Shown piece by piece: positions 1-64,000 of a DNA stretch of 64,000 nt. The notes beneath the pieces were generated by a model. The model did not search any database, had not been told where the DNA came from, and saw only the letters and a list, made by a program, of their open reading frames with translations. The DNA is taken from contig VGVZ01000011.1 in the NCBI GenBank assembly GCA_016873805.1, forward strand, positions 1-64,000, given 5' to 3'. Both the position numbers and the translations under genes were made by a program. The DNA comes from Ignavibacteria bacterium. Its GTDB lineage: Bacteria > Bacteroidota > Ignavibacteria > UBA10030. Every line of letters begins with the position of its first letter. Positions within the stretch are counted from its first letter, which is position 1.

Positions 1-120
1 CGACCTATGGGCGGTACCTTCGTTAACCCGGCAAGTGCTGATCGGATCTATCACAACGTCTTTGGACTCTTAAACCACAACTGGAACAATCGCCCAGCTG
101 CTTTTACACATAACTCTTGA
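1..120 (+). other. Open frame entering from the left edge, unassigned
   Basis: Frame 1 is open from the first base to a TGA at 118-120, giving about 39 residues that I do not recognise. The following methyltransferase frame (frame 2) is open from 74, so the two frames overlap by about 47 bases. This could be the tail of an unrelated gene, or the upstream half of a frameshifted gene. The sequence before the window is needed to decide. Confidence 0.2.
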
Positions 121-205
121 CATTACCCAATTCCTGCCAGCCGTTACAGATAACTTACTTTGGTATGGCAAGGACAAAACGGTTACCAAGTTCAGGCAGA
201 CTTGG

Positions 206-2125
206 ATGTCCAAGGATTATCAACAAGCGGTAGAATCTGCCTTCACAAGATTTGAGGTTGACGGCGATGTCCTGGAGACACCTGTGGCTGAATCGGATGG
301 CGCAAGGCTTGTAATTCTCGATAATCTTACATCCCGAAGTGCAAGCACAACTACTACTCAAGCCATCAACGTCAACGGGAGTGAATTCCTGCCAAGAACT
401 GGCGGATGGAAAACAAACACGGTAGGACTTCATCGCCTTCTACGAGCTAACCGCCTCTTTCCAAAGGGCAACTCATTGCTATACAAGCGCTATTTCCATG
501 ATTTCGCGTACTCACCCACCACAAGTTTGTGGCGAGATACTCAATCAGGAGGAATTGGGAGAGAGGCAAACGTGTATGTTGTACAAACAAACACGAAAGT
601 CATTGAGCGTTGTCTTCTCATGACCACCGACCCCGGCGATCTTGTTCTCGATCCCACCTGCGGTAGCGGCACAACAGCGTATGTTGCCGAGCAATGGGGG
701 AGGCGGTGGATCACCATTGATACTTCACGTGTCGCTCTTGCACTTACCCGGACCCGGCTCATGGCCGCGAAGTATCCGTACTACCTCCTCGCAGATTCTC
801 CGGAGGGTGTGATGAAGGAGGCGGAGGTCTCTGGTCAGTTGCCCCCCGAGTCGCGCAAGTTCGAGTACGACATCAAGAAGGGCTTCATCTACAAGCGCGT
901 CCCACACATCACGCTCAAATCCATCGCCAACAACGAGGAGATTGACGTTATCCACGCCAAATGGCAGGAGAAGCTGGAGCCGACTCGAAAGGAACTGAAC
1001 AAGCTCCTCAAACAGTCATGGGAAGAGTGGCAAATTCCAAGAGAGGCCGACGACAAGTGGCCGGAGAAGGCAAAGCAACTGCATAAGGAATGGTGGAGCT
1101 ACAAACGTTCGCGTCAAAAAGAAATTGACGATTCCATTGCCCGTCGTGCCGATACGGAACTCCTTTACGACCAACCTTACGAAGACAACAAACGCATTAG
1201 AGTCACAGGCCCGTTTACGGTCGAATCGCTCTCGCCGCATCGCGTGCTCGCAACGGCAGACCTGCCTGCCGGTCAGGCAGGCGAGAACCTGGACGGAACT
1301 GTCTCGGAGCAAGAAGCGAAGAAACAGCAGGACTTCGTTTCGATGATTCTCGAGAATCTCCGTAAGGCCGGTGTGCAGAATACCATCAAGAACGAGCGGT
1401 TGAAGTTTGATCGGCTCGAATCGTTTGCGGGTGTGTGGCTTCACGCGCAGGGGGAGTACACAGAGAGCCCTTCGACAGGCTCAGGGCAAGCTCAGCGGAA
1501 ACGAGTCGCCGTGTCCATCGGCCCCGAGCACGGAACCGTCGGTCCTCAATTTGTCAAAGAAGCTGCAAAGGAAGCGGTGCAGGGTGTTGGCTTTGACCTT
1601 CTTATCATCTGCGGTTTCGCCTTTGACCCGCACGTTTCGGAAGAAGTCAAGCGGTACGGGAAGCTCACCGTCCAAACCGCCCGCATGAATCCAGACCTTG
1701 CGATGGGAGATGAACTGCTGAAGAAAACCGGCGCTGGCAATCTCTTCATGGTGTTCGGCGAGCCGGACATGGACGTGAAGAAGCAGAAGGACGGCAAGAT
1801 CGTCGTCGATATCAAAGGTTTGGACGTGTACGATCCGACCACGGGACAGATCCGCTCAAGCAGTACCGATGATATTGCCTGCTGGTTCGTTGACACGAAC
1901 TACAACGGCGAGAGTTTCTTTGTGCGTCACGCGTACTTTACGGGTAAGGACGAGCCGTACGAAAAGCTGAAGCGGGCTCTTCGCGCGGAGATAGACGAGG
2001 CGGCATGGTCAGCATTGTACTCGACGAAGAGCCGCCCGTTTGATTCGCCGGAAACCGGCAAGATTGCCGTCAAGGTCATCAACCACTACGGCGACGAGGT
2101 GCTGAAGGTGTTTGAGGTGAAGTAG
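206..2125 (+). CDS. Site-specific DNA methyltransferase, type III Mod-like, N-terminally incomplete
   Basis: The first 200 residues resemble the C-terminal half of a beta-class N6-adenine/N4-cytosine methyltransferase. The AdoMet-binding motif I reads DPTCGSGTT near residue 150 and is followed by a WITID strand. In this class the catalytic DPPY/NPPY motif lies upstream of motif I, and none is present here. The same frame is open from 74 (stop at 71-73), and codons from about 119 read DITQFLPAVTDNLLWYGKDK, which resembles the family segment preceding this point. Homology therefore runs past the first ATG and the N-terminus is lost or frameshifted. The long C-terminal region, ending in a KVFEVK tail, resembles the accessory domain of large Mod-like methyltransferases. 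Two palindromic repeats lie in frame inside it. Probably a non-functional remnant unless the missing part is upstream in another frame. No restriction partner is visible. Confidence 0.75.
   Translation: MSKDYQQAVESAFTRFEVDGDVLETPVAESDGARLVILDNLTSRSASTTTTQAINVNGSEFLPRTGGWKTNTVGLHRLLRANRLFPKGNSLLYKRYFHDFAYSPTTSLWRDTQSGGIGREANVYVVQTNTKVIERCLLMTTDPGDLVLDPTCGSGTTAYVAEQWGRRWITIDTSRVALALTRTRLMAAKYPYYLLADSPEGVMKEAEVSGQLPPESRKFEYDIKKGFIYKRVPHITLKSIANNEEIDVIHAKWQEKLEPTRKELNKLLKQSWEEWQIPREADDKWPEKAKQLHKEWWSYKRSRQKEIDDSIARRADTELLYDQPYEDNKRIRVTGPFTVESLSPHRVLATADLPAGQAGENLDGTVSEQEAKKQQDFVSMILENLRKAGVQNTIKNERLKFDRLESFAGVWLHAQGEYTESPSTGSGQAQRKRVAVSIGPEHGTVGPQFVKEAAKEAVQGVGFDLLIICGFAFDPHVSEEVKRYGKLTVQTARMNPDLAMGDELLKKTGAGNLFMVFGEPDMDVKKQKDGKIVVDIKGLDVYDPTTGQIRSSSTDDIACWFVDTNYNGESFFVRHAYFTGKDEPYEKLKRALRAEIDEAAWSALYSTKSRPFDSPETGKIAVKVINHYGDEVLKVFEVK
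1261..1281. repeat. In-frame palindromic repeat (8 bp arms)
   Basis: CCTGCCTG at 1261-1268 and CAGGCAGG at 1274-1281 form a perfect inverted repeat with a 5-base loop. It is translated in the methyltransferase frame as LPAGQAG without breaking the frame. The CCTGCCTGCC arm is shared with the core of the palindromic element at 20000-20132, so it belongs to a dispersed repeat family. Confidence 0.7.
1467..1487. repeat. Second in-frame palindromic repeat
   Basis: GCCCT at 1467-1471 and AGGGC at 1483-1487 flank the core TTCGACAGGCTC, and the repeat-like sequence continues to about 1496. It is read through in frame as a Ser/Gly/Gln-rich peptide (SPSTGSGQAQ) in the methyltransferase. From general knowledge, similar short repeats are widespread in many bacterial and metagenomic genomes. 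Confidence 0.55.
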
Positions 2126-2391
2126 CTCAGAAGAATAAGCACGGTTCGGATATGGCAATCTTTCCTTCCCCCGTAGTGGGCTTGAGGCCCGCTTTGAGAG
2201 TGTTTCGCCGGGCGAATTCAATTTCTGCCGGAGCGGATACGACGTCATAAGCGGGAGAGGATACTGCCTGTTGCTATCGGCGGAGAATCGTCTTGAAGGG
2301 CGGCTTTTGCGAATGAAGTAAACTATTTCCGTAGCAAACGAACTGGCGGCGTCTGAGATCCACACCACTTGGCCGTTGCACCACTCAATCA

Positions 2392-3594
2392 ATGCTTGTC
2401 ACCCGCGTCGTAGGTGATTGTCCAAAATGTAAAAGCCCCGCGTCCTTCGGTAACGTCTCGGTTTCCCAAGCGACTCTTACTCGCGGATGCCTGAATTGTG
2501 ATTTCTCTCAGCAATTCTGGCTTCCTCAATTGTCAAAACGTATCATTTACCTAGACCAGTCTTTTTTTTCACATGCTTTCCGAGCGCAGCTCACCGAGTT
2601 TGCAGAATGCGCCAAGATACTTTCTCAACTGGCACAGGATCAACTTATCGTATGTCCGATTTCGTGCGTCCATGAGACTGAAACCTACCAATGGAGATCC
2701 ACTCAACGGGAAGCACTCTGGAACTTCACGAAGAAAACTTCACGGGGCCACAGTTTCCTACCGACCTACAAGGTGAAAAGCACACAAATCCACCGGGCGT
2801 TCAAGCGATTTAGAGAGAACGCGTCGGAAGAATTTCCGTTGATTTCCTCGGATGCGTTGGAAGGCGACGTGAATCAATGGGATGATTATTTTTGGACCGA
2901 CGTTCCCGCAAGAGCGCTCAACATCGAATTGACCAGAAAACTGAAGGAAGAATCGACCGAAGAACTCGTTGAGCTATTTCCAGAATGGCGCCAGAATCCC
3001 ATGAGCTTTGAGGAGCACTGGAATGTGGAATTGCGAACCATGGCTCAGGAATACCTTCGCCTGTATGTATCCAAGATTCAACAACTGGCCAATGGCAATT
3101 TCGATGCGGCTCTATTCTCCCCCATCGACTCTAATATCGTCGAGATGCTCGCAAGAGACTTTGATGAGGGCATCTCGTTGTCTGAGCGATTCAACACAAT
3201 CGGCTCTTTCTTCGAATCGAAGTATTATGCAGAGGTTCCTTGTGAACATATTTCCTCAGGCTTGATGACCGTCCTCAGAGATTCCGTCAAAAGAGGCCAA
3301 TTTCAAAATGCTCGGAAAGCCAAGGACCAGATGAAGGGGATCTTCTTCGACCATGAGGCAATCTCGGCCTATGCGCCATATTGTGATGCCTTCTTTGTTG
3401 ACGGCGGCATGCTCGAAATGGTTCGCCACAGTAAACTCGACCTCGAGAAACGATTTCCCACAAGATTCTTTGCCAAGTCGAATTGGTCGGAATTGTTAAC
3501 TTATCTAGAATTGATTAGATCGGAAAAATCCGAAGAATTGTCACGCGCAATTCAGCTGGTGTATCCCAACTCGCCAAAGCGCGCAAAAGCTTGA
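2392..3594 (+). CDS. Zinc-ribbon plus PIN-like domain protein, unknown function
   Basis: A 400-residue protein I cannot assign to a named family. The N-terminus has two Cys pairs (C10, C13, C33, C36) consistent with a zinc ribbon. A hydrophobic strand ending in an aspartate follows (IIYLDQS, Asp55), typical of the first acidic residue of PIN-like nucleases. Near the C-terminus PYCDAFFVDGGM resembles the last conserved strand of PIN-like domains, where an acidic residue completes the metal site. The role as an RNase or DNase is inference. No antitoxin-like partner lies next to it; the neighbour upstream is the methyltransferase remnant, with about 265 bases between in which I see no gene. No clear Shine-Dalgarno precedes the ATG. 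Confidence 0.6.
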   Translation: MLVTRVVGDCPKCKSPASFGNVSVSQATLTRGCLNCDFSQQFWLPQLSKRIIYLDQSFFSHAFRAQLTEFAECAKILSQLAQDQLIVCPISCVHETETYQWRSTQREALWNFTKKTSRGHSFLPTYKVKSTQIHRAFKRFRENASEEFPLISSDALEGDVNQWDDYFWTDVPARALNIELTRKLKEESTEELVELFPEWRQNPMSFEEHWNVELRTMAQEYLRLYVSKIQQLANGNFDAALFSPIDSNIVEMLARDFDEGISLSERFNTIGSFFESKYYAEVPCEHISSGLMTVLRDSVKRGQFQNARKAKDQMKGIFFDHEAISAYAPYCDAFFVDGGMLEMVRHSKLDLEKRFPTRFFAKSNWSELLTYLELIRSEKSEELSRAIQLVYPNSPKRAKA

Positions 3595-3608
3595 CCCGCC
3601 GCAATACA

Positions 3609-3643
3609 ACAAAAATCCCGGCAGTCACACCGACTCCGGGATT
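3609..3643 (-). terminator. Rho-independent terminator after surE
   Basis: AATCCCGG (3614-3621) and CCGGGATT (3636-3643) form an 8 bp stem with a 14-base loop. On the minus strand the stem ends in a T5 run followed by GTTG, so it fits termination of surE after the repeat tract. It may work weakly for the plus-strand gene too. Confidence 0.65.
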
Positions 3644-3738
3644 CTTCTCACTTCTCACTTCTCACATCTCACTTCTCACTTCTCACATCTCACTTCTCAC
3701 CTCTCACTTCTCACCTCTCACTTCTCACCTCTCACTTC
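3643..3738. repeat. Short tandem repeat tract (CTTCTCAC/CTCTCAC-type units)
   Basis: About 95 bases of imperfect 7-8 base pyrimidine-rich units (TTCTCAC, ATCTCAC, CTCTCAC) sit between the two convergent genes. The tract overlaps the last codon and the TGA stop of surE (3732-3734). Such tracts change length by slippage, which here could alter the surE 3' end or the spacing to its terminator. Confidence 0.85.
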
Positions 3739-4571
3739 AACTTCTCCACCCCCCACGTCTTCAAAACTCCCATCGTCGGATAGTCGGTGAGGTCATATTG
3801 AATCGGCGAAACGGAGACATATTTGTGCGTGACCGCCCACTGATCCGCATCGTGACTCGTATCTGCCTCTTCGAGGTTACCGGTGAGCCAGAAATATTCT
3901 TTGTTGGCCGGATCGCGCCGCGCATCATAGATATCGGCCCAGATCGCCTTACCCTGACTCGTTACGAGGACACCGCGGATTTCTTTTTCGGGGATTGGGG
4001 GAACATTGACATTGAGGAGCGTTCCCTGAGGCAGCTGGTTTTTCGCGACAAGCTTCACAAGTTTGCGGGCCAACTTCGCGGCATAGCGAAAATCGGGAGG
4101 TCCGTAGGTCGTCAACGAGACCGCAATGGAAGGAATCCCAAGGATGGCCCCTTCGCGAGCCGCCGAGACTGTCCCGGAGTAAATGACGCTGATGGCAGTG
4201 TTGGCACCGTGATTGATCCCGGAGACAAGAATGTCCGGTTTTCGTTTCAACAACGCCCGCACAGCCAGTTTCACCGCATCCGCCGGCGTCCCCTCCACCG
4301 CGAATCCGAAAAACTTCCCGTTTTTCTGAAAGTTCTTGACCCGAAGCGGATAGTTCATCGTGATGGCGTGACCCACCGCACTCTGCTGTTTGTCAGGCGC
4401 CACAACCGTGACGGTTCCAATCTTCTTCAATTCCTTCACCAGCGCAAAGAGACCCGGGGCATCGATCCCATCATCATTGGAAACGAGAATCGATAAGTCC
4501 CGGCTCTGTGGCCTGTTCGATGTTGTGCCTGTCTTTTTCATATGGGTCAAAGGTATGGAAAATTGTCCCAT
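3732..4571 (-). CDS. surE: 5'-nucleotidase SurE
   Basis: Metal-dependent 5'/3'-nucleoside monophosphatase of the SurE survival-protein family, acting in the cytoplasm. The signature [12 protein letters not shown] lies near the N-terminus and supplies the metal-binding Asp-Asp; SGINHGANT supplies further active-site residues. Length is normal for the family. The first ATG gives a 25-30 residue N-terminal extension; an internal ATG at 4541 (residue 11) is an equally plausible start, and neither has a strong ribosome site. The gene is the last of a minus-strand group and is separated from the upstream lipoprotein gene by a terminator. Its stop lies inside a tandem repeat. Confidence 0.95.
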
Positions 4572-4588
4572 GCTTCAATCCAAACAAA

Positions 4589-4619
4589 GAGCCCGCCCCG
4601 ACAGAGTCGAGGCGGGCTC
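4589..4619 (-). terminator. Rho-independent terminator between the lipoprotein gene and surE
   Basis: GAGCCCGCC (4589-4597) and GGCGGGCTC (4611-4619) make a perfect 9 bp GC-rich stem. On the minus strand it is followed by TTTGTTTGG. It lies just downstream of the lipoprotein stop at 4653, so surE is probably transcribed from its own promoter or by readthrough. Confidence 0.8.
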
Positions 4620-4652
4620 AGATGTGCACCGTCCACCGAAGATGTCCCGAGA

Positions 4653-5399
4653 CTATCCGTCCTTCTTCCCGTCCCTATTGTGGTCGCGGTAGATTCTTAT
4701 CGCTGTTCTCAGGTTGTCAGATATGATGTTTTCCTCTTTCGGGTCGGTCGGATCGACGAGGGTACCTGACGAGGTGCGAAACCATGAGGCCGAATTGATC
4801 GACAGCGTGGCATTTGCGACCGGCGACCCAGCGTCAACGACGAGAACTGGGTCAAGGTCGATCTTTTGCTTCGCATTGACGCGGGATCGGAACGTGAAGT
4901 TGCGCGGCGTTTCCCCCTTTCGATACACGATACCATCAATGATCATGCTGTACCTGTCACCCGTCATGAAGTCGAGGAATTGCGGCCTCTCAGACGATGG
5001 AAGTGCATTGTATGCCGCCGTGTCAAGGCGATGGATATCAAACTCGACGCGTCGATACGTGCCGAACGGCGCGTTTTGAACGCCGATTTCCTGAACTACC
5101 CCCGAGAGATTCAAATCGAGGACAAACGGGGAGGTGCGGAAGTTGCAGCTGTCGGCCTCTCCCTGAGTCTTGAACTTGATGTCTCTGAGGAGAAAACGCG
5201 CACGGAGGATCTGGATAGAGTCCACCACGCCGATTTCTTGGACAGCTGCGATCTTTCCCAATCCCCCGCTGTCACGCGAGTGATACGACGTCATTGAAAT
5301 ACTCCCCGCGGTCGCCGGATCGACGGTCGTATCGCATCCGCCAAGCAGGAGCGCCAGGAAGATCACTAGTACGATTGTGCGTAAGGCAGTTCTGTTCAT
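4653..5399 (-). CDS. Predicted lipoprotein, DUF4382-like
   Basis: A 248-residue protein with a type II signal peptide: basic start, hydrophobic core and lipobox LLGGC with Cys22. The mature part has repeated statements of the type GVVDSIQI and FGTYRRVEFDI, resembling the immunoglobulin-like DUF4382 family; that match is by impression only. The last residues DHNRDGKKDG fit a DxNxDGxxD calcium-binding loop as in EF-hand or dockerin-like repeats, ending at the C-terminus. Probably anchored in a membrane facing the periplasm or outside. Function unknown. It stands alone between panB and a terminator. Confidence 0.7.
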   Translation of the reverse strand: MNRTALRTIVLVIFLALLLGGCDTTVDPATAGSISMTSYHSRDSGGLGKIAAVQEIGVVDSIQILRARFLLRDIKFKTQGEADSCNFRTSPFVLDLNLSGVVQEIGVQNAPFGTYRRVEFDIHRLDTAAYNALPSSERPQFLDFMTGDRYSMIIDGIVYRKGETPRNFTFRSRVNAKQKIDLDPVLVVDAGSPVANATLSINSASWFRTSSGTLVDPTDPKEENIISDNLRTAIRIYRDHNRDGKKDG

Positions 5400-5502
5400 A
5401 CGTTCTCCATCGGTTGTTGATCATCTATTCCATACAACATAAACATCCCGATGGAAGGTGTGACTGCGATCACGGATTCCGAAAGGGGTGCATCAACGGC
5501 GG

Positions 5503-6327
5503 TCAGTAGCTTTCTTCGTCGGAGGGGAATTTCTTGTGCTGAACATCTTGCACATACGCGTGAACGGCGTTTCGAACCTCCTCAGCAAGTCGAGCGTACT
5601 TGCGGACAAATCGAGGATGGAATTCTTCGTACAGCCCAAGCATGTCGGAGACAACGAGGATTTGGCCATCGCACTGGACTCCGGCACCGATCCCGATCGT
5701 CGGGACGCGTACGGATCTGGTGATGCGCTTGGCAAGCGACGCTGGCACTTTTTCGAGGACAATCGAAAAGACCCCCGCCTCTTCGAGGATCTTCGCATCG
5801 TTGATGATTCGTTTGGCTTCATCCGACTCGACGCCGCGAGGCTGATACCCGCCGAACTGATGAATCGACTGCGGCATCAGGCCAAGGTGTCCCATCACCG
5901 GGATTCCAGCCCGCGTCGTGCGGCGGATCATGTCGGCAACGTGCTCTCCCCCCTCCACTTTGACTCCCCCGGCCCCTGTTTCTTTCATAATGCGGCCGGC
6001 ATTTCGGAATCCCTCCTCCGCGTTTGCCTGATACGTCATGAAGGGCATATCTGCAATCACAAGTGCGCGATTGATGCCGCGGACAACGGTGCGCGTGTGA
6101 TAGATTATTTCGTCAAGCGTAACCGGAAGCGTCGTCTCATGACCCTGGAAGACCATCCCCAGGGAATCGCCAACAAGGACAATATCGACACCGGCCTGAT
6201 CCAGAAGCTTTGCCGTGATGTAGTCGTAGGCGGTGAGACACGCGATCTTCTGCTTCTGCTCTTTCATCGACTGGATGGCACGCGTGGTCACGCGCTTCGC
6301 TGCCAGCGTATGCTTGTCGCTCTTCAT
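5503..6327 (-). CDS. panB: 3-methyl-2-oxobutanoate hydroxymethyltransferase (PanB)
   Basis: Transfers a hydroxymethyl group from 5,10-methylene-tetrahydrofolate to alpha-ketoisovalerate to give ketopantoate, the first step of pantothenate synthesis. Family signatures are present: ACLTAYDY at the start of the TIM barrel, DIVLVGDSLGMV, and the TLPVTLDEIIYH segment. The 274-residue length is typical. Its ATG overlaps the stop of the lipoyl transferase gene by 4 bases (ATGA), so it is translationally coupled as the last gene of the envelope operon. The other pantothenate genes (panC, panD, panE) are not in the window. Confidence 0.96.
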   Translation of the reverse strand: MKSDKHTLAAKRVTTRAIQSMKEQKQKIACLTAYDYITAKLLDQAGVDIVLVGDSLGMVFQGHETTLPVTLDEIIYHTRTVVRGINRALVIADMPFMTYQANAEEGFRNAGRIMKETGAGGVKVEGGEHVADMIRRTTRAGIPVMGHLGLMPQSIHQFGGYQPRGVESDEAKRIINDAKILEEAGVFSIVLEKVPASLAKRITRSVRVPTIGIGAGVQCDGQILVVSDMLGLYEEFHPRFVRKYARLAEEVRNAVHAYVQDVQHKKFPSDEESY

Positions 6328-7115
6328 TCCGCGATCTCCTCATGAAGCGGGCGTGCCACCGCTGCGCCCAGTGAATGGTTGTCGAATTCAATCGATAAGG
6401 CAAGTTCAAATCCTCTCCGAACCGCATGAGCAACTTCTGAATAACTCACGGATCTGCCGATGGCCGCGGAGAGATCGGCTGTCCGAGCCTGCATGATCTC
6501 CTCAAGCGTCTGACGATCCGTGACACGTGCCACATTGAGGTAGTTGGCGATCCGCCGGTGGTCCGGACCGAGGAGGATCGAACCGTGCTGAAGCACGACT
6601 TCCATCCCATCGCCCCGCTGGAATCGCCGTTGCGCGCTTCCCACGAGCTTCTTCCCCCCTACGGTAATTTCGTATTGAGTTGCGCTTGCATAGCATGCCC
6701 CTGACGCGGCTTCTCGATAGAACAATGGCAGATGCGGTTGAGCCGATTCGAGCGTCACATCCGCTCTGAGCAGGCGGAGTCCGGCCACAAGCCCCTGGCT
6801 GATCAACCGATACTCTGCGAGAACCGTTTTTGGAGCGGAGAGCATCGTCACGCTGTAGGTCAGCTCTTCGGAATGAAGGATTGCCCGACCGCCCGTGACT
6901 CTCCTCACGATGTCGAGTTGGTCGTGTTTCGCCTTTTCGAGATCGATAGAATCCAGCGACTGGTTTCGACCAAGCGAAATCGCGGGCGGATTCCAGCCAT
7001 AGACTCGAAGCGTGCAGATCTCGCCTCCGTTGAGAAGGTCTTGCGCGAGCTGTCCGTCGCGGGCCATGTTGACCTCGCCGGAGGCAAAACCGGAATCGAG
7101 GAATTGCCACTTCAT
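6324..7115 (-). CDS. Lipoate/octanoate transferase family protein (LipM/LplA-like)
   Basis: Member of the biotin/lipoate A/B protein ligase fold. It carries the RRVTGGRAILHSEELTYSV signature near residue 72-89 and GGKKLVGSAQ near residue 153-162, whose lysine is the active-site Lys of the family. Cys141 lies in a GACYAS context, at the place where LipM-type octanoyltransferases keep their catalytic cysteine. This favours octanoyl-ACP:protein transfer over ATP-dependent lipoate ligation. That distinction is inference. Coupled by 4-base overlaps with lpxA upstream and panB downstream. No lipA is seen in the window. Confidence 0.85.
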   Translation of the reverse strand: MKWQFLDSGFASGEVNMARDGQLAQDLLNGGEICTLRVYGWNPPAISLGRNQSLDSIDLEKAKHDQLDIVRRVTGGRAILHSEELTYSVTMLSAPKTVLAEYRLISQGLVAGLRLLRADVTLESAQPHLPLFYREAASGACYASATQYEITVGGKKLVGSAQRRFQRGDGMEVVLQHGSILLGPDHRRIANYLNVARVTDRQTLEEIMQARTADLSAAIGRSVSYSEVAHAVRRGFELALSIEFDNHSLGAAVARPLHEEIAE

Positions 7116-7903
7116 GAGCGGCTGTGACCGGGAATGATCCCGCGTTTGCTTGAGGAAATGAAGTCGATGATTTTCCCGACTTCGGGGATGTGGGAATTCT
7201 CTTTTCTCAGCTGGTCAACGGCTTGAGAGACATTGAGATGTGAACGGTAGATGATGCGATAGGCGAGATCGATTTGATCGATCGTCTCGCGCGAAAATCC
7301 GCGTCGACGCAGACCGATGAGATTCAATCCTTCGAACACGAGCGGAGTCTGACCCGCGAGAACGTACGGAGGAACATCTTTCACCACGCGAAACGCGCCA
7401 CCCACCAACGCGTGCTCCCCCACGCGGCAGAACTGATGCACGGGAGTAAGCCCGCCGATGATCACATGATCGTCCAGTCGGACATGTCCCGCAAGCGTCG
7501 CACAATTGGCCATAATGACATTGTTGCCGACGAAGCAATCGTGCGCCACGTGCGTATACGCCATGAGCAAGCAGTTGCTTCCAATGACGGTCTTTCCCGA
7601 TTCGATGGTTCCTCGATTCAATGCGGCAAACTCACGAACGACCGTGTCGTCGCCGATTTCAAGATTCGTCGCCTCTCCCCTGTACTTCAGGTCCTGCGGC
7701 GGGGACCCGACAGAGGCGGAATTGTGAATCTTGCATCTCCGACCGATGCGGGTTCGTTCGCCGATAAACGCGCTCGGTCCGATCCATGAATCATCTCCGA
7801 TCACCGCATCGTCCTCGATGACGACGTATGGTCCGATCGTGACGTTTTCTCCCAGGTGTGCTCGCGCACTGACGACTGCGGAAGGATGAATGTTTCGGCT
7901 CAT
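7112..7903 (-). CDS. lpxA: Acyl-ACP--UDP-N-acetylglucosamine O-acyltransferase (LpxA)
   Basis: First enzyme of lipid A synthesis, a cytoplasmic trimer with a left-handed beta-helix. Hexapeptide repeats fill the first two thirds, beginning IHPSAVVSARAHLG. The catalytic histidine lies in MAYTHVAHDC, and the C-terminal helical domain follows. Length of 263 residues is standard. It lies 21 bases downstream of lpxC/fabZ and overlaps the lipoyl transferase start, so it belongs to the same operon. Confidence 0.97.
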   Translation of the reverse strand: MSRNIHPSAVVSARAHLGENVTIGPYVVIEDDAVIGDDSWIGPSAFIGERTRIGRRCKIHNSASVGSPPQDLKYRGEATNLEIGDDTVVREFAALNRGTIESGKTVIGSNCLLMAYTHVAHDCFVGNNVIMANCATLAGHVRLDDHVIIGGLTPVHQFCRVGEHALVGGAFRVVKDVPPYVLAGQTPLVFEGLNLIGLRRRGFSRETIDQIDLAYRIIYRSHLNVSQAVDQLRKENSHIPEVGKIIDFISSSKRGIIPGHSRS

Positions 7904-7924
7904 GGACGTTGGTAGCGGAAGAGA

Positions 7925-9370
7925 TCAGTTCGGCGAGAGCGTCTTCAGCTTCTCTGTATGTGACGGTGCGGCGTTTTCCCGGTCGACGATTGCGGCCGTG
8001 AATTCACCCTCCGCAACCAATGCTCCGTCGACGTATGCTTTTCCGCGGATTTGGATCACCTTCGATCGTCGGTTCACCATTTCCACGTCGAGAATGAGCT
8101 GGTCTCCGGGCGTCACCGGTCTGCGGAATTTCACATTGTTGATCGCCATAAAGTACACAAGTTTGTTTCCGGGATTCTCCGTCCCGTTCAGGAGGAGGAT
8201 TCCCCCGGTCTGGGCAAGCGCCTCCACAATGAGCACGCCGGGCATCACCGGCTGTCCGGGAAAATGTCCTTCGAAGAAGGGCTCATTGAGCGTGACGTTC
8301 TTCACTCCCACCACCCTCTCGTCGATTTGGAACTCAATGATCTTGTCGACGAGCAGGAATGGAGAGCGATGCGGAAGGATCCGTTGGATCGCATTGATGT
8401 CGAACACGACCCCCTGCTTTTTCTCGTGCTGGTACTTCCGGACAAGTTTCTTCTGTTGATAGAGCTTCCGCACTTTTCGAGCAAACTCCACATTGCTTGC
8501 GTGCCCGGGGCGTGCGGCAAGGATCTGAGCCTTGAGAGGGGCTCCAATCAACGCGAGATCGCCGATGAGGTCGAGCAACTTGTGACGCGCCGGCTCGTTT
8601 CGATAATGCAGGCTGTTGTTGTTCAAGACCCCCGTTGTTCCGAGAATCACCGAGTGGTCGATACCGAGTTTCCGTGTGATCTTCCTCAGCGTGTCTTCCG
8701 ACATGTCCCTGTCGACAATGACGATTGCGTTGTCGAGATTGCCTCCCTGGATGAGGCCCTGGTCGTACAGCGCTTCCACTTCTTTAAGGAAACAGAATGT
8801 TCGAGCGGACGAAAACTCCGAGACGAACTCGCGTTCGAGATTGAACAGGCCGGTATGCTGGCTCCCCAGTGCCGGATTGTTGTAGTCGATCATCACGCTG
8901 ACGCGAAAATCATCGGTCGGGAGTGCGACGATATCGACTCCTTTTTCCTCATTCTGGTAGTGAATCGTCTGGTCGATGATCAGATAATCCTTCGGCGCGT
9001 CCTGATCTTCAAGCCCGGCACTCAGAAGAAGATCGACAAACGCCTTTGCGCTTCCGTCGACGATTGGAAGCTCCTTGTTGTCCATTTCGATAATGATGTT
9101 GTCGATCTGGAGACCGACCAGCGCCGCAAGAACGTGCTCCGTGGTATGGACGCGGACGTCTCCGATCCCAAGTGTCGTCCCCCGAGCAATGTCGACGACG
9201 TGATCAACGTCGGCCGGAATCTCTGGTGCCCCGCCGACATCGACCCTGCGGAAGCGTATGCCGTAGTCTTGAGGAGCGGGTTTGAATGTCAGCTTTGTCG
9301 TGACGCCGGTATGGATACCGACTCCCGAAATAGAGGCTGGCTTCTTGATTGTGCGTTGATGGACGAGCAT
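7925..9370 (-). CDS. lpxC/fabZ: Bifunctional LpxC deacetylase - FabZ dehydratase fusion
   Basis: A 481-residue fusion. The N-terminal ~300 residues are UDP-3-O-acyl-GlcNAc deacetylase (zinc-dependent second step of lipid A synthesis), with HTTEHVLAAL giving zinc ligands. The C-terminal ~150 residues are 3-hydroxyacyl-ACP dehydratase, with IQRILPHRSPFLLVD at the start and the catalytic EGHFPGQPVMPGVL segment. The fusion is well known in Bacteroidota and Chlorobiota and helps place the organism. It links lipid A and fatty acid synthesis, which compete for the same hydroxyacyl-ACP. Placed between lpxD and lpxA. Confidence 0.97.
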   Translation of the reverse strand: MLVHQRTIKKPASISGVGIHTGVTTKLTFKPAPQDYGIRFRRVDVGGAPEIPADVDHVVDIARGTTLGIGDVRVHTTEHVLAALVGLQIDNIIIEMDNKELPIVDGSAKAFVDLLLSAGLEDQDAPKDYLIIDQTIHYQNEEKGVDIVALPTDDFRVSVMIDYNNPALGSQHTGLFNLEREFVSEFSSARTFCFLKEVEALYDQGLIQGGNLDNAIVIVDRDMSEDTLRKITRKLGIDHSVILGTTGVLNNNSLHYRNEPARHKLLDLIGDLALIGAPLKAQILAARPGHASNVEFARKVRKLYQQKKLVRKYQHEKKQGVVFDINAIQRILPHRSPFLLVDKIIEFQIDERVVGVKNVTLNEPFFEGHFPGQPVMPGVLIVEALAQTGGILLLNGTENPGNKLVYFMAINNVKFRRPVTPGDQLILDVEMVNRRSKVIQIRGKAYVDGALVAEGEFTAAIVDRENAAPSHTEKLKTLSPN

Positions 9371-9401
9371 GGCAAGTCATTCGTTGTGGAACATGATCTC
9401 G

Positions 9402-10472
9402 TTACTTCGATTCCGTCCCGTTCTTCTCAAGACGGTTTTTCAGTCTGGCGATTTCTTCATGCAGCGATCGAACTTCCAGAATGAGCTCCGGGAGCGAACG
9501 AAGTGCGGCTTCAATCCGCGCCGCTTTGCCCTGCTCCTTCGCCGGATACCCGAAAAGCACCTTTCCCTTTTCCTTGACCGATTTCGAAATTCCCGATTGG
9601 GCAAGCATCGTAGTGTCGTCGGCGATCTCAAGATGACCAGCAATTCCCACCTGGCCGCCGATCTTGTTCTGACTTCCGATTTTCGTGCTGCCGCTGATTC
9701 CAACTTGCGCGGCAAGCACGGTGTTTTCGCCGATCGTCACATTGTGGGCAACTTGTATCAAGTTATCGAGCTTGACCCCGCGTTTGATCACCGTTTCTCC
9801 AATCGTTGCACGATCGATCGAACAGTTCGATCCGATCTCCACGTCATCTTCAATCACGACGATTCCCAATTGTGGAATCTTCTCATACGTCCCGTCCGGC
9901 TTGGGAGCAAATCCAAATCCATCGCTTCCGACGACCGTCCCGCTATGGATCACAACTCTGTTTGCGAGTCTGCATTGCTGATAGACGACGACGTTGGCAT
10001 GCAGAGAACACTGCTCTCCGATCTCGGCATACGGCCCGATGACCGACCCATGGCCGATGCGCGTTTCGTTTCCAACGCTCGCCCCCTCCCCAACGACAAC
10101 ATAGGCGCCCAGAGAAACATTCTTCCCGATTTTCGCGGTCGGGGCGACAACGGCTGTCGAGTGGATTCCATGCGGCAGGGGATCCACAACAGGAGTCAAT
10201 CGCTTCAGCACTGTGAGGAATGCAAGATACGGATCGTCCACGAGGACGAACGCCAGGTTGGCGCGGGCCGGAAGCCGCGACCGATCGACCGACCGGGCTA
10301 CCAGGACGGCCGACGCCGTTGTCTGCGCGAGAAACTTCTCGTACTTCGGATTAGCCAGAAAGGTGATCTCGTTCGGACCGGCTTCTTCGATTTTGGCAAC
10401 GCGGGTGATTTCGGTACTCCCGTCCCCGACCACATCACCATTAAACCACGCTGCGATGTCCGATATGCGCAT
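9402..10472 (-). CDS. lpxD: UDP-3-O-(3-hydroxyacyl)glucosamine N-acyltransferase (LpxD)
   Basis: Third step of lipid A synthesis: adds the N-linked acyl chain. An N-terminal uridine-binding domain begins MRISDIAAWFNG, followed by hexapeptide repeats of the left-handed beta-helix. The catalytic His is in IQVAHNVTIG, and the C-terminus is a helical tail (SLHEEIARLKNRLEKN). I chose the ATG at 10472 because the family starts at this point; the frame is open upstream but would run into ompH. It lies 10 bases after the ompH stop. Confidence 0.96.
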   Translation of the reverse strand: MRISDIAAWFNGDVVGDGSTEITRVAKIEEAGPNEITFLANPKYEKFLAQTTASAVLVARSVDRSRLPARANLAFVLVDDPYLAFLTVLKRLTPVVDPLPHGIHSTAVVAPTAKIGKNVSLGAYVVVGEGASVGNETRIGHGSVIGPYAEIGEQCSLHANVVVYQQCRLANRVVIHSGTVVGSDGFGFAPKPDGTYEKIPQLGIVVIEDDVEIGSNCSIDRATIGETVIKRGVKLDNLIQVAHNVTIGENTVLAAQVGISGSTKIGSQNKIGGQVGIAGHLEIADDTTMLAQSGISKSVKEKGKVLFGYPAKEQGKAARIEAALRSLPELILEVRSLHEEIARLKNRLEKNGTESK

Positions 10473-10482
10473 GCGATCTGGC

Positions 10483-11016
10483 CTACTGTTGCTTGGGAGA
10501 AGATCCCGGTGCCTGAAGCTTTTCCAGGGCTTTTTGTGTGAGGTCGTGAGTCTGGTTCGCATACATCAGAAGGATTTCGCCGCTCTTGTCGAAGACGTAG
10601 TCGTACTCGAGCTCGACGGCGATCTCCTGAATTGCCTTGAAGACGCGGTCTTGAACGGGTTTCATCAGCTCGTTTTGCTTCATGAAGAGCTCGCCGTTCT
10701 GACCGAACTTCTTGTTCCGGAATTCGACGATCTTCTGGTCGAGCTCACGCAGCTCGCGTTCCGATTCAGCCCGTCGCTGTTCGGTCATGATCAGTTTCCG
10801 CTTGTCGTACTCGTCGAACTTGCGCTCCCAATCCTTCTGCATTTTGTTCAGCTCGTTCTGCCAATCAACGACCAACCCATCGAGTTGCTTCTGCGCATCC
10901 TGCGCATCGGGGAGTTGTTTGAGGATGTACTCCGAGCTTACATGTCCGATCTTCATCTGCGCGGAGAGCGAGACGGCCGAAACGATCGCGAGAACTACCA
11001 ACGCACGTATCCGCAT
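10483..11016 (-). CDS. OmpH/Skp family periplasmic chaperone, copy 1
   Basis: A 177-residue protein with a cleavable signal peptide (cut probably after SLSAQ) and a long charged coiled-coil centre (about residues 45-125), the layout of Skp, which holds unfolded outer-membrane proteins for BamA. It lies directly downstream of a second OmpH-like gene; the two share order and length but are clearly diverged. Such duplication next to bamA is common in the FCB group. Confidence 0.9.
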   Translation of the reverse strand: MRIRALVVLAIVSAVSLSAQMKIGHVSSEYILKQLPDAQDAQKQLDGLVVDWQNELNKMQKDWERKFDEYDKRKLIMTEQRRAESERELRELDQKIVEFRNKKFGQNGELFMKQNELMKPVQDRVFKAIQEIAVELEYDYVFDKSGEILLMYANQTHDLTQKALEKLQAPGSSPKQQ

Positions 11017-11093
11017 GGTGATCCTGAGAATTTGGAGAAATGTGAAAAACGAACTGGCTCGGACCCTGTGGATCCGAGCCAGCGTTCTCCCGG

Positions 11094-11651
11094 TTACTTT
11101 CCTTTGGGTGCGACCGCCGCGCCCCTCTTCAGACGATCGAGAACCTTGTAGGTAATATTGAACTTCGCGTCGCCGTAGAGAAGAACAGCATCGCCCACTT
11201 TGTCGAATACGAAACTGAATCCCTCTTCCTTTGCGACCGCCTCGATTGCCTCAAGAACTTTCTCCCGGATCGGTCCAAGCTTTCGTTCCTGGACGGTGCC
11301 CAGCTCACCACGCTGGGTGTCGAACTTCGACATCTGATACTCACGGGCTTTCTGCTGCAGCTCGGCAAGTCGCTTTTCTTCGGCCTGTTTTTTCTCCGGA
11401 TTGAAGAGCGCCTGTTTCTGCTGATATTCCTCTAACCCCTTTTGGAACTCTGCGGACATTCTTTCGAGCTCCTCCTGCCAGCCCTTCACGGTCTCCTCGA
11501 TTTCCTTCCGGGCTTTCTGCGCTTCGGGCAGATCACGCAGGATGATATCGGAGTCGACAAACGCGACTTTGATTCCCTGCGCACTCGACATCGATACAAA
11601 AAGGGCGAGTGCCAGGATGACCGTCAGGACGATTTGGATTGTTCTTTTCAC
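11094..11651 (-). CDS. OmpH/Skp family periplasmic chaperone, copy 2
   Basis: A 185-residue protein with a signal peptide (hydrophobic core ILALALFVSMSSAQ) and a mature form starting IKVAFVDSDIIL, the typical OmpH beginning, then a coiled-coil arm rich in Glu, Lys and Gln. Expected to escort outer-membrane beta-barrel proteins across the periplasm to BamA, which is encoded immediately upstream. The 77 bases between the two ompH genes hold a GC-rich inverted repeat (TCCGAGCC region) but no obvious terminator. Confidence 0.9.
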   Translation of the reverse strand: MKRTIQIVLTVILALALFVSMSSAQGIKVAFVDSDIILRDLPEAQKARKEIEETVKGWQEELERMSAEFQKGLEEYQQKQALFNPEKKQAEEKRLAELQQKAREYQMSKFDTQRGELGTVQERKLGPIREKVLEAIEAVAKEEGFSFVFDKVGDAVLLYGDAKFNITYKVLDRLKRGAAVAPKGK

Positions 11652-11696
11652 GATTACCTCGGTTATTTGGATGATGTATTTGTGTATGCGAAGAAA

Positions 11697-14087
11697 CTAG
11701 AACCCTCTTCCGAACTGGAAGTGAAACTTCCAACCCGACGCGGGAGCGAACGGAGTGGTCGAATCAAATCCGTATCCATAATCAAAACCAACCAATCCGA
11801 TCGGATTGATGAGTAGACGCAGACCCAAACCCGCGGAGCGTTTGAGATCCAGCGGATCTATGAGCTTCGTCTCACCCCACGTATTGCCTGCCTCCGCAAA
11901 GAGCAACGTATAGATCGGGATGGGATTGATCGCCAACGCGAATCGCAGTTCGGCCGAATGCTTGATCAGCCCTTTGCCGCCGATGATGTTGTTTCCCGGC
12001 GTCCGAGATCCGATGGAACGATCCTCGTACCCCCGAAGCGGAGTGGTCGAGAACTGTCCGAGCCCCGTCCCTCCCATGTAGAAGTAGTCCTGATACGGAA
12101 TGGGGGAATTCTCTTCGAAGCCGAAGATGAAGCCGAAGGTGGTCGAGAGGGCAAGGGCGATTCTCTGATTGCCGAAAATCGGGATGAACCAATCGGCATT
12201 GAACACGTGCTTGTGAAATCTGGCAGATCCGGGAAGGAACGGACCCCCGTTGACCTCGGTGAGAAGCGAGAAGCTCGAGCCAATCGTCGGGAAGATCGGA
12301 CTGTCTGTGCTGTTCCTGGAAATTACCTGTGCGACGCCGAGCTGTGTGGTCACCCCCGGCCGGTAGAAATCGCCTGCGCTCACCACATCGGTTCGCTGGT
12401 ATCGCACGGTCCAGTCGCCGCGAAAGAGGTAATCGGGCCATTTGAGCCGCCGACCGATTCGCACGGAAGCGCCGGTCACGCGATAATCAACATCGAAATA
12501 GAGTACACGCGTATCGGAGATATTGAATCCAAACAGCGTCGGGGTGTCGAACATCCACGGTTCTTGAAAACCGATCGTAAACGTACGGTACCGGTTCCCT
12601 TCCCCGAACTGCCACTCAAAATTCAGGACTTGGCCCCCGCCGCCGCGAAACGGTTCTGAAATCGAAAAATTGTTGAATGTCAGTCCGAATCCACCATTGA
12701 ACCCGAAGAATCCGCTGTACCCAACCGACATGTTGAACGTGTCACTCGATTTTTCTTCCACGCCGTACTCGAGATCCACGTTTTTTTCATCCACGATGCG
12801 GTAATCGGGACGAATTTTTTCCGGATTGAAGTAATTGAGCTGGGCGAGCTGCCGGACGCTCCGCATGATCGCGGCCTTGCTGAAATAGTCGCCGGGACGG
12901 GTATGAAGCTCGCGCCGGATCACCTTTTCATATGTTTTGGTATTCCCGGAAACGAGGACTCTTCCGATCCGGAATTGGTTTCGTTCCCTGACCCTCAGCA
13001 CGATGTCCAGACTGTCCTCTCCAACCCGAATCTCGTCCGGCTCGACGTTGAACAACAAGTATCCGTTGTCATAGTAGAGTGAGGCAACATCGGACTCATC
13101 TTTGCTGCGATACAGGTTCTCGTTGAACTTCTCTTTGTCATAGATGTCGCCGTGGACAAATCCCAGCCGAGCATTCAGGAACTCCGCCTTGTATTTCGTG
13201 TTTCCTTCCCAGGTGATATTCCGAATCTTATATTGCGGACCCTCATTCACCCACAGTTCGATGCGCAGGTACCGTTTCGACGCATCGTAGGAGAGCGAGT
13301 CGCGCAATATTTCGGCGTCCCGATAGCCGTTCTTGCGGTAGAAGCCGACAATCAGCTTCTTGTCCTCCTCATACTTCTTCTGATCGAACTTGTTCGTCGC
13401 CCAGAACTTCCACCAGCGACGCTCGCTGATTTCACCCATCGCTCCCTTCAAATCACCATCGTCGAAGGCAACATTCCCGTGAAACTCGATCTGATCGACT
13501 TTAACTTTCGGGCCCTCCTCAATGATGACCTTGAGAATCTTCCTCCGGCTGAGCGTATCGGCAGATGCCACAAGCTCCGTTCGTACCGTCGCATTGAGGT
13601 ATCCCTCTTTTGCGTACTCTCCCTCGAGGAGCTTCGACATTCGTGCAAGCTCGTGACGCATCAACAGTTGCCCTTTGGTCAATGTGAATTGCTTTCGGAC
13701 GTCACTCTCGCTCAATTCGTCGTTCCCGACAATCTCCAGGGCCTCCAACCGGGGATTCTCGGTCACGCGGATCAACAGATAGACGCCATCCTGCACCCTG
13801 CGTTCGATCAGGATCTGAATATCATCGAACAACTTCAGCTGGTACAGGCGCTGGATTGCCGTTCGGGTTTCGTCCCCTGGAACGTTGATTTCGTCGCCCG
13901 CCTTCAATCCCGTGGTCGCAAGAACGGCTTGCTGTTCCGCCGAACCCAACCCTTCGACCGAAATCCCAAGGATCTTGTAAACCTCGGGTCGCGTTTGAGC
14001 GGCGAGTACTGATGAGCAGAGAGCAACGAGCAGCAGGATGCGGGGAGCAACGTTAGGGCTTGGCAACACCTTTGAGAAGCCTTTCAA
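11697..14087 (-). CDS. bamA: Outer membrane protein assembly factor BamA
   Basis: A 796-residue Omp85 protein: signal peptide (hydrophobic core RILLLVALCSSVLA), five POTRA domains over about residues 35-420, and a C-terminal 16-strand beta-barrel ending in Phe (FQFGRGF), the outer-membrane insertion signal. Inserts beta-barrel proteins in the outer membrane. No ATG is available: the frame begins with TTG at 14087, overlapping uppS by 35 bases. A GTG/TTG a few codons further in, just before the signal peptide (about 14066-14069), is also possible. Upstream is uppS and downstream the two Skp-like chaperones. Confidence 0.96.
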   Translation of the reverse strand: MKGFSKVLPSPNVAPRILLLVALCSSVLAAQTRPEVYKILGISVEGLGSAEQQAVLATTGLKAGDEINVPGDETRTAIQRLYQLKLFDDIQILIERRVQDGVYLLIRVTENPRLEALEIVGNDELSESDVRKQFTLTKGQLLMRHELARMSKLLEGEYAKEGYLNATVRTELVASADTLSRRKILKVIIEEGPKVKVDQIEFHGNVAFDDGDLKGAMGEISERRWWKFWATNKFDQKKYEEDKKLIVGFYRKNGYRDAEILRDSLSYDASKRYLRIELWVNEGPQYKIRNITWEGNTKYKAEFLNARLGFVHGDIYDKEKFNENLYRSKDESDVASLYYDNGYLLFNVEPDEIRVGEDSLDIVLRVRERNQFRIGRVLVSGNTKTYEKVIRRELHTRPGDYFSKAAIMRSVRQLAQLNYFNPEKIRPDYRIVDEKNVDLEYGVEEKSSDTFNMSVGYSGFFGFNGGFGLTFNNFSISEPFRGGGGQVLNFEWQFGEGNRYRTFTIGFQEPWMFDTPTLFGFNISDTRVLYFDVDYRVTGASVRIGRRLKWPDYLFRGDWTVRYQRTDVVSAGDFYRPGVTTQLGVAQVISRNSTDSPIFPTIGSSFSLLTEVNGGPFLPGSARFHKHVFNADWFIPIFGNQRIALALSTTFGFIFGFEENSPIPYQDYFYMGGTGLGQFSTTPLRGYEDRSIGSRTPGNNIIGGKGLIKHSAELRFALAINPIPIYTLLFAEAGNTWGETKLIDPLDLKRSAGLGLRLLINPIGLVGFDYGYGFDSTTPFAPASGWKFHFQFGRGF

Positions 14088-14886
14088 AGTACTTCGTTCC
14101 GCGGGAGGAGGTATGTCGGACCTGTTCGCTGGTCATTCCGAATCTCCTTTCCCGTTTTTGATATTCTGAAACCGCCTTGTAGAGGCTCTTCCGTCGAAAA
14201 TCAGGCCAGAAATCGGGAGAAATATACATTTCACTGTAGGCCAATTGCCATAAGAGGAAATTGCTGATGCGGAGTTCACCGCTCGTTCGGATAAGCAGAT
14301 CTGGGTCGGGAAATTCCTTTGTTGAAAGGTACGTATCGAAAAGCTCTTCCGTGATTTGCTCTCGAGCGATCTTTCCCGCCGTGGCATCTTCGTGGATCTT
14401 TCGGACTGCGTTCGTGATGTCCCAGCGACCGCTGTAGCTGAGAGCGAGGACCAGGGTGAGACCTGTGTTGTTGCGCATGAGATCGATCGCTTCAAGCAAT
14501 TCATCCTGAACATCCTGCGGGAGAGCAGAGATATTCCCGATCGCCTTCAATCGCACTTCGTTTTGGTGGAGTCGATCGCGCTCGTCCCTCAGCGCCTTGA
14601 GAAGAAGACGCATGAGCATGGAAACTTCGTCCCCCGGCCGTTTCCAATTCTCCGTTGAGAATGCATACAGGGTAAGAAACTTGACGCCGAGCTGACCGCA
14701 CGTTTCCACGATATCACGAACGGCATTCACTCCCTCCCGATGACCGGCGATCCGCGGCATGCCTCGTCGTTTGGCCCAACGACCGTTTCCATCCATGATA
14801 ATGGCGATGTGCTGTGGGATCGCGCCGTCAGCGAGCAAACGGTCCTGCAGTTCTTTGTCTTTTCCCGTGGCCTTCTTAAGCGCCAA
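14053..14886 (-). CDS. uppS: Isoprenyl (undecaprenyl) diphosphate synthase
   Basis: cis-Prenyltransferase making the C55 lipid carrier used for peptidoglycan, O-antigen and exopolysaccharide. The catalytic Asp lies in AIIMDGNGRWAK, and the SGELRISNFLLWQLAYSE segment is the usual C-terminal signature. Start is TTG at 14886, placed behind GTGAGGATGAATT, which gives a reasonable ribosome site. First gene of the envelope operon, with a promoter at 14917-14945. Supplying the lipid carrier from the same operon as LPS and BamA genes makes functional sense. Confidence 0.96.
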   Translation of the reverse strand: MALKKATGKDKELQDRLLADGAIPQHIAIIMDGNGRWAKRRGMPRIAGHREGVNAVRDIVETCGQLGVKFLTLYAFSTENWKRPGDEVSMLMRLLLKALRDERDRLHQNEVRLKAIGNISALPQDVQDELLEAIDLMRNNTGLTLVLALSYSGRWDITNAVRKIHEDATAGKIAREQITEELFDTYLSTKEFPDPDLLIRTSGELRISNFLLWQLAYSEMYISPDFWPDFRRKSLYKAVSEYQKRERRFGMTSEQVRHTSSRGTKYFERLLKGVAKP

Positions 14887-14916
14887 AATTCATCCTCACG
14901 TGCGAAGTCGACATAA

Positions 14917-14945
14917 AATTTAACGCATTTTGCATAGAAAGTCAA
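14917..14945 (-). promoter_or_regulatory. Promoter of the uppS-bamA-lpx operon
   Basis: Read on the minus strand: TTGACT (14940-14945), a 17-base spacer, and TAAATT (14917-14922), 30 bases before the uppS start. The sequence AAATTTTA around the -10 is AT-rich while its surroundings are not. Confidence 0.65.
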
Positions 14946-15024
14946 AAAAACACACGTTCCACGCGCTCCCACGTCGACACTGTGATTTCATGTTAGACGA
15001 TCGAAACAGGGAAAAGTCGTTTTC

Positions 15025-15053
15025 TTGACACCCCTCGCAAATTTGGCTATATT
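15025..15053 (+). promoter_or_regulatory. Promoter of clpC
   Basis: TTGACA (15025-15030), 17-base spacer, TATATT (15048-15053). The initiation site would be near 15060, leaving a leader of about 60 bases before the ATG at 15123. It diverges from the uppS promoter in the same 236-base gap. I see no CIRCE-like inverted repeat or CtsR box. Confidence 0.75.
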
Positions 15054-15122
15054 GGCATTGAAACTTTCGAAGACGAAATGCCGTTTTACAGTTAGTCAAT
15101 CTTCAAGAAGCGGGCGGGAACA

Positions 15123-17624
15123 ATGGAAGGTAATTTTTCAAACCGAGTGCAGGATGTCATCAAACTGAGCCGGGAAGAGGCGCTGCGACTCGGCCACGAC
15201 TACATCGGGACGGAGCATCTCCTGCTTGGCATCATCCGCGAGGGAGAAGGGATCGCCGTAAAGATCCTCCGGAACCTCGGAGTTGATCTCTACCGCCTGA
15301 AGAAGGCCATTGAGGACACGGTTCGCACTTCGGGGGGTACGCTGACCATCGGCAATATCCCGTTGACCAAACAGGCGGAAAAGGTTCTGAAGATCACCTA
15401 CCTCGAAGCCAAGCTCTACAAGTCGGACGTGATCGGGACGGAGCACCTACTCCTCTCCCTCCTTCGGGATGACGACAACATCGCCGCGCAGATCCTGCAT
15501 CAGTTCAACGTCCACTATGACGTTGTTCGGAATGAGCTGGACAATATCATTTCTGGCAAGCCCTCGACCCCGCCGACTGCCCCATCGACCGAAAAGAAGC
15601 ACGAAAAATCGAAGACTCCTGTTCTCGACAATTTTGGCCGAGATTTGACCCGTTTGGCCCTCGAGGACAAGCTTGATCCGATAATTGGCCGGGAAAAGGA
15701 GATCGAGCGAGTAGCGCAGGTTCTGAGCCGCCGCAAGAAGAACAATCCGGTGCTGATCGGGGAACCCGGTGTCGGAAAATCTGCTATTGCGGAAGGTCTC
15801 GCCATCCGGATCGTTCAGAAAAAGGTTTCCAGGGTACTACATGAAAAGCGCGTAGTCACGCTCGATCTGGCCGCCCTTGTAGCCGGGACGAAGTACCGTG
15901 GACAGTTCGAGGAACGAATGAAAGCGGTCATGAACGAGCTTGAAAAGGCAAAGGACGTGATCCTCTTCATCGATGAGCTTCACACCATCGTCGGCGCTGG
16001 GGGTGCGAGCGGTTCGCTTGATGCCTCGAACATGTTCAAGCCGGCACTGGGGCGAGGAGACCTGCAATGTATCGGTGCAACCACGCTCGACGAATACCGT
16101 CAGTACATTGAAAAAGATGGCGCGCTCGATCGACGCTTCCAGAAGATCATGATCGACCCGACAACCGTTGAAGAGACCATCCGAATCCTTGAGAACATCA
16201 AGCAAAAGTACGAGGAGCACCACGGGGTTTTGTATACACCCGCCGCGATCGAAGCGGCTGTCAGACTCAGCGACCGGTACATTACCGACCGATATCTACC
16301 GGACAAGGCCATCGATGTGATGGACGAAGCCGGCTCGCGGGTGCATCTCGCCAACATTGTTGTGCCGAAAGAGATTTTGAAGCTCGAAGAAGAGATCGAT
16401 AAGATCAAGCAGTCGAAGAACCAGGTTGTCAAGAGCCAGAATTTCGAAGAGGCCGCTCGGTTGCGTGATCTCGAAAAGAAACTGCTCAACGATCTCGAGA
16501 TCGCGAAGCGCGAATGGGAATTGAAGGCGTCGGATACCGTGTACGATGTGGATGAAGAGGAGTGCGCCGCCGTCGTTGCGATGATGACCGGTATCCCTGT
16601 CCAGCGGGTCGCCCAAAGCGAATCCGAAAAGCTCCTGAACATGGAGGATGCCCTCAAGAAATCAATCATCGGACAGGATGAGCCCATTGAGAAGCTGACG
16701 AAGGCGATTCGTCGGGCCCGCGCGGGGCTGAAGAATCCGAGGCGTCCGATCGGATCATTCATCTTCCTTGGCCCCACCGGAGTCGGAAAGACCGAGCTGG
16801 CGAAGTGCATCGCCCGATATCTCTTCGATTCGGATGAGGCCCTGATCCGGATCGACATGAGCGAGTACATGGAGAAGTTTTCGGTTTCGCGGCTCGTCGG
16901 TGCCCCGCCGGGATACGTTGGATACGAAGAAGGGGGTCAGCTGACCGAGAAGGTGCGACGCAAACCCTATTCAGTCGTTCTGCTGGATGAAATCGAAAAG
17001 GCGCATCCGGACGTGTTCAACATTCTGCTCCAGGTGCTCGACGATGGGATTTTGACAGATAGTCTGGGCCGACGCGTCGATTTCAAGAACACGATCTTGA
17101 TCATGACGTCTAACATCGGGTCGCGCGACATCAAGTCGACCGGTGGACTCGGATTTGGCGCGGCAACGCCGGCCGACAAGTACAAGGCCATGAAAGGGAG
17201 CATCGAGGAGGCACTCAAACGCGTCTTCAATCCGGAGTTCTTGAACCGCGTCGATGAGACAATCGTGTTTCACAGTCTCGAACGAAACCATATTTTGCAG
17301 ATCATCGCTATCGAGGCGCGCGATCTCCTTTCCCGCATGAAATCGATGGGGATCACGATCGAGCTTTCCCCGGCGGCAAGGGAATTCCTTGCCGACAAGG
17401 GATATGATCCGGCATTCGGCGCTCGCCCATTGAAACGCGCAATCCAGAAATACGTTGAGGATCCGCTTGCAGAGGAAATCCTCCGCGGGACGTTCGCCAA
17501 CGGGGCAAAAGTGATCGTCAAATTCAGCAAGAAGACCGAATTGCTTCGCTTTGTCGATGCCTCGAAGACCCAGGAACCGGATGGGATCGAGGAACAGGAC
17601 GAAGAAGTCGCTGACGAACTGTAG
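15123..17624 (+). CDS. clpC: ATP-dependent Clp protease ATPase subunit ClpC
   Basis: An 833-residue class I Clp/Hsp100 unfoldase. It has two N-terminal Clp-N repeats (residues ~1-145), an AAA+ domain with Walker A GEPGVGKS near 212 and Walker B LFIDELHT, a UVR-type middle segment ([18 protein letters not shown]) that distinguishes ClpC from ClpA, and a second AAA+ domain with GPTGVGKT near 549. A C-terminal ClpB-D2-type domain closes it. It unfolds substrates into ClpP, whose gene is not in the window. Monocistronic: own promoter upstream, strong terminator downstream. Confidence 0.97.
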
Positions 17625-17654
17625 ACCGCCGTCCGGCGGTGGAAGAAACGGAAG

Positions 17655-17684
17655 ATCCCCTGCGTCGCGCAGGGGATTTTTTTT
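17655..17684 (+). terminator. Rho-independent terminator of clpC
   Basis: ATCCCCTGCG (17655-17664) and CGCAGGGGAT (17668-17677) form a perfect 10 bp stem with a 3-base loop, followed by an uninterrupted run of eight T. It lies 31 bases after the clpC stop and is the clearest terminator in the window. Confidence 0.93.
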
Positions 17685-17729
17685 GCACTCGCGGTTGTCG
17701 AACGAAACACCGTTGACTATATTCGTTGC

Positions 17730-18338
17730 ATGGAATCGAAGAGATCGAACCGCACCAAGCACTACATCCTCTTCTTCAAGCCGTTCGGTGTGCTCAGCCA
17801 GTTCACATCTGAATCCGGTAATCCCGGGCTTTCGGCATATGGGCCCTTTCCCCCCGATGTTTATGTCGCGGGCCGGCTCGATGTCGATAGCGAGGGCCTC
17901 CTGCTCCTCACGAACGACAACAGAGTGAACCATCGCCTGACACTCCCCCGCTTCGCTCATCAACGGACATATCTCGTGCAGGTTGAAGGTGTACCCACAC
18001 GCGAGGCGCTCCATCGACTTCAGACGGGCGTCACCATCAAGGGATATCGCACCAAACCTTCCCTTGTGCGCCTTCTCGATTCCGAGCCGGATCTTCCACC
18101 CCGCCCCGTTCCCGTCCGAACGCGGAAGAGCATCCCCACGACGTGGCTGGAAGTAATTCTCACGGAAGGGCGGAACAGGCAGGTGAGACGAATGACGGCG
18201 GCCGTCGGATATCCGACACTTCGACTCGTGCGAACCAAAATCGGATCCCTCACGCTCCGCTCCCTCTCCCCCGGTGAGCAACGCTCTCTCACCGGATCGG
18301 AACTCCGCGGTCTTCTGAACGATCTTGCGTTGTCATAA
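17730..18338 (+). CDS. rRNA pseudouridine synthase, RsuA/RluE family
   Basis: A 202-residue enzyme expected to isomerise a uridine in 23S rRNA. The catalytic Asp lies in AGRLDVDSEGLLLLTND, and EGRNRQVRRMTAAVGYPTLRLVR is the conserved C-terminal block. There is no N-terminal S4 domain, and the length matches RluE rather than RluB or RsuA. It sits between the clpC terminator and a convergent transporter gene, so it is probably transcribed alone. Confidence 0.88.
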   Translation: MESKRSNRTKHYILFFKPFGVLSQFTSESGNPGLSAYGPFPPDVYVAGRLDVDSEGLLLLTNDNRVNHRLTLPRFAHQRTYLVQVEGVPTREALHRLQTGVTIKGYRTKPSLVRLLDSEPDLPPRPVPVRTRKSIPTTWLEVILTEGRNRQVRRMTAAVGYPTLRLVRTKIGSLTLRSLSPGEQRSLTGSELRGLLNDLALS

Positions 18339-18392
18339 TCAGCGCACGATTGCGGCGAGAGATCCCGCCGCCGGTCCCCCTTTGCTGTCGTC

Positions 18393-19910
18393 TTACAGGA
18401 AGAGAAATCCATCGGGTCCCAGTGGTACCCCCAGAAGCATCCAACCGACCATCAACAGTGTCCAGGTGATCAGAAAGACGATCGTGTATGGGATCATCGT
18501 CGAGATGATCGTTCCGATCCCCTGCTTCTCGCCGTACTTCTGGGCAAACGCGACAATCAGGACGAAATAGCTCATCATCGGTGTAATGACATTCGTCACC
18601 GAGTCTCCAATCCGAAACGCCGCTTGTGTAAGGGCGGGATGATACCCCAGCAGCATGAACATCGGGACGAAGACCGGAGCCATAATTGCCCACTTCGCCG
18701 AGGCGCTTCCCATGAATAGGTTGATGAACGACGAGAGGACGATAAATGCCACGATGAGCGGGATACCTGTCAGGCCGATATTCTTGAGCAGCTGAGCACC
18801 GTCGATCGCGAGCACCAGACCAAGATTGCTTTGTCGGAACGTCGCCACAAATTGGGCAGCGAAGAAGACCAGCACGATATACATCGCGAGCGCGCCCATC
18901 GACTTAATAATGTGCTTCATCAAATCTTTGTCGTTCTTGATCGTCCCGACCACAATGCCGTAGACCAGACCGGGGATGAAGAAGAGCGCGGCGATAGCAG
19001 TGATGATCCCATCCAGGAAGGGTGAATGGAGTACTCCTTTGGTCACCGGATCCCGCAAGACACCGTTTTCCGGAATGACGGAGATACCCAGCAACACGAC
19101 GACGAACAACGCCGAGAGGCCGGCGTAGATGAGTCCCTTTCTCTCCAGCGGAGTGATCGCGTCGATCGGAATCTTTTCTGCACTCCCATCATATCTTCCC
19201 AATCGCGGCTCCACGATCTTTTCGGTGACGAATGTGCCGACAAAGACGAGCATCACCGCCGAGGCGAACATGAAATAGTAGTTGACCGCAGGATTTACGG
19301 TTCGGGCCGGTTCAAGGATCTGAGCCGCCGACTGCGTAAGCCCGGCCAGAACGGGATCGATCGACCCGATCAGGAAGTTTGCCCCGAATCCCCCCGACAC
19401 GCCACAAAACGCGGCAGCCAGTCCGGCCATCGGGTGTCTCCCCAGCGCATAAAAGAGCGCGGCTCCAAGGGGAATGAGAATCACGTATCCGGCTTCTGAA
19501 GCCAGATGGGAGAGAATGCCCGCGGCAACGAGTGACGCCGTGATGTATCGCTTCGGGGCATTCAGCACCATCGCCCGGATCAGGACAGTGAACAATCCCG
19601 ATCCTTCGGCGACGCCGATGCCGATCATAACGGCGAGGACGAGCCCCAGCGGAGGGAATCCGACGAAGTTCGCCACCATGTTCTTGTAGAACCAGCGGAT
19701 GCCGTCCGGACTCAAGAGACTCCGGACGATGATCTTCGATTGATCTACCGGATGGAGCACACTGAGGGAGACAAGGTCCCCGATCCAAGAAAGAAGGACA
19801 ACCGCCAGCGTGAGAATCGCGAACAACGTCGCCGGATGCGGCAGCTTGTTTCCCACCCGTTCGATAATATCCAACGACCCGGTGAAGATGCGCGACAACT
19901 TCGCTTTCAT
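18393..19910 (-). CDS. AbgT-family transporter
   Basis: Polytopic inner-membrane protein with about a dozen hydrophobic segments. RVGNKLPHPATLFAIL near the N-terminus is the AbgT family start. The family was first known for p-aminobenzoyl-glutamate uptake, and several members act as proton-driven sulfonamide/aromatic acid exporters, so the direction and substrate here are open. I chose the ATG at 19910; the frame is open to 19985, but the family begins close to this Met. A palindromic element lies just upstream. Confidence 0.9.
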   Translation of the reverse strand: MKAKLSRIFTGSLDIIERVGNKLPHPATLFAILTLAVVLLSWIGDLVSLSVLHPVDQSKIIVRSLLSPDGIRWFYKNMVANFVGFPPLGLVLAVMIGIGVAEGSGLFTVLIRAMVLNAPKRYITASLVAAGILSHLASEAGYVILIPLGAALFYALGRHPMAGLAAAFCGVSGGFGANFLIGSIDPVLAGLTQSAAQILEPARTVNPAVNYYFMFASAVMLVFVGTFVTEKIVEPRLGRYDGSAEKIPIDAITPLERKGLIYAGLSALFVVVLLGISVIPENGVLRDPVTKGVLHSPFLDGIITAIAALFFIPGLVYGIVVGTIKNDKDLMKHIIKSMGALAMYIVLVFFAAQFVATFRQSNLGLVLAIDGAQLLKNIGLTGIPLIVAFIVLSSFINLFMGSASAKWAIMAPVFVPMFMLLGYHPALTQAAFRIGDSVTNVITPMMSYFVLIVAFAQKYGEKQGIGTIISTMIPYTIVFLITWTLLMVGWMLLGVPLGPDGFLFL

Positions 19911-19999
19911 GTCAGTTCCGATCGTATTGGTCCGAGAGAATAGTGAAAAAGATTCAACCGCATGGACCGACGAGTCGTCGGTCACGCATCGTTGTGGGT

Positions 20000-20132
20000 C
20001 TAGCGGGGTGTTGAAAAACGAGGCCCAATGTCATTCTTCAGTCGCTTCCCTGCCTGCCCACCTTCGGCGGGTGAACCGGCAGGCAGGGCTCCTTCAGAAT
20101 GACAGAAAAGTATTCTTTCAACAACCTGCTAG
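20000..20132. mobile_element. CTAG-bounded palindromic element (MITE-like), 133 bp
   Basis: Both ends read CTAG. Inside, GCGGGGTGTTGAAA at the left is matched inverted by TTTCAACAACCTGC at the right. Nested pairs continue inwards (TGTCATTCT/AGAATGACA; CCCTGCCTGCC/GGCAGGCAGGG). There is no coding capacity. Terminal inverted repeats flanked by TA within CTAG match the target preference of IS630/Tc1-mariner elements, so this could be a non-autonomous derivative. The right CTAG supplies the TAG stop codon of the peptidase gene at 20129-20131. Confidence 0.7.
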
Positions 20133-22324
20133 TGTTCCCTGAGACTTTCATTGAGAAATTGCGTCATGCGATCGTGCAAATGGACTCTCGTGTTTCCGCC
20201 TGAAATCCCGTGATTCTTGTTGACGTAGTAGAGCGTCTCGAACTGTTTTCCCGCTTTCTGAAGCGCGTCAGCCAGCTGGAGTGCGTTCTGCCAATGCACG
20301 TTGTCGTCGGTTGTCCCGTGCACCAGGAGGAGTTTCCCTTTTAGTTTGGCCGCGTGAGTAATCGGAGCGCTCTCGCGGTATCCGCTTTCATTGTCCTCCG
20401 GACGTTGCATGAACCGTTCGGTGTAGATCGTGTCGTAGAATTTCCAGTCCGTTACCGGAGCAACGGCGACGGCGGCCTTGAACACATCCGTACCGACGAG
20501 GAGAGAGAGAGAAGCCATGTACCCACCGTAGCTCCAACCCCAGATCCCGATACGCGTCCCGTCGATGTACGGCAGCGTGCGCAGATGTTTTGCAGCCTCG
20601 ATCTGATCATTCACCTCCCATTTTCCGAGGTTCCGATAAGTAATCGATTTGAACTCCTTGCCGCGCATCCCGGTTCCCCTGTTGTCGACGCTGACCACGA
20701 TGTACCCTTCCTGTGCCAGCATTTGATGCCAGAGATATCGCGAGCCCCCCCAGGCGTTTACGACCGTCTGTGAACCGGGCCCGCCATAGACGTACATGAG
20801 CACCGGATACTTCTTAGCAGGATTGAAATCCGGGGGCTTGATCATCCAACCGTTGAGTGGTACCCCATCGGAAGTCGAGAACTTGAAGAACTCAAAGGAA
20901 CCGAAGGTGTACTCCGAAAGCGGGACCGATGAATTTTCTTCGAGCATTCGGATCAACTTGCCGGTCGTCGAGAAGAGGGCCGTTTTGGGTGGTGTCGTTG
21001 CCGTGGAAAAGGTCCCGATGAAGTGATTGCCATCGGGGGACAGGTTTACGGAGTAGCTGAAGTTGCCGGGCGTAATCCGCTTGAAGCCTTTGCCGTCCAT
21101 GCCGACGACGTACAAATGCCGTTCGAAGATCGATTTTTCTCCGGCCATGAAGAAGATGCGTCCCCCTTGTTCATCCACATGAACCACGTTGATAACTTCC
21201 CATGCCCCGCGGGTGATTTGGTTCTTCAGATTCCCGTCCATCCCAAACAGGTAAATGTGAGAATAACCGTCCCGATCAGAAGTCCACAGGAATGCATCGC
21301 CCCGCTTGAGGAATGTCAGATCATCGTGGATATCGATCCATGTCTTCTCGGTCTCGCTGAAGAACGGTTTCGTCTGGCCGGATGTGATGTCGGCGCTGAG
21401 TAGCTCAACCCGGTTCTGAAGCCGATTCAGGCGCGTGATGGCGAGCCGACCCGTGCCTGGCATCCACTGGATGCGCGGGATGTACTGATCGGCCGAGTTC
21501 CCAATATCCTGCCACACTGTCCGGTTTGTCGCGAGATCGACCACTCCGATGCGCACAACCGAATTTGGATCTCCCGCTTTCGGATACTTCATGGGCATCA
21601 GATCGGAACGGAGCGAGCCGTGGTTGATCATATTGAACTGAGGAACACGTTCTTCATCGAGCTGCCAGAAAGCAATCTGTTTGCCGTCGCCCGACCACCT
21701 CCAGCCGTCTCGGATGCCGAACTCCTCTTCGTAGACCCAATCGAACTTTCCGTTGATGACCGACAGCGCTCCATCCTGGGTCATTCTCGATTCCCGTCCC
21801 GACGCGATATCGAGAACATAGATGTTGTTCTCGCGGACATACCCGATGAGTTTTCCATCCGGGGAGAATTTCTGGTTGTAGACCCGCTCACCCCCGTCCG
21901 TCACCTTCCGAAGAGTCTTGTGTGCGAGATCATAGAGAAACAGCGGTCCCGAAGGCATAGCTCGGGAAAAGTACTGGCGGGCAGGGGGCGCTGTCGTGAA
22001 AAGAATTGACTTCTCGTCTGGAGACCATTGGTAGCCGGAAAAACTAAACGGTTTGTCTCCCGACGTGAGAGCCTTCGTATCGAGGATGACCTCGTCCCTC
22101 CCTGAACTGACGGAGTGCACGCGGAGACGCACGGCGGGCGTCTCGGGATCGGTCTCCTGGTAGCTGAAGCTTTTTCCTCCTTGGATCCAACGGACGTTTG
22201 CCGGAGATCTGGTCGTGAACGGCCCCGATCCGTGAATCAGCTCGTTGGTGAGTTTCTTGTCTTGCGAAAAGACGATCGAGGAGCCAAAAACAAAAAGGAA
22301 GAAGAAGACATTGGATGTTCGCAT
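20129..22324 (-). CDS. Dipeptidyl peptidase IV-like S9 serine peptidase
   Basis: A 731-residue secreted peptidase. Signal peptide (VFFFLFVFGSSIVFSQ), an N-terminal beta-propeller to about residue 470, then an alpha/beta-hydrolase domain. The nucleophile Ser is in GWSYGGYMASL; the catalytic His is probably in NKNHGISG near the C-terminus, with the Asp in HGTTDDNVH. Expected to cut X-Pro or X-Ala dipeptides from peptides in the periplasm. The ribosome site is AGGAG, 6 bases before the ATG. The stop codon is part of the palindromic element that follows. Transcribed divergently from the kinase-like gene. Confidence 0.93.
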   Translation of the reverse strand: MRTSNVFFFLFVFGSSIVFSQDKKLTNELIHGSGPFTTRSPANVRWIQGGKSFSYQETDPETPAVRLRVHSVSSGRDEVILDTKALTSGDKPFSFSGYQWSPDEKSILFTTAPPARQYFSRAMPSGPLFLYDLAHKTLRKVTDGGERVYNQKFSPDGKLIGYVRENNIYVLDIASGRESRMTQDGALSVINGKFDWVYEEEFGIRDGWRWSGDGKQIAFWQLDEERVPQFNMINHGSLRSDLMPMKYPKAGDPNSVVRIGVVDLATNRTVWQDIGNSADQYIPRIQWMPGTGRLAITRLNRLQNRVELLSADITSGQTKPFFSETEKTWIDIHDDLTFLKRGDAFLWTSDRDGYSHIYLFGMDGNLKNQITRGAWEVINVVHVDEQGGRIFFMAGEKSIFERHLYVVGMDGKGFKRITPGNFSYSVNLSPDGNHFIGTFSTATTPPKTALFSTTGKLIRMLEENSSVPLSEYTFGSFEFFKFSTSDGVPLNGWMIKPPDFNPAKKYPVLMYVYGGPGSQTVVNAWGGSRYLWHQMLAQEGYIVVSVDNRGTGMRGKEFKSITYRNLGKWEVNDQIEAAKHLRTLPYIDGTRIGIWGWSYGGYMASLSLLVGTDVFKAAVAVAPVTDWKFYDTIYTERFMQRPEDNESGYRESAPITHAAKLKGKLLLVHGTTDDNVHWQNALQLADALQKAGKQFETLYYVNKNHGISGGNTRVHLHDRMTQFLNESLREH

Positions 22325-22707
22325 GAGCGCTCCTGTCAGTTCCTGATCAAACGAATGGGAAGAAGGTAGAGAAAAGTGAAAATATTAGCAACGATATGTC
22401 GCACCGCCGCTCAAAGACCGCGAGGAGATGCTGCACACACTCGCCGAGCCGAACGGGTCAACGAGACTCGCCAATCTTCTCGAAGCTGAGAACTTGATTC
22501 AGTCTACTTTTTTTCGCAACATTTTTACCGTCATATCAGGAAGCCGAATCCTCTGCACACGCGCCCCACGACAATCGCGTCTGAACTCAGGCGGCGACGC
22601 CGGACATCGACCGGTGCGTCCCTGCAGATACCGCATTCACATCTGACATTCATCCTCCGCAACGTCAAGATCACGCTCCGTCGCAGAACCTTCCCAGGAG
22701 ATCCTCT
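22325..22707. other. Intergenic region between divergent genes
   Basis: 383 bases between the peptidase and the kinase-like gene. A short open frame at 22428-22646 has no coding character or ribosome site. The stretch 22505-22530 is T-rich (CTTTTTTTCGCAACATTTTTACC). No convincing promoter hexamers or RNA structure could be picked out by eye. Confidence 0.4.
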
Positions 22708-23265
22708 ATGAGCGTTTTGAAGCGAACATACACCGTCGTGAAGGAATTCTTCATCAAGTACCCGGCGGTCCTCTCAGGGTACATCATTTACCTCTACTTC
22801 TTCTTTGCGACGATGGATTTCTATCAGAATGTGAAGGATGAATCGCATTCCGTTCTGGATCTTTTTCAGAACTTTGACGCTCTTCTCTGGATGTGGCTCT
22901 TGTCCTACGCGCTTGTGAAAATCATCGATTACCGCGCCAAACTGCTTCAAAGAGAAAAGGACGAAATCATTCGCCAGCGAGAGATCGAACTCAAGGAAAC
23001 GCAGTTGAACACGCTACACGAAGTCGTGCGTGCCCTCCAGCACGACATCAACAATCCGCTGACGATCATCTTTGCGTATTCGAGAAAGGCGGAGCGTTCC
23101 GCAACGGAGAACCCGGAGGTGCTGGAGTTTATCAAGGAAATCCGCGAAAGCGCCGATCGCATCGCAAAATCGCTGGCAGACTTCTCCCGGGCCCAGACAT
23201 ACCAGACCGTCACCACCCCTTTCGGCCCGATCACCTCACATGGAAAAGAGAATGTCCCTTCATGA
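22708..23265 (+). CDS. Membrane protein with histidine-kinase dimerisation (HisKA) domain but no ATPase domain
   Basis: A 185-residue protein with two hydrophobic segments (about residues 19-35 and 58-72), a charged coiled-coil linker, and a DHp-like helix carrying the H-box VRALQHDINNPLTI with His112. A second helix follows, and the protein ends near residue 185. The HATPase_c domain (N, G1, G2 boxes) is wholly missing: the TGA at 23263-23265 closes the frame and tadA begins inside it. It could be a phosphotransfer protein that uses another kinase, or a dominant partner of one. The AGGAG ribosome site is 7 bases before the ATG. Confidence 0.75.
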   Translation: MSVLKRTYTVVKEFFIKYPAVLSGYIIYLYFFFATMDFYQNVKDESHSVLDLFQNFDALLWMWLLSYALVKIIDYRAKLLQREKDEIIRQREIELKETQLNTLHEVVRALQHDINNPLTIIFAYSRKAERSATENPEVLEFIKEIRESADRIAKSLADFSRAQTYQTVTTPFGPITSHGKENVPS

Positions 23266-23722
23266 ACAGTGGATGAAGCAGGCCCTGCGGGAAGCCGAAA
23301 AAGCATTTGTAGAGAACGAAGTACCGGTCGGGGCTGTCGTCGTGCACGAAGGGAAAATCATCGGACGCGGCTGCAATCAAATCGAGCGCCTGCAGGATCC
23401 CACCGCACACGCCGAGATGATTGCGATCACCGCCGCGGCCAATCACCTCCAATCGCGTCGGCTCGAGGGCTGTACGCTCTACGTCACGCTTGAGCCATGT
23501 CCCATGTGCGCAGGGGCAATTGTGCTGGCCCGGATTCGGACGCTCGTCTTCGGCTCGTACGATCCGAAGGCGGGGGCGTGCGGTACGCTCTTTTCCATTC
23601 CAGAGGACAAGCGACTCAATCACAATCCGCATGTCATCGCCGGGATTTGTGATCGTGAGAGCGAGGAACTCTTGAAGGGATTCTTTGGGAGGGTGCGAAC
23701 GTTGAGTTCACGCGGCGAGTAG
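23252..23722 (+). CDS. tadA: tRNA-specific adenosine deaminase TadA
   Basis: Deaminates A34 to inosine in tRNA-Arg(ACG). The zinc and proton-transfer motif is HAEM, and PCPMCAG supplies the two zinc cysteines. The start at 23252 follows GGAAAAGAGA and overlaps the kinase-like gene by 14 bases, so the two are probably co-translated. The frame extends further upstream, but that part is out-of-frame sequence of the kinase-like gene. It converges on prfA with 20 bases between and no clear terminator. Confidence 0.95.
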   Translation: MSLHEQWMKQALREAEKAFVENEVPVGAVVVHEGKIIGRGCNQIERLQDPTAHAEMIAITAAANHLQSRRLEGCTLYVTLEPCPMCAGAIVLARIRTLVFGSYDPKAGACGTLFSIPEDKRLNHNPHVIAGICDRESEELLKGFFGRVRTLSSRGE

Positions 23723-23742
23723 GATGTCGCGCTGTTGCAGCA

Positions 23743-24810
23743 TCAACTCATCGCCTGAAGTTTTTCCGTCCTATCGGCTATCCGCAGTTTCTCAATCAAC
23801 TCATCCAGATCGCCATCAATGATCTGTCCGAGATTGTACAGTGTGAGTCCGATGCGATGATCGGTGACCCGATTCTGGGGGAAGTTGTACGTACGGATCT
23901 TGTCGCTGCGGTCGCCCGTTTTGATCATTGACTTCCGCTGTGCCGCCACCGAAGCGTTCTGCTCCTGGATTTTCACTTCGTACAGTTTCGCCCTCAACAT
24001 TTTCATCGCCCGGAAGCGGTTCTGATGCTGCGACCGTTCCTGCTGACAGGCCACAACGATGCCTGACGGCTTGTGGGTAATGCGGACGGCAGTCTCGACT
24101 TTGTTGACATTCTGTCCCCCCTTTCCGCCGGCGCGATATGTGTCGATCTGCAGATCGGCGGGATTGATCTCGACCTCGACATCCTCGACTTCCGGCAGAA
24201 CGGCCACGGACGCCGCCGAGGTGTGCACGCGCCCCTGGGCTTCCGTCTCCGGAACTCGCTGGACCCTGTGCACGCCGCTCTCAAACTTCATCATTCCGTA
24301 TCCCCCTTCGCCCGTCACCGCGAACGCAATCTCCTTGAATCCGCCCTTCCCAGTTTCACTCCAGTCGAGCAGCTCCACCTTCCAACCTTTGCGTTCGGCA
24401 TACCGTGTGTACATGCGATAGAGATCGGCCGAGAAGAGAGCCGCCTCTTCTCCCCCCGTCCCCCCGCGTATCTCCATGATGAAGTTCTTGTCGTCGTTGG
24501 GGTCTTTCGGAACAAGGAGCAACTTTAGTGCCTCTTCCAGGAGAGCCAGCTCTTCTTTCGAAGCATCGAATTCTTCTTGTGCCAGCGCTTTCATCTCAGG
24601 ATCTTTCGCGGTCTCCAGGATTTCTTTGCTGCCGGCATAGTTGTTTTGTGCTCGCTTGTACTTGCGGTACGTCTCAACAATCGGCTCCAGTGTCCGCAAT
24701 TCCCGTCCCAGCTCTCGCGCGCGCTGCTGATCACTGGCCACGGAGGGGGTGCTGAGCAGTTCACGAATCTCGTCGATCCGCTGGGCTATGTTTTCGAGTC
24801 TGTCAAACAT
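23743..24810 (-). CDS. prfA: Peptide chain release factor 1
   Basis: Recognises UAA and UAG stop codons and triggers peptidyl-tRNA hydrolysis. The GGQ motif is in [11 protein letters not shown], and the domain structure and 355-residue length are normal for RF1. The C-terminal [16 protein letters not shown] block is conserved in the family. It sits 66 bases downstream of the DUF1385 gene; no glutamine methyltransferase gene (prmC) follows, although prmC often does. Confidence 0.96.
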
Positions 24811-24875
24811 ACATCACCTGCATTGCGTCACTCTTCCATCTTGAATCGATGGATGGCCTTCCTTCCCGAAACGTT

Positions 24876-25937
24876 TCATGAAACATCTGCTGAATAGATC
24901 GGTGTCCTCACCGGCTGGGGGGAGTATTCGTAACGAGCCGGGTCTCCGATGCCCAACGCGCATTTCAGGGCAACAATGGCCACTTCAATTTGACTCTCAT
25001 CCGGCTCTTTCGTCGTAATCCGCTGAAGCCAGAGTCCGGGCGCAACGACGACACGTCCCCACCGTGTGGCACTGTGCTTTGCGGAGAATTTGATGATCTC
25101 GTACGCCAATCCCCCGACGATCGGAATGAAGGGCAAATGAGTCGCCAACCGAATCGGGAGCGTCAACTCATCGACGACGTCCAGCATCATCGCATCGAGC
25201 ACGCTGAACGATAATATCGCGATGAACATCACGATGAGCAGAAAACTCGTTCCGCAGCGTGGATGGAATCGAGATCGCTTCTGAACCATTTCCGTGGCGA
25301 GGAGATCGTTTAGCTCAAACGCGAAGACAGCCTTATGTTCGGCGCCATGGTACTGGAAGACGCGCCGAATATCCTTCATTCTCGAAATCGCCCCAAGATA
25401 GAGGAGCAGGATGGCAATCCTGAATCCACCTGCCACGAGATTGAACGCGAGCGCGGTTTCGTCAAAATCGAACAGATGCGACGTGAGAAACAACGGCGCC
25501 ACAAAGAAAATGGCGATCCCGAGTGTGAGCGCGACGACGAGCGTCACCACGAGCGTAAGCGTCGTTTGTCCCTTCCTCTTCGGAATTACCGCCATGCCGT
25601 TTCCCTTTTTCTTCGCCTCCTCCAATTCCGCATCGTGCATCGCAATCTCGGCAGACCAATTCAGCGTCTTGATTCCGAGGAACAGCATGTCCCCGAGTCC
25701 CACGGCACCTCGCACGATCGGAATCTTCGAGAGCTTGAACTTTTCGTTGAGCGACTGGAACGGATGCTGACGCACCACAATCTCCCCGTTCATCCTCCTC
25801 ACGGCAGTCGCGACCAAACCTGGAGCACGCATCATGACCCCTTCGATGACCGCCTGTCCCCCGATTTGCATCGGGTTGTTGCTATCGAATTCCGGATTGG
25901 TGGGTGTCCACGTCGAACGCTCTGAGTCTTTCTTCAC
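24876..25937 (-). CDS. DUF1385 family membrane protein
   Basis: A 353-residue protein of a widespread uncharacterised family. Signatures are MQIGGQAVIEGVMMRAP near residue 23, a central pair of hydrophobic segments, YHGAEHKAVFAFE, and HPRCGTSFLLIV. Four or more membrane spans are visible between residues ~130 and ~290. The gene often lies beside prfA in other bacteria and does so here, but no activity is established for it. The C-terminal ~60 residues look soluble. Confidence 0.88.
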   Translation of the reverse strand: MKKDSERSTWTPTNPEFDSNNPMQIGGQAVIEGVMMRAPGLVATAVRRMNGEIVVRQHPFQSLNEKFKLSKIPIVRGAVGLGDMLFLGIKTLNWSAEIAMHDAELEEAKKKGNGMAVIPKRKGQTTLTLVVTLVVALTLGIAIFFVAPLFLTSHLFDFDETALAFNLVAGGFRIAILLLYLGAISRMKDIRRVFQYHGAEHKAVFAFELNDLLATEMVQKRSRFHPRCGTSFLLIVMFIAILSFSVLDAMMLDVVDELTLPIRLATHLPFIPIVGGLAYEIIKFSAKHSATRWGRVVVAPGLWLQRITTKEPDESQIEVAIVALKCALGIGDPARYEYSPQPVRTPIYSADVS

Positions 25938-26015
25938 GAGATCAACTTCCTCTTCTTCTGTTGCATGAATATACGGAACAATGGGGGGAGTATCAATCCG
26001 GCGTCACTGGGAAAC

Positions 26016-28256
26016 CTACTTGAGGTACACCATCTTCTTCGTCGAAGTGAATGATCCCGCGTTCAGGCGATACAAGTAGATTCCCGAACTCAAGCCGTCC
26101 GGGTTGAACGTCACCTCGTAGACGTACGGCAACTGTACCTCGTCGACCAACAGTGCGACTTCCCTTCCGAGGAGATCGTACACGGCCAACCTCACGGCGC
26201 TCTCATCGAGAATTTCGTACAAAATACTTGTGCGTTGATTGAACGGGTTGGGATAATTCTGATAGAGAGCAAATCGTTCTGGGAGAAGGAGAGGATCGCG
26301 TTCGACGATGTCGCTCGGGCTGAGATACGCCCGCAGATAGAAATCGCCCGTGCTTCTGAACATCACCCTTCCCATACTCGCCTGATCGTTAAGCGAAAGA
26401 TAGCTCATCACGCTTGACTGCATGATATCCCGCCGAAGCAACGGGTGGGGCGCTCCGGGTCCGTAGATTACCTGAACCACGAAGTCCGGATACCCGCCGA
26501 TGTCGTATTGGCGGAGATCGACGCCGGTTCCGAGGCGGGACGTATCGGTAACGGCGAAAGAAACGGGATTCCCTGAGAATCTCGGCCGCTGACCCAGACC
26601 GCTCATGGGTTGAAGCGAGATATCGTACGTCGGATTGGCATCGCGAATCATCAACGAAGCATCTCCCTGGGTTTCGAACCACATCCTCACGCTGTCCACC
26701 CGAGCACCTCTGATCCCGGGGAAGACGACGAACACGGTATCGTTGTTTCGCAGCATCGTGTTCGGATTCGTGAACGTCTTGCCGTCGTCGTGCGCATACT
26801 CGAACACACCGCTCTTTCGGCCGGTGCCGAAGCTGGAAACGCTGTATGACATCGGCCCGGATGTCTTTCCGCTGTAGACGACGAGGACAAATTCCGAAAC
26901 CAACGAGCCTCGAAACGTCGCCGTGTGGATTCCGGGGGATCGGACATCGAGAACGCGCATCCCCTGGTCGGTCTTTTGGAGTGCCTTGATTCTTAGGTCT
27001 TCGGAGGAAGATAGGAACGACACCCGGATGCTATCCACCAACCTGAATCGCAGATAGTCGACACCGAACGGCTGGAGGTTTGTTCGACTCCCGCTTCCGT
27101 TCGCTCCCAGGTAGTCCCGATACCATCCGACCGTGGAACCCATTGGCGTGCCGGGATAGCCGTAGGCCGGATGGATGCTCCGATCGTTGATCGCGTTGGC
27201 GATGAAGAAATCTTCTGCAACCCGCTCGACTGTGATTGAAAGCCCCGACTGGGCCGCGGCGGCATCGAATCCCGCGAGACCACTCTTCGGATTCTGCGTC
27301 AACGCGCGAATGAACTGATCCCCAAATTGAACGCTTGTGTAGTATGTCCAGAGGCCCGCGCGCTCGTAGTCCGCCAAATTATCACTCCAGTCGAGAAGAG
27401 CCACGTTGGTATTCCTGTAATAACGCGACGGATCCCGAAGGCCGTAACCGGTCACGAGTTGCGCGTATTCCGACAGTCCTTCATTGAAGAATTTGATTTC
27501 CGACGGATCGTAGTTCCAGTGAACAAGATGTTGAAACTCATGGCTCAGAACATCCATCGAATTGTCGATATCGCGCTTGCCGTCGAATCCCATGATGCCC
27601 GGATACGAATCAATGTACAGCAGATCACGCCTGTTGCTATAAAGGGAAGAGGTCGAGGTGGGGTCAACATCGACGCGGTGAAAATATCCCTTGACGAAGA
27701 GGCCGCCCGGCTTGGCCCCGTCCTTGATATCGTAGATCAAGACATGCGTGCGTCCATCCCCCGCCCCTTTGACAAATTGGGAATTGATGTTCGGTGGATT
27801 TCCAAAGTACTGTCGAACGAGGGAGAGAATTCCTTTTGTGGAATCCTTCGAGGCGCGCGGAGTTTTTTGTTCGAGCACCTGAATGATGGCGCTTACATCT
27901 GAGACTCTGATCCGTCCGTTCGACATCTCTGAGAGGGCTACCCACACGTGGCTCGATGATCCGCTTGCGATGAGCTCAGCTCGTACAGTGTCGAAATTCG
28001 AGCGTTCGAAATTGAAGGTCCAGAACAACTCTTGCACGCCGAGTCGGAGCGGCTCCGTCCCTTTTTCGATGTTCCAGGCGGTGACGGCCTCCGATATTCC
28101 CGGAAAGCGAGCCAGGGTGTTCTTCCATCCCGCTTCGGCAAGCGAATCGCTCAGGAGAGGAAAGCCGCAAATACCTTGGGTTCTTTGCGCATAAGCAACG
28201 GAGGAGGTGTATATGGCGAGGAAAACGACGAGGATAAAGGGGAGGATTCTGTGCAT
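26016..28256 (-). CDS. Secreted zinc metallopeptidase with type IX sorting domain
   Basis: About 746 residues. The signal peptide has the hydrophobic core ILPFILVVFLAIYTSSVAYAQ. HEFQH at 239-243 is an HExxH zinc motif, and Glu259 in NEGLSEYAQ lies 16 residues downstream, as the third ligand of a gluzincin. The last ~85 residues form a Por-secretion-type sorting domain: YQNYPNPFNQ, then VYDLLGREV, then GIYLYRLNAG and a KKMVYLK end. This directs export across the outer membrane by the type IX system. I chose the start at 28256 because the signal peptide begins there and the longer frame overlaps the flippase gene. No other T9SS component is in the window. Confidence 0.85.
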   Translation of the reverse strand: MHRILPFILVVFLAIYTSSVAYAQRTQGICGFPLLSDSLAEAGWKNTLARFPGISEAVTAWNIEKGTEPLRLGVQELFWTFNFERSNFDTVRAELIASGSSSHVWVALSEMSNGRIRVSDVSAIIQVLEQKTPRASKDSTKGILSLVRQYFGNPPNINSQFVKGAGDGRTHVLIYDIKDGAKPGGLFVKGYFHRVDVDPTSTSSLYSNRRDLLYIDSYPGIMGFDGKRDIDNSMDVLSHEFQHLVHWNYDPSEIKFFNEGLSEYAQLVTGYGLRDPSRYYRNTNVALLDWSDNLADYERAGLWTYYTSVQFGDQFIRALTQNPKSGLAGFDAAAAQSGLSITVERVAEDFFIANAINDRSIHPAYGYPGTPMGSTVGWYRDYLGANGSGSRTNLQPFGVDYLRFRLVDSIRVSFLSSSEDLRIKALQKTDQGMRVLDVRSPGIHTATFRGSLVSEFVLVVYSGKTSGPMSYSVSSFGTGRKSGVFEYAHDDGKTFTNPNTMLRNNDTVFVVFPGIRGARVDSVRMWFETQGDASLMIRDANPTYDISLQPMSGLGQRPRFSGNPVSFAVTDTSRLGTGVDLRQYDIGGYPDFVVQVIYGPGAPHPLLRRDIMQSSVMSYLSLNDQASMGRVMFRSTGDFYLRAYLSPSDIVERDPLLLPERFALYQNYPNPFNQRTSILYEILDESAVRLAVYDLLGREVALLVDEVQLPYVYEVTFNPDGLSSGIYLYRLNAGSFTSTKKMVYLK

Positions 28257-28276
28257 GACCCGACTCTGCGCTTCGT

Positions 28277-29761
28277 TCAATCTGGACGTTGTTGAGGTCG
28301 CCATGTTCTGAGTCGGAGAAAGATCTCCTGCACTTCGCTCGTTTCGATGATCCCGAGGGTCGGAAGCAGTCCGGCGAATGCAACGACGATGAGAATCCGC
28401 ACAACGGCATCGGCAAACGCGTGATCGAGCCGACCGGTCAACAGGTAGCCGCCGAAGAGAATGGCTGTCAGAATCACGAGACGCCCGATCTTCGACCATT
28501 CGTACCGAACTTCATAGAAGCGTCGAGAGACAACATAGATGCCGGCGGCAATCACAACGTAGCACACGAGCGTTGCGATCGCGGCACCGGTGATGCCATA
28601 GACCGGAATGAGGAGAACGTTGACAACGATATTGCTCAGTGCTCCGGCACCGGTGATATACGGAAGATACTTCGTCTGTTTCTGGAGATACACACCGATC
28701 ACGAAATTCACGTATGCGCCATTGAAGACATAGGCGAGGAGAATCCATGGCACGATACTCAACCCCGACCAGTAGTCAGGATGTATCAGGTGCTTCCCCG
28801 CGACGTGAATCTGCACGATATCGCGGATAAAGAGGGACAGAACCAAGAACAATCCGAGCATGAACGCACAGAACAGGGTGAAGACGCGCGAGAAGAGGGC
28901 CTTGGCCCCCTCTTCAGAGGCGTGTTTAAGGAAGAACGGACGCCAGGCATAATCGAACATGCCGACGACAAGCATCATAAATATTCCCAGCTTGTAGTTG
29001 GCCTGGTAGACACCCACAGTCGCATCGTTCGTCAACGCTTTCAGAATTGGCCGATCCACGACCTGCATTGCCACGCCCGCAAGTCCCGCAGGAATGTAGG
29101 GAATGCCGAACTTCAGCAGCTCGCGATAGAGCGGGAATGAGAACGACCACGTGAAGTTCTGGGCGACGTATCGAAAGAGAATACCGAATGTCATCCCGGA
29201 CGCGATCAGATTTGCGAGGAGAATGCCCTCAGCTTTCATTCCGAATCCGACAATCAAAACGACGTTGCATGTCACATTCAAGAGGATGTTGATGACGCGG
29301 ATGGAAGCGAACGTCATCGCTTTGTTCTCCATCCGGAGATATGCGAACGGAATCGTTGCGAGCGCGTCAAACAAGAGCACGCCGGCGGCGTACTGAATGA
29401 GGATGTGGTATTCCCCTGTGATTCCAATGAGCGACGCCAGACTGCGTGAAAACGTCGAAAGGAGAATGGAAAAAAGCACCGACGTCAGGATGAGCGAGAC
29501 AAGCGGTACAGAGAAGTTCTGCCTCTTGTCGCCGATTTCAAGAGATGAGACGAAGCGCATGTATGCCGCTTCCATCCCGAATCCATACACGATGAAGAGA
29601 AATGCGATGTAGGAGTACAGCGTAGCGATGACGCCGTATTCCGAGGGAAGGAGAAAATTCGTGTAGAGTGGGACCAGAAGGAAGTTGATGAAGCGACCCA
29701 CGACGGAACTGAGACCGTAGATCGCTGCCTCTCTGCCGAGCTGGAAGATCTTCTCAATCAT
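28277..29761 (-). CDS. Oligosaccharide flippase family protein (Wzx-like, MATE fold)
   Basis: A 494-residue polytopic protein with 12-14 hydrophobic segments. The N-terminus (REAAIYGLSSVVGRFINFLLVPLY) is typical of polysaccharide-repeat flippases. It is expected to move lipid-linked oligosaccharide across the inner membrane. A second flippase lies at 40456-41991, so the locus may assemble two glycans or one gene may serve another lipid-linked product. The peptidase gene starts 20 bases after its stop, suggesting cotranscription. Confidence 0.88.
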   Translation of the reverse strand: MIEKIFQLGREAAIYGLSSVVGRFINFLLVPLYTNFLLPSEYGVIATLYSYIAFLFIVYGFGMEAAYMRFVSSLEIGDKRQNFSVPLVSLILTSVLFSILLSTFSRSLASLIGITGEYHILIQYAAGVLLFDALATIPFAYLRMENKAMTFASIRVINILLNVTCNVVLIVGFGMKAEGILLANLIASGMTFGILFRYVAQNFTWSFSFPLYRELLKFGIPYIPAGLAGVAMQVVDRPILKALTNDATVGVYQANYKLGIFMMLVVGMFDYAWRPFFLKHASEEGAKALFSRVFTLFCAFMLGLFLVLSLFIRDIVQIHVAGKHLIHPDYWSGLSIVPWILLAYVFNGAYVNFVIGVYLQKQTKYLPYITGAGALSNIVVNVLLIPVYGITGAAIATLVCYVVIAAGIYVVSRRFYEVRYEWSKIGRLVILTAILFGGYLLTGRLDHAFADAVVRILIVVAFAGLLPTLGIIETSEVQEIFLRLRTWRPQQRPD

Positions 29762-29821
29762 GAATCCTCGGGAAGGAATCCGATCGTCTCGCCGTCGAGT
29801 CCGACGCGGCGATGGATCATT

Positions 29822-29986
29822 CTACGGAGTTTTGTCTTCTTCAACAAGCATGATCGGAATGCCATCCTTCACCGGATAGACACGTCGGCATTCTTTGCAT
29901 GTCAGTGTGGCGGCGGGCTCGTTGTAGGCAAGGTCTCCCCGGCATTTCGGACAGCAGAGGATATCAAGGAGTTCTTTTTTGAGCAT
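29822..29986 (-). CDS. Trm112-family small protein
   Basis: A 54-residue protein starting [17 protein letters not shown], with a second CKECRRVYPV, the two Cys pairs of a zinc ribbon, and the ending DGIPIMLVEE. This is the bacterial Trm112-like family (YcaR type), often found beside lipid A or cell-wall genes, whose role is not firmly established. The start ATG at 29986 lies inside the end of the thioesterase gene (23-base overlap), so the two are coupled. Confidence 0.88.
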   Translation of the reverse strand: MLKKELLDILCCPKCRGDLAYNEPAATLTCKECRRVYPVKDGIPIMLVEEDKTP

Positions 29987-30434
29987 GATGGGGTCCCGTG
30001 GTAAATGCACCCTCGATGATGCGCAGCATGTTTTCCGGAATCCGCACCGGTCGTGACGATTCAGCACTCACGATCGCATGGATTGTATGCCCCTCGACAA
30101 TCGGTTTGGAATCACCATCCCGAAAGATCTTGTACCCGATTCGGATTCTCGTGGTTGGGATCTCCGACATTGTCGCTTCGACATCGAGAAGATCGTCGTA
30201 AAAGCCTGGACGTTTGTATCGCGCCGAGGCTTCCAGGACAGGAAAGTAGATTCCCTGCTTTTCGATTTCGGTGTACGGCAAGCCATGACTCCGAAGGAGA
30301 TCGGCTCTCGCCTGTTCGAAGTACTCAAGGAACTTCGCGTGGTACACAAAGCCCATCTGATCTGTATCCGCATAGCGTACCCGAATGCGGGTGATGCTGC
30401 GAATGCCGCGCCCCTCGTCCGTCACTCCTTCCAT
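29964..30434 (-). CDS. Acyl-CoA thioesterase, YbgC/4HBT hotdog family
   Basis: A 156-residue hotdog-fold protein. [22 protein letters not shown] near residue 20 holds the conserved catalytic Asp of the 4-hydroxybenzoyl-CoA thioesterase/YbgC type, with RIGYKIFR and the [10 protein letters not shown] strand after it. It hydrolyses an acyl-CoA or acyl-ACP of unknown chain. The start is uncertain: ATG at 30434, or GTG at 30425 overlapping the accA stop (GTGA). The gene overlaps both neighbours. In proteobacteria YbgC accompanies Tol-Pal, but no tol genes are here. Confidence 0.87.
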
Positions 30435-31372
30435 GCCCCCATCTTGGAGAACTTTTCGATGCGCTTCTTGATGAGCTTGTCCGGCGTGATCTTCGCGAGA
30501 CCGTCGATCTCTTCGATGAGGACGTCTTTCAAAATAGATGCAGCCTTCTGGGGATTCCGGTGGGCTCCTCCGATTGGCTCGGCGATAACCCGATCCACGA
30601 TCCCCTGCTCGACGAGATCCTGAGCAGTCAGCTTGAGCGCCTCGGCGGCTTGCTCTTTGTAGTCCCAACTGCGCCACAGAATGCTCGAACACGATTCCGG
30701 AGCGATGACGGAATACCACGCGTTCTCCATCATCAGGATGCGGTCTCCGATCCCGATCCCCAATGCACCGCCTGAAGCCCCTTCCCCAATGATCGTCGCA
30801 ACGATCGGCACAGGCAAATGAGACATCTCGAAAAGGTTCCGCGCAATGGCCTCCGCCTGTCCTCGTTCTTCGGCCCCGATGCCCGGATAGGCCCCGGGCG
30901 TATCGAGAAATGTGATGACCGGCTTTCCGAATCGGGCCGCCAACTGCATCAATCTCAACGCCTTGCGATATCCTTCCGGATTCATCATCCCGAAGTTGCG
31001 ATAGAGGTTCGACTTCGTATCCCTCCCCTTCTGCTGACCGATCAACATGACGGTCCGCCCTTCCAGAGAGGCGAATCCTCCCACCACGGCCTTGTCATCG
31101 GCGTACCGTCGATCACCGTGAAGCTCCACGAAGTCTTTCATGATCATCCCGACGTAGTCAAGTGTGTAGGGGCGATCGGGATGACGAGCAAGCTGGACAC
31201 GCTGCCAGCGCGTCAGATTCGTGAAGATGCTTTCGCGGAGCTGGTCGACCTTTTTCTCGAGCGTTCCAATCTCGTCCGCGATGTCGAGATTGTCCGCGTA
31301 CTTTCGCATTTCCTCAATCTTCTGTTCCAGCTCAATGATCGGGCGTTCAAATTCGAGAGTTCCTTTTGCCAT
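30422..31372 (-). CDS. accA: Acetyl-CoA carboxylase carboxyltransferase subunit alpha
   Basis: Half of the carboxyltransferase that makes malonyl-CoA for fatty acid synthesis. Signatures are [18 protein letters not shown] and [16 protein letters not shown], the CoA-binding and oxyanion regions. Length of 316 residues is standard. It lies 3 bases downstream of the glycosyltransferase fusion gene, so it is apparently transcribed with the polysaccharide locus. accD is not in the window. Confidence 0.97.
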
Positions 31373-31375
31373 GGG

Positions 31376-33508
31376 CTACTTCTCCCTCTTACGAGACGAT
31401 TTCCCTCGCACGTTGCGAATCCGCTTCGGTCTCCCCGCTGCGGATTCATCGGTAGAAAATCGCAACTCGTCCGCCGGACGAGCCGGCGAAACAAACAGCG
31501 ATTTCACGAGGATCTCCATATCGAGAAGCATCGATTGGTTTCGTGCGTAGTAAAGATTGAACTGCTCCGCTTCTGCATCAGTGAGCGGACGGTTTCCGTG
31601 AAGTTGAACCAGCCCTGCCAATCCCGGTTTGCCGAGCCACGAGGTGTTCACTCCCCGCCGGCCCGGATCTGTCGATTCCTGCGGCGACGGCGGGCCAACA
31701 AGTGACTTCCGTCCGACGAATACGTCCGGAAGTCCAAGCAGGATATGACCGGCCTTTGTGGGTGAGTGTCGATGTCTCCAATATACGAAAGGATACACGG
31801 AAATCAACAACAACCCCGAAACCAGAAAATCAACGCTTCGCTTCGCAATACGATGGAACGGTCGCTCAAGATTGTACGAGATCTCCACCAGCGGAAGATC
31901 GTCGAGACTATCAACATTCCCTTTGCCGATGATCACTTCGAGGGTGCTGGGCACCAGATGATAGTTCACGAGCCGGTTACCCGTCCTGCTGATCACCGAG
32001 AGAATGTCGCTGTACGACAGCTTTGCCGTGGAGAAGATCACATCGCTGATCCGATGTTCATGAATGACCTTTCCAACATTTTCCAGACTCCCGAGGATCG
32101 GGAGGCCATCGATCTTCTCGCCGACAAACCTACGCGATGTATCGACGAATCCGACGATCTGAAAACCCTCCGCAACCCGCTGGCGCAAGCGGCGATAGAG
32201 TCTGCGCGTATGCTCATCTGTGCCGACGATGAGTGTCCGTTTGCCGAACAACCCATGCCGACCGCTCACCGAAGCGCTTCCCCTCATCCGATAGAGAAGC
32301 CGCCACCCCGGCAGCAGAACCACCGCCAGGACGCCCGACAGAACGATGACCATGCGGCTGAATGCGTACTGTTTGAAGAATGCCACGAGCGCCGAAATGA
32401 GGACATAACTGACGACAACACCGGCAAATGTCCGCGATACGGACATCCGACGATGCGTATAGACACCGCTCGCATAGAGCGTGATGACAACGATCAGGGA
32501 GGGAACGGTATAGACAATCGGATACCCATAGGCCGGAAAGAAAAAGATCGTCCCCAGCCAGATCAACTCTGCAAGAATGAGACAGAGGTCGATAATCAGC
32601 ATATCCACCAGGCCGATTGAGAGCGGACGAAGATACTCGCGCATCATCGCAAGTCGTGAAGAGAGACTGATCGCCGCTCGAAGGATTAGGGTCGAGATCC
32701 ATGAGCGACCGATATGTTTCTTGACGAACAGATGCATCGCCTCGTAAAACGTCTTGATTTCATCGATACCACTCCGACGCGTACTCTCCCCCTTATAGTG
32801 GATGATCTTCGTGGTGGGCACGTAGTAGATTTTCCACCCTGCCTGTTGAATCCGATAACACCAGTCGAGGTCTTCACCGTACATAAAATATTCTTCGTCC
32901 AATCCTCCCACCTGCTCGATGACCTCCCGTCGGAGCATCATGAACGAACCGCTCACCGCATCGATTTCATACGACTCATCTTCGCTGAGGTAGGTCAGAT
33001 TGTATCGCCCGAAGAGGCGCGACTTCGGAAACAGGCTGCTGAGTCCGGAAATCTTGGTGAAGGCCACCCATGGAGTCGGAAAACTCCGCCGGCACGAAAG
33101 CTGAAACGAACCGTCGGGATTGAGGATCTTGCATCCTGCTAAGCCGACATCGGCGTTTTCATCGAAGAACTTCAACAGCGTGGTGAACGTGTCTTCCTGA
33201 ACGACGGTATCGGGATTCAGAAGCAGCAGATACTTCCCGGCTGAGGTCCTGATCGCGAGGTTGTTGGCTTTTGCAAACCCGAGATTCACGTCGCTCGCAA
33301 TCAGACGAACGGAGGGGAAACGTCGCCTGACCATTTCCACACTGCCGTCATCCGAGGCATTGTCGACGACGATGATCTCCCCTCGCAATCCCTTCATGGC
33401 TTTCTGAACAGACATGAGGGCATGCTGGAGGAATTCGCGAACATTGTAGTTCACGATGATGACCGAGAAGAGAGGTCTCTTCCGTTGTTTGCTCTTAGAT
33501 GCCACCAA
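31376..33508 (-). CDS. Fusion of GT2 glycosyltransferase and phosphoglycosyltransferase-like region
   Basis: A 710-residue protein. Residues ~12-250 form a GT2 domain (FSVIIVNYNV, VVDNASDDGS, LLLNPDTVV with the DxD-like motif). Four or five membrane segments follow (~300-400), then a Rossmann-like domain (TLIVGTDEHTRRL) as in WbaP/WcaJ-type proteins. The last part keeps the membrane entry KRSVDFLVSGLLL, GRKSLVGPPSP and the C-terminal GLVQLHGNRPL block. About 85 residues that normally hold the KFRSM and DELPQ catalytic motifs are missing, so the phosphoglycosyl transfer activity is probably lost. The GT2 half looks intact. The frame opens with TTG at 33508 followed by GTG; either may be used after GAAGAG. 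Overlaps the downstream reading of the mannosyltransferase gene by 14 bases. Confidence 0.8.
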   Translation of the reverse strand: MVASKSKQRKRPLFSVIIVNYNVREFLQHALMSVQKAMKGLRGEIIVVDNASDDGSVEMVRRRFPSVRLIASDVNLGFAKANNLAIRTSAGKYLLLLNPDTVVQEDTFTTLLKFFDENADVGLAGCKILNPDGSFQLSCRRSFPTPWVAFTKISGLSSLFPKSRLFGRYNLTYLSEDESYEIDAVSGSFMMLRREVIEQVGGLDEEYFMYGEDLDWCYRIQQAGWKIYYVPTTKIIHYKGESTRRSGIDEIKTFYEAMHLFVKKHIGRSWISTLILRAAISLSSRLAMMREYLRPLSIGLVDMLIIDLCLILAELIWLGTIFFFPAYGYPIVYTVPSLIVVITLYASGVYTHRRMSVSRTFAGVVVSYVLISALVAFFKQYAFSRMVIVLSGVLAVVLLPGWRLLYRMRGSASVSGRHGLFGKRTLIVGTDEHTRRLYRRLRQRVAEGFQIVGFVDTSRRFVGEKIDGLPILGSLENVGKVIHEHRISDVIFSTAKLSYSDILSVISRTGNRLVNYHLVPSTLEVIIGKGNVDSLDDLPLVEISYNLERPFHRIAKRSVDFLVSGLLLISVYPFVYWRHRHSPTKAGHILLGLPDVFVGRKSLVGPPSPQESTDPGRRGVNTSWLGKPGLAGLVQLHGNRPLTDAEAEQFNLYYARNQSMLLDMEILVKSLFVSPARPADELRFSTDESAAGRPKRIRNVRGKSSRKREK

Positions 33509-34217
33509 AGATACTCTTCAGTTTCAGTTTCCAGACCATCCAGACGGCTTCATGGATAATCTTCTTCGACATTTTGGAAACACCAACCCGCCGATCGACG
33601 AAAATGATCGGGATTTCGCAGACCTTGAAACCCTTCTTGTACGCAAGAAAGTTTGTTTCGATTTGAAAGGCATATCCGTTCGAATGAATGGCGTCAAGAT
33701 CGATACTCTCGAGCACGCGTCGCCGGTAGCACTTGAAACCTCCGGTCGCATCGCGCACGGGCATTCCCGTGATGACGCGGGTATAGAGATTTGCCATGTA
33801 GCTGAGAATCAGTCTCTTCAACGGCCAGTTGACCACATTGACACCGCTGATGTAACGCGACCCGATGACCACGTCGCATGTTTCCGCCTTCTTCAGGAGC
33901 CGGGGAAGCTCGACCGGATCGTGTGAAAAATCGGCGTCCATCTCGAAGACGAATTCGAAGCTGTGTTGGAGAGCATACTTGAATCCGGCAACGTATGCCG
34001 TGCCGAGCCCCAGCTTTCCCTGGCGCTGGATGAGATGAACCCGTTTCTCCGACTGTTGAAGTGCTTTCACGAGGTCAGCCGTTCCGTCGGGGGAATTGTC
34101 ATCGACCACAAGGACCTCGAAGTGGGGTCCTTGCTTCAGGATGGCCGGAACAATCTGCGGAATGTTCTCCGCCTCATTGAAGGTCGGGATAATCACAAGC
34201 GTTCGGTTATTCATCAT
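33495..34217 (-). CDS. Polyprenol monophosphomannose synthase-like GT2
   Basis: A 240-residue GT2 enzyme closely like dolichol-phosphate mannosyltransferase: LVIIPTFNEAENIPQIV, VVDDNSPDGTADLV, EMDADFSHDP with the metal-binding DxD, and VKWPLKR-like NWPLKRLILSYMAN. It transfers mannose (or another hexose) from GDP-sugar to a polyprenyl phosphate. The C-terminus lacks the membrane domain found in larger DPM1 types. A GDP-mannose source could be the nucleotidyltransferase at 56.7 kb; that link is inference. Confidence 0.88.
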   Translation of the reverse strand: MMNNRTLVIIPTFNEAENIPQIVPAILKQGPHFEVLVVDDNSPDGTADLVKALQQSEKRVHLIQRQGKLGLGTAYVAGFKYALQHSFEFVFEMDADFSHDPVELPRLLKKAETCDVVIGSRYISGVNVVNWPLKRLILSYMANLYTRVITGMPVRDATGGFKCYRRRVLESIDLDAIHSNGYAFQIETNFLAYKKGFKVCEIPIIFVDRRVGVSKMSKKIIHEAVWMVWKLKLKSIFGGI

Positions 34218-34244
34218 AAATCAACAATCGATGATCGATAGTTC

Positions 34245-35381
34245 TTATGAGACGGATTTCGACTGCTCGACGGCCCTCAAGAGATGATCCACGACGGATC
34301 GCTGCTGATCCTCGGCAAGCTCCGAATGCATCGGTAGCGAAAGGACCTCTTCGGTGGCCTGTTCGGTGATCGGAAGACTTCCCTTCGGCTTACCAACCGA
34401 CTTGAATGCTTCCTGGAGATGAAGCGGAATCGGGTAGTAGATGGCATGAGGAATCGACTTCGACGCCAACACTCGGGCCACAGCATCGCGATGCTTCAGA
34501 CGGACCGTATATTGATGGAAGATATGATGCGCGTACTCATCTTCGCTCGGCGTCACAACGTCGCGTCCCGACAGCAGTCTGGTATAAATCTCGGCAGACG
34601 AGCGTCGCGCCTTGTTCCACATGTCGAGATACTTCAGCTTGACACTCAGAATTGCCGCTTGCAGTGCATCGAGGCGACTGTTGACACCAAGAATCTCGTG
34701 CCTGTATCGAATTCGAGATCCATGGATGGTGATCATCCGGATGAGCTCCGCGAGTCGATCATCGTTCGTCACGACCATTCCCCCATCTCCATATGCCCCG
34801 AGATTCTTGCTCGGGAAGAAACTGATCGCGCCCACCGCTCCGATTCCCCCCACCATCTTCCCTTTGTACTCCGCCCCCATTGCCTGCGCAGCATCTTCGA
34901 CGATCGGGATTCCATACTTCTGCGATAGCTCTCGAATGGGATCCATATCGCACGGGTGACCGTAGAGATGAACGGGAAGGATGGCTTTCGTCCGCTTCGT
35001 GATCGCCGACTCAATCCGCGCGGGATCGATGTTGAATGTCTTCGGATCGATATCGACGTAGACAGGGACGCCTCCGAGCAAAACGATTGTCTCCGTCGTC
35101 GCCACAAACGTGAAAGAGGTCGTCACAATCTCGTCGCCAGGCTTGATTCCGAGCGCCATCAAGCCGACCTGAAGCGCGTCCGTTCCGGAAGCGCAGCCGA
35201 TCGCATGTTTCACACCCAAATAGCTCGCGCACGCCTTCTCGAAATCTTCAACGGCTTTTCCAAGTATGTACTGTCCCGATTCCAGTACGTGGAGGACAGT
35301 TTCATCGATTTCTTTCTTGATCGATTGGTACTGCGTAACCAAATCGACCATCTGGAGTTTTTTCGATTCCACGTCAGGCAT
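34245..35381 (-). CDS. DegT/DnrJ/EryC1/StrS aminotransferase
   Basis: PLP-dependent sugar aminotransferase of 378 residues. The Schiff-base Lys is K192 in FFPSKNLGAYGDGGM, and GCASGTDAL near residue 62 is the phosphate loop. Such enzymes aminate a 3- or 4-keto-deoxysugar nucleotide. Together with the dTDP-glucose dehydratase and cupin epimerase at 47.5-49 kb it would make a dTDP-linked amino sugar; that product is inference. Its start overlaps the stop of the upstream phosphoglycosyltransferase by 8 bases. Confidence 0.93.
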   Translation of the reverse strand: MPDVESKKLQMVDLVTQYQSIKKEIDETVLHVLESGQYILGKAVEDFEKACASYLGVKHAIGCASGTDALQVGLMALGIKPGDEIVTTSFTFVATTETIVLLGGVPVYVDIDPKTFNIDPARIESAITKRTKAILPVHLYGHPCDMDPIRELSQKYGIPIVEDAAQAMGAEYKGKMVGGIGAVGAISFFPSKNLGAYGDGGMVVTNDDRLAELIRMITIHGSRIRYRHEILGVNSRLDALQAAILSVKLKYLDMWNKARRSSAEIYTRLLSGRDVVTPSEDEYAHHIFHQYTVRLKHRDAVARVLASKSIPHAIYYPIPLHLQEAFKSVGKPKGSLPITEQATEEVLSLPMHSELAEDQQRSVVDHLLRAVEQSKSVS

Positions 35382-36792
35382 GTCCTTTTCCTCGAACCAT
35401 CACATAGAAAGTATTGAAGAGGATCTTCAAATCCATCCTCCACGACATGTTCTCGATGTAAAAGAGATCGTATTTCACTTTCGCCTTCACATCTTCGACC
35501 GATTGATCGTACTTGTGCTTCACCTGTGCCCAACCCGTAATACCGGGTCTGACTTTGAGTCGCCGACGATAGAGAGGGATTTCCTTTGAAAGCTGTTCGA
35601 CAAAGAACGGGCGTTCAGGCCGAGGCCCGACCAGGCTCATCTCCCCCAACAGCACGTTGATGAACTGAGGAATCTCATCGAAATGGAGTTTGCGCAGCCA
35701 CTTGCCGACCCGCGTCACACGCGGATCGTTCTTGCCGGCCCAGACAGGACCTGATTTGGACTCTGCATCGGCGACCATTGAACGGAACTTGTGAATCTTG
35801 AATATCGCCCCGTTCTGCCCCATCCGTTCCTGATCATAGAGAACGGGCCCTCGTGAATCAATCTTGATCGACAGGGCAACGAGAAGCCACACCGGAAGAC
35901 CGAGGAGGAGGATGCCGGAAGAGACGACAACATCAAACCCTCTTTTCAGTACGTCTTCCCACGGCTTCAGCAGTTCGGGCATGACCTCGATGAGGGGAAA
36001 TCCATAGATGGAGTTCACGCGTGCCTGACCGCTGACGATATCGTAGAGATCGGGAATGATTTTCAGACCGACGTCATACCCGTTACAGTACTCGATGATT
36101 TCCAACAGCTTGTCGTGTTCCGTCGAATCCAGGCCGATGAGGACTTCCTTGATCCCGCTTCGTGTGATCAAATCCGGAAGCTGTTTCATGGTTCCAACGA
36201 CGGGAACGCTGCGATACTCCTCTCGCTTTCGGCTCTTCCCCTTCTGCCCCCGGTCCAAGATCGTGAGGAATCCGACAACGTGATATCCCAATGCAGGATA
36301 TTTCAGCACCATGTCGCACAGGTCAAACGCTTTCTTCGACCAGCCGATGATCAGCGTGTTGCGTGCGCCGATGCCCGCTTCAAGGAGTCGACGCTGTAAC
36401 GCTCGGAGAGACATCCTGCCGATCGTCAAGAAGCCGAACAACACCGTGCCGTATGCCAGGATGAGCCAGCGTGAGACCGGTAGAGCTCCGCTCGATTGGT
36501 CGTCCACGAGGATCAGGAAGAAAAGAACAAGAACGCCGAAGACGATCGTACGAAAGAGCGTCATCACTTCGTCGAGACGCGATTGGGCGTACCAAGAGCG
36601 ATAGAGCCCGAAGAATGCAAACCAGAGGAGCCAATAGACATACACGGCGAACATCGGGAGCCAGATGTCCGGTTCGATCGCGTACGAGACGAAGCCGCTT
36701 CGCACTCTCAGCCAGAAATAGATCACAAAGGCCGAGTTGATCATGAGAAAGTCGAGGGAGAGAAGCAGTATACGTTCGGTTCTTTTGCTCAT
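35374..36792 (-). CDS. Undecaprenyl-phosphate sugar phosphotransferase (WcaJ/WbaP type)
   Basis: A 472-residue polyisoprenyl-phosphate hexose-1-phosphate transferase that starts repeat-unit synthesis on the lipid carrier. Four N-terminal membrane helices, a CoA-binding-like Rossmann domain (NTLIIGWSKKAFDL) and a complete C-terminal catalytic domain: KRGFDVVVSSGIL, IHKFRSMVADAES, FDEIPQFINVL, GEMSLVGPRPE and VRPGITGWAQV. It is intact and so contrasts with the gutted copy at 31376-33508. Confidence 0.95.
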   Translation of the reverse strand: MSKRTERILLLSLDFLMINSAFVIYFWLRVRSGFVSYAIEPDIWLPMFAVYVYWLLWFAFFGLYRSWYAQSRLDEVMTLFRTIVFGVLVLFFLILVDDQSSGALPVSRWLILAYGTVLFGFLTIGRMSLRALQRRLLEAGIGARNTLIIGWSKKAFDLCDMVLKYPALGYHVVGFLTILDRGQKGKSRKREEYRSVPVVGTMKQLPDLITRSGIKEVLIGLDSTEHDKLLEIIEYCNGYDVGLKIIPDLYDIVSGQARVNSIYGFPLIEVMPELLKPWEDVLKRGFDVVVSSGILLLGLPVWLLVALSIKIDSRGPVLYDQERMGQNGAIFKIHKFRSMVADAESKSGPVWAGKNDPRVTRVGKWLRKLHFDEIPQFINVLLGEMSLVGPRPERPFFVEQLSKEIPLYRRRLKVRPGITGWAQVKHKYDQSVEDVKAKVKYDLFYIENMSWRMDLKILFNTFYVMVRGKGHA

Positions 36793-36822
36793 AGGATAGC
36801 CAGTGCGGAGACGCTCAGATCT

Positions 36823-38067
36823 TCACGCGCTCGCATGATTGGAGCCCGACATTCTGGCAGCATCTGTCAACACCTTCCGAACCTGTGCCAGAATCGCGGG
36901 AAAGGTGTATTTGGATTCAGCGGCCTGCCGGGCCCGCTTGCCCATCTCGGTGAGGCGGCCCGGATTCAAGCGGATCTCGCGTATCGTTTCCGCCAGCCGG
37001 CGAGGCTGAGCGGTTGGGACAACCCACCCAATTTCCTCTTCTCTTACGACCAGACCCAGTTCGGAATCTTCGTCTGCCACCGCGAGGATCGGTCTGCCTG
37101 CCGCCATGATATTGTACATACGACTTGGTACAGAAATACCGGACATCCCGCCAATAAACGGAATGATGGCAATGTCGCATGCCGCGAGAAGAACGTCAAG
37201 ATGGTCACGTGCTTCCGGATGGAGGATTGTCACGTTCTTCAAACCGGCAGAACGAACCGCATCTTCAAACGACTTTCGTTTTGCCCCCGCCCCGAGAACG
37301 AGAAAATGAATGTTGGCGTCGTTCGAAAGCATCGTGGCCGCCCCGAGTAACGTCTCGAGGTCGTGAGTCCTCCCCATATTGCCGGAATACTGCACAACAA
37401 ATTTATCACAAAGCGCGTGCTCCTTCAACAACCGGTTCTCTGTTTTTCCTGCGGGGGCAATCTCTCCTGTATCAGCCCAGTTGGGAATAAGATGGATGCG
37501 ATCGCGGATTTCCGTTGTCTTTCTCAGTACACGTTCCTTCATATCCCGACCAAGAACAATGACCCCTACGGCATTCCGATAGTTCAGGCTACTGAGCCAA
37601 TCCAGCAATCTTGCGAGTAGGTCTCCGCTGCGGATCAATGAGGTCGCGACAAGAACGTCAGGATACACGTCATGAATTAGCAAAACGTACCGGGCGCGCT
37701 TGACGAGACAGACCATCATCACGACGAACGGCATCGTTGGAGGATTGGTCACCGCAAGAACAACGTCATCCCTCCGCACTTCGAATACACCTCTCCAGAA
37801 CATCGCCAGACTCAGCGTGATGATGTTCACAATCCGATTCGCGACCCTGTTTTTGTCAAGATGCGTTCCCCGACACCGTTGAACATGAACTTGGTTGCGG
37901 ATGTGATGATTCCCTGAGGAAGGTTCCACACCTCGTCCGAGGTGCTTCGTGAACACCTGGACATGGAACTGTGCACAAATACCCTCAGCGATCCTTGTGA
38001 GGATGTAACCCGTCGCCGATTCATCCGGATAGTAGTGTTCGGTAAATATGCAGATGCGCGATCTCAC
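36823..38067 (-). CDS. Glycosyltransferase family 4 (WcaI-like)
   Basis: A 414-residue GT-B enzyme, starting RICIFTEHYYPDESATGYI as in WcaI-type transferases. The C-terminal domain holds IAIIPFIGGMSGISVPSRMYNIMAAGRPILA, the nucleotide-sugar site with a Glu-to-Ser change typical of WcaI relatives. The start is GTG at 38067, overlapping the stop of the neighbouring glycosyltransferase by 4 bases. Substrate unknown; expected to extend the lipid-linked repeat unit at the inner leaflet of the cytoplasmic membrane. Confidence 0.9.
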   Translation of the reverse strand: MRSRICIFTEHYYPDESATGYILTRIAEGICAQFHVQVFTKHLGRGVEPSSGNHHIRNQVHVQRCRGTHLDKNRVANRIVNIITLSLAMFWRGVFEVRRDDVVLAVTNPPTMPFVVMMVCLVKRARYVLLIHDVYPDVLVATSLIRSGDLLARLLDWLSSLNYRNAVGVIVLGRDMKERVLRKTTEIRDRIHLIPNWADTGEIAPAGKTENRLLKEHALCDKFVVQYSGNMGRTHDLETLLGAATMLSNDANIHFLVLGAGAKRKSFEDAVRSAGLKNVTILHPEARDHLDVLLAACDIAIIPFIGGMSGISVPSRMYNIMAAGRPILAVADEDSELGLVVREEEIGWVVPTAQPRRLAETIREIRLNPGRLTEMGKRARQAAESKYTFPAILAQVRKVLTDAARMSGSNHASA

Positions 38068-39305
38068 GACGATCGATCACTCCTCGGCGCGACCCGCTCA
38101 CGCGGGTGACCGTCCATAATCTCACGATAGGCGTTCTCCAGTTGATACGCGACATGTTCCCAACGATAATTTTGGTCTGCGAGATGCTTTGCATTCTTTT
38201 GCACAGTCGATCGGAAGTCTGAATCTTCCAACATCCGCAATATTCCCTCCGCGAATTCCGTCGGTGTGTCTCCGATGGAGAGATGTTCCCCATGGTTGGC
38301 TTTGATTCCCTCGGCGCCAATGGATGTCGAGACGACCGGCAGACCCATGGCAAAGCTTTCCAGAATCTTCATCCGGATACCCGCACCAATCCTGAGTGGA
38401 ACGACTGTGAGCACGTATTGAGCAAGCTCCGATTTCAGGTCGGGGGCAAAGCCACGAATCACAATCTTGCCGGGATAACGAACCTCATACTGTTTTGGCG
38501 AATGTTTTCCCACAACGTACAATGTGATTTCCGGATCGCGTTCCAGCACCCGTGGGAATATGTCTTCGACAAACCACGAGAGTGAATCTCGATTCGGGAG
38601 CCAGTCGAAACTCCCAAAGAGGCAGATGGATTTTGGAATGGGCTCGCGGTTCACGGTTTGAAAGAACTCCTCGGCAATCCCCTCAGGGATGTCCCGGACG
38701 TTCGCGGACGGAAGCAGGGTCAACAGACGCTTTGAATCCTCCGCGGTCACCGTACAGTTGAGATCACATTGGCCTGCTCGTTCTGCCTCATATTTCTTGA
38801 TCCGTCGTTTTTGAAGCTGCATCCACTGTCGGAAGACCGGTATCCGCACGGAGTCGGCAAATCGCTCCACAATCGTACTTTCCACATTGTGCTCACGGAG
38901 AAGCACCGGCAGTCCCTTGCTTCTCTTTGCGTGCACGCCGTAGTGTGCCATGTGCAGATGGTCGACGTGTACCACATCAAACGTTCGCGATGCGAGCAGG
39001 TTCTCCAGTTTCGCCAGCATGATGGGGGATCGATATTTTGAAATACCGTACGGGACGGCGGTGAATAGATTCTTGCCCGCCCTGTACAGCGAATCCTTGT
39101 TGGAGTGAGGAACTGCGATCAGCTGGCAATACTCGCGCATAGGATCCGGGTTCACGCTTCGATCCAGATGGAATGCCAGCATAGTGAGTTCGTGACCCCG
39201 ACGCGCCAGATACTTCGTCGTATTGAAGATCGCAACCTTGCCGCCGTCTGACAGCGGTAATGGAACCTGCGGCGAGATCTGGAGTATGCGTAGAGGTTTC
39301 ATCAT
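38064..39305 (-). CDS. Glycosyltransferase family 4/1-like protein
   Basis: A 413-residue GT-B enzyme, starting RILQISPQVPLPLSDGGKVAIF, with the donor-binding block GAGIRMKILESFAMGLPVVSTSIGAEGI (around residue 300-330). Tandem with the next GT4 gene and translationally coupled to it. Upstream lies a palindromic element that separates it from the GT2 gene, so its transcription may be reduced or partly independent. Confidence 0.9.
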   Translation of the reverse strand: MMKPLRILQISPQVPLPLSDGGKVAIFNTTKYLARRGHELTMLAFHLDRSVNPDPMREYCQLIAVPHSNKDSLYRAGKNLFTAVPYGISKYRSPIMLAKLENLLASRTFDVVHVDHLHMAHYGVHAKRSKGLPVLLREHNVESTIVERFADSVRIPVFRQWMQLQKRRIKKYEAERAGQCDLNCTVTAEDSKRLLTLLPSANVRDIPEGIAEEFFQTVNREPIPKSICLFGSFDWLPNRDSLSWFVEDIFPRVLERDPEITLYVVGKHSPKQYEVRYPGKIVIRGFAPDLKSELAQYVLTVVPLRIGAGIRMKILESFAMGLPVVSTSIGAEGIKANHGEHLSIGDTPTEFAEGILRMLEDSDFRSTVQKNAKHLADQNYRWEHVAYQLENAYREIMDGHPRERVAPRSDRSS

Positions 39306-39313
39306 TCCTCAAG

Positions 39314-39442
39314 CTAGTGCCGTTCCAACAAAGTGATCTTGTGTCCTCTCATCGAGCATCAAGTGGGAACGAGCACTGGTGCTCGCTCCCACTAACCGAT
39401 CCCGCATCACAACACAATATTTATTTTTGGGAGCGGCACTAG
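39314..39442. mobile_element. CTAG-bounded palindromic element (MITE-like), 129 bp
   Basis: Both ends read CTAG. GTGCCGTTCCAA at the left is matched inverted by TTGGGAGCGGCAC at the right with one or two mismatches. The centre is a 15 bp hairpin (39362-39376 with 39379-39393; core GAGCACTGGTGCTC). No coding capacity. The ends differ from the element at 20000, but the TA-in-CTAG boundary and size are the same. The central hairpin could also act as a partial terminator within the polysaccharide locus. Confidence 0.68.
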
Positions 39443-39477
39443 GATTACGAGTTCCGGTTACACGCTACAGTACGTTT

Positions 39478-40434
39478 CTAGCGACGCGACTCAGCGACGC
39501 CGGAAAACCGAGTTCGGGGACGACGCAAGAGCGTGGCCAGCACCCTGAAATAGATCCACGATTTTCGGAGCCAGGCCGGCCGAAGTGTGAAGAATCCCAC
39601 AATTGCGTACACCGGTACGCGGATGGCCACCTGCAATACTTTGAGCACCACTGCGAACACCAGGGGCAATCCCCTGAAATGCTTTAGGATGAACAGCATC
39701 TGGCTCCGATGCACCTGTTGGAAGTGCATGACCGGCTCCTTCACTGACCCCCCTTCATAATGAATGACGTGCGCGTGCGGATAGAAGTACACGCCGTGTC
39801 CGGTCATCCGAGCACGATAGCAGAGATCCGTCTCCTCCGTGTACATGAAGTACGACTCGTCGAACCCCCCCAGAGTGCGCATAACGTCGGCCCGTATAAG
39901 CATGAATGCTCCTTTGACGACTTCCACCTCACATGGTTTGTCAGTGCACGGCAGGGATTTGTAGTACCCTTCAAACAGATCCGAACGACCAAACAGCTTG
40001 TGGAGAAACAGCGTTTCAATCAACAGTGACGTTGGCGAAAGAAAATTGGCTGTGGACGGCTGGACAGATCGATCCGCATTGAGCAACTTACAACCCGCAA
40101 CTGCGGCGTGGGAATTTGATTTCATGAAACCGAGAGTCTTCTGAACCGCCCCATCAAGAACGAGTGTATCAGAATTCAGAAGGAGGAGATACTCGCCACG
40201 CGCCTGCCGCATCCCGATATTGTTGCCGGCCGCGAAACCAATATTTTGGCTGTTGAAAACACGCATCACTGACGGGAACTCAGATTCTAACATCTCCCGG
40301 GAGTGATCTGTCGAGGCATTGTCAACAACGATCACCTCGTACCGCAAACCGTCCGTCTGATCGAAGATCGATTTCAGGCACTGTCGGAGGAGCGCTTCCG
40401 TGTTGAAGTTCACGATGATCACTGAGAGATCCAT
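39478..40434 (-). CDS. GT2 glycosyltransferase (rhamnosyltransferase-like)
   Basis: A 318-residue GT2 enzyme with LSVIIVNFNTEALLRQCL, VVDNASTDHSREM, LLLNSDTLV (DxD-like) and a C-terminal hydrophobic stretch that anchors it to the membrane. The WcaA/RfbN-like pattern suggests a rhamnosyl or related deoxysugar transfer, but the sugar cannot be told from sequence. It starts 21 bases after the flippase stop and is followed by a palindromic element rather than directly by another gene. Confidence 0.9.
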   Translation of the reverse strand: MDLSVIIVNFNTEALLRQCLKSIFDQTDGLRYEVIVVDNASTDHSREMLESEFPSVMRVFNSQNIGFAAGNNIGMRQARGEYLLLLNSDTLVLDGAVQKTLGFMKSNSHAAVAGCKLLNADRSVQPSTANFLSPTSLLIETLFLHKLFGRSDLFEGYYKSLPCTDKPCEVEVVKGAFMLIRADVMRTLGGFDESYFMYTEETDLCYRARMTGHGVYFYPHAHVIHYEGGSVKEPVMHFQQVHRSQMLFILKHFRGLPLVFAVVLKVLQVAIRVPVYAIVGFFTLRPAWLRKSWIYFRVLATLLRRPRTRFSGVAESRR

Positions 40435-40455
40435 GCCCGTTCCCGTCTTCCCGTC

Positions 40456-41991
40456 CTACCGCCCTGATGGTCGGACGCGTTGAACAAAACTCAGCACCAT
40501 TTGTCTGTCCGCGCCATCAAGACCGAACAGCCACACACCAGCTGCATACAGAACCAGTGCCGCACCCACGAAGAGAATTCGGGTCGTCACTGCATCGAAG
40601 ACCACAACTGAAAACGCAACTGAAAGGACAATGAGCACGAACAGAGCGCTCTTGACCCAGCGGTCACGAACACGGTCGAATCCGGTCACAAGCCGGCTTG
40701 TCAAGATGAATAGGAGCGCGGCATCGATCGTAACCCTCAAAGACCACGCAATCCCCGCTCCAACAATACCATATCGAGGAATCAGCAGCACGAGCATCAG
40801 GAGCATCAACGGGATTTCGATCAACAACAATTTCGGGGGAACATCGGGACGACCAATCCCAAGCAGTACCGTCACCGGAATCTGCGCCAACGCGTTGAAG
40901 AGTACGCCGACGGCGAGGATCTTCAGTACGGGGGCACTCTGAGCTGAAAAATCGGATCCCATCCATAAGGTCAGAATCACATCCGAGAACGCGACGAGTA
41001 CCAGCACGGCAGGCAAAAGGCCATAGAGCAGTAGACGGACGATTCTCACGGATACGCTCACGATCTCTTGGGAAGATCTTTCGTCGGCTGTAGCACTGCT
41101 GATGGCCGGGAACAACGCCATTGTCAAGCTTGTCGGCACAATGAGCAGACGAAGCAGTGCATCAAGCGGTACTGAATAATAGGTGACGGCTGCGAGCGAC
41201 CAGAACGCCGCGAGCATGAGCCTGTCAACATGCTGGAAGACGGGGGCGACGAGATGCGAGAGGGTTACCCACCCTCCGAACGACAAGACGTTTTTCAGTA
41301 TCCTGAAATTCCAGCGGGGGCTTCTGGAGAAAAAATCCTGGAATAACATCGGCACCGTTGTCAGCATGCCGAGAGCCACAGCGATCCTCACGACCGCAAT
41401 CAGCACCACAATTTCGGTAAAACCAAACCCAAGCCATACGAGGATCGCTGCGCCCAGCCACTGTCCGATCCCGATGGCCGCAGTAAAGAAGTTGACAATC
41501 CCAAAATGCTCATGAGCAATCTGGAATCCACGAACGGACCCGTAGAGAACGACAAACGGAAGCGAAATTGAGGCGACGTACAGGCCTGTCCTTGCCTCGG
41601 CGGCAAACGATGCCGGAATGTTGAAGAGGGAGTCGACGATGAACGGAGTGGCCAATGTGATACACATTGCCGCCACCATGCCGATCCCCGTCGTGGCCAG
41701 AAGCGACGTCCACGCCAATTGGCGCAGCTGCAACTGCTCTCCCCGCGCCCTCAGCTCAGAGACATATTTTGTGCTCGCGATCCCAATTCCAAGGTCAAGC
41801 AGACTGAAGTATCCAAGAAACACAAGGATCAGAGTCAGCAGACCGAACTTCACTTCAGAGATCCCGGATACAATGATCGGGATAGCCCAAATCGCAAGCA
41901 GCATAAGTCCGATCTGCGTACTGAAATTCAGGAGCGAGTGTCGAGCGATCCGAACCGGCGTTGTCCCTGCGTCGATATTCTGACTATACAT
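40456..41991 (-). CDS. Oligosaccharide flippase (Wzx-like)
   Basis: A 511-residue protein with about 14 hydrophobic segments, starting with SLLNFSTQIGLMLLAIWAI, typical of MOP-superfamily flippases. It sits beside the polymerase/ligase-like gene (overlap of 8 bases), Wzz and Wza genes, which is the usual set for Wzy-dependent polymer export. Expected to flip undecaprenyl-linked repeat units. Identity is by fold and context only. Confidence 0.9.
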   Translation of the reverse strand: MYSQNIDAGTTPVRIARHSLLNFSTQIGLMLLAIWAIPIIVSGISEVKFGLLTLILVFLGYFSLLDLGIGIASTKYVSELRARGEQLQLRQLAWTSLLATTGIGMVAAMCITLATPFIVDSLFNIPASFAAEARTGLYVASISLPFVVLYGSVRGFQIAHEHFGIVNFFTAAIGIGQWLGAAILVWLGFGFTEIVVLIAVVRIAVALGMLTTVPMLFQDFFSRSPRWNFRILKNVLSFGGWVTLSHLVAPVFQHVDRLMLAAFWSLAAVTYYSVPLDALLRLLIVPTSLTMALFPAISSATADERSSQEIVSVSVRIVRLLLYGLLPAVLVLVAFSDVILTLWMGSDFSAQSAPVLKILAVGVLFNALAQIPVTVLLGIGRPDVPPKLLLIEIPLMLLMLVLLIPRYGIVGAGIAWSLRVTIDAALLFILTSRLVTGFDRVRDRWVKSALFVLIVLSVAFSVVVFDAVTTRILFVGAALVLYAAGVWLFGLDGADRQMVLSFVQRVRPSGR

Positions 41992-43429
41992 CGCGCGAAC
42001 ACCCGCCTCCCTTCGTTCGACCGTCCCGAACCTGTGCGGCGCTGATGGTGGCCCAGCAGATTGTTATGATGAGAATAGAATCGCGCGCGTAGAATTGGGG
42101 GGAGGTAACGGAGATTTGGAGCATCGCGACAAGGATTGCAACCGCAGCGACCAGAAATGGGCGAAGTGACTTGTCAACCTGATTTGTCCACGCGACCCTC
42201 AGGCCATCCCGAATCTTTGAAAGATACATGACAAGGAAGATGACAAGCCCGGGAAGTCCGAGCTTGAACCATAGGTAGAGATACGCGTTGTGGACGTACT
42301 CCGTATCATGTGTTACTGTGCGCAACAGATGATAATACGAGTACTTGGCACCCAGTCCGTAACCGATGAGAGGATTCTTCAAGATAAGATCCCACACGAC
42401 CTGGGTCTCAATAAGTCTGTTCGCGACCGAAATGTCCGTCGTCGCCGTTGCGGCAGATACAAACCGACCGAACACACTGAGGAACAGGGCGATAACCACG
42501 TCGGAAAACAGCACCGCCATCACCGCGGACACAACGAGTCCGAGCGTGATTCCGAGCTGGAGGATACGAACGCGTTCAGTCCTGGTTCCGAGGATGAACA
42601 TCACAAGCACCGCGAGGGCTGCTCCCAGCCAATACCCCCGGGAAAAGGTCACGAGCAGCGCCAACGCAAAGAACGCGGCAATCATCAGAGCCGCGATTCG
42701 AATCATCCGGCGTCCCGAGGCCATAAAGACCGCGATACTCCCGACGAGAATCGTCATCGTCAGGGGTTCGTTTGCGGTCTGACGACTGCGTAATACCTCC
42801 CACAGATAGGTGGCGAGCATGAGTCCCGACCGGTACTGAATAAGGTTCTTCACGGAAATCGCCAGAGCCAACAGTAATAGCGCAGCATAGACAATCCGTC
42901 TTCCACGTTTCTCACGCATCAGATCACGGAGGGGAAAGAACAACAAGAAGCTCAGGAATACAAGGAGCTCGCGCAACCACAACAAGATGTTGCTCTCGAA
43001 GCCAATTGCCAAGGCAAGAGAGCTTGCGGCTAGCGCCAGGAAAAGTATAAGCGGACGATCGCCGGCATCGACCAAAAGCGATTGCCGTTCAACCAAGAGG
43101 CGGTCAAACATCCAAACTGTGATGACGCCGAAGAAGAGGAACGCAAATCCCACCTCTGCGATCGAAATCCCCTCCGTCCGTTGGACAAAGACAAGAGCGT
43201 GTGCGAGGATGATGAGGGGAATAGCCACGGAAAGGGAGGTCGAGGCCACGAAGGCCAACGCGACCACAGTAATGACGACAGGAAGATAGACGATCTCCCC
43301 AACAACAATCCATCCTACTATCAGAGCCGTTTGGAGGACAAGGAACAGGAGGAGAGAACGGTCCATTCGACCTTTCGAGAGCCGACGATCGAACCCGCTA
43401 TGCAACGCATGTTGCAATGACATGATCAC
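41984..43429 (-). CDS. O-antigen ligase/polymerase family protein (Wzy/WaaL-like)
   Basis: A 481-residue polytopic protein with 10-12 membrane helices. The large periplasmic loop near residues 320-370 has NPLIGYGLGAKYSYYH, matching the family motif around the catalytic region. From sequence alone Wzy polymerase and WaaL ligase cannot be told apart. The position next to Wzz and Wzx favours polymerase. It overlaps both neighbours by 4-8 bases. Confidence 0.86.
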   Translation of the reverse strand: MIMSLQHALHSGFDRRLSKGRMDRSLLLFLVLQTALIVGWIVVGEIVYLPVVITVVALAFVASTSLSVAIPLIILAHALVFVQRTEGISIAEVGFAFLFFGVITVWMFDRLLVERQSLLVDAGDRPLILFLALAASSLALAIGFESNILLWLRELLVFLSFLLFFPLRDLMREKRGRRIVYAALLLLALAISVKNLIQYRSGLMLATYLWEVLRSRQTANEPLTMTILVGSIAVFMASGRRMIRIAALMIAAFFALALLVTFSRGYWLGAALAVLVMFILGTRTERVRILQLGITLGLVVSAVMAVLFSDVVIALFLSVFGRFVSAATATTDISVANRLIETQVVWDLILKNPLIGYGLGAKYSYYHLLRTVTHDTEYVHNAYLYLWFKLGLPGLVIFLVMYLSKIRDGLRVAWTNQVDKSLRPFLVAAVAILVAMLQISVTSPQFYARDSILIITICWATISAAQVRDGRTKGGGCSRDV

Positions 43430-44583
43430 TTCCTTCGCCGGAAGCTGAACGCGGAACGGATTACATCATAAGATTCCGGTGAACGAGACTTCAGCGCATC
43501 AAGTTGCTCACGGAGCGCGTAGAAACTCAGCGAGAGCATACCTGCAGACAGCGTGGCGATCAGGATAATCAGGAGTCGCTTGGGCTTCGCCTTGCGCTCG
43601 GCGGGTATTGCCCGGTCGAGAACTGCAACAGAAGGGGTCTCTTTCTTTTCTTCCAGACGAGCTTGTTCATAGACCGGAATCATGACCTCGAGGATTCGGG
43701 CCTGGATGAGAAGATTGCGGTAGATACGCCACTGCGTCAATCCGAGATCCGGAATCAGGGACAGCTTGTTGTTCAGGATCCTGAGTTCTGCTCGACGTCG
43801 CTGGACCTCTGAGTTTTCACTCCCGGCAACCTGCAAGAGGAACTCGAGCTCGATCTCCTTGATCGCCTTGTCGGCATAGAGCTGGGCGAATGCTTTTGCC
43901 CCCGCCTGGATGTCATCCGGCACGGCTACCATCCCCGAGGTCTTCTGGAAATTCCTGAATGCCTCCTCGTACGCTGCCAGGCTGTCCTTGGCTTCACGAA
44001 CCCCCGCTTCAAGAAACTCACGGTACTTGCTCGAGCCCTGATGGTTCAGATCGGTGCTGATCGTATTCAGAATATCGATGTAGTGGTTCGCAATCGCCGC
44101 GGCGCGTTCGGGTTCCTTGTCGAATACCGTGATGTTGATATGTCCTTCTTCAGACACTTCGACATCCACGTTTGTCTCGAGCAGCTTGATCGTTTTCTCC
44201 ATCGACGAATCCGCGATTTCGTACACCTTCTTCAGGTCGAACTGATTGACCATCGCTTCCTTCGCGCTCCGGCTTTCCAGGATCGAGAGGTAGTTATACT
44301 GGCCACCCCGACCTCCTAGCGCGCCAATGGAACGGATCGGGGCGAAATCGCGGAGTGCCGATCCTAACGAGCCCAGCGAGCTCAGAATTCCGGTTTCCCG
44401 TGGCGGCAAGATAGTCACCGTACTTGCATACCAATGGGGCAGGAGGGAACTTACCCCTCCCGAAATGACGGCCGTCAGCAGACAGCTCACCAACACAAAC
44501 GTGCGCGCCCGACCGAGCAGAGCAACGAACCAGACGATGGATGATTGTTTCAGCAATCGAGATTCATTCATATTCGACGACAT
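43426..44583 (-). CDS. Wzz-like chain length determinant protein
   Basis: A ~385-residue protein with an N-terminal membrane helix (FVLVSCLLTAVISGGVSSLL), a long periplasmic region with coiled-coil (about residues 180-310), and a second helix near the C-terminus (LLIILIATLSAGMLSLSFY). This is the polysaccharide copolymerase layout. No tyrosine kinase domain is attached, so export regulation by phosphorylation would need a separate kinase. I prefer the ATG at 44583, which follows GGAG at 9 bases, over the ATG at 44598, which has no ribosome site. Confidence 0.88.
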   Translation of the reverse strand: MSSNMNESRLLKQSSIVWFVALLGRARTFVLVSCLLTAVISGGVSSLLPHWYASTVTILPPRETGILSSLGSLGSALRDFAPIRSIGALGGRGGQYNYLSILESRSAKEAMVNQFDLKKVYEIADSSMEKTIKLLETNVDVEVSEEGHINITVFDKEPERAAAIANHYIDILNTISTDLNHQGSSKYREFLEAGVREAKDSLAAYEEAFRNFQKTSGMVAVPDDIQAGAKAFAQLYADKAIKEIELEFLLQVAGSENSEVQRRRAELRILNNKLSLIPDLGLTQWRIYRNLLIQARILEVMIPVYEQARLEEKKETPSVAVLDRAIPAERKAKPKRLLIILIATLSAGMLSLSFYALREQLDALKSRSPESYDVIRSAFSFRRRK

Positions 44584-44649
44584 GTCGTGTGGCTCCATTG
44601 TTCATAGACACAGCTCAACAACGACTGATCCGACCAAGACGCGACGGGT

Positions 44650-46362
44650 CTACTTCGACACCTGGATGTAAAGGAGCACCGCCGTGGCCACGGCGGCTGT
44701 GACACTGACGGCATCACGCAGGATCGTGAAATAGTACGCAAAATCCCTCTGCACCCCTTTCGGTACCCAGATCTGATCCCCTGGTTCCAGGTTTGTATCA
44801 CCCGGATCGACCCACGCGAGCGTCGCTCTCTTGATGATCTTCACATCTCCGCTCAAGGCCGATCCGAGGAATCCTCCCGCCTGCCGAATGTAGTAGTCAT
44901 ACCTAGCCCCTCGAACAAAGGGGATGTGTCCTGGCTTGGACACCTGTCCGTTGACGATGACCGTTGACAGGTCCGATGGAACAAAGATGATGTCCTCATC
45001 CTGCAGGACAATATCCTGAGTCGAATCCCCCTCATTCAGCAGCTTGTGGAAATCAACAACGACAGGCACATATGATGATTGCATATTCAAGAGAAAGTAC
45101 GCGCTGTCGCCGGGAAAACCGGGGTATGCCCTCAGATTTCTCATCCGCTGCAAACTCGGATCCAAATCCTCAGAAATCTCCTGTTCTTTGCGGAGCAATA
45201 TTGCCCCCGTGAGCAAGGCGTGGTCCGTCAATCCTCCGACTTTTTTCATCACGGCCGAGAGCCGCGTGTTGCTGACGCTGATCGGATACCGTCCCGGAAA
45301 GAGCACCTCGCCCGAGACAACAACTTGGTAGTCTCGTTTGCGGCTTTCGACCTGCGATACGACAATACGGTCACCTCTCATCAGCGGAATATTCTCCCGC
45401 TCACCACGCAAGACCCTTTTCAGCTCGATTGTCTGGTCCGACAAATTTCGGCCGCTGTCGTCCATGCGAGACAGCACAATGGTTCCGGAGTCTGCTGCCG
45501 GAGCCAACCCCTGCGCAATCCCAATCAAGTCCACTAACCGGTCTCCCGGGACGAATTCATATGATCCCGGCGAATTGACGGCACCGAGGACAGAGACAAA
45601 ATCAGTCTTCAGATCTCTCCGCGGAACGACGATGATGTCGCCGTCGAGAAGAAACGGATTATATCGATCCTCTTGAGTGCTGTAGAACTTTGGGATGTCG
45701 ATGCGGAGCGTATCACCGGACTTCCGTATGAGCAGAATATTCCGGAGCGATGATGATTTGGAGAATTCATCCTGGCGATCCAACTGGGGAACGCGAACCA
45801 CGTCACGGCCGACGGACGGAACATTCATGGTCGTGGTCGGTTGAGGAATCTTGATTCCCTCTCGCACAATCTTCTCAACCCGCACGACCGGAGACGCTAC
45901 GTACGATCCCGGCATCAATACTGCCCCTCGCAATGTGACAACAAACGATCGCGGCGTCATCAGCGTCATCGAGATCTCTCCCATCACGAATCTCTTCCGG
46001 ACCATATCCCGCACGATTTGTTTAGCCGCAACGAGGGTACGCCCTCCGATCTTTGCTTCCCCGACAGTGGGAATAATGACCGTACCTTCCGGCGTCACCG
46101 ACAACGAGTAGGTGAGACTGATCGGTCCCCACAGGCTGATCGAAACAACGTCCGCCGGTCCTACGACGTAAGTCTCGGGGTCGATCATCCCTTCCATCGG
46201 AACGACGGAAGTCGCCGGCGGCAGTTGAGTCTTGCCCAAAAGTTCTTCCAGTGATCGCTGGCCTACCCGGTCATCAGGCATCTGCTTGACCTGTGATACC
46301 AGATCCGCTGAAACCCCGATCAGAACCATCAATCCCATACTAAGCACGGATGAGAATTTCAC
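44650..46362 (-). CDS. Polysaccharide export protein, Wza-like with SLBB domains
   Basis: A 570-residue secreted protein: signal peptide (VLSMGLMVLIGVSADLV), a poly-export domain starting GPADVVSISLWG, and three or more SLBB repeats (VSVLGAVNSPGSYEFVPGD, VVVSGEVLFPGRYPIS, VIVNGQVSKPGHIPFV). Ends with a hydrophobic segment, ILRDAVSVTAAVATAVLLYIQV. It should form the outer-membrane channel for the exopolysaccharide. No lipobox is visible, so it may be inserted without lipidation. The start is GTG, preceded by GGAGAATGAAAA. Confidence 0.92.
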   Translation of the reverse strand: MKFSSVLSMGLMVLIGVSADLVSQVKQMPDDRVGQRSLEELLGKTQLPPATSVVPMEGMIDPETYVVGPADVVSISLWGPISLTYSLSVTPEGTVIIPTVGEAKIGGRTLVAAKQIVRDMVRKRFVMGEISMTLMTPRSFVVTLRGAVLMPGSYVASPVVRVEKIVREGIKIPQPTTTMNVPSVGRDVVRVPQLDRQDEFSKSSSLRNILLIRKSGDTLRIDIPKFYSTQEDRYNPFLLDGDIIVVPRRDLKTDFVSVLGAVNSPGSYEFVPGDRLVDLIGIAQGLAPAADSGTIVLSRMDDSGRNLSDQTIELKRVLRGERENIPLMRGDRIVVSQVESRKRDYQVVVSGEVLFPGRYPISVSNTRLSAVMKKVGGLTDHALLTGAILLRKEQEISEDLDPSLQRMRNLRAYPGFPGDSAYFLLNMQSSYVPVVVDFHKLLNEGDSTQDIVLQDEDIIFVPSDLSTVIVNGQVSKPGHIPFVRGARYDYYIRQAGGFLGSALSGDVKIIKRATLAWVDPGDTNLEPGDQIWVPKGVQRDFAYYFTILRDAVSVTAAVATAVLLYIQVSK

Positions 46363-46365
46363 TTT

Positions 46366-47472
46366 TCATTCTCCCAGACATTTGTTCACAAGGATTCCCG
46401 CAATCCTCTCCGCCGCTTTGCCGTCCCACAGGTGCGGGATACTGCCTTTCTTAAATCTTCCCTCAAACACGTCATGACATGCCGCAAGAACCCGATCGGC
46501 GTCAAGACCGGTGATACGATTCGTCCCAATCTCCACCGTGATCGGACGCTCCGTGTTTGATCTCAACGTGAGACACGGAATTCCCAGAACCGTGGTTTCT
46601 TCCTGAATGCCACCGGAGTCCGTCAGCACGAGAGTCGAGTTCTCCATGAGCTTGAGGAAATCGAGGTAACCGACCGGCTCGATCACCTTGAGACGCGCGA
46701 TGCGCTCGAAGCGCTTGCCGAGCCCGTATTCGCCAATCATCTTTCGCGTCCGCGGATGCAAGGGAAAAACGATTGCGCGATCGTGTGACACCCGCTCGAA
46801 AATCTCCGCGATGGTATTCAGTCCTTCGCTCGTATCGACATTCGTCGGTCGGTGGAGCGTGACGAGCACGTACGCTTCCCCGTTCAAGCCCAGGTTCTCG
46901 ATGATATTCGAGGCTGCGGAATGATCCCGGTAGGCCAACAGCGAATCGACCATCACATTTCCGACATAGAAGATCCTCGACTCGTCGACTCCTTCCTTGA
47001 TCAGATTTGCGATCGCGCTCGGTTCTGTGACAAAGAGGTAATCGGAAATCGCGTCGGTGAGAACACGATTGATTTCCTCCGGCATCGTTCGATCAAAACT
47101 CCGGAGTCCGGCCTCGATATGAGCAACCGGTACACCCAGTTTCACGCTCGCAATACTGCACGCGAGTGTCGAGTTCACGTCTCCGACCACCACCACAAGA
47201 TCGGGCCTCATCTTCTCCAACACCTTCTCAAATTCCACCATGATCTTCGCTGTCTGCTGGCCGTGCGTCCCCGAACCAACGCCGAGCGAGAAGTCCGGTG
47301 CGGGAAGTCCGAATTCGTCGAAGAATACCTTTGACATCGACTCGTCGTAGTGTTGGCCGGTGTGGACGATGAGATGGCGGATTCGATCACGGTACGGCGT
47401 CAGCGCGTTGTGAAACGGCCCCAGCTTCATGAAGTTCGGCCTGGCGCCCCCGACACTGACAATCGTCTTCAT
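46366..47472 (-). CDS. wecB: UDP-N-acetylglucosamine 2-epimerase (non-hydrolysing)
   Basis: Converts UDP-GlcNAc to UDP-ManNAc. The N-terminus (VSVGGARPNFMKLGPFHNAL) and the sites HIEAGLRSFD and TDSGGIQEE are typical. Length of 368 residues is normal. It lies between the dTDP-glucose dehydratase and the Wza-like gene, so UDP-ManNAc is probably a component of the polymer. wecC, the dehydrogenase to ManNAcA, is not in the window. Confidence 0.95.
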   Translation of the reverse strand: MKTIVSVGGARPNFMKLGPFHNALTPYRDRIRHLIVHTGQHYDESMSKVFFDEFGLPAPDFSLGVGSGTHGQQTAKIMVEFEKVLEKMRPDLVVVVGDVNSTLACSIASVKLGVPVAHIEAGLRSFDRTMPEEINRVLTDAISDYLFVTEPSAIANLIKEGVDESRIFYVGNVMVDSLLAYRDHSAASNIIENLGLNGEAYVLVTLHRPTNVDTSEGLNTIAEIFERVSHDRAIVFPLHPRTRKMIGEYGLGKRFERIARLKVIEPVGYLDFLKLMENSTLVLTDSGGIQEETTVLGIPCLTLRSNTERPITVEIGTNRITGLDADRVLAACHDVFEGRFKKGSIPHLWDGKAAERIAGILVNKCLGE

Positions 47473-47490
47473 CGCGATCGTTATCCTCTT

Positions 47491-48510
47491 CTAGCGTCCT
47501 TCGTACATCTTCTGATAGTACTCTTTGTACTCGCCGCTGATAATCCGCTGCCACCAGTCCTGATGGCGGAGGTACCACATGATGGTCTCCTCGATCCCAC
47601 GTTCAAATGTATGCGCCGGTGTCCAACCAAGTTCTTTCTGGATTTTGTTCGAGTCGATGGCGTACCTGCGGTCATGGCCCGGCCGGTCTTTCACGAATGT
47701 GATCAGACTCTCCGACTTGCCGAGAATCTTCAAGAGGAGCTTGACAAGCTCGATATTGGTCTTCTCGCTGTTTCCGCCGATGTTGTACACCTCGCCGGCG
47801 GTCCCACCGTGAAGGACTGCGTCGATTGCAGAACAATGATCGCTCACATGAAGCCAATCTCTCACGTTGAGTCCGTCGCCGTAAACGGGAAGCGGCTTCT
47901 CCTGCATCGCGTTGGCAATCATCAGCGGAATGAGTTTTTCGGGAAACTGAAACGGACCATAGTTGTTCGAACAGCGTGTAATCACGACCGGAATCGAAAA
48001 CGTGTGATGATAGGCAAGAGCGAGGAGATCAGCCGCCGCCTTGGTCGCGGCGTACGGACTGTTGGGATGAAGCGGCGTCGTTTCGGTGAACAATCCTTCG
48101 GGACCGAGGGAGCCGTACACTTCATCGGTCGAAACCTGGACAAACTTCTTGAGTCGGAGTTCTTTTGCCAGCTCGAGCAGGACGTTCGTGCCGACCACAT
48201 TCGTCTGGGCAAACTCTGCGGCTCCCATGATGCTCCGATCGACGTGCGATTCGGCAGCAAAATTGACGATGGCGTCAATGGCATGATCCCGGAGAATCGA
48301 TTCAACGACATTCCGGTTTGCGATATCTCCCTTGACAAACATATGCCGCGTGTTCTCTTTCAGTCCTTCGAGGTTTTCGAGGTTCCCCGCGTAGGTCAGT
48401 TTGTCAAGGTTGACCACTGTGTAAGTCGGATATGCTTCGAGGATATGGTACAGGAAGTTGCTACCGATGAAGCCCGCACCGCCGGTGACGAGAATGTTCA
48501 TAATCCTCAA
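47491..48510 (-). CDS. rfbB: dTDP-glucose 4,6-dehydratase
   Basis: SDR-fold enzyme giving dTDP-4-keto-6-deoxyglucose. The NAD site is NILVTGGAGFIGSN, with the catalytic triad in STDEVYG (Thr/Asp/Glu) and YAATKAAADLLA (Tyr/Lys). RfbA (nucleotidyltransferase) and RfbD (reductase) are not in the window, so the product may be directed to the aminotransferase at 34.2 kb. The gene overlaps the RmlC-like gene by 4 bases. Confidence 0.95.
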   Translation of the reverse strand: MRIMNILVTGGAGFIGSNFLYHILEAYPTYTVVNLDKLTYAGNLENLEGLKENTRHMFVKGDIANRNVVESILRDHAIDAIVNFAAESHVDRSIMGAAEFAQTNVVGTNVLLELAKELRLKKFVQVSTDEVYGSLGPEGLFTETTPLHPNSPYAATKAAADLLALAYHHTFSIPVVITRCSNNYGPFQFPEKLIPLMIANAMQEKPLPVYGDGLNVRDWLHVSDHCSAIDAVLHGGTAGEVYNIGGNSEKTNIELVKLLLKILGKSESLITFVKDRPGHDRRYAIDSNKIQKELGWTPAHTFERGIEETIMWYLRHQDWWQRIISGEYKEYYQKMYEGR

Positions 48511-48995
48511 TCCATTGTGTAGGGGGTATTCCCATCAAGTTCGTGACGAATCTCATCGACCCGGTCCCGTCGTCCTTCGCCGGCATAAAGCCGGTTGGGC
48601 AGATTGACGACCCAGCCCAGAGAGTCGCCGATGTTTCGGTACGCATGCACCACTCCGGGAGGCACGATGACCGAGCAGGGGTGATGCTCGCCGACCTCAA
48701 GAACCATTTTTCGCCCGAATGTTGCGGATTCCTTCCGCGCATCCCAGCAATACAATCTGAACCTCGACGGCCCGATGAAGCAGAAGCAATCAGCCTGGTC
48801 TTTGTGTTCGTGCGGCCCACGCGCGACTCCGGGTTTTGTTGCCGAGATGTAGCACATGACGGGAAGAAATTCTCGGGAGATTTCATCACTGCGAAAGAGC
48901 TCTGTCAGCCATCCGCGCGGATCGTTGAAGAATTTCAGCTCCCTGACGACAACGCCGTCAATCGCACCTGAGTTGAACTCCAAGGAATCCTCCAT
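48507..48995 (-). CDS. dTDP-4-dehydrorhamnose 3,5-epimerase-like cupin
   Basis: A ~162-residue cupin protein. GPHEHKDQADCFCFIGP holds the conserved His/Asp cluster, and VPPGVVHAYRN forms the second cupin block. It matches the RmlC-like family in which GPHEH replaces the classical GLHYQ, so it may epimerise or isomerise a different 4-ketosugar. The ATG at 48995 is preferred; a TTG at 49037 gives 14 more residues. First gene of the polysaccharide operon, with a promoter at 49144-49172. Confidence 0.85.
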   Translation of the reverse strand: MEDSLEFNSGAIDGVVVRELKFFNDPRGWLTELFRSDEISREFLPVMCYISATKPGVARGPHEHKDQADCFCFIGPSRFRLYCWDARKESATFGRKMVLEVGEHHPCSVIVPPGVVHAYRNIGDSLGWVVNLPNRLYAGEGRRDRVDEIRHELDGNTPYTMD

Positions 48996-49143
48996 ACGAA
49001 ATGAGAAATCGCAATGGAACTGTGACGAACAAGACAACCGATAGAAAGTACCAAAAAAACGTAAGTTCTGTGACAGAAGGGAAAACTAAGCAGTAGCAAG
49101 CGGCGGGTCTGGTGAGCCTCGTCTGTTCGTTCGTAACGTCTCG

Positions 49144-49172
49144 AAACTAACCTTTTTTTCGTCGATTGTCAA
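49144..49172 (-). promoter_or_regulatory. Promoter of the polysaccharide operon
   Basis: On the minus strand TTGACA (49167-49172), 17 bases, TAGTTT (49144-49149). Transcription would start near 49137, leaving a leader of about 140 bases before the first ATG. No JUMPstart/ops element (GGCGGTAG) is visible in the leader. The promoter starts just beyond the fmt stop at 49198, so the locus is separately regulated from fmt-def. Confidence 0.6.
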
Positions 49173-49197
49173 TTGCCGGGCCGGGCGTCATCAGGTG

Positions 49198-50142
49198 CTA
49201 CACGAACGAATCCCCCGGATTCAGGCGGTATCCACGGAGAAACTCCGCCGCGGACATCCGTTTCCTCCCTTCCTGCTGAAGCTCTGCGACTCCGATCACA
49301 CCCTCTCCCGCCTGCACAATGAGCTCGTTGCCGCCTGCGGTCACCACGGTCCCGGGAGGTGGCGAAGCAGTCCGATCGCGTGAATTCGGAGACGCGATCC
49401 CGATGGTTCTGTAGATCCGCATCACCTTTTCCGCCTGCATGGTCCAAGCGCAGGGAGTTGGCGACAATCCTCGAATGAAATCGTGGATGCGCGAAGCCGG
49501 CGCGGTCCAGTCAATTCGACAATCATTCTTGAAAATCTTCGGAGCTCGCGTTGCCTGACTGTTGTCCTGCTCGCGTCCCTGGGCTTTCCCTAGCTCAATC
49601 AGACGGACTGTTTGGAAGACGATTTCGGCTCCCACCCGTGGGGGCTTGTCATGGAGCTCGCCTGCGGTTTCATCTTCGCCGATCCGGACGCGCGCTTGAA
49701 GGATCACGGAGCCGGTATCCACCTGTTCTCGCAGAAAAAAGGTTGTCACACCGGTTTCCGACTCGCCGTTGATGATGGCCCAGTTGATCGGCGCCGGCCC
49801 GCGATACTTTGGAAGGAGTGAGGCATGTAAATTGAACGATCCGTGGGTCGGGATCGAAAACAGTGCTGAGGGGAGGATTCTGAAGGCAACGACAACAAAC
49901 ACATCAGGCCGGAGAGCAGTGAGGCGAGCAATGAACTCGGGATCGCGGAGGTCGGCGGGCTGAAGGAGAGGAATCGACTTCTGGAGAGCGATCGTCTTGA
50001 TCGGAGAGTGCTCCACGCGTTGCCCCCTCCCTTGGGGTTTGTCCGGAACCGTCACAATCGAGACGACGGAATAGTGCGACTCGAGAAGTCGTTCAAGGCT
50101 GGGAATAGCAAACTCCGGCGATCCCATGAAGACGATCCGCAT
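49198..50142 (-). CDS. fmt: Methionyl-tRNA formyltransferase
   Basis: Formylates initiator Met-tRNA using 10-formyl-tetrahydrofolate. The N-terminus MRIVFMGSPEFA and the catalytic region FNLHASLLPKYRGPAPINWAI (Asn-His-Asp site) are typical, and a C-terminal OB-like domain completes the 314 residues. It lies 8 bases downstream of def, the standard fmt-def pairing. Confidence 0.96.
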   Translation of the reverse strand: MRIVFMGSPEFAIPSLERLLESHYSVVSIVTVPDKPQGRGQRVEHSPIKTIALQKSIPLLQPADLRDPEFIARLTALRPDVFVVVAFRILPSALFSIPTHGSFNLHASLLPKYRGPAPINWAIINGESETGVTTFFLREQVDTGSVILQARVRIGEDETAGELHDKPPRVGAEIVFQTVRLIELGKAQGREQDNSQATRAPKIFKNDCRIDWTAPASRIHDFIRGLSPTPCAWTMQAEKVMRIYRTIGIASPNSRDRTASPPPGTVVTAGGNELIVQAGEGVIGVAELQQEGRKRMSAAEFLRGYRLNPGDSFV

Positions 50143-50149
50143 AGATCCC

Positions 50150-50743
50150 TCATACTTCGGCGTAGGAGACGACAGGGTATCCGACTTCGATCTCCCCCTT
50201 CTTGATGGCTCGGAGCTTTCCCCGGAGAAGCGCTCGCTTTGCTCCGCTGATATGATCTACAAAGAGAATGCCGTCAAGATGATCAATCTCATGCAAGATG
50301 ACACGCGCAAGAAGTCCATCCGTCGTCAGGAGCGTTTCTTTGAAATCGCCATCCCGGTAACGGACAGTAATCTTCTCCGACCGTTCCACATCGGCTCGAA
50401 CATCGGGGATGCTCAGACAGCCCTCCTCCATCGTCCAGGCATTCTCCTCCTCAATCACTTCAGGATTGATCAGCACCAGGCGTTGAGGCATGGAAGGTTC
50501 ACGATCTGATCGATTGACCGGAGATGTTTCTTCGCCGTCATCATCGACACCGGTGATATCGACCACGATAACACGTTTGAGCACACCGACTTGGGTAGCG
50601 GCGAGACCGACCCCGTGGGCTTTTTCCATCGTCTCAAACAGGTCGACGATGAGTTTGATGGTCTCGGGATTGAGATCTTCGACCTGTCGGGCTTTCTCGC
50701 GCAACACATCGGTTCCATAGAGGTAGATTGGGAGTACAGACAT
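50150..50743 (-). CDS. def: Peptide deformylase
   Basis: Removes the formyl group from nascent proteins. The three motifs are present: GVGLAATQVG, EGCLSIP with the metal Cys, and HEIDHLDG with the metal His residues. A short insert (EETSPVNRSDREPS) lies between motif 1 and motif 2, making the protein about 197 residues, slightly longer than E. coli Def. Adjacent to fmt. Confidence 0.96.
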   Translation of the reverse strand: MSVLPIYLYGTDVLREKARQVEDLNPETIKLIVDLFETMEKAHGVGLAATQVGVLKRVIVVDITGVDDDGEETSPVNRSDREPSMPQRLVLINPEVIEEENAWTMEEGCLSIPDVRADVERSEKITVRYRDGDFKETLLTTDGLLARVILHEIDHLDGILFVDHISGAKRALLRGKLRAIKKGEIEVGYPVVSYAEV

Positions 50744-50804
50744 GGAATGAAGTTCCTTGCACTCCGGGGTGGCACATCATCGTGCTTCGCGGAGAGATGT
50801 TTAA

Positions 50805-51437
50805 TCAGTAGATGATACGGCGCGCGCCTTCCAGGCGCTTCTTGTAGTATGAACTCTCGAGTGAGGAGATTGTCACTCCCAGCGAGACGCTTGCGTGGGC
50901 AAACAGATCGTCACCGAGGTAGATCCCGACGTGCGAATACCGCTCACCGCTCGTGTTGAAGAAAACAAGATCGCCAAATTTCAGATCTTCGACGGGAATA
51001 CTCATCCCCACGTGGGCTTGCTCTGCCGACGTGCGCGGAAGCTGTTTCCCGAGAGCAGTCCCATAGACCGCGAGCACGTATCCGGAACAATCGATCCCTC
51101 GTTGATCCTCCCCCCCGATGACGTATTTCGTTCCCATGTACTTTGAAATCTCGCGCATCATTTTGCTTTGATTCAACGGGGAGATGGAGGTGTTTTTTTC
51201 CTTCCGGAAATCGCGGGAACCCGAAGTGATCTTCTCAATCTCGGCCGGGTCGGGTTTCCGGTCGTCCTCCTTTCGTTCTTCCTCAGCTTCCCTCGACGAA
51301 AAGCGCGGCGAAGAATTCTTCGTCCTTTCGGTATTCGCCCGGTCATCACCACTCCGAAACCGCGGCGACGAACCGGTACATCCGATCAGGATGAGAGCGA
51401 ACAACAAGAGACTGCAGAATGCGATTCTGACGTTCAT
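50805..51437 (-). CDS. NlpC/P60 family lipoprotein (cell-wall endopeptidase)
   Basis: About 210 residues starting with a lipoprotein signal (CSLLLFALILIGCTGS, lipobox LIGC). A charged linker follows, then an NlpC/P60 domain with the catalytic Cys in RGIDCSGYVLAVYG and His in YSHVGIYLGDDLFAHA. Expected to cut gamma-D-glutamyl-diaminopimelate bonds in peptidoglycan. I chose the ATG at 51437 because the lipoprotein signal begins there. The gene starts after a terminator that closes the sigma-factor gene. Confidence 0.9.
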   Translation of the reverse strand: MNVRIAFCSLLLFALILIGCTGSSPRFRSGDDRANTERTKNSSPRFSSREAEEERKEDDRKPDPAEIEKITSGSRDFRKEKNTSISPLNQSKMMREISKYMGTKYVIGGEDQRGIDCSGYVLAVYGTALGKQLPRTSAEQAHVGMSIPVEDLKFGDLVFFNTSGERYSHVGIYLGDDLFAHASVSLGVTISSLESSYYKKRLEGARRIIY

Positions 51438-51467
51438 CGCGACATCGGCTCGCGAATCGTGTTTATG

Positions 51468-51503
51468 AAAAAGCCCCGATCGCGATCGAGTCGGGATCGA
51501 GGC
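51468..51503 (-). terminator. Terminator after the sigma-factor gene
   Basis: On the minus strand GCCTCGATC (51495-51503) pairs with GATCGGGGC (51473-51481), with one G-U pair, followed by TTTTTCAT. The stem ends 25 bases after the sigma-factor stop. The next gene, the NlpC/P60 lipoprotein, starts just downstream, so it probably uses its own promoter or readthrough. Confidence 0.7.
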
Positions 51504-51527
51504 CTGCAATTCTTGACGATCGACACC

Positions 51528-52385
51528 TTATCCGAGATAGGCACGGAGCTGTTTGCTGCGGGATGCATGGCGCAGTCGGCGGATCGCCTTTTCCTTGATC
51601 TGTCGGACTCGCTCTCGAGTCAGATTGAACTTCTCGCCGATCTCTTCAAGTGTGAGCGAGTGCTCCTGGTCGAGCCCAAAGTAGAGTCGGATCACCTGAG
51701 CCTCTCTGTCGCTCAGTGTCGCCAGGGCTCGGCGCACTTCCACTTTGAGGGACTCATCCATCAAAATGTGATCGGGGGAAGGCTGGCGCTGATCCTGGAT
51801 CACATCGAGCAGGCGGTTATCTTCCCCCTGTGCAAACGGGGCATCCATTGAAAGATGCCGACCGGAGATCTTGAGCGTGTCGGAGACCTCGAACAGGGAC
51901 ATATCGAGTTCTTCCGCCAGTTCGCTGGCACTCGGTTCGCGCTCGAATTCCTGCTCCAGCGTGCTGAACGCTTTCCCTATCTTGTTCAACGCGCCGACGC
52001 GATTCAGCGGCAGGCGCACGATACGCGACTGTTCCGCAAGCGCCTGGAGAATCGATTGCCTGATCCACCACACCGCGTACGAGATGAATTTGAAGCCACG
52101 GGTCTCGTCAAACCTTTTGGCCGCCTTGATCAATCCCAGATTCCCCTCGTTGATCAGGTCGCCGAGCGAGAGGCCCTGATTTTGATACTGTTTCGCCACG
52201 CTGACAACGAACCGCAGATTCGCCTTTGTGAGCTTCTCAAGTGCTTTTTCGTCCCCCTTCTTGATGCGTCGCGCAAGATCGATCTCCTCCTGGGGAGTCA
52301 GCAGTTCGACCTTCCCGATTTCCTGAAGGTACTTGTCGAGGGACTGGCTCTCTCGATTCGTGTATTGTTTGCTGATCTTTACCAT
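51528..52385 (-). CDS. rpoD: Primary RNA polymerase sigma factor (short RpoD/SigA)
   Basis: A 285-residue sigma-70 factor made of regions 1.2, 2, 3 and 4 only; region 1.1 and the non-conserved insert are missing, as in Bacteroidota primary sigma factors. Region 2 reads [18 protein letters not shown] then [19 protein letters not shown]. In region 2.4 the E. coli Gln437 is kept but Thr440 is Leu. Region 4 has [19 protein letters not shown]. Its promoter preference should match the TTG/TANNTT signals found at five sites in this window. Confidence 0.95.
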
Positions 52386-52476
52386 TCCAACGTCACCTTA
52401 CCTGAAAAATATTTGCATCGCCCCTCGACTGCGATCCTGTTCCCGAAAGTAGAACAGAAGATCGGCGGAAAAGATT

Positions 52477-52749
52477 TCATGCTTTTTGGAGATCGATGCG
52501 GTCCACAATGCCGACGATGCTCGCATCGACGGGAGCCATCTCGACGGGCAGAGGGATGACCGCTTCACGCGCCGTAATGTAGAACACAATTTCTCCCGGT
52601 CCCGCTCCCACCGTGTCGACAGCCACGATTGGACTCCCGACCGGCTTTTGCTTCGCGTCCAGGGGCTGAACAAACTGGAGCTTGAAGCTATGTAGCGACT
52701 CTTCCTTGCGCGTCGCCCATATCGTTCCGATGACTTTCCCGAAGAACAT
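52477..52749 (-). CDS. EutN/CcmL family microcompartment vertex protein, copy 1
   Basis: A 90-residue protein with the MFFGKVIGTIWATRKEE start and AVDTVGAGPGEIVFY signature of BMC-P (EutN/CcmL/PduN) pentamers, which close the vertices of bacterial microcompartment shells. Encoded 20 bases after its paralogue, so they are made together. No hexameric shell gene (BMC-H or BMC-T) is in the window, so shell formation from here alone is impossible. A 91-base gap separates it from the downstream sigma-factor gene. Confidence 0.9.
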   Translation of the reverse strand: MFFGKVIGTIWATRKEESLHSFKLQFVQPLDAKQKPVGSPIVAVDTVGAGPGEIVFYITAREAVIPLPVEMAPVDASIVGIVDRIDLQKA

Positions 52750-52769
52750 GAAAGATCCCGATTGAACGA

Positions 52770-53045
52770 TCAGGTTTTTACTACGATGTCGAGTTTGTCC
52801 ACCACGGCAATAATGATGGCATCGACGGGCCGGTTCTTTGTCAGCGCCGTTTGCCGGGCCGAACTTCCTGAAGTCACCAGCACAACATCTCCCACGCCGG
52901 CCTGCACGCTGTCCACGGCGACAACAAACGTATCCTTCAGCTTGTAGTCCAGATCAATGTGTTTGACGATCTGGAGCTTCATCCCGACAAGCTCTTCGTC
53001 TTTTCTTGTCGCCCAAACAGTTCCGACCACTTTTCCCAAAAACAT
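52770..53045 (-). CDS. EutN/CcmL family microcompartment vertex protein, copy 2
   Basis: A 91-residue BMC-P protein, start MFLGKVVGTVWATRKDE and signature AVDSVQAGVGDVVLV. I chose the ATG at 53045 because it aligns with the paralogue; the frame opens further upstream only by 17 residues without support. The two copies share the same layout but differ at many positions, suggesting distinct vertex roles. About 95 bases downstream of deoB. Confidence 0.9.
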   Translation of the reverse strand: MFLGKVVGTVWATRKDEELVGMKLQIVKHIDLDYKLKDTFVVAVDSVQAGVGDVVLVTSGSSARQTALTKNRPVDAIIIAVVDKLDIVVKT

Positions 53046-53140
53046 AATGTTTTCCTTCGAGTCGGGTTCAGTGCACTTCTGAGTGCGTTCGAACACTAGA
53101 GAACAGACGTATCGGAAGCTCTAATCGTTCCTCCCGATTC

Positions 53141-54322
53141 CTACGCGACAGTACTGAAAAAACTCCGGCCGGCAAGTTCGTTGGCTGGAACCTCGAAGAA
53201 CTCTGCGACGGTCTTCCCGGCATCGGCGAACGAGTCCCTCGTACCGAGATCGATGCCTCTCTTGCCGTTCCTTCGATAGGTCAACAGCGGGACGAATTCC
53301 CTCGTGTGATCCGTGCTCGCGTCCGTCGGATCATTTCCGTGATCCGCGGTCAGGATCAGCAGATCATCATGTCCCAGGCACTCGATAATCCGCGGCACGG
53401 CTGAATCAAACGCCTCGAGCGCACGGGCAAAACCGCTCGGATCCTGACGATGACCGTAGAGCATGTCAAAATCGACGAGGTTCGCGAAAATAAGTCCCAA
53501 GGAATGAGAGGTCGAGTATTGGACAATCCTCTCGATCCCTTCCTCGTTTGATTTCGTATGTATTTTTTCGGTCAATCCCCGACCCGCGAACAGATCATCG
53601 ACTTTTCCAATACTCACCGTCGGGATGTTCCGCTCTGTCAACAAATCGAGCACGGTGGATGATGGAGGTGCAACGGAATAGTCCCGTCGATTCCCCGTTC
53701 TTACGTAGGCACCGGACGTGCCGATGAACGGACGTGCAATTACCCGACCGACTCGATGATCACCGACAAGAATCCTCTCACGCGCGATGCTGCAGAGGCG
53801 ATAGAGTTCTTCCAGCTTAATGATCTCCTCATGCGCCGCAATCTGGAAGACCGAATCGCCGGATGTGTAGAGGATCGGGTATCCGGTCCTCCGATGCTCA
53901 TCTCCCAATTCTTCAATGATCTGGGTTCCGGATGCGGGCTTGTTTCCAAGATATCCCTTGTGTCCTGTCGCTCGCAAAAAGGCAGTGAGCAAATCCTCAG
54001 GAAATCCATTCGGATAGAGCGGAAAGGGGCGCTCGGTAACAAGACCGGCGATTTCCCAATGACCGGTGGTACTGTCTTTGCCGGCAGACTGCTCGGCCAT
54101 CTTTCCGTAGCATCCTTCCGGAACGCTTGCCGGAGGAACGCCCTCAACCGGAGCGATGTTCCCCAGACCCAAACGCTGCAGATTCGGCAGATTCAATCCG
54201 CCGACGGCGATGCTGACGTTCGCGAGAGTATTCGCCGTTGCATCTCCGTAGGCCGGTGCGTCGGGAAGTGCCCCAATGCCCACGCCATCAAGGACGACGA
54301 ATATGATCTTTTTCTGAGCCAA
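53141..54322 (-). CDS. deoB: Phosphopentomutase
   Basis: Interconverts (deoxy)ribose-1-phosphate and -5-phosphate in nucleoside salvage. An alkaline-phosphatase-like fold with KIIFVVLDGVGIGALPDAP at the start (metal Asp), the catalytic threonine in SAGKDSTTGHWEI, and HGNDPT near the C-terminus (metal Asp/His). The start is TTG at 54322 with no clear ribosome site; there is no ATG near. Beside two BMC vertex genes, the product fits deoxyribose/ribose phosphate metabolism. Confidence 0.94.
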   Translation of the reverse strand: MAQKKIIFVVLDGVGIGALPDAPAYGDATANTLANVSIAVGGLNLPNLQRLGLGNIAPVEGVPPASVPEGCYGKMAEQSAGKDSTTGHWEIAGLVTERPFPLYPNGFPEDLLTAFLRATGHKGYLGNKPASGTQIIEELGDEHRRTGYPILYTSGDSVFQIAAHEEIIKLEELYRLCSIARERILVGDHRVGRVIARPFIGTSGAYVRTGNRRDYSVAPPSSTVLDLLTERNIPTVSIGKVDDLFAGRGLTEKIHTKSNEEGIERIVQYSTSHSLGLIFANLVDFDMLYGHRQDPSGFARALEAFDSAVPRIIECLGHDDLLILTADHGNDPTDASTDHTREFVPLLTYRRNGKRGIDLGTRDSFADAGKTVAEFFEVPANELAGRSFFSTVA

Positions 54323-54360
54323 GAACGATGGAACGCTGGAACGAGGGAATGACGTCAGGC

Positions 54361-54555
54361 CTATTCAAGAATCTGCTTTTCGTTGCACTTGCAGATTTGG
54401 ACGTTCTGACGGCTGAACTTGTATGAACCGCGCTTCGATGCGGTTGCCTGCACGTACAGCGTAGGAATCTTGACCGTGCCGCACTTGGGACACTTGACCC
54501 CTTTTTCCTGGGATGCCTTTCGTGCCTTCTCTGCAAAATCAGTCTGCTTCGCCAT
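54361..54555 (-). CDS. Small zinc-ribbon protein, unknown function
   Basis: A 64-residue protein with a CPKCG pair near residue 22 and a CKC pair near residue 54, so likely one zinc site. A short Lys/Ala-rich N-terminus (MAKQTDFAEKARKASQEK) precedes it. I do not recognise the family. It lies between deoB and the GGDEF-like gene in the same orientation, 38 bases from each, so it is probably cotranscribed. Confidence 0.7.
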   Translation of the reverse strand: MAKQTDFAEKARKASQEKGVKCPKCGTVKIPTLYVQATASKRGSYKFSRQNVQICKCNEKQILE

Positions 54556-54592
54556 GAAACTCTCCGTCTGACAATTCGGTACGTGAACTACC

Positions 54593-56527
54593 CTAGTACA
54601 CTCTTACCATATTCCCACCTGCCTCGATGGCTTTCGAGAGCACGTGTCCCGCGTTTTCAATCAACTCCATGTCGCTCAGCTCGCTCAAGGTCCCACAGAC
54701 ACCAATACTCACGGTGACCGAAAAACTGCGCTGGTCCAGATTAATGACGTTGGATGCGATGTTTTTGCGGACTTTCTCCGCCCAGATGTACGCTTCATTG
54801 GAACTGGTATTGACGAGCAACACGGCAAACCGATTGAAATCAAACCGGCCAATCAGATCGTAGCTCCGGATAAACGATTTCACCAATCGGCCCACATTCC
54901 GCAAGACAAAATCGAAACCATCTTTTCCCAAGCGCGCCAGCTGATCCTGCACGCCGTCGATCGAAAACATCACGACCGTCACCTCATTCTCGTAATCCTT
55001 GCCCCGCTGCGTCTCCTGATGAAGGCGCTCCATGAAGTACTTGCGCGTGGCGACCCCCGTCGTCTCATCCATCAGGACATAATTGTTCACGACTTCATTC
55101 AACGCGTGGATTTCCAGCGCCATCGCGGCGGATTCGACAAGTTTTCCTATGACTCGTGCATCAGACTCGGAATACGATTTCGGATCTTTGCATTCCACGA
55201 CCAGCGCACCATAGCACCGGCTATGAGAATTCAATGGAAGAATCAACGCCGAACCGGTTGAATCCACACGTTCGGCGTGATAATACCGTGGCTTCGCGAG
55301 AACTGTCGTATCTTCCAACAACTTTGCCACACCGGACTGGATGACCAAACCCACAAGACTTCCGGCATGATCGATTTCCTGACCAATCGCGACATAGCCG
55401 TCATTCATCCTATTCAGAACGAGCTGAATCTGCCAAGCTTTGCGGCGCTCGTCAAACAACACAGCCGCAATGTAGTCCCACGGAACCAGACGCGACGTCT
55501 CTTCGCTCAGAGACCGGACGATCGAGTGGAGACTGAAATCGATCTTCATTTGTTCGCGGATTCTACCGATCGAACGGAGAACTTCGGAATCGATCAAGAG
55601 ATCATACTTGCCGGTATAGCCTTTGATGAGCGATGACAATGTCTTGGCGAACTGGCCGAGAATGTTCATCGACTCAGGGCCGAACAGGTCGTCGCTCAGG
55701 AAATCAAGCGAAAGCACCGCAACCGGCTTGGCCTCCACCCCGCTTCCGCGTGGGAAAAAGATCGGAATCGCGACGAAGGAAGAGACCGGTTCGAGATTTT
55801 GGTAGTACCCGAGGGCCTCCAGTTGACCCGACGCGCTCAAGTACTGGACGATTCGCGGTTGACCCGAATGTGCGACCTGGCTGATCAAATCGAATCCGAG
55901 TTCTTTCCGCCGATGCGACGTAAAATGCGCACTATCGCTTACGAAATTTTCCAGAACGAGTTGCTTTTTCTCTCTGTTCACCCACCAAAACGCCACCGTG
56001 TGCGCGAAGTTCACTTCTTTCACGACCGACAGAATTTTGCGCACGATCAAGCTGAATTCCGACCTCGCGCCGGTTTCTTTCCCCGGCGTTTCTTCCTCGA
56101 TCTCACAGAAATCATCGATATTGAACTGATACTCGCTGATCATCGGTCGTGCTGGCCTCTCCTTGGGATCGGTGGGCGGCTCCGGCGTCTGGTGGATCTC
56201 CGGTGCCTGGGGACTTCGCTCAAGAGCATCATCCTCATCGGCATCGTGATCATCGAGCCCGGCGGAGCGCAATTCAGCCGTATGCGGCACGACATCGGCG
56301 TCGCGTCGCTGAGGTCTCCTTGTTCCTGCCGTGCTCCGGCGAATGTTCTCGTAGACATACACAAATGCTCCGGCGCTCGCAAGAAGCGCAATCACCTTCG
56401 GCGCCAGCGCGGACAATGCGAGGCCGACAAAAAACAGAACGACGCCCGCCAGCACTATCAGTTCCTGCATCAACGTGATTGAGTTAACATAGGAACGAAC
56501 AGTGTTCGACCAGCGGGCGTCAATCAT
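54593..56527 (-). CDS. GAF-containing protein with degenerate GGDEF domain
   Basis: About 644 residues. One or two N-terminal membrane helices (IVLAGVVLFFVGLALSALAPK), a charged linker, two GAF-like sensory regions (about 140-300 and 310-480), and a C-terminal GGDEF-fold domain. The catalytic GGDEF signature is replaced by RFDFNRF (about residue 560), so diguanylate cyclase activity is unlikely. The start at 56527 is preferred: the frame's TTG at 56557 would lie at the predicted transcription start. An ATG 19 codons further in, just before the helix, is possible as well. Confidence 0.82.
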   Translation of the reverse strand: MIDARWSNTVRSYVNSITLMQELIVLAGVVLFFVGLALSALAPKVIALLASAGAFVYVYENIRRSTAGTRRPQRRDADVVPHTAELRSAGLDDHDADEDDALERSPQAPEIHQTPEPPTDPKERPARPMISEYQFNIDDFCEIEEETPGKETGARSEFSLIVRKILSVVKEVNFAHTVAFWWVNREKKQLVLENFVSDSAHFTSHRRKELGFDLISQVAHSGQPRIVQYLSASGQLEALGYYQNLEPVSSFVAIPIFFPRGSGVEAKPVAVLSLDFLSDDLFGPESMNILGQFAKTLSSLIKGYTGKYDLLIDSEVLRSIGRIREQMKIDFSLHSIVRSLSEETSRLVPWDYIAAVLFDERRKAWQIQLVLNRMNDGYVAIGQEIDHAGSLVGLVIQSGVAKLLEDTTVLAKPRYYHAERVDSTGSALILPLNSHSRCYGALVVECKDPKSYSESDARVIGKLVESAAMALEIHALNEVVNNYVLMDETTGVATRKYFMERLHQETQRGKDYENEVTVVMFSIDGVQDQLARLGKDGFDFVLRNVGRLVKSFIRSYDLIGRFDFNRFAVLLVNTSSNEAYIWAEKVRKNIASNVINLDQRSFSVTVSIGVCGTLSELSDMELIENAGHVLSKAIEAGGNMVRVY

Positions 56528-56566
56528 CAAGAGTGAGTTTTGTCTTAGTGCCCTCAAGTTGCGGTA

Positions 56567-56595
56567 AATTTAGCTCTTTAACCCTATAAAGTCAA
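56567..56595 (-). promoter_or_regulatory. Promoter of the GAF/GGDEF-like gene and deoB group
   Basis: On the minus strand TTGACT (56590-56595), 17 bases, TAAATT (56567-56572). The hexamers are identical to those of the uppS promoter. The start site would be near 56560, which rules out a translation start at 56557. Divergent to the promoter at 56657. Confidence 0.65.
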
Positions 56596-56656
56596 GGTGA
56601 AAAAGAGATCTCCCCCGAGAGAGCAATAAGAATCAATGACTAATCCCTCCTCAAGG

Positions 56657-56685
56657 TTGCACAGCGTTATTTTTTTCTCTATTTT
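56657..56685 (+). promoter_or_regulatory. Promoter of the nucleotidyltransferase gene
   Basis: TTGCAC (56657-56662), 17-base spacer rich in T, TATTTT (56680-56685). The leader before the ATG at 56707 would be short (about 15 bases). Confidence 0.5.
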
Positions 56686-56706
56686 CGGAGAAATTCTTTC
56701 CTCACA

Positions 56707-59232
56707 ATGCCCGAGCAACCGATGAAAGCAGTTATCATGGCTGGCGGATTCGGCACGCGGTTGCGTCCACTTACGTGCAACACGCCGAAACCGATGGTTC
56801 CCATGGCGAACAAGCCCATGATGGAACACATCGTCGGGCTCCTGAACCACCACGGCATCACCGACATCGTTGCGACCCTCTTCTTCCATCCCGAAATGAT
56901 CATGGATCATTTCGGCGACGGGAAACGCTTCGGCGTGAAGATCAGCTATCGCAAAGCGGAGGCCGATCTCGGCACAGCCGGGAGCGTCCGGAACGCCCAC
57001 GATCTTCTCGGCACCAGGTTCATCATCATCAGCGGCGACGTGCTGACAGATTTCGATCTCACCAAAGCGATCGCATTTCACACGGCGAAGAAAGCAAAGG
57101 CGACGATTCTTCTCACTCGCTCTCCAAATCCGTTGCAGTTCGGCGTCGTCCTGACGGCGGACGACGGCAAGATCACGCGTTTCCTCGAAAAGCCGACGTG
57201 GGGGGAAGTGTTCAGCGACACTATCAATACCGGGATCTATATTCTCGAGCCCGAGATCCTCGACTTGATCCCTCCCGGCGAGGAATTCGATTTCAGCAAA
57301 AACCTCTTCCCGTTTCTCCTGGAACAGGAAATGCCGCTGTACGGCTACGTCGCAGACGGGTACTGGCGTGATATCGGAAATCTGAACGAGTACCAGGATG
57401 CACATGTCGATATTCTCCAGGGCCGCGTGAACATTCCGTTGGCGGGAACAAAGACCAACAACGCGTATGTCGGGGAAGGTTCAAAAATCGATACCAGCGA
57501 ACGGAATGTGTCTGGTACCGTCCTCATCGGCTCCGACTGCCATATTCATCACGACGTCGTGCTCTCGAACTCCGTGATCGGAGATCGTTGTGAGATCATG
57601 CCTGGCGCGGTCATTCGCAACTGCGTCGTCTGGAGCGACACGCAGATCGGCTCGGGTGCGGAGATGTCGTCCGATGTAATCGGGAACAAGTGTACCGTAG
57701 GTGATGAGGCCCGCATCATGGACAATGTGTTCGTGAGCGACCACTGTACGATCGGACGGCAGAGCCAAATTTCCTCGAACGTCAAGATGTGGCCCGAAAA
57801 GGTGGTTGAGGAAGGAGCGACGGTCACCCGAAGTCTCGTGTGGCAGGATCGCTGGCTGCGCGAGCTTTTTACCGATGCGCGCGTGACCGGCATTTCGAAC
57901 ATCGAGATGAACGCGGAATTCGGCGCCAAACTCGGCGCGGCCTTCGGGGCGTTTGTTGGACCTGGTTCAACCGTTGTCGCGAGCCGCGACGGCGACAATG
58001 TTTCCCGAATGATCAACCGTGCAGTGATGTGTGGATTGATGTCGGCCGGGGTCCACTGCAACGACCTTCGGGCAAGCTCCATTCCCATTGTTCGTCACGA
58101 GCTTCGGAGCGGGAAGGAACGCGGCGGGATTCACGTCCGGAAGTCTCCCTACAACAAGAACTTCACCGACATTGTTTTCTTCGATGGCGACGGAAAAGAC
58201 CTGCCGGTGAGCAAGACCAAATCGGTGGAGCGATTGTTCTTTGGAGAGGACTTTGCCCTTGCCTCGTACGAGAATGTCGGTTCGGTCTCCTTTCCGGAAC
58301 GGACAACCGAAAGCTACATCGAGCGATTTCTGAACATGATCGATATCCCTCCCATCCAGGGCGCCGATCTGAAATTGGTGATCGACTATTCAAACGGCAT
58401 CGCCTCGACGATCTTTCCCAACATTCTCGGAAACCTCAATGTCCAGGTCGTCTCGCTGAACGCCTATCTCGACAACCGCAAGCTCACCCGTTCAAAGCTG
58501 GAGCTCGAACAATCCCTCAAGGAGCTCTCGTACGTCGTGACGGCGTTGAAATACGATCTGGGAATCATGCTCGATGCCGGTGCGGAGAAGATATTTGCCG
58601 TCGATGAAAGCGGCCACGCCCTTTCCACGAAGCGGCTTGTCACCATTATGACCAAGCTGATCCTGCAGGCACATCCCGAGATCAAGACGATTGCCATCCC
58701 CATTTCCGCCTCGCGCGAGATCGACGTGCTCTGTCAGGACTTGGGTGTGAAGCTGGTGTACACGCGGGATAGCCACCTCGCCATGATGGAAGCGGGAGCA
58801 AAGAAGGAGATCAAGTACATCGCGGGGACGCGGGGAGGATTTATCTTCAGCGATTTCTTGTTCGCGTCCGACGGGATGTTTGCCGTCGCCAAGATGCTCG
58901 AAGGACTTGCTCTCGCCAAAACCCGACTGGGAACGCTTGATGCTGAGACAGTGCGGTTACACACCGTCAGCAACGATCTCGCATGCCCGTGGCATCTGAA
59001 GGGGCAAGTAATGAGGAAACTCATCACGCACACGGAATCCATCGAGCGCGATCTTGTCGAGGGAGTCCGGCTCTATCCAAAGAAACGAACGAACCATACG
59101 ACGATCTTCATGAACCCGGATCCCACGCGGCCTGTCTTCCACATCACAGCGGAATCAGAGGACGCGGAAATTGCGAAACAATTGTCGGATGAATACAGTA
59201 AGAGGATTGGTGAGTGGATCAAGTCGAAATAG
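56707..59232 (+). CDS. Sugar-1-phosphate nucleotidyltransferase fused to a phosphomannomutase-like domain
   Basis: An 841-residue protein in three parts. Residues ~6-240 form a nucleotidyltransferase (KAVIMAGGFGTRLRPLT, intact GTR and KP site), probably for mannose-1-phosphate guanylylation. Residues ~250-380 are left-handed beta-helix repeats. Residues ~385-838 form a PGM/PMM fold, but every catalytic loop is altered: the phosphoserine loop TASHNP reads HVRKSPY (from residue 476), the metal loop DGDADR reads DAGAEK (~622), and the sugar loop GEXSGH reads GTRGGF (~708). The mutase half is probably structural or regulatory. Starts at ATG 56707 or at the internal ATG 56722. Its product could feed GDP-mannose to the mannosyltransferase at 33.5 kb. 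Confidence 0.88.
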   Translation: MPEQPMKAVIMAGGFGTRLRPLTCNTPKPMVPMANKPMMEHIVGLLNHHGITDIVATLFFHPEMIMDHFGDGKRFGVKISYRKAEADLGTAGSVRNAHDLLGTRFIIISGDVLTDFDLTKAIAFHTAKKAKATILLTRSPNPLQFGVVLTADDGKITRFLEKPTWGEVFSDTINTGIYILEPEILDLIPPGEEFDFSKNLFPFLLEQEMPLYGYVADGYWRDIGNLNEYQDAHVDILQGRVNIPLAGTKTNNAYVGEGSKIDTSERNVSGTVLIGSDCHIHHDVVLSNSVIGDRCEIMPGAVIRNCVVWSDTQIGSGAEMSSDVIGNKCTVGDEARIMDNVFVSDHCTIGRQSQISSNVKMWPEKVVEEGATVTRSLVWQDRWLRELFTDARVTGISNIEMNAEFGAKLGAAFGAFVGPGSTVVASRDGDNVSRMINRAVMCGLMSAGVHCNDLRASSIPIVRHELRSGKERGGIHVRKSPYNKNFTDIVFFDGDGKDLPVSKTKSVERLFFGEDFALASYENVGSVSFPERTTESYIERFLNMIDIPPIQGADLKLVIDYSNGIASTIFPNILGNLNVQVVSLNAYLDNRKLTRSKLELEQSLKELSYVVTALKYDLGIMLDAGAEKIFAVDESGHALSTKRLVTIMTKLILQAHPEIKTIAIPISASREIDVLCQDLGVKLVYTRDSHLAMMEAGAKKEIKYIAGTRGGFIFSDFLFASDGMFAVAKMLEGLALAKTRLGTLDAETVRLHTVSNDLACPWHLKGQVMRKLITHTESIERDLVEGVRLYPKKRTNHTTIFMNPDPTRPVFHITAESEDAEIAKQLSDEYSKRIGEWIKSK

Positions 59233-59263
59233 GCGACCGGGGTAACCATTATCGGACGAGCGG

Positions 59264-59737
59264 ATGATGAAGATTACAGATATCCTGACCGAAGACATGA
59301 TCCGGACAAATGTGCCGGACAAGGGCAAGACAGAGGTGATCAACTCTCTGATCGAGATCGTCTCCCACCGGGACAAAGTGCATGATAAGGAGAAGGTCCG
59401 CGAAGCGATATTTGAACGGGAGAAAATCATGTCGACCGGCGTGGGGAACGGGTTCGCAATTCCTCATGGAAAAACGGACGCGGTGACCGATATCGTGGGC
59501 GCCTTCGCCACGACTGCCGATCCCATAGACTACCAATCGCTCGACGAACAGCCGGTCAGGATCGTCCTGCTTCTTGTCGGACCCGAAACGATGGTTGGTC
59601 AGCACATCAAACTTCTGAGTCGCATCTCACGCTTGATGAACAAGGAAGATTTCCGCAAGCGTCTCGTGCAGGCTGAATCCCCTTCCAAAGTCTTTGAGAT
59701 CTTCCGGACTGAAGAATCTGCATATTGTGAGGCATAA
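59264..59737 (+). CDS. PTS IIA-like protein (PtsN/fructose IIA domain)
   Basis: A 157-residue single IIA domain with the phosphorylatable His68 in GFAIPHGKTD. It starts MKITDILTEDMI, as in PtsN-type proteins. Without other PTS genes in the window, a regulatory role like that of IIA-Ntr is more likely than sugar uptake. It lies 31 bases after the nucleotidyltransferase gene, and hisS follows. Confidence 0.88.
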   Translation: MMKITDILTEDMIRTNVPDKGKTEVINSLIEIVSHRDKVHDKEKVREAIFEREKIMSTGVGNGFAIPHGKTDAVTDIVGAFATTADPIDYQSLDEQPVRIVLLLVGPETMVGQHIKLLSRISRLMNKEDFRKRLVQAESPSKVFEIFRTEESAYCEA

Positions 59738-59808
59738 CGATTCCATTCTCGGTTTCGTCTGCGAGATTTTGCCTCCGAGAACAACAACCCCTTCCGAAGG
59801 ACACCGTT

Positions 59809-61059
59809 TTGAAATACCGATCAATCAAAGGCACAAAGGACATTCTCCCCGGCGAGGTTGAGGCATGGCAGCACGTTGAGGGGTCGGTGCGTCGCGTCAT
59901 GCAACGCTTCAATTACCACGAGATCCGCACGCCGGTGTTCGAGACAACGGCGCTCTTCTCCCGCAGTATCGGCGAGCTGACCGATATTGTGACGAAGGAA
60001 ATGTATACGTTTCGCGATCGCAGTGATGAGAGTGTCACGCTCAAGCCGGAAGGCACCGCGTCCGTTCTTCGCGCATACATCCAGAACAATATCGGGGAAC
60101 AAGCGTCGCTCACGAAGCTGTACTACATTGGTCCCATGTTTCGACAGGAGCGTCCGCAGGCCGGACGACTCCGACAATTCCATCAATATGGAGCGGAAGC
60201 CCTGGGATCACAGTCGCCTGCGCTGGACGCGGAGATGATGATCATCACGCTGGAAATCTACCGGGCGCTCGGCATCACGGATACGATGCTCAAAGTCAAT
60301 TCGGTCGGCTGTCAACGCTGCCGCCCCCGATACAAAGACCTCCTCATCGATCATCTGAAGAAGATCGCTTCACAGCTGACACCCGATAGTCAATCACGGA
60401 TCCAGAACAATCCGCTGAGGGTTCTCGATTCCAAGGACGAAGGGGATCAGCGCCGTCTCCGCGATGTCCCTCTGATGAAGGACTTCCTTTGCCGGGAATG
60501 TTCCGAGCATTTCGTTGAGGTCCTCTCGCTCCTCGATGAAGGGGGAATTCCGCACCAGATCGACGGGAAGCTCGTGCGCGGATTGGATTACTATACCAAG
60601 ACGGCGTTCGAGATCACAAGTTCCGCTCTCGGCTCTCAGGACGCCCTCGCGGGAGGTGGACGGTACGATCTTCTGGTGGAGGAACTCGGAGGGAAACCGA
60701 CACCTGGAGTGGGTTTCGCTGCCGGCATCGAACGCCTCATCATGGTTCTGAAGAAGAAGGAGTTGCTCCCGTCCGCCTTCCGGGGGCCCAGATTGTACAT
60801 TGTTTCGGCGGATAAGAACGCGCGGCGATGGACGTTTCAGCGATCGATGGAACTCAGGAGACATGGAATCGCCGTTGAGATTGACTACCTTGAACGCAGT
60901 GTCAAGGCGCAAATGCGCGAAGCGAACCGAATGGCATGCGAACTTGTTCTCATCGTCGGTGAGCGCGAACTGAGCTCGGGGAGCGGCACGATCAAAAACA
61001 TGACCAGCGGTATGGAATCGAGCGTCGCCCTATCCCAATTGGAATCACTCTTCACCTAG
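59809..61059 (+). CDS. hisS: Histidyl-tRNA synthetase
   Basis: Class II aminoacyl-tRNA synthetase of 416 residues. Motif 2 is in FRQERPQAGRLRQFHQYGAE, the histidine-specific block reads RGLDYYTKTAFE, and motif 3 is GVGFAAGIERL. The start is TTG at 59809, preceded by GAAGGACACC; no ATG is available near. The C-terminal anticodon-binding domain is intact. Confidence 0.96.
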   Translation: MKYRSIKGTKDILPGEVEAWQHVEGSVRRVMQRFNYHEIRTPVFETTALFSRSIGELTDIVTKEMYTFRDRSDESVTLKPEGTASVLRAYIQNNIGEQASLTKLYYIGPMFRQERPQAGRLRQFHQYGAEALGSQSPALDAEMMIITLEIYRALGITDTMLKVNSVGCQRCRPRYKDLLIDHLKKIASQLTPDSQSRIQNNPLRVLDSKDEGDQRRLRDVPLMKDFLCRECSEHFVEVLSLLDEGGIPHQIDGKLVRGLDYYTKTAFEITSSALGSQDALAGGGRYDLLVEELGGKPTPGVGFAAGIERLIMVLKKKELLPSAFRGPRLYIVSADKNARRWTFQRSMELRRHGIAVEIDYLERSVKAQMREANRMACELVLIVGERELSSGSGTIKNMTSGMESSVALSQLESLFT

Positions 61060-61061
61060 CC

Positions 61062-61466
61062 ATGGCCCGGCGAAAACTGGCGAAACTCCCGGAGTACGTT
61101 CTTCATGTGTTTCACGCGAACGATGAGCAGACCCGCAAGCGGCTGGTTGTTTTTCTCATCCGCACTGTGAAAGACTTCGTGAACTTTGGCTACGAGATTC
61201 TTCTGGAGGATTCGCACAAGGAACGCGAAATCGGCCTCAGGATTCACGGACTTCATACTCCGGCGATGATCATGCCGGGAACAGGTCCGGCATACGGATT
61301 CCGGGCCTTTCAACATCTTTCGGGACGGTACGTCGTCTCTGTCGCAAAGCTGAATCGCACAACCAATGAGTTCATCATCGAAATCAGTCCCGACGCAATC
61401 ACGCTGATCCAGTCACCTTCAAATCCCTTTGTTCAGTTCACCACCGAGGTGTTCAACATTCACTAG
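61062..61466 (+). CDS. Conserved-looking hypothetical protein
   Basis: A 134-residue protein that I do not recognise. It has a mixed alpha/beta pattern (VFLIRTVKDFVNFGYEILLED, FRAFQHLSGRYVVSVAK) with no signal peptide, membrane segment or Cys pairs. The ATG is 2 bases after the hisS stop, and lgt starts 29 bases downstream, so the gene is clearly part of a hisS-lgt operon, which supports its being real. Confidence 0.65.
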   Translation: MARRKLAKLPEYVLHVFHANDEQTRKRLVVFLIRTVKDFVNFGYEILLEDSHKEREIGLRIHGLHTPAMIMPGTGPAYGFRAFQHLSGRYVVSVAKLNRTTNEFIIEISPDAITLIQSPSNPFVQFTTEVFNIH

Positions 61467-61495
61467 CGACGCATCACTTCCGCCACTCCTAAACT

Positions 61496-62317
61496 ATGTG
61501 CCCACGACTTCTGGAAATCGGACCCTTTACCATCTATTCCTACGGATTGATGCTCGCCATCGGTTTCATTACGGCGAGCTATCTGATGTCGCTCGAGTTC
61601 AAGCGGAAGAAGCTCGATCCCAATCTTCCCGGAACAATCACGTTGCTCGCGCTCATCGGCGGAATCATCGGCGCGAAGCTCCTCTTCGTCGTGGAGAATT
61701 GGAGTGACTTCGTCCGCGATCCGTCGGGGATGGTATTCTCCCCTGCAGGTCTGACATTCTACGGCGGATTTATCGTCGCCACCCTCGTGATCTACACATA
61801 TCTTCGTTCCAAGGGGCTCAGCTTCCTCGTTGCGGCGGACGGTGTCGCGCCCGGATTGATGCTGGGATACGGGATCGCTCGAACCGGATGTCACTTCGCG
61901 GGAGACGGCGATTACGGATTTCCCACCGATCTTCCCTGGGGAACTGATTACTCAAACGGCACGTATCCTCCCTCTCAGGCGTTCAAGTCGTTCCCCGAAA
62001 TTGCGGGTCAGTATCCGGGCGGCATCGTCCCGGACACAACGCCCCTCCATCCGACTCCCATTTACGAATTTCTTATCTGCGGATTCCTCTTCCTCGTCAT
62101 GTGGAGATTTCGGAAGCGCATTCAGCCGGCGGGAAAGATGTTCATGCTCTATCTGATATTCGCCGGAATGGAGCGATTCGGCATTGAATTCCTGCGCATC
62201 AATCCACGCGTTTTCCTCGGCCTGTCAGAAGCGCAGATTATCGCCGCCGGACTCATGCTTCTTGGCGTCGTTGGTTGGAATTATTTGTCCAGGCCTTCTG
62301 TTAAGATGAAGGAGTAG
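61496..62317 (+). CDS. lgt: Prolipoprotein diacylglyceryl transferase
   Basis: First enzyme of lipoprotein maturation in the inner membrane: attaches diacylglycerol to the lipobox Cys. A 273-residue polytopic protein with IYSYGLMLAIGFITA, IARTGCHFAGDGDYGFPTDLPWG (the Lgt signature in its RxGC-GDG variant) and a C-terminal RINPRVFLGLSEAQ. It serves the lipoproteins found in this window (4653 and 50805). Confidence 0.94.
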   Translation: MCPRLLEIGPFTIYSYGLMLAIGFITASYLMSLEFKRKKLDPNLPGTITLLALIGGIIGAKLLFVVENWSDFVRDPSGMVFSPAGLTFYGGFIVATLVIYTYLRSKGLSFLVAADGVAPGLMLGYGIARTGCHFAGDGDYGFPTDLPWGTDYSNGTYPPSQAFKSFPEIAGQYPGGIVPDTTPLHPTPIYEFLICGFLFLVMWRFRKRIQPAGKMFMLYLIFAGMERFGIEFLRINPRVFLGLSEAQIIAAGLMLLGVVGWNYLSRPSVKMKE

Positions 62318-62488
62318 GGCCAGTCCGATTCTCTACGACATCCATCCATCGGTCAATCTAGGGCGCGGAGAAAAGGTCGAGATCCTCGAGAATTCCTCTC
62401 CGAGCAGAATCTCGTCACTCGAAACACCAGCACCATATTGCCGTATACAGTCGCGGACGAACGCAACTCAGTACCAACCGGGAGAGTT

Positions 62489-63223
62489 ATGAGCGAGATC
62501 ATTGTGGGGAGACAACCGGTGGTCGAAGCCCTCAAAGCGGGAACACCGATCGAGAAGATCGTGCTTCTCTACGGCGTGAAGGGGAACGCGATCGAGCGAA
62601 TTCGACAACTTGCGAAACAGCGGGGGATTGCTGTTGCTGAATCGAATCGCCAGCGATTCCGCGAACTTGCGGAAGACGCGACAACGCAGGGTGTCGTTGC
62701 CCTCGTTGCCACGAAAGACTACATCGAGGTTGAGGACATTCTCGCCGCTGCCCGGAAACGGGGAGAACCTTGCTTCATCCTTGTGCTGGATGAAATCGAA
62801 GATCCGCACAACGTGGGGGCGCTCATCCGCTCCGCGGAAGCCGCGGGGGCACACGGTGTGATCATCACCAAACATCATTCCGCGATGCTCAATCAAACCG
62901 TCGCGAAGACTTCCGCCGGCGCATCCGTCCATCTCCCTGCCGCCAAAGTCACGAATCTGGCACAGACGATCGACGAACTGAAAAGAGCCGGGTTATGGAT
63001 CGTGGGAACGACACCGGAATCAGAGAAGCTGTATACTGAAGTGGATTACAAGTCCCCCGTCGCCGTGGTGGTCGGAAGCGAAGGGAAGGGAATGCGAAAG
63101 TTGATTTCGGAGAAGTGCGACTTCCTGGTGCGGATCCCGATGTATGGAAAGATCGACTCCCTCAACGCCTCGGTTGCCGGAGCATTGGTGATGTTTGAAG
63201 TTGCACGGGCGCGGCGATCATAG
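62489..63223 (+). CDS. rlmB: 23S rRNA (guanosine-2'-O-)-methyltransferase RlmB/TrmH family
   Basis: SPOUT methyltransferase of 244 residues. An N-terminal substrate-binding domain begins IVGRQPVVEALKAG. The knotted AdoMet domain has LDEIEDPHNVGALIRSAEAAG, VVGSEGKGM and IPMYGKIDSLNASVAGALVMFE. The start at 62489 follows GGAGAG at the right distance; the longer frame has no ribosome site. The 171 bases upstream hold no gene. Confidence 0.93.
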   Translation: MSEIIVGRQPVVEALKAGTPIEKIVLLYGVKGNAIERIRQLAKQRGIAVAESNRQRFRELAEDATTQGVVALVATKDYIEVEDILAAARKRGEPCFILVLDEIEDPHNVGALIRSAEAAGAHGVIITKHHSAMLNQTVAKTSAGASVHLPAAKVTNLAQTIDELKRAGLWIVGTTPESEKLYTEVDYKSPVAVVVGSEGKGMRKLISEKCDFLVRIPMYGKIDSLNASVAGALVMFEVARARRS

Positions 63224-63243
63224 CTCGACACCCACGCCTCCGA

Positions 63244-63387
63244 TCACCGGGACGTTCCCCTTGGAAGGTTTCTCTTCGGCCTCTTTTCGCCGCCGGTGCG
63301 CGCAAGCCGTTCTGCGCGCAGTGTATGCTTCTGCACAGTCTCACGCGACACAACAACCTTCTTCTGTCGATTACGAATCTGCTTCAT
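63244..63387 (-). CDS. Small basic protein, uncertain
   Basis: A 47-codon frame whose ATG (63385-63387) follows GGGGAGGGGG, a strong ribosome site that also encodes the end of the regulator gene, which it overlaps by 17 bases. The product is Lys/Arg-rich (KQIRNRQKKVVVSRETVQKH) and lacks Cys, membrane and known motifs. It may be real and coupled to the regulator or a chance frame. Confidence 0.3.
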   Translation of the reverse strand: MKQIRNRQKKVVVSRETVQKHTLRAERLARTGGEKRPKRNLPRGTSR

Positions 63388-64000
63388 CCCCCTCCCCTTT
63401 TGTGAGGTTATAGCGCTTCATCTTCGTGTACAGGTGACTGCGTTGAATGTCGAGCGACTCGGCCGTCTTCGAGATGTTCCATTTGTGACGCTCAAGCTGG
63501 CCTTTGATAAACGCCGCTTCCATCCGCTCCTTGAACTGCTGAAATGTTTCGGATCGATTGATCAGGAAACTCGATTCGTCTCCGGATGGGGCTGAAGTCG
63601 TCTCAAGGAACTCATCGTCGAGCGTGCTGCCTCGGGAAAGAATCACGAGTCGCTCAACAACGTTCCGCAATTCCCGGACATTTCCCGGCCACGTGAGCTG
63701 CTGCAACTTCTCGATCAACTCCGGTTTGACCGCTTTTGCCGCGGTTCCATATCTCTTGCAGAGATCCTCGACAAATGCCCGGACGAGGATCGGAATGTCG
63801 TCCAGCCGTTCCCTCAACGGGGGAATGTGAATGGGAAAAACCTTGAGACGGTGATAGAGATCGTCCCGGAAACTTCCCTTCTTGATTTCCGTCTCGAGCG
63901 CTTTGTTGGTCGCAGCGATCACCCGGACACTGACGGGAATCGATTTGCTGCCACCGACGTGCTGAACCTTCCCATCCTCGAGTGTGCGCAGTACTTTTGC
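63371..64000 (-). CDS. NtrC-type sigma-54-dependent regulator, C-terminal part (runs off the edge)
   Basis: The frame is open to the end of the window. It starts inside the AAA+ sigma-54 activation domain (AKVLRTLEDGKVQHVGG, then IAATN, FRDDLYHRLKVFPIHIPPLRER, TWPGNVRELRNVVERL) and ends with a Fis-type helix-turn-helix (NISKTAESLDIQRSHLYTKMKRY). The receiver domain and the Walker A box lie beyond 64000. The protein would activate sigma-54 promoters; its kinase and target are unknown. Confidence 0.93.
   Translation of the reverse strand, partial: AKVLRTLEDGKVQHVGGSKSIPVSVRVIAATNKALETEIKKGSFRDDLYHRLKVFPIHIPPLRERLDDIPILVRAFVEDLCKRYGTAAKAVKPELIEKLQQLTWPGNVRELRNVVERLVILSRGSTLDDEFLETTSAPSGDESSFLINRSETFQQFKERMEAAFIKGQLERHKWNISKTAESLDIQRSHLYTKMKRYNLTKGEGDEADS

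What the first reader, a model, noticed from the sequence alone, without database searches (positions are those of the whole stretch)
52477..54322. Orphan pair of BMC vertex proteins next to phosphopentomutase
Two EutN/CcmL pentamer genes lie in tandem behind deoB, but no hexameric or trimeric shell gene, aldehyde dehydrogenase, PduL or alcohol dehydrogenase is within 11 kb. From established knowledge, BMC-P proteins normally sit in large BMC loci, and a sugar-phosphate-type BMC class has been described in which deoxyribose-phosphate enzymes are the signature. deoB here would give deoxyribose-5-phosphate for such a shell. Either a split BMC locus with its shell elsewhere, or a use of the pentamers outside microcompartments.
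Basis: partly seen in the sequence, partly recalled or inferred. Interest (0 to 1): 0.72.

Follow-up and report, generated by a model that had tools for sequence, protein, structure and literature searches.

The report
Scattered deoxyribose microcompartment in Ignavibacteria
The two 'orphan' vertex-protein genes belong to a complete bacterial microcompartment whose genes are scattered over at least seven places in the genome; targeting tails on its enzymes suggest that it breaks down the sugar of DNA, which would give a function to a class of compartments listed so far as unknown.

Summary
deoB (phosphopentomutase) and two tandem BMC-P (EutN/CcmL) genes lie where stated, and no other shell gene or BMC-type enzyme is in the window. 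But they are not orphans. The same genome (an Ignavibacterium) has two tandem BMC-H genes, a third BMC-P gene, and a PduT-like BMC-T behind a PduS/RnfC-like gene, all at separate places. This matches the FRAG ('fragmented') BMC class of Sutter et al. 2021, to which that paper assigns no signature enzyme. The likely cargo is also scattered: a DeoC aldolase with a 66-residue N-terminal extension (helix plus Cys module), an acetylating aldehyde dehydrogenase with a C-terminal linker and helix, and a second RpiB with an EutQ-like N-terminus. Across 120 relatives the dehydrogenase follows the shell (66/7/1/46), and the DeoC extension follows it in 72 of 72 genomes checked. Relatives without a shell keep deoB and the sigma-factor gene side by side with no vertex genes between; one keeps an apparent 18-residue remnant. 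Best reading: a dispersed deoxyribose-5-phosphate (SPU-type) metabolosome. deoB is a conserved neighbour but not required: about ten shell-bearing relatives lack it. Encapsulation and activity are inferred from sequence, and phylogeny reduces the independent evidence to 2-3 events.

The parts
53141..54322 (-). deoB, phosphopentomutase (deoxyribose-1-P to deoxyribose-5-P); conserved upstream neighbour, no targeting extension, inferred to act outside the shell
   Evidence: TIGR01696 464.5 bits over cut-off; directly upstream of the BMC-P pair in 22/36 named loci; present without the shell and absent with it in some relatives
52770..53045 (-). BMC-P vertex protein no. 1 (EutN/CcmL family)
   Evidence: PF03319 101.2 bits; nearest solved structure 5v74, annotated EutN/CcmL (that it is the Haliangium ochraceum shell is from own knowledge); conserved in Ignavibacteria
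52477..52749 (-). BMC-P vertex protein no. 2 (EutN/CcmL family)
   Evidence: PF03319 99.7 bits; 20 bp behind no. 1 here and in tandem with it in all 36 named loci
51528..52385 (-). primary-type sigma-70 factor; flank that marks the site of the BMC-P pair, not a BMC part
   Evidence: Pfam Sigma70 regions 1.2-4; remains next to deoB in relatives that lost the pair

Best explanation
The pair encodes two of the three pentameric vertex proteins of a complete, genome-dispersed microcompartment (FRAG organisation) that works as a deoxyribose-5-phosphate metabolosome like the SPU type. Proposed working: deoxynucleosides from DNA give deoxyribose-1-phosphate; DeoB (or another mutase or kinase) makes deoxyribose-5-phosphate in the cytosol; it enters the shell (two BMC-H, three BMC-P, in many genomes a PduT-like BMC-T); [quoted passage not shown] the acetylating ALDH, held inside by its C-terminal helix, turns acetaldehyde into acetyl-CoA before it can leak; the second RpiB, with an EutQ-like N-terminus, handles ribose-5-phosphate; where present, the PduS-like protein and the Cys-bearing BMC-T pass electrons through the shell to recycle NAD+. 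Shown: the genes, extensions, co-occurrence and site of loss. Inferred: encapsulation, flux, substrate and electron path.
For: Full shell in the own genome: 2 BMC-H, 1 BMC-T (two PF00936 domains), 3 BMC-P on contigs C2, C11, C18. DeoC with a 66-residue extension; across 47 aligned DeoCs it has near-invariant Cys23/28/33, His36, Gly48-Ala49 and Arg51. The extension is present in 47/47 DeoCs from genomes with the ALDH and BMC genes and in 0/25 others (tallied). The ALDH is closest to acetylating acetaldehyde dehydrogenase (TIGR02518, 585.9 bits against a cut-off of 620.1; PDB 5j78 and 3k9d), and 29 of the 30 homologues listed (own included) have a C-terminal linker plus a GxGISEEEVDRIIKEF-type helix; the 30th ends short of it. 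EutN x ALDH in 120 relatives: 66/7/1/46. Long RpiB in 33/37 genomes with the system against 3/24 without, none of those three shown to carry the homologous extension; its N-terminus matches E. coli EutQ. A compact SPU cluster in Chloroflexi (L087) holds RpiB, DeoC and ALDH with comparable extensions next to related BMC-H/P/T. PduS-like gene next to BMC-T in 8/8 genomes; the BMC-T keeps the Cys of PduT. In genus g8, shell, ALDH and the intact extension are gone together in four relatives, three of which keep degenerate stretches of the extension.
Against: No experiment. The DeoC tree needs only 2-3 changes of the extension, so the Fisher values overstate independent evidence. No PduL in the genome and no other phosphotransacetylase was sought, so CoA recycling is open. 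The BMC-T/PduS module seems to be missing in about half of the shell-bearing genomes (2 against 4 PF00936 hits). deoB does not track the shell.
Confidence: 0.82

Rival explanations
1. The pair is a relic of a decaying BMC, left next to deoB by chance, with no working compartment.
For: Genes are scattered; several relatives have lost the system.
Against: All three BMC-P, both BMC-H and the ALDH are intact here and kept together in 66 of 120 relatives across the class; each fragment sits in a conserved place: PGM-EutN3-DprA order in 11 of 12 genomes checked (DprA not found in the twelfth), PduS-BMC-T in 8/8, EutN1-EutN2 in 36/36. True loss in relatives removes shell, ALDH and DeoC extension together.
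Confidence: 0.04
2. A compartment is made, but its main substrate is not deoxyribose-phosphate: the ALDH serves another acetaldehyde or short aldehyde source and the DeoC extension has another role, for instance metal binding or regulation.
For: Most FRAG shell genes were described as remote from known enzymes (PMC8217296); the DeoC extension has a Cys/His-rich module beyond a simple targeting helix; about ten shell-bearing genomes lack deoB.
Against: DeoC is the only acetaldehyde-forming enzyme found here with an extension that follows the shell, and DeoC plus RpiB are the signature pair of SPU loci (PMC8217296), with comparable extensions in a compact SPU cluster (L087).
Confidence: 0.11
3. 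The BMC-P proteins work outside microcompartments, as pentamers tied to phosphopentomutase or to transcription, given the neighbouring sigma factor.
For: Tight operon-like spacing with deoB and sigma-70.
Against: EutN presence matches PF00936 presence in 117 of 120 genomes (72 both, 45 neither); deoB is dispensable; the sigma gene stays when the pair is lost.
Confidence: 0.02

Closest known systems
FRAG BMC class (FRAG1-7), Sutter et al. 2021, PMC8217296
   Same: Shell genes in several genomic places, BMC-P triplet, found in Ignavibacteriae, most genes remote from known enzymes.
   Different: That paper's main text assigns no signature enzyme or function; here DeoC, acetylating ALDH and RpiB with targeting-type extensions are tied to the shell. 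The FRAG subtype number was not determined, and the paper's supplements could not be read.
SPU (sugar phosphate utilisation) metabolosomes, PMC4207490 and PMC8217296
   Same: DeoC-type aldolase (pfam01791), RpiB (pfam02502), AldDh, BMC-H/P/T; comparable extensions on DeoC and RpiB in one compact SPU-like cluster (L087).
   Different: Genes are not in one locus but in at least seven places; deoB adjoins the BMC-P pair in many relatives; ALDH helix is C-terminal here and N-terminal in L087 and L093; no PduL.
HO BMC (Haliangium ochraceum)
   Same: Nearest solved BMC-P is chain 5v74; BMC-P triplet; PMC8217296 reports distal pfam01791 enzymes with EP-like N-terminal extensions in some HO genomes.
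   Different: HO has a main locus; here no place holds both BMC-H and BMC-P.
PDU system, PduS/PduT
   Same: Own BMC-T is closest to PduT-like chains 3nwg and 3pac, and its Cys aligns with the Cys of 3pac (Ser in 3n79); a PduS/RnfC-like Fe-S protein is encoded just upstream.
   Different: Scores 120.9 bits against the PduT model cut-off of 250.3; no diol dehydratase or B12 locus was seen near it.

Membership tests
FRAG BMC (PMC8217296) | Shell genes spread over several genomic places, no main locus holding both BMC-H and BMC-P | tested here: met
   Four separate places on C2 (two, 42 kb apart), C11 and C18; none has BMC-H with BMC-P
FRAG BMC (PMC8217296) | BMC-P triplet | tested here: met
   Exactly three PF03319 genes here and in most relatives
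FRAG BMC (PMC8217296) | Subtype-specific shell-protein HMM clades (FRAG1-7) | not testable with these tools
   The authors' HMMs and supplements were not available
SPU metabolosome | DeoC-type aldolase (pfam01791/TIGR00126) as cargo | tested here: met
   Gene present with an N-terminal helix plus Cys module tied to the shell; encapsulation itself not tested
SPU metabolosome | RpiB-type isomerase (pfam02502) | tested here: met
   Second RpiB with a 77-residue N-terminal region similar to EutQ
SPU metabolosome | CoA-acylating aldehyde dehydrogenase (pfam00171) | tested here: met
   C11:87027-88712, nearest TIGR02518 acetylating acetaldehyde dehydrogenase, C-terminal helix
SPU metabolosome | Signature enzymes and shell genes clustered in one locus | tested here: not met
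   At least seven places: C2 (two), C3, C11 (two, 34 kb apart), C18, C43. Hence filed as FRAG organisation with an SPU-like core, not as an SPU locus
SPU metabolosome | Phosphotransacylase PduL (present in most but not all SPU loci) | tested here: not met
   PF06130 finds nothing in the genome

The most novel reading that the evidence does not exclude
The FRAG BMCs of Ignavibacteria are not a functional class of their own but SPU-type deoxyribose-phosphate organelles whose locus came apart while the parts stayed tied to each other by protein tags. The DeoC tag carries a metal or Fe-S site (Cys23/28/33, His36) that, with the PduS-like protein and the Cys-bearing BMC-T, joins the compartment to outside electron carriers.
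Probability: 0.2. Interest if true: 0.8.

Novelty: new variant of a known kind. Interest (0 to 1): 0.66.

Why it matters
The 2021 BMC catalogue (PMC8217296) leaves FRAG compartments without a function because their enzymes are not next to the shell genes. Using targeting extensions and co-occurrence instead of gene neighbourhood gives a specific, testable assignment (deoxyribose-5-phosphate to acetyl-CoA) for the Ignavibacterial members. It also suggests that BMC loci need not stay clustered to stay functional, and offers a way (tag plus phylogenetic profile) to find the cargo of other scattered or 'unknown function' compartments.

Tried and rejected
PF01791 alone was too broad: it also rings on class I fructose-bisphosphate aldolases, so TIGR00126 was used. 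Four other ALDHs in the own genome were set aside: sequences printed, no helix-bearing extension seen at either end. A query with the DeoC extension found no other protein with that module in the genome. deoB as a required part was rejected on its distribution. The possibility of a cytidine deaminase between deoB and EutN1 in relatives was checked: the genes read as an AbrB-like plus PIN-like pair by eye. The hydrophobic-moment test of the DeoC helix was inconclusive. Second BMC systems of another type (four clustered BMC-P with a 24-30% identical ALDH) in g9 and some f6 genomes explain most exceptions in the EutN/ALDH table. Structure prediction of DeoC was not sent, because genome-fetch loci are not in that tool's allowed list.

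Full report
OBSERVATION. The window lies on contig C11 of a 3.2 Mb, 60-contig, 99% complete genome. deoB (53141-54322), BMC-P no. 1 (52770-53045, counted from the ATG that starts the PF03319 domain) and BMC-P no. 2 (52477-52749) lie on the minus strand in that order, with 95 and 20 bp between them and a sigma-70 gene 91 bp further on. The relatives found by sequence are mostly named Ignavibacteria or Ignavibacteriales MAGs.

THE PAIR IS NOT ORPHAN. Profile searches of the whole genome found two tandem BMC-H genes at C2:90.7-91.3 kb, a two-domain BMC-T at C2:133.2 kb directly behind a PduS/RnfC-like Fe-S flavoprotein gene, and a third BMC-P at C18:48.5 kb between a phosphohexomutase gene and dprA. 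No PduL was found. So the shell is complete in parts list but sits in four places. This fits the FRAG BMCs of Sutter et al. (PMC8217296): shell genes in up to six places, a BMC-P triplet, found in Ignavibacteriae, with no obvious signature enzyme named.

CONSERVATION OF THE FRAGMENTS. Of 120 related genomes, 73 have PF03319, most with exactly three copies as a tandem pair plus a single, and 74 have PF00936, mostly two adjacent BMC-H with or without two more hits. In the named Ignavibacteria loci, fetched by EutN1, the pair is tandem in 36/36, sigma-70 follows in 35/36, and deoB precedes in 22/36. PGM and EutN3 adjoin in 12/12 genomes checked, with DprA after them in 11 (not found in the twelfth), and PduS-like with BMC-T in 8/8. 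The BMC-T aligns to PduT-like chains and keeps the Cys of 3pac that is Ser in 3n79; from own knowledge this is the Fe-S ligand of PduT.

CARGO. (a) DeoC. The own deoC (C43) codes a 66-residue extension before the aldolase core: a helix-like start (MDRATILRLIEEVLKES) and a Cys module (CCKDGICTDNLCLVHN). I read the region upstream of the core in 72 relatives. All 46 with EutN and the ALDH have the extension; so does G051, which has BMC and ALDH but no EutN in its draft. The other 25 lack it: 24 without EutN and ALDH, and G008, which has only another BMC type. One of these, G057, has a helix-like start but no Cys module. Cys23/28/33, His36, Gly48, Ala49, Arg51 and Gly57 are in 45-47 of 47. Three relatives of genus g8 that lost the shell (G024, G026, G028) keep degenerate stretches of it, while their sister genomes G007 and G030 keep shell, ALDH and intact extension. 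(b) ALDH. An acetylating-type acetaldehyde dehydrogenase (best model TIGR02518, 585.9 bits, below its 620.1 cut-off; PDB 3k9d and 5j78) is at C11:87027-88712, 34 kb from the pair and outside the window. It ends in a long linker and the helix TSDEIDRIMREFERR; the linker-helix end is seen in 29 of the 30 homologues listed, and the remaining one (L211, where the match ends at a contig edge) stops short of it. Its presence against EutN in 120 genomes is 66/7/1/46; most exceptions have only another BMC type or are incomplete drafts. (c) RpiB. Most genomes with the system have two RpiB genes, one about 150 aa and one with a frame of 215 aa or more; the table is 33/4/3/21, the four misses include three incomplete drafts, and of the three long frames outside the group one (G057) was checked and lacks the extension, while G021 and G027 were not checked. 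The N-terminal part matches E. coli EutQ (31% over 65 residues, E 3e-7 for that single comparison).

COMPARISON WITH SPU. A compact cluster from an Anaerolineales genome (L087) holds RpiB, DeoC, ALDH, BMC-H, BMC-P and BMC-T together; its DeoC extension has a helix-like start, a CPDC motif and GASRLSATLGV, comparable to helix, Cys module and GADRISSGVGV here. A Bacteroidetes MAG (L093) has a similar compact cluster. DeoC plus RpiB are the enzymes that PMC8217296 uses to define SPU.

SITE OF LOSS. In the twelve relatives without EutN whose deoB region I examined, deoB and the sigma gene remain on one stretch with no detectable EutN pair between them; in G024 a stretch between them encodes 18 residues 67% identical to the end of a sister species' EutN1, in the right place and strand (E 0.0009 in a very small search; suggestive only). 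In G026 deoB itself is broken by several stops. About ten shell-bearing genomes of family f3 have no deoB above the cut-off. So deoB is an old neighbour rather than an obligate part.

MECHANISM (inferred). Cytosolic DeoB or another enzyme supplies deoxyribose-5-phosphate; inside the shell DeoC makes glyceraldehyde-3-phosphate and acetaldehyde, ALDH makes acetyl-CoA; RpiB handles pentose phosphate; PduS-like plus BMC-T, where present, may export electrons. How CoA is recycled without PduL is not known; other phosphotransacetylases were not sought.

LIMITS. Encapsulation is predicted from sequence only. The hydrophobic moment supports the ALDH helix (0.5% of shuffles as high) but not the DeoC helix (24%). 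On the DeoC tree the extension needs only 2-3 changes, so the co-occurrence P values overstate the independent evidence. The genome set is drafts. The EutN, ALDH and BMC presence lists were typed in from the outputs. The supplements of PMC8217296 could not be read, so an earlier mention of distal DeoC for FRAG cannot be excluded; the main texts found do not report it.

Noticed in passing
L060:9252-9973, L061:9301-10004, L066:3534-4271, L068:9258-9985: In some relatives an antitoxin-like (about 100 aa) plus PIN-like (about 140 aa) gene pair sits between deoB and EutN1; identified by eye only. The window has no such pair.
   Followed up: partly
L008:10387-10941 (G000:C2) and relatives L213-L241: The second BMC-H carries a variable linker and a conserved C-terminal module (MTVHELRxxARxxxGLxIxGRxISRANKxxLIxELMK) with a weak, sub-threshold Rho_N match (E 0.02 to 0.0009): a possible nucleic-acid-binding tail on a shell protein.
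   Followed up: partly
L177:9434-10300 (G000:C43), residues 23-37 of DeoC: Near-invariant CxxxxCxxxxCxxHN module in the DeoC extension, possibly a Zn or Fe-S site; a CPDC motif is at the same place in the SPU DeoC of L087.
   Followed up: partly
L312:6696-7373 (G000:C3): N-terminal domain of the long RpiB resembles the N-terminus of E. coli EutQ, which suggests a shared BMC-associated module.
   Followed up: partly
G008, G021, G025, G031 (g9) and some f6 genomes: A second, clustered BMC type with several BMC-P and a divergent ALDH (24-30% identical) occurs in some relatives, alone or beside the scattered system.
   Followed up: no
L010:8509-10252 (G000:C18): The third BMC-P also follows a phosphosugar mutase (phosphohexomutase family) by 4 bp, kept in 12/12 genomes checked; whether that mutase acts on pentoses is open.
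   Followed up: partly
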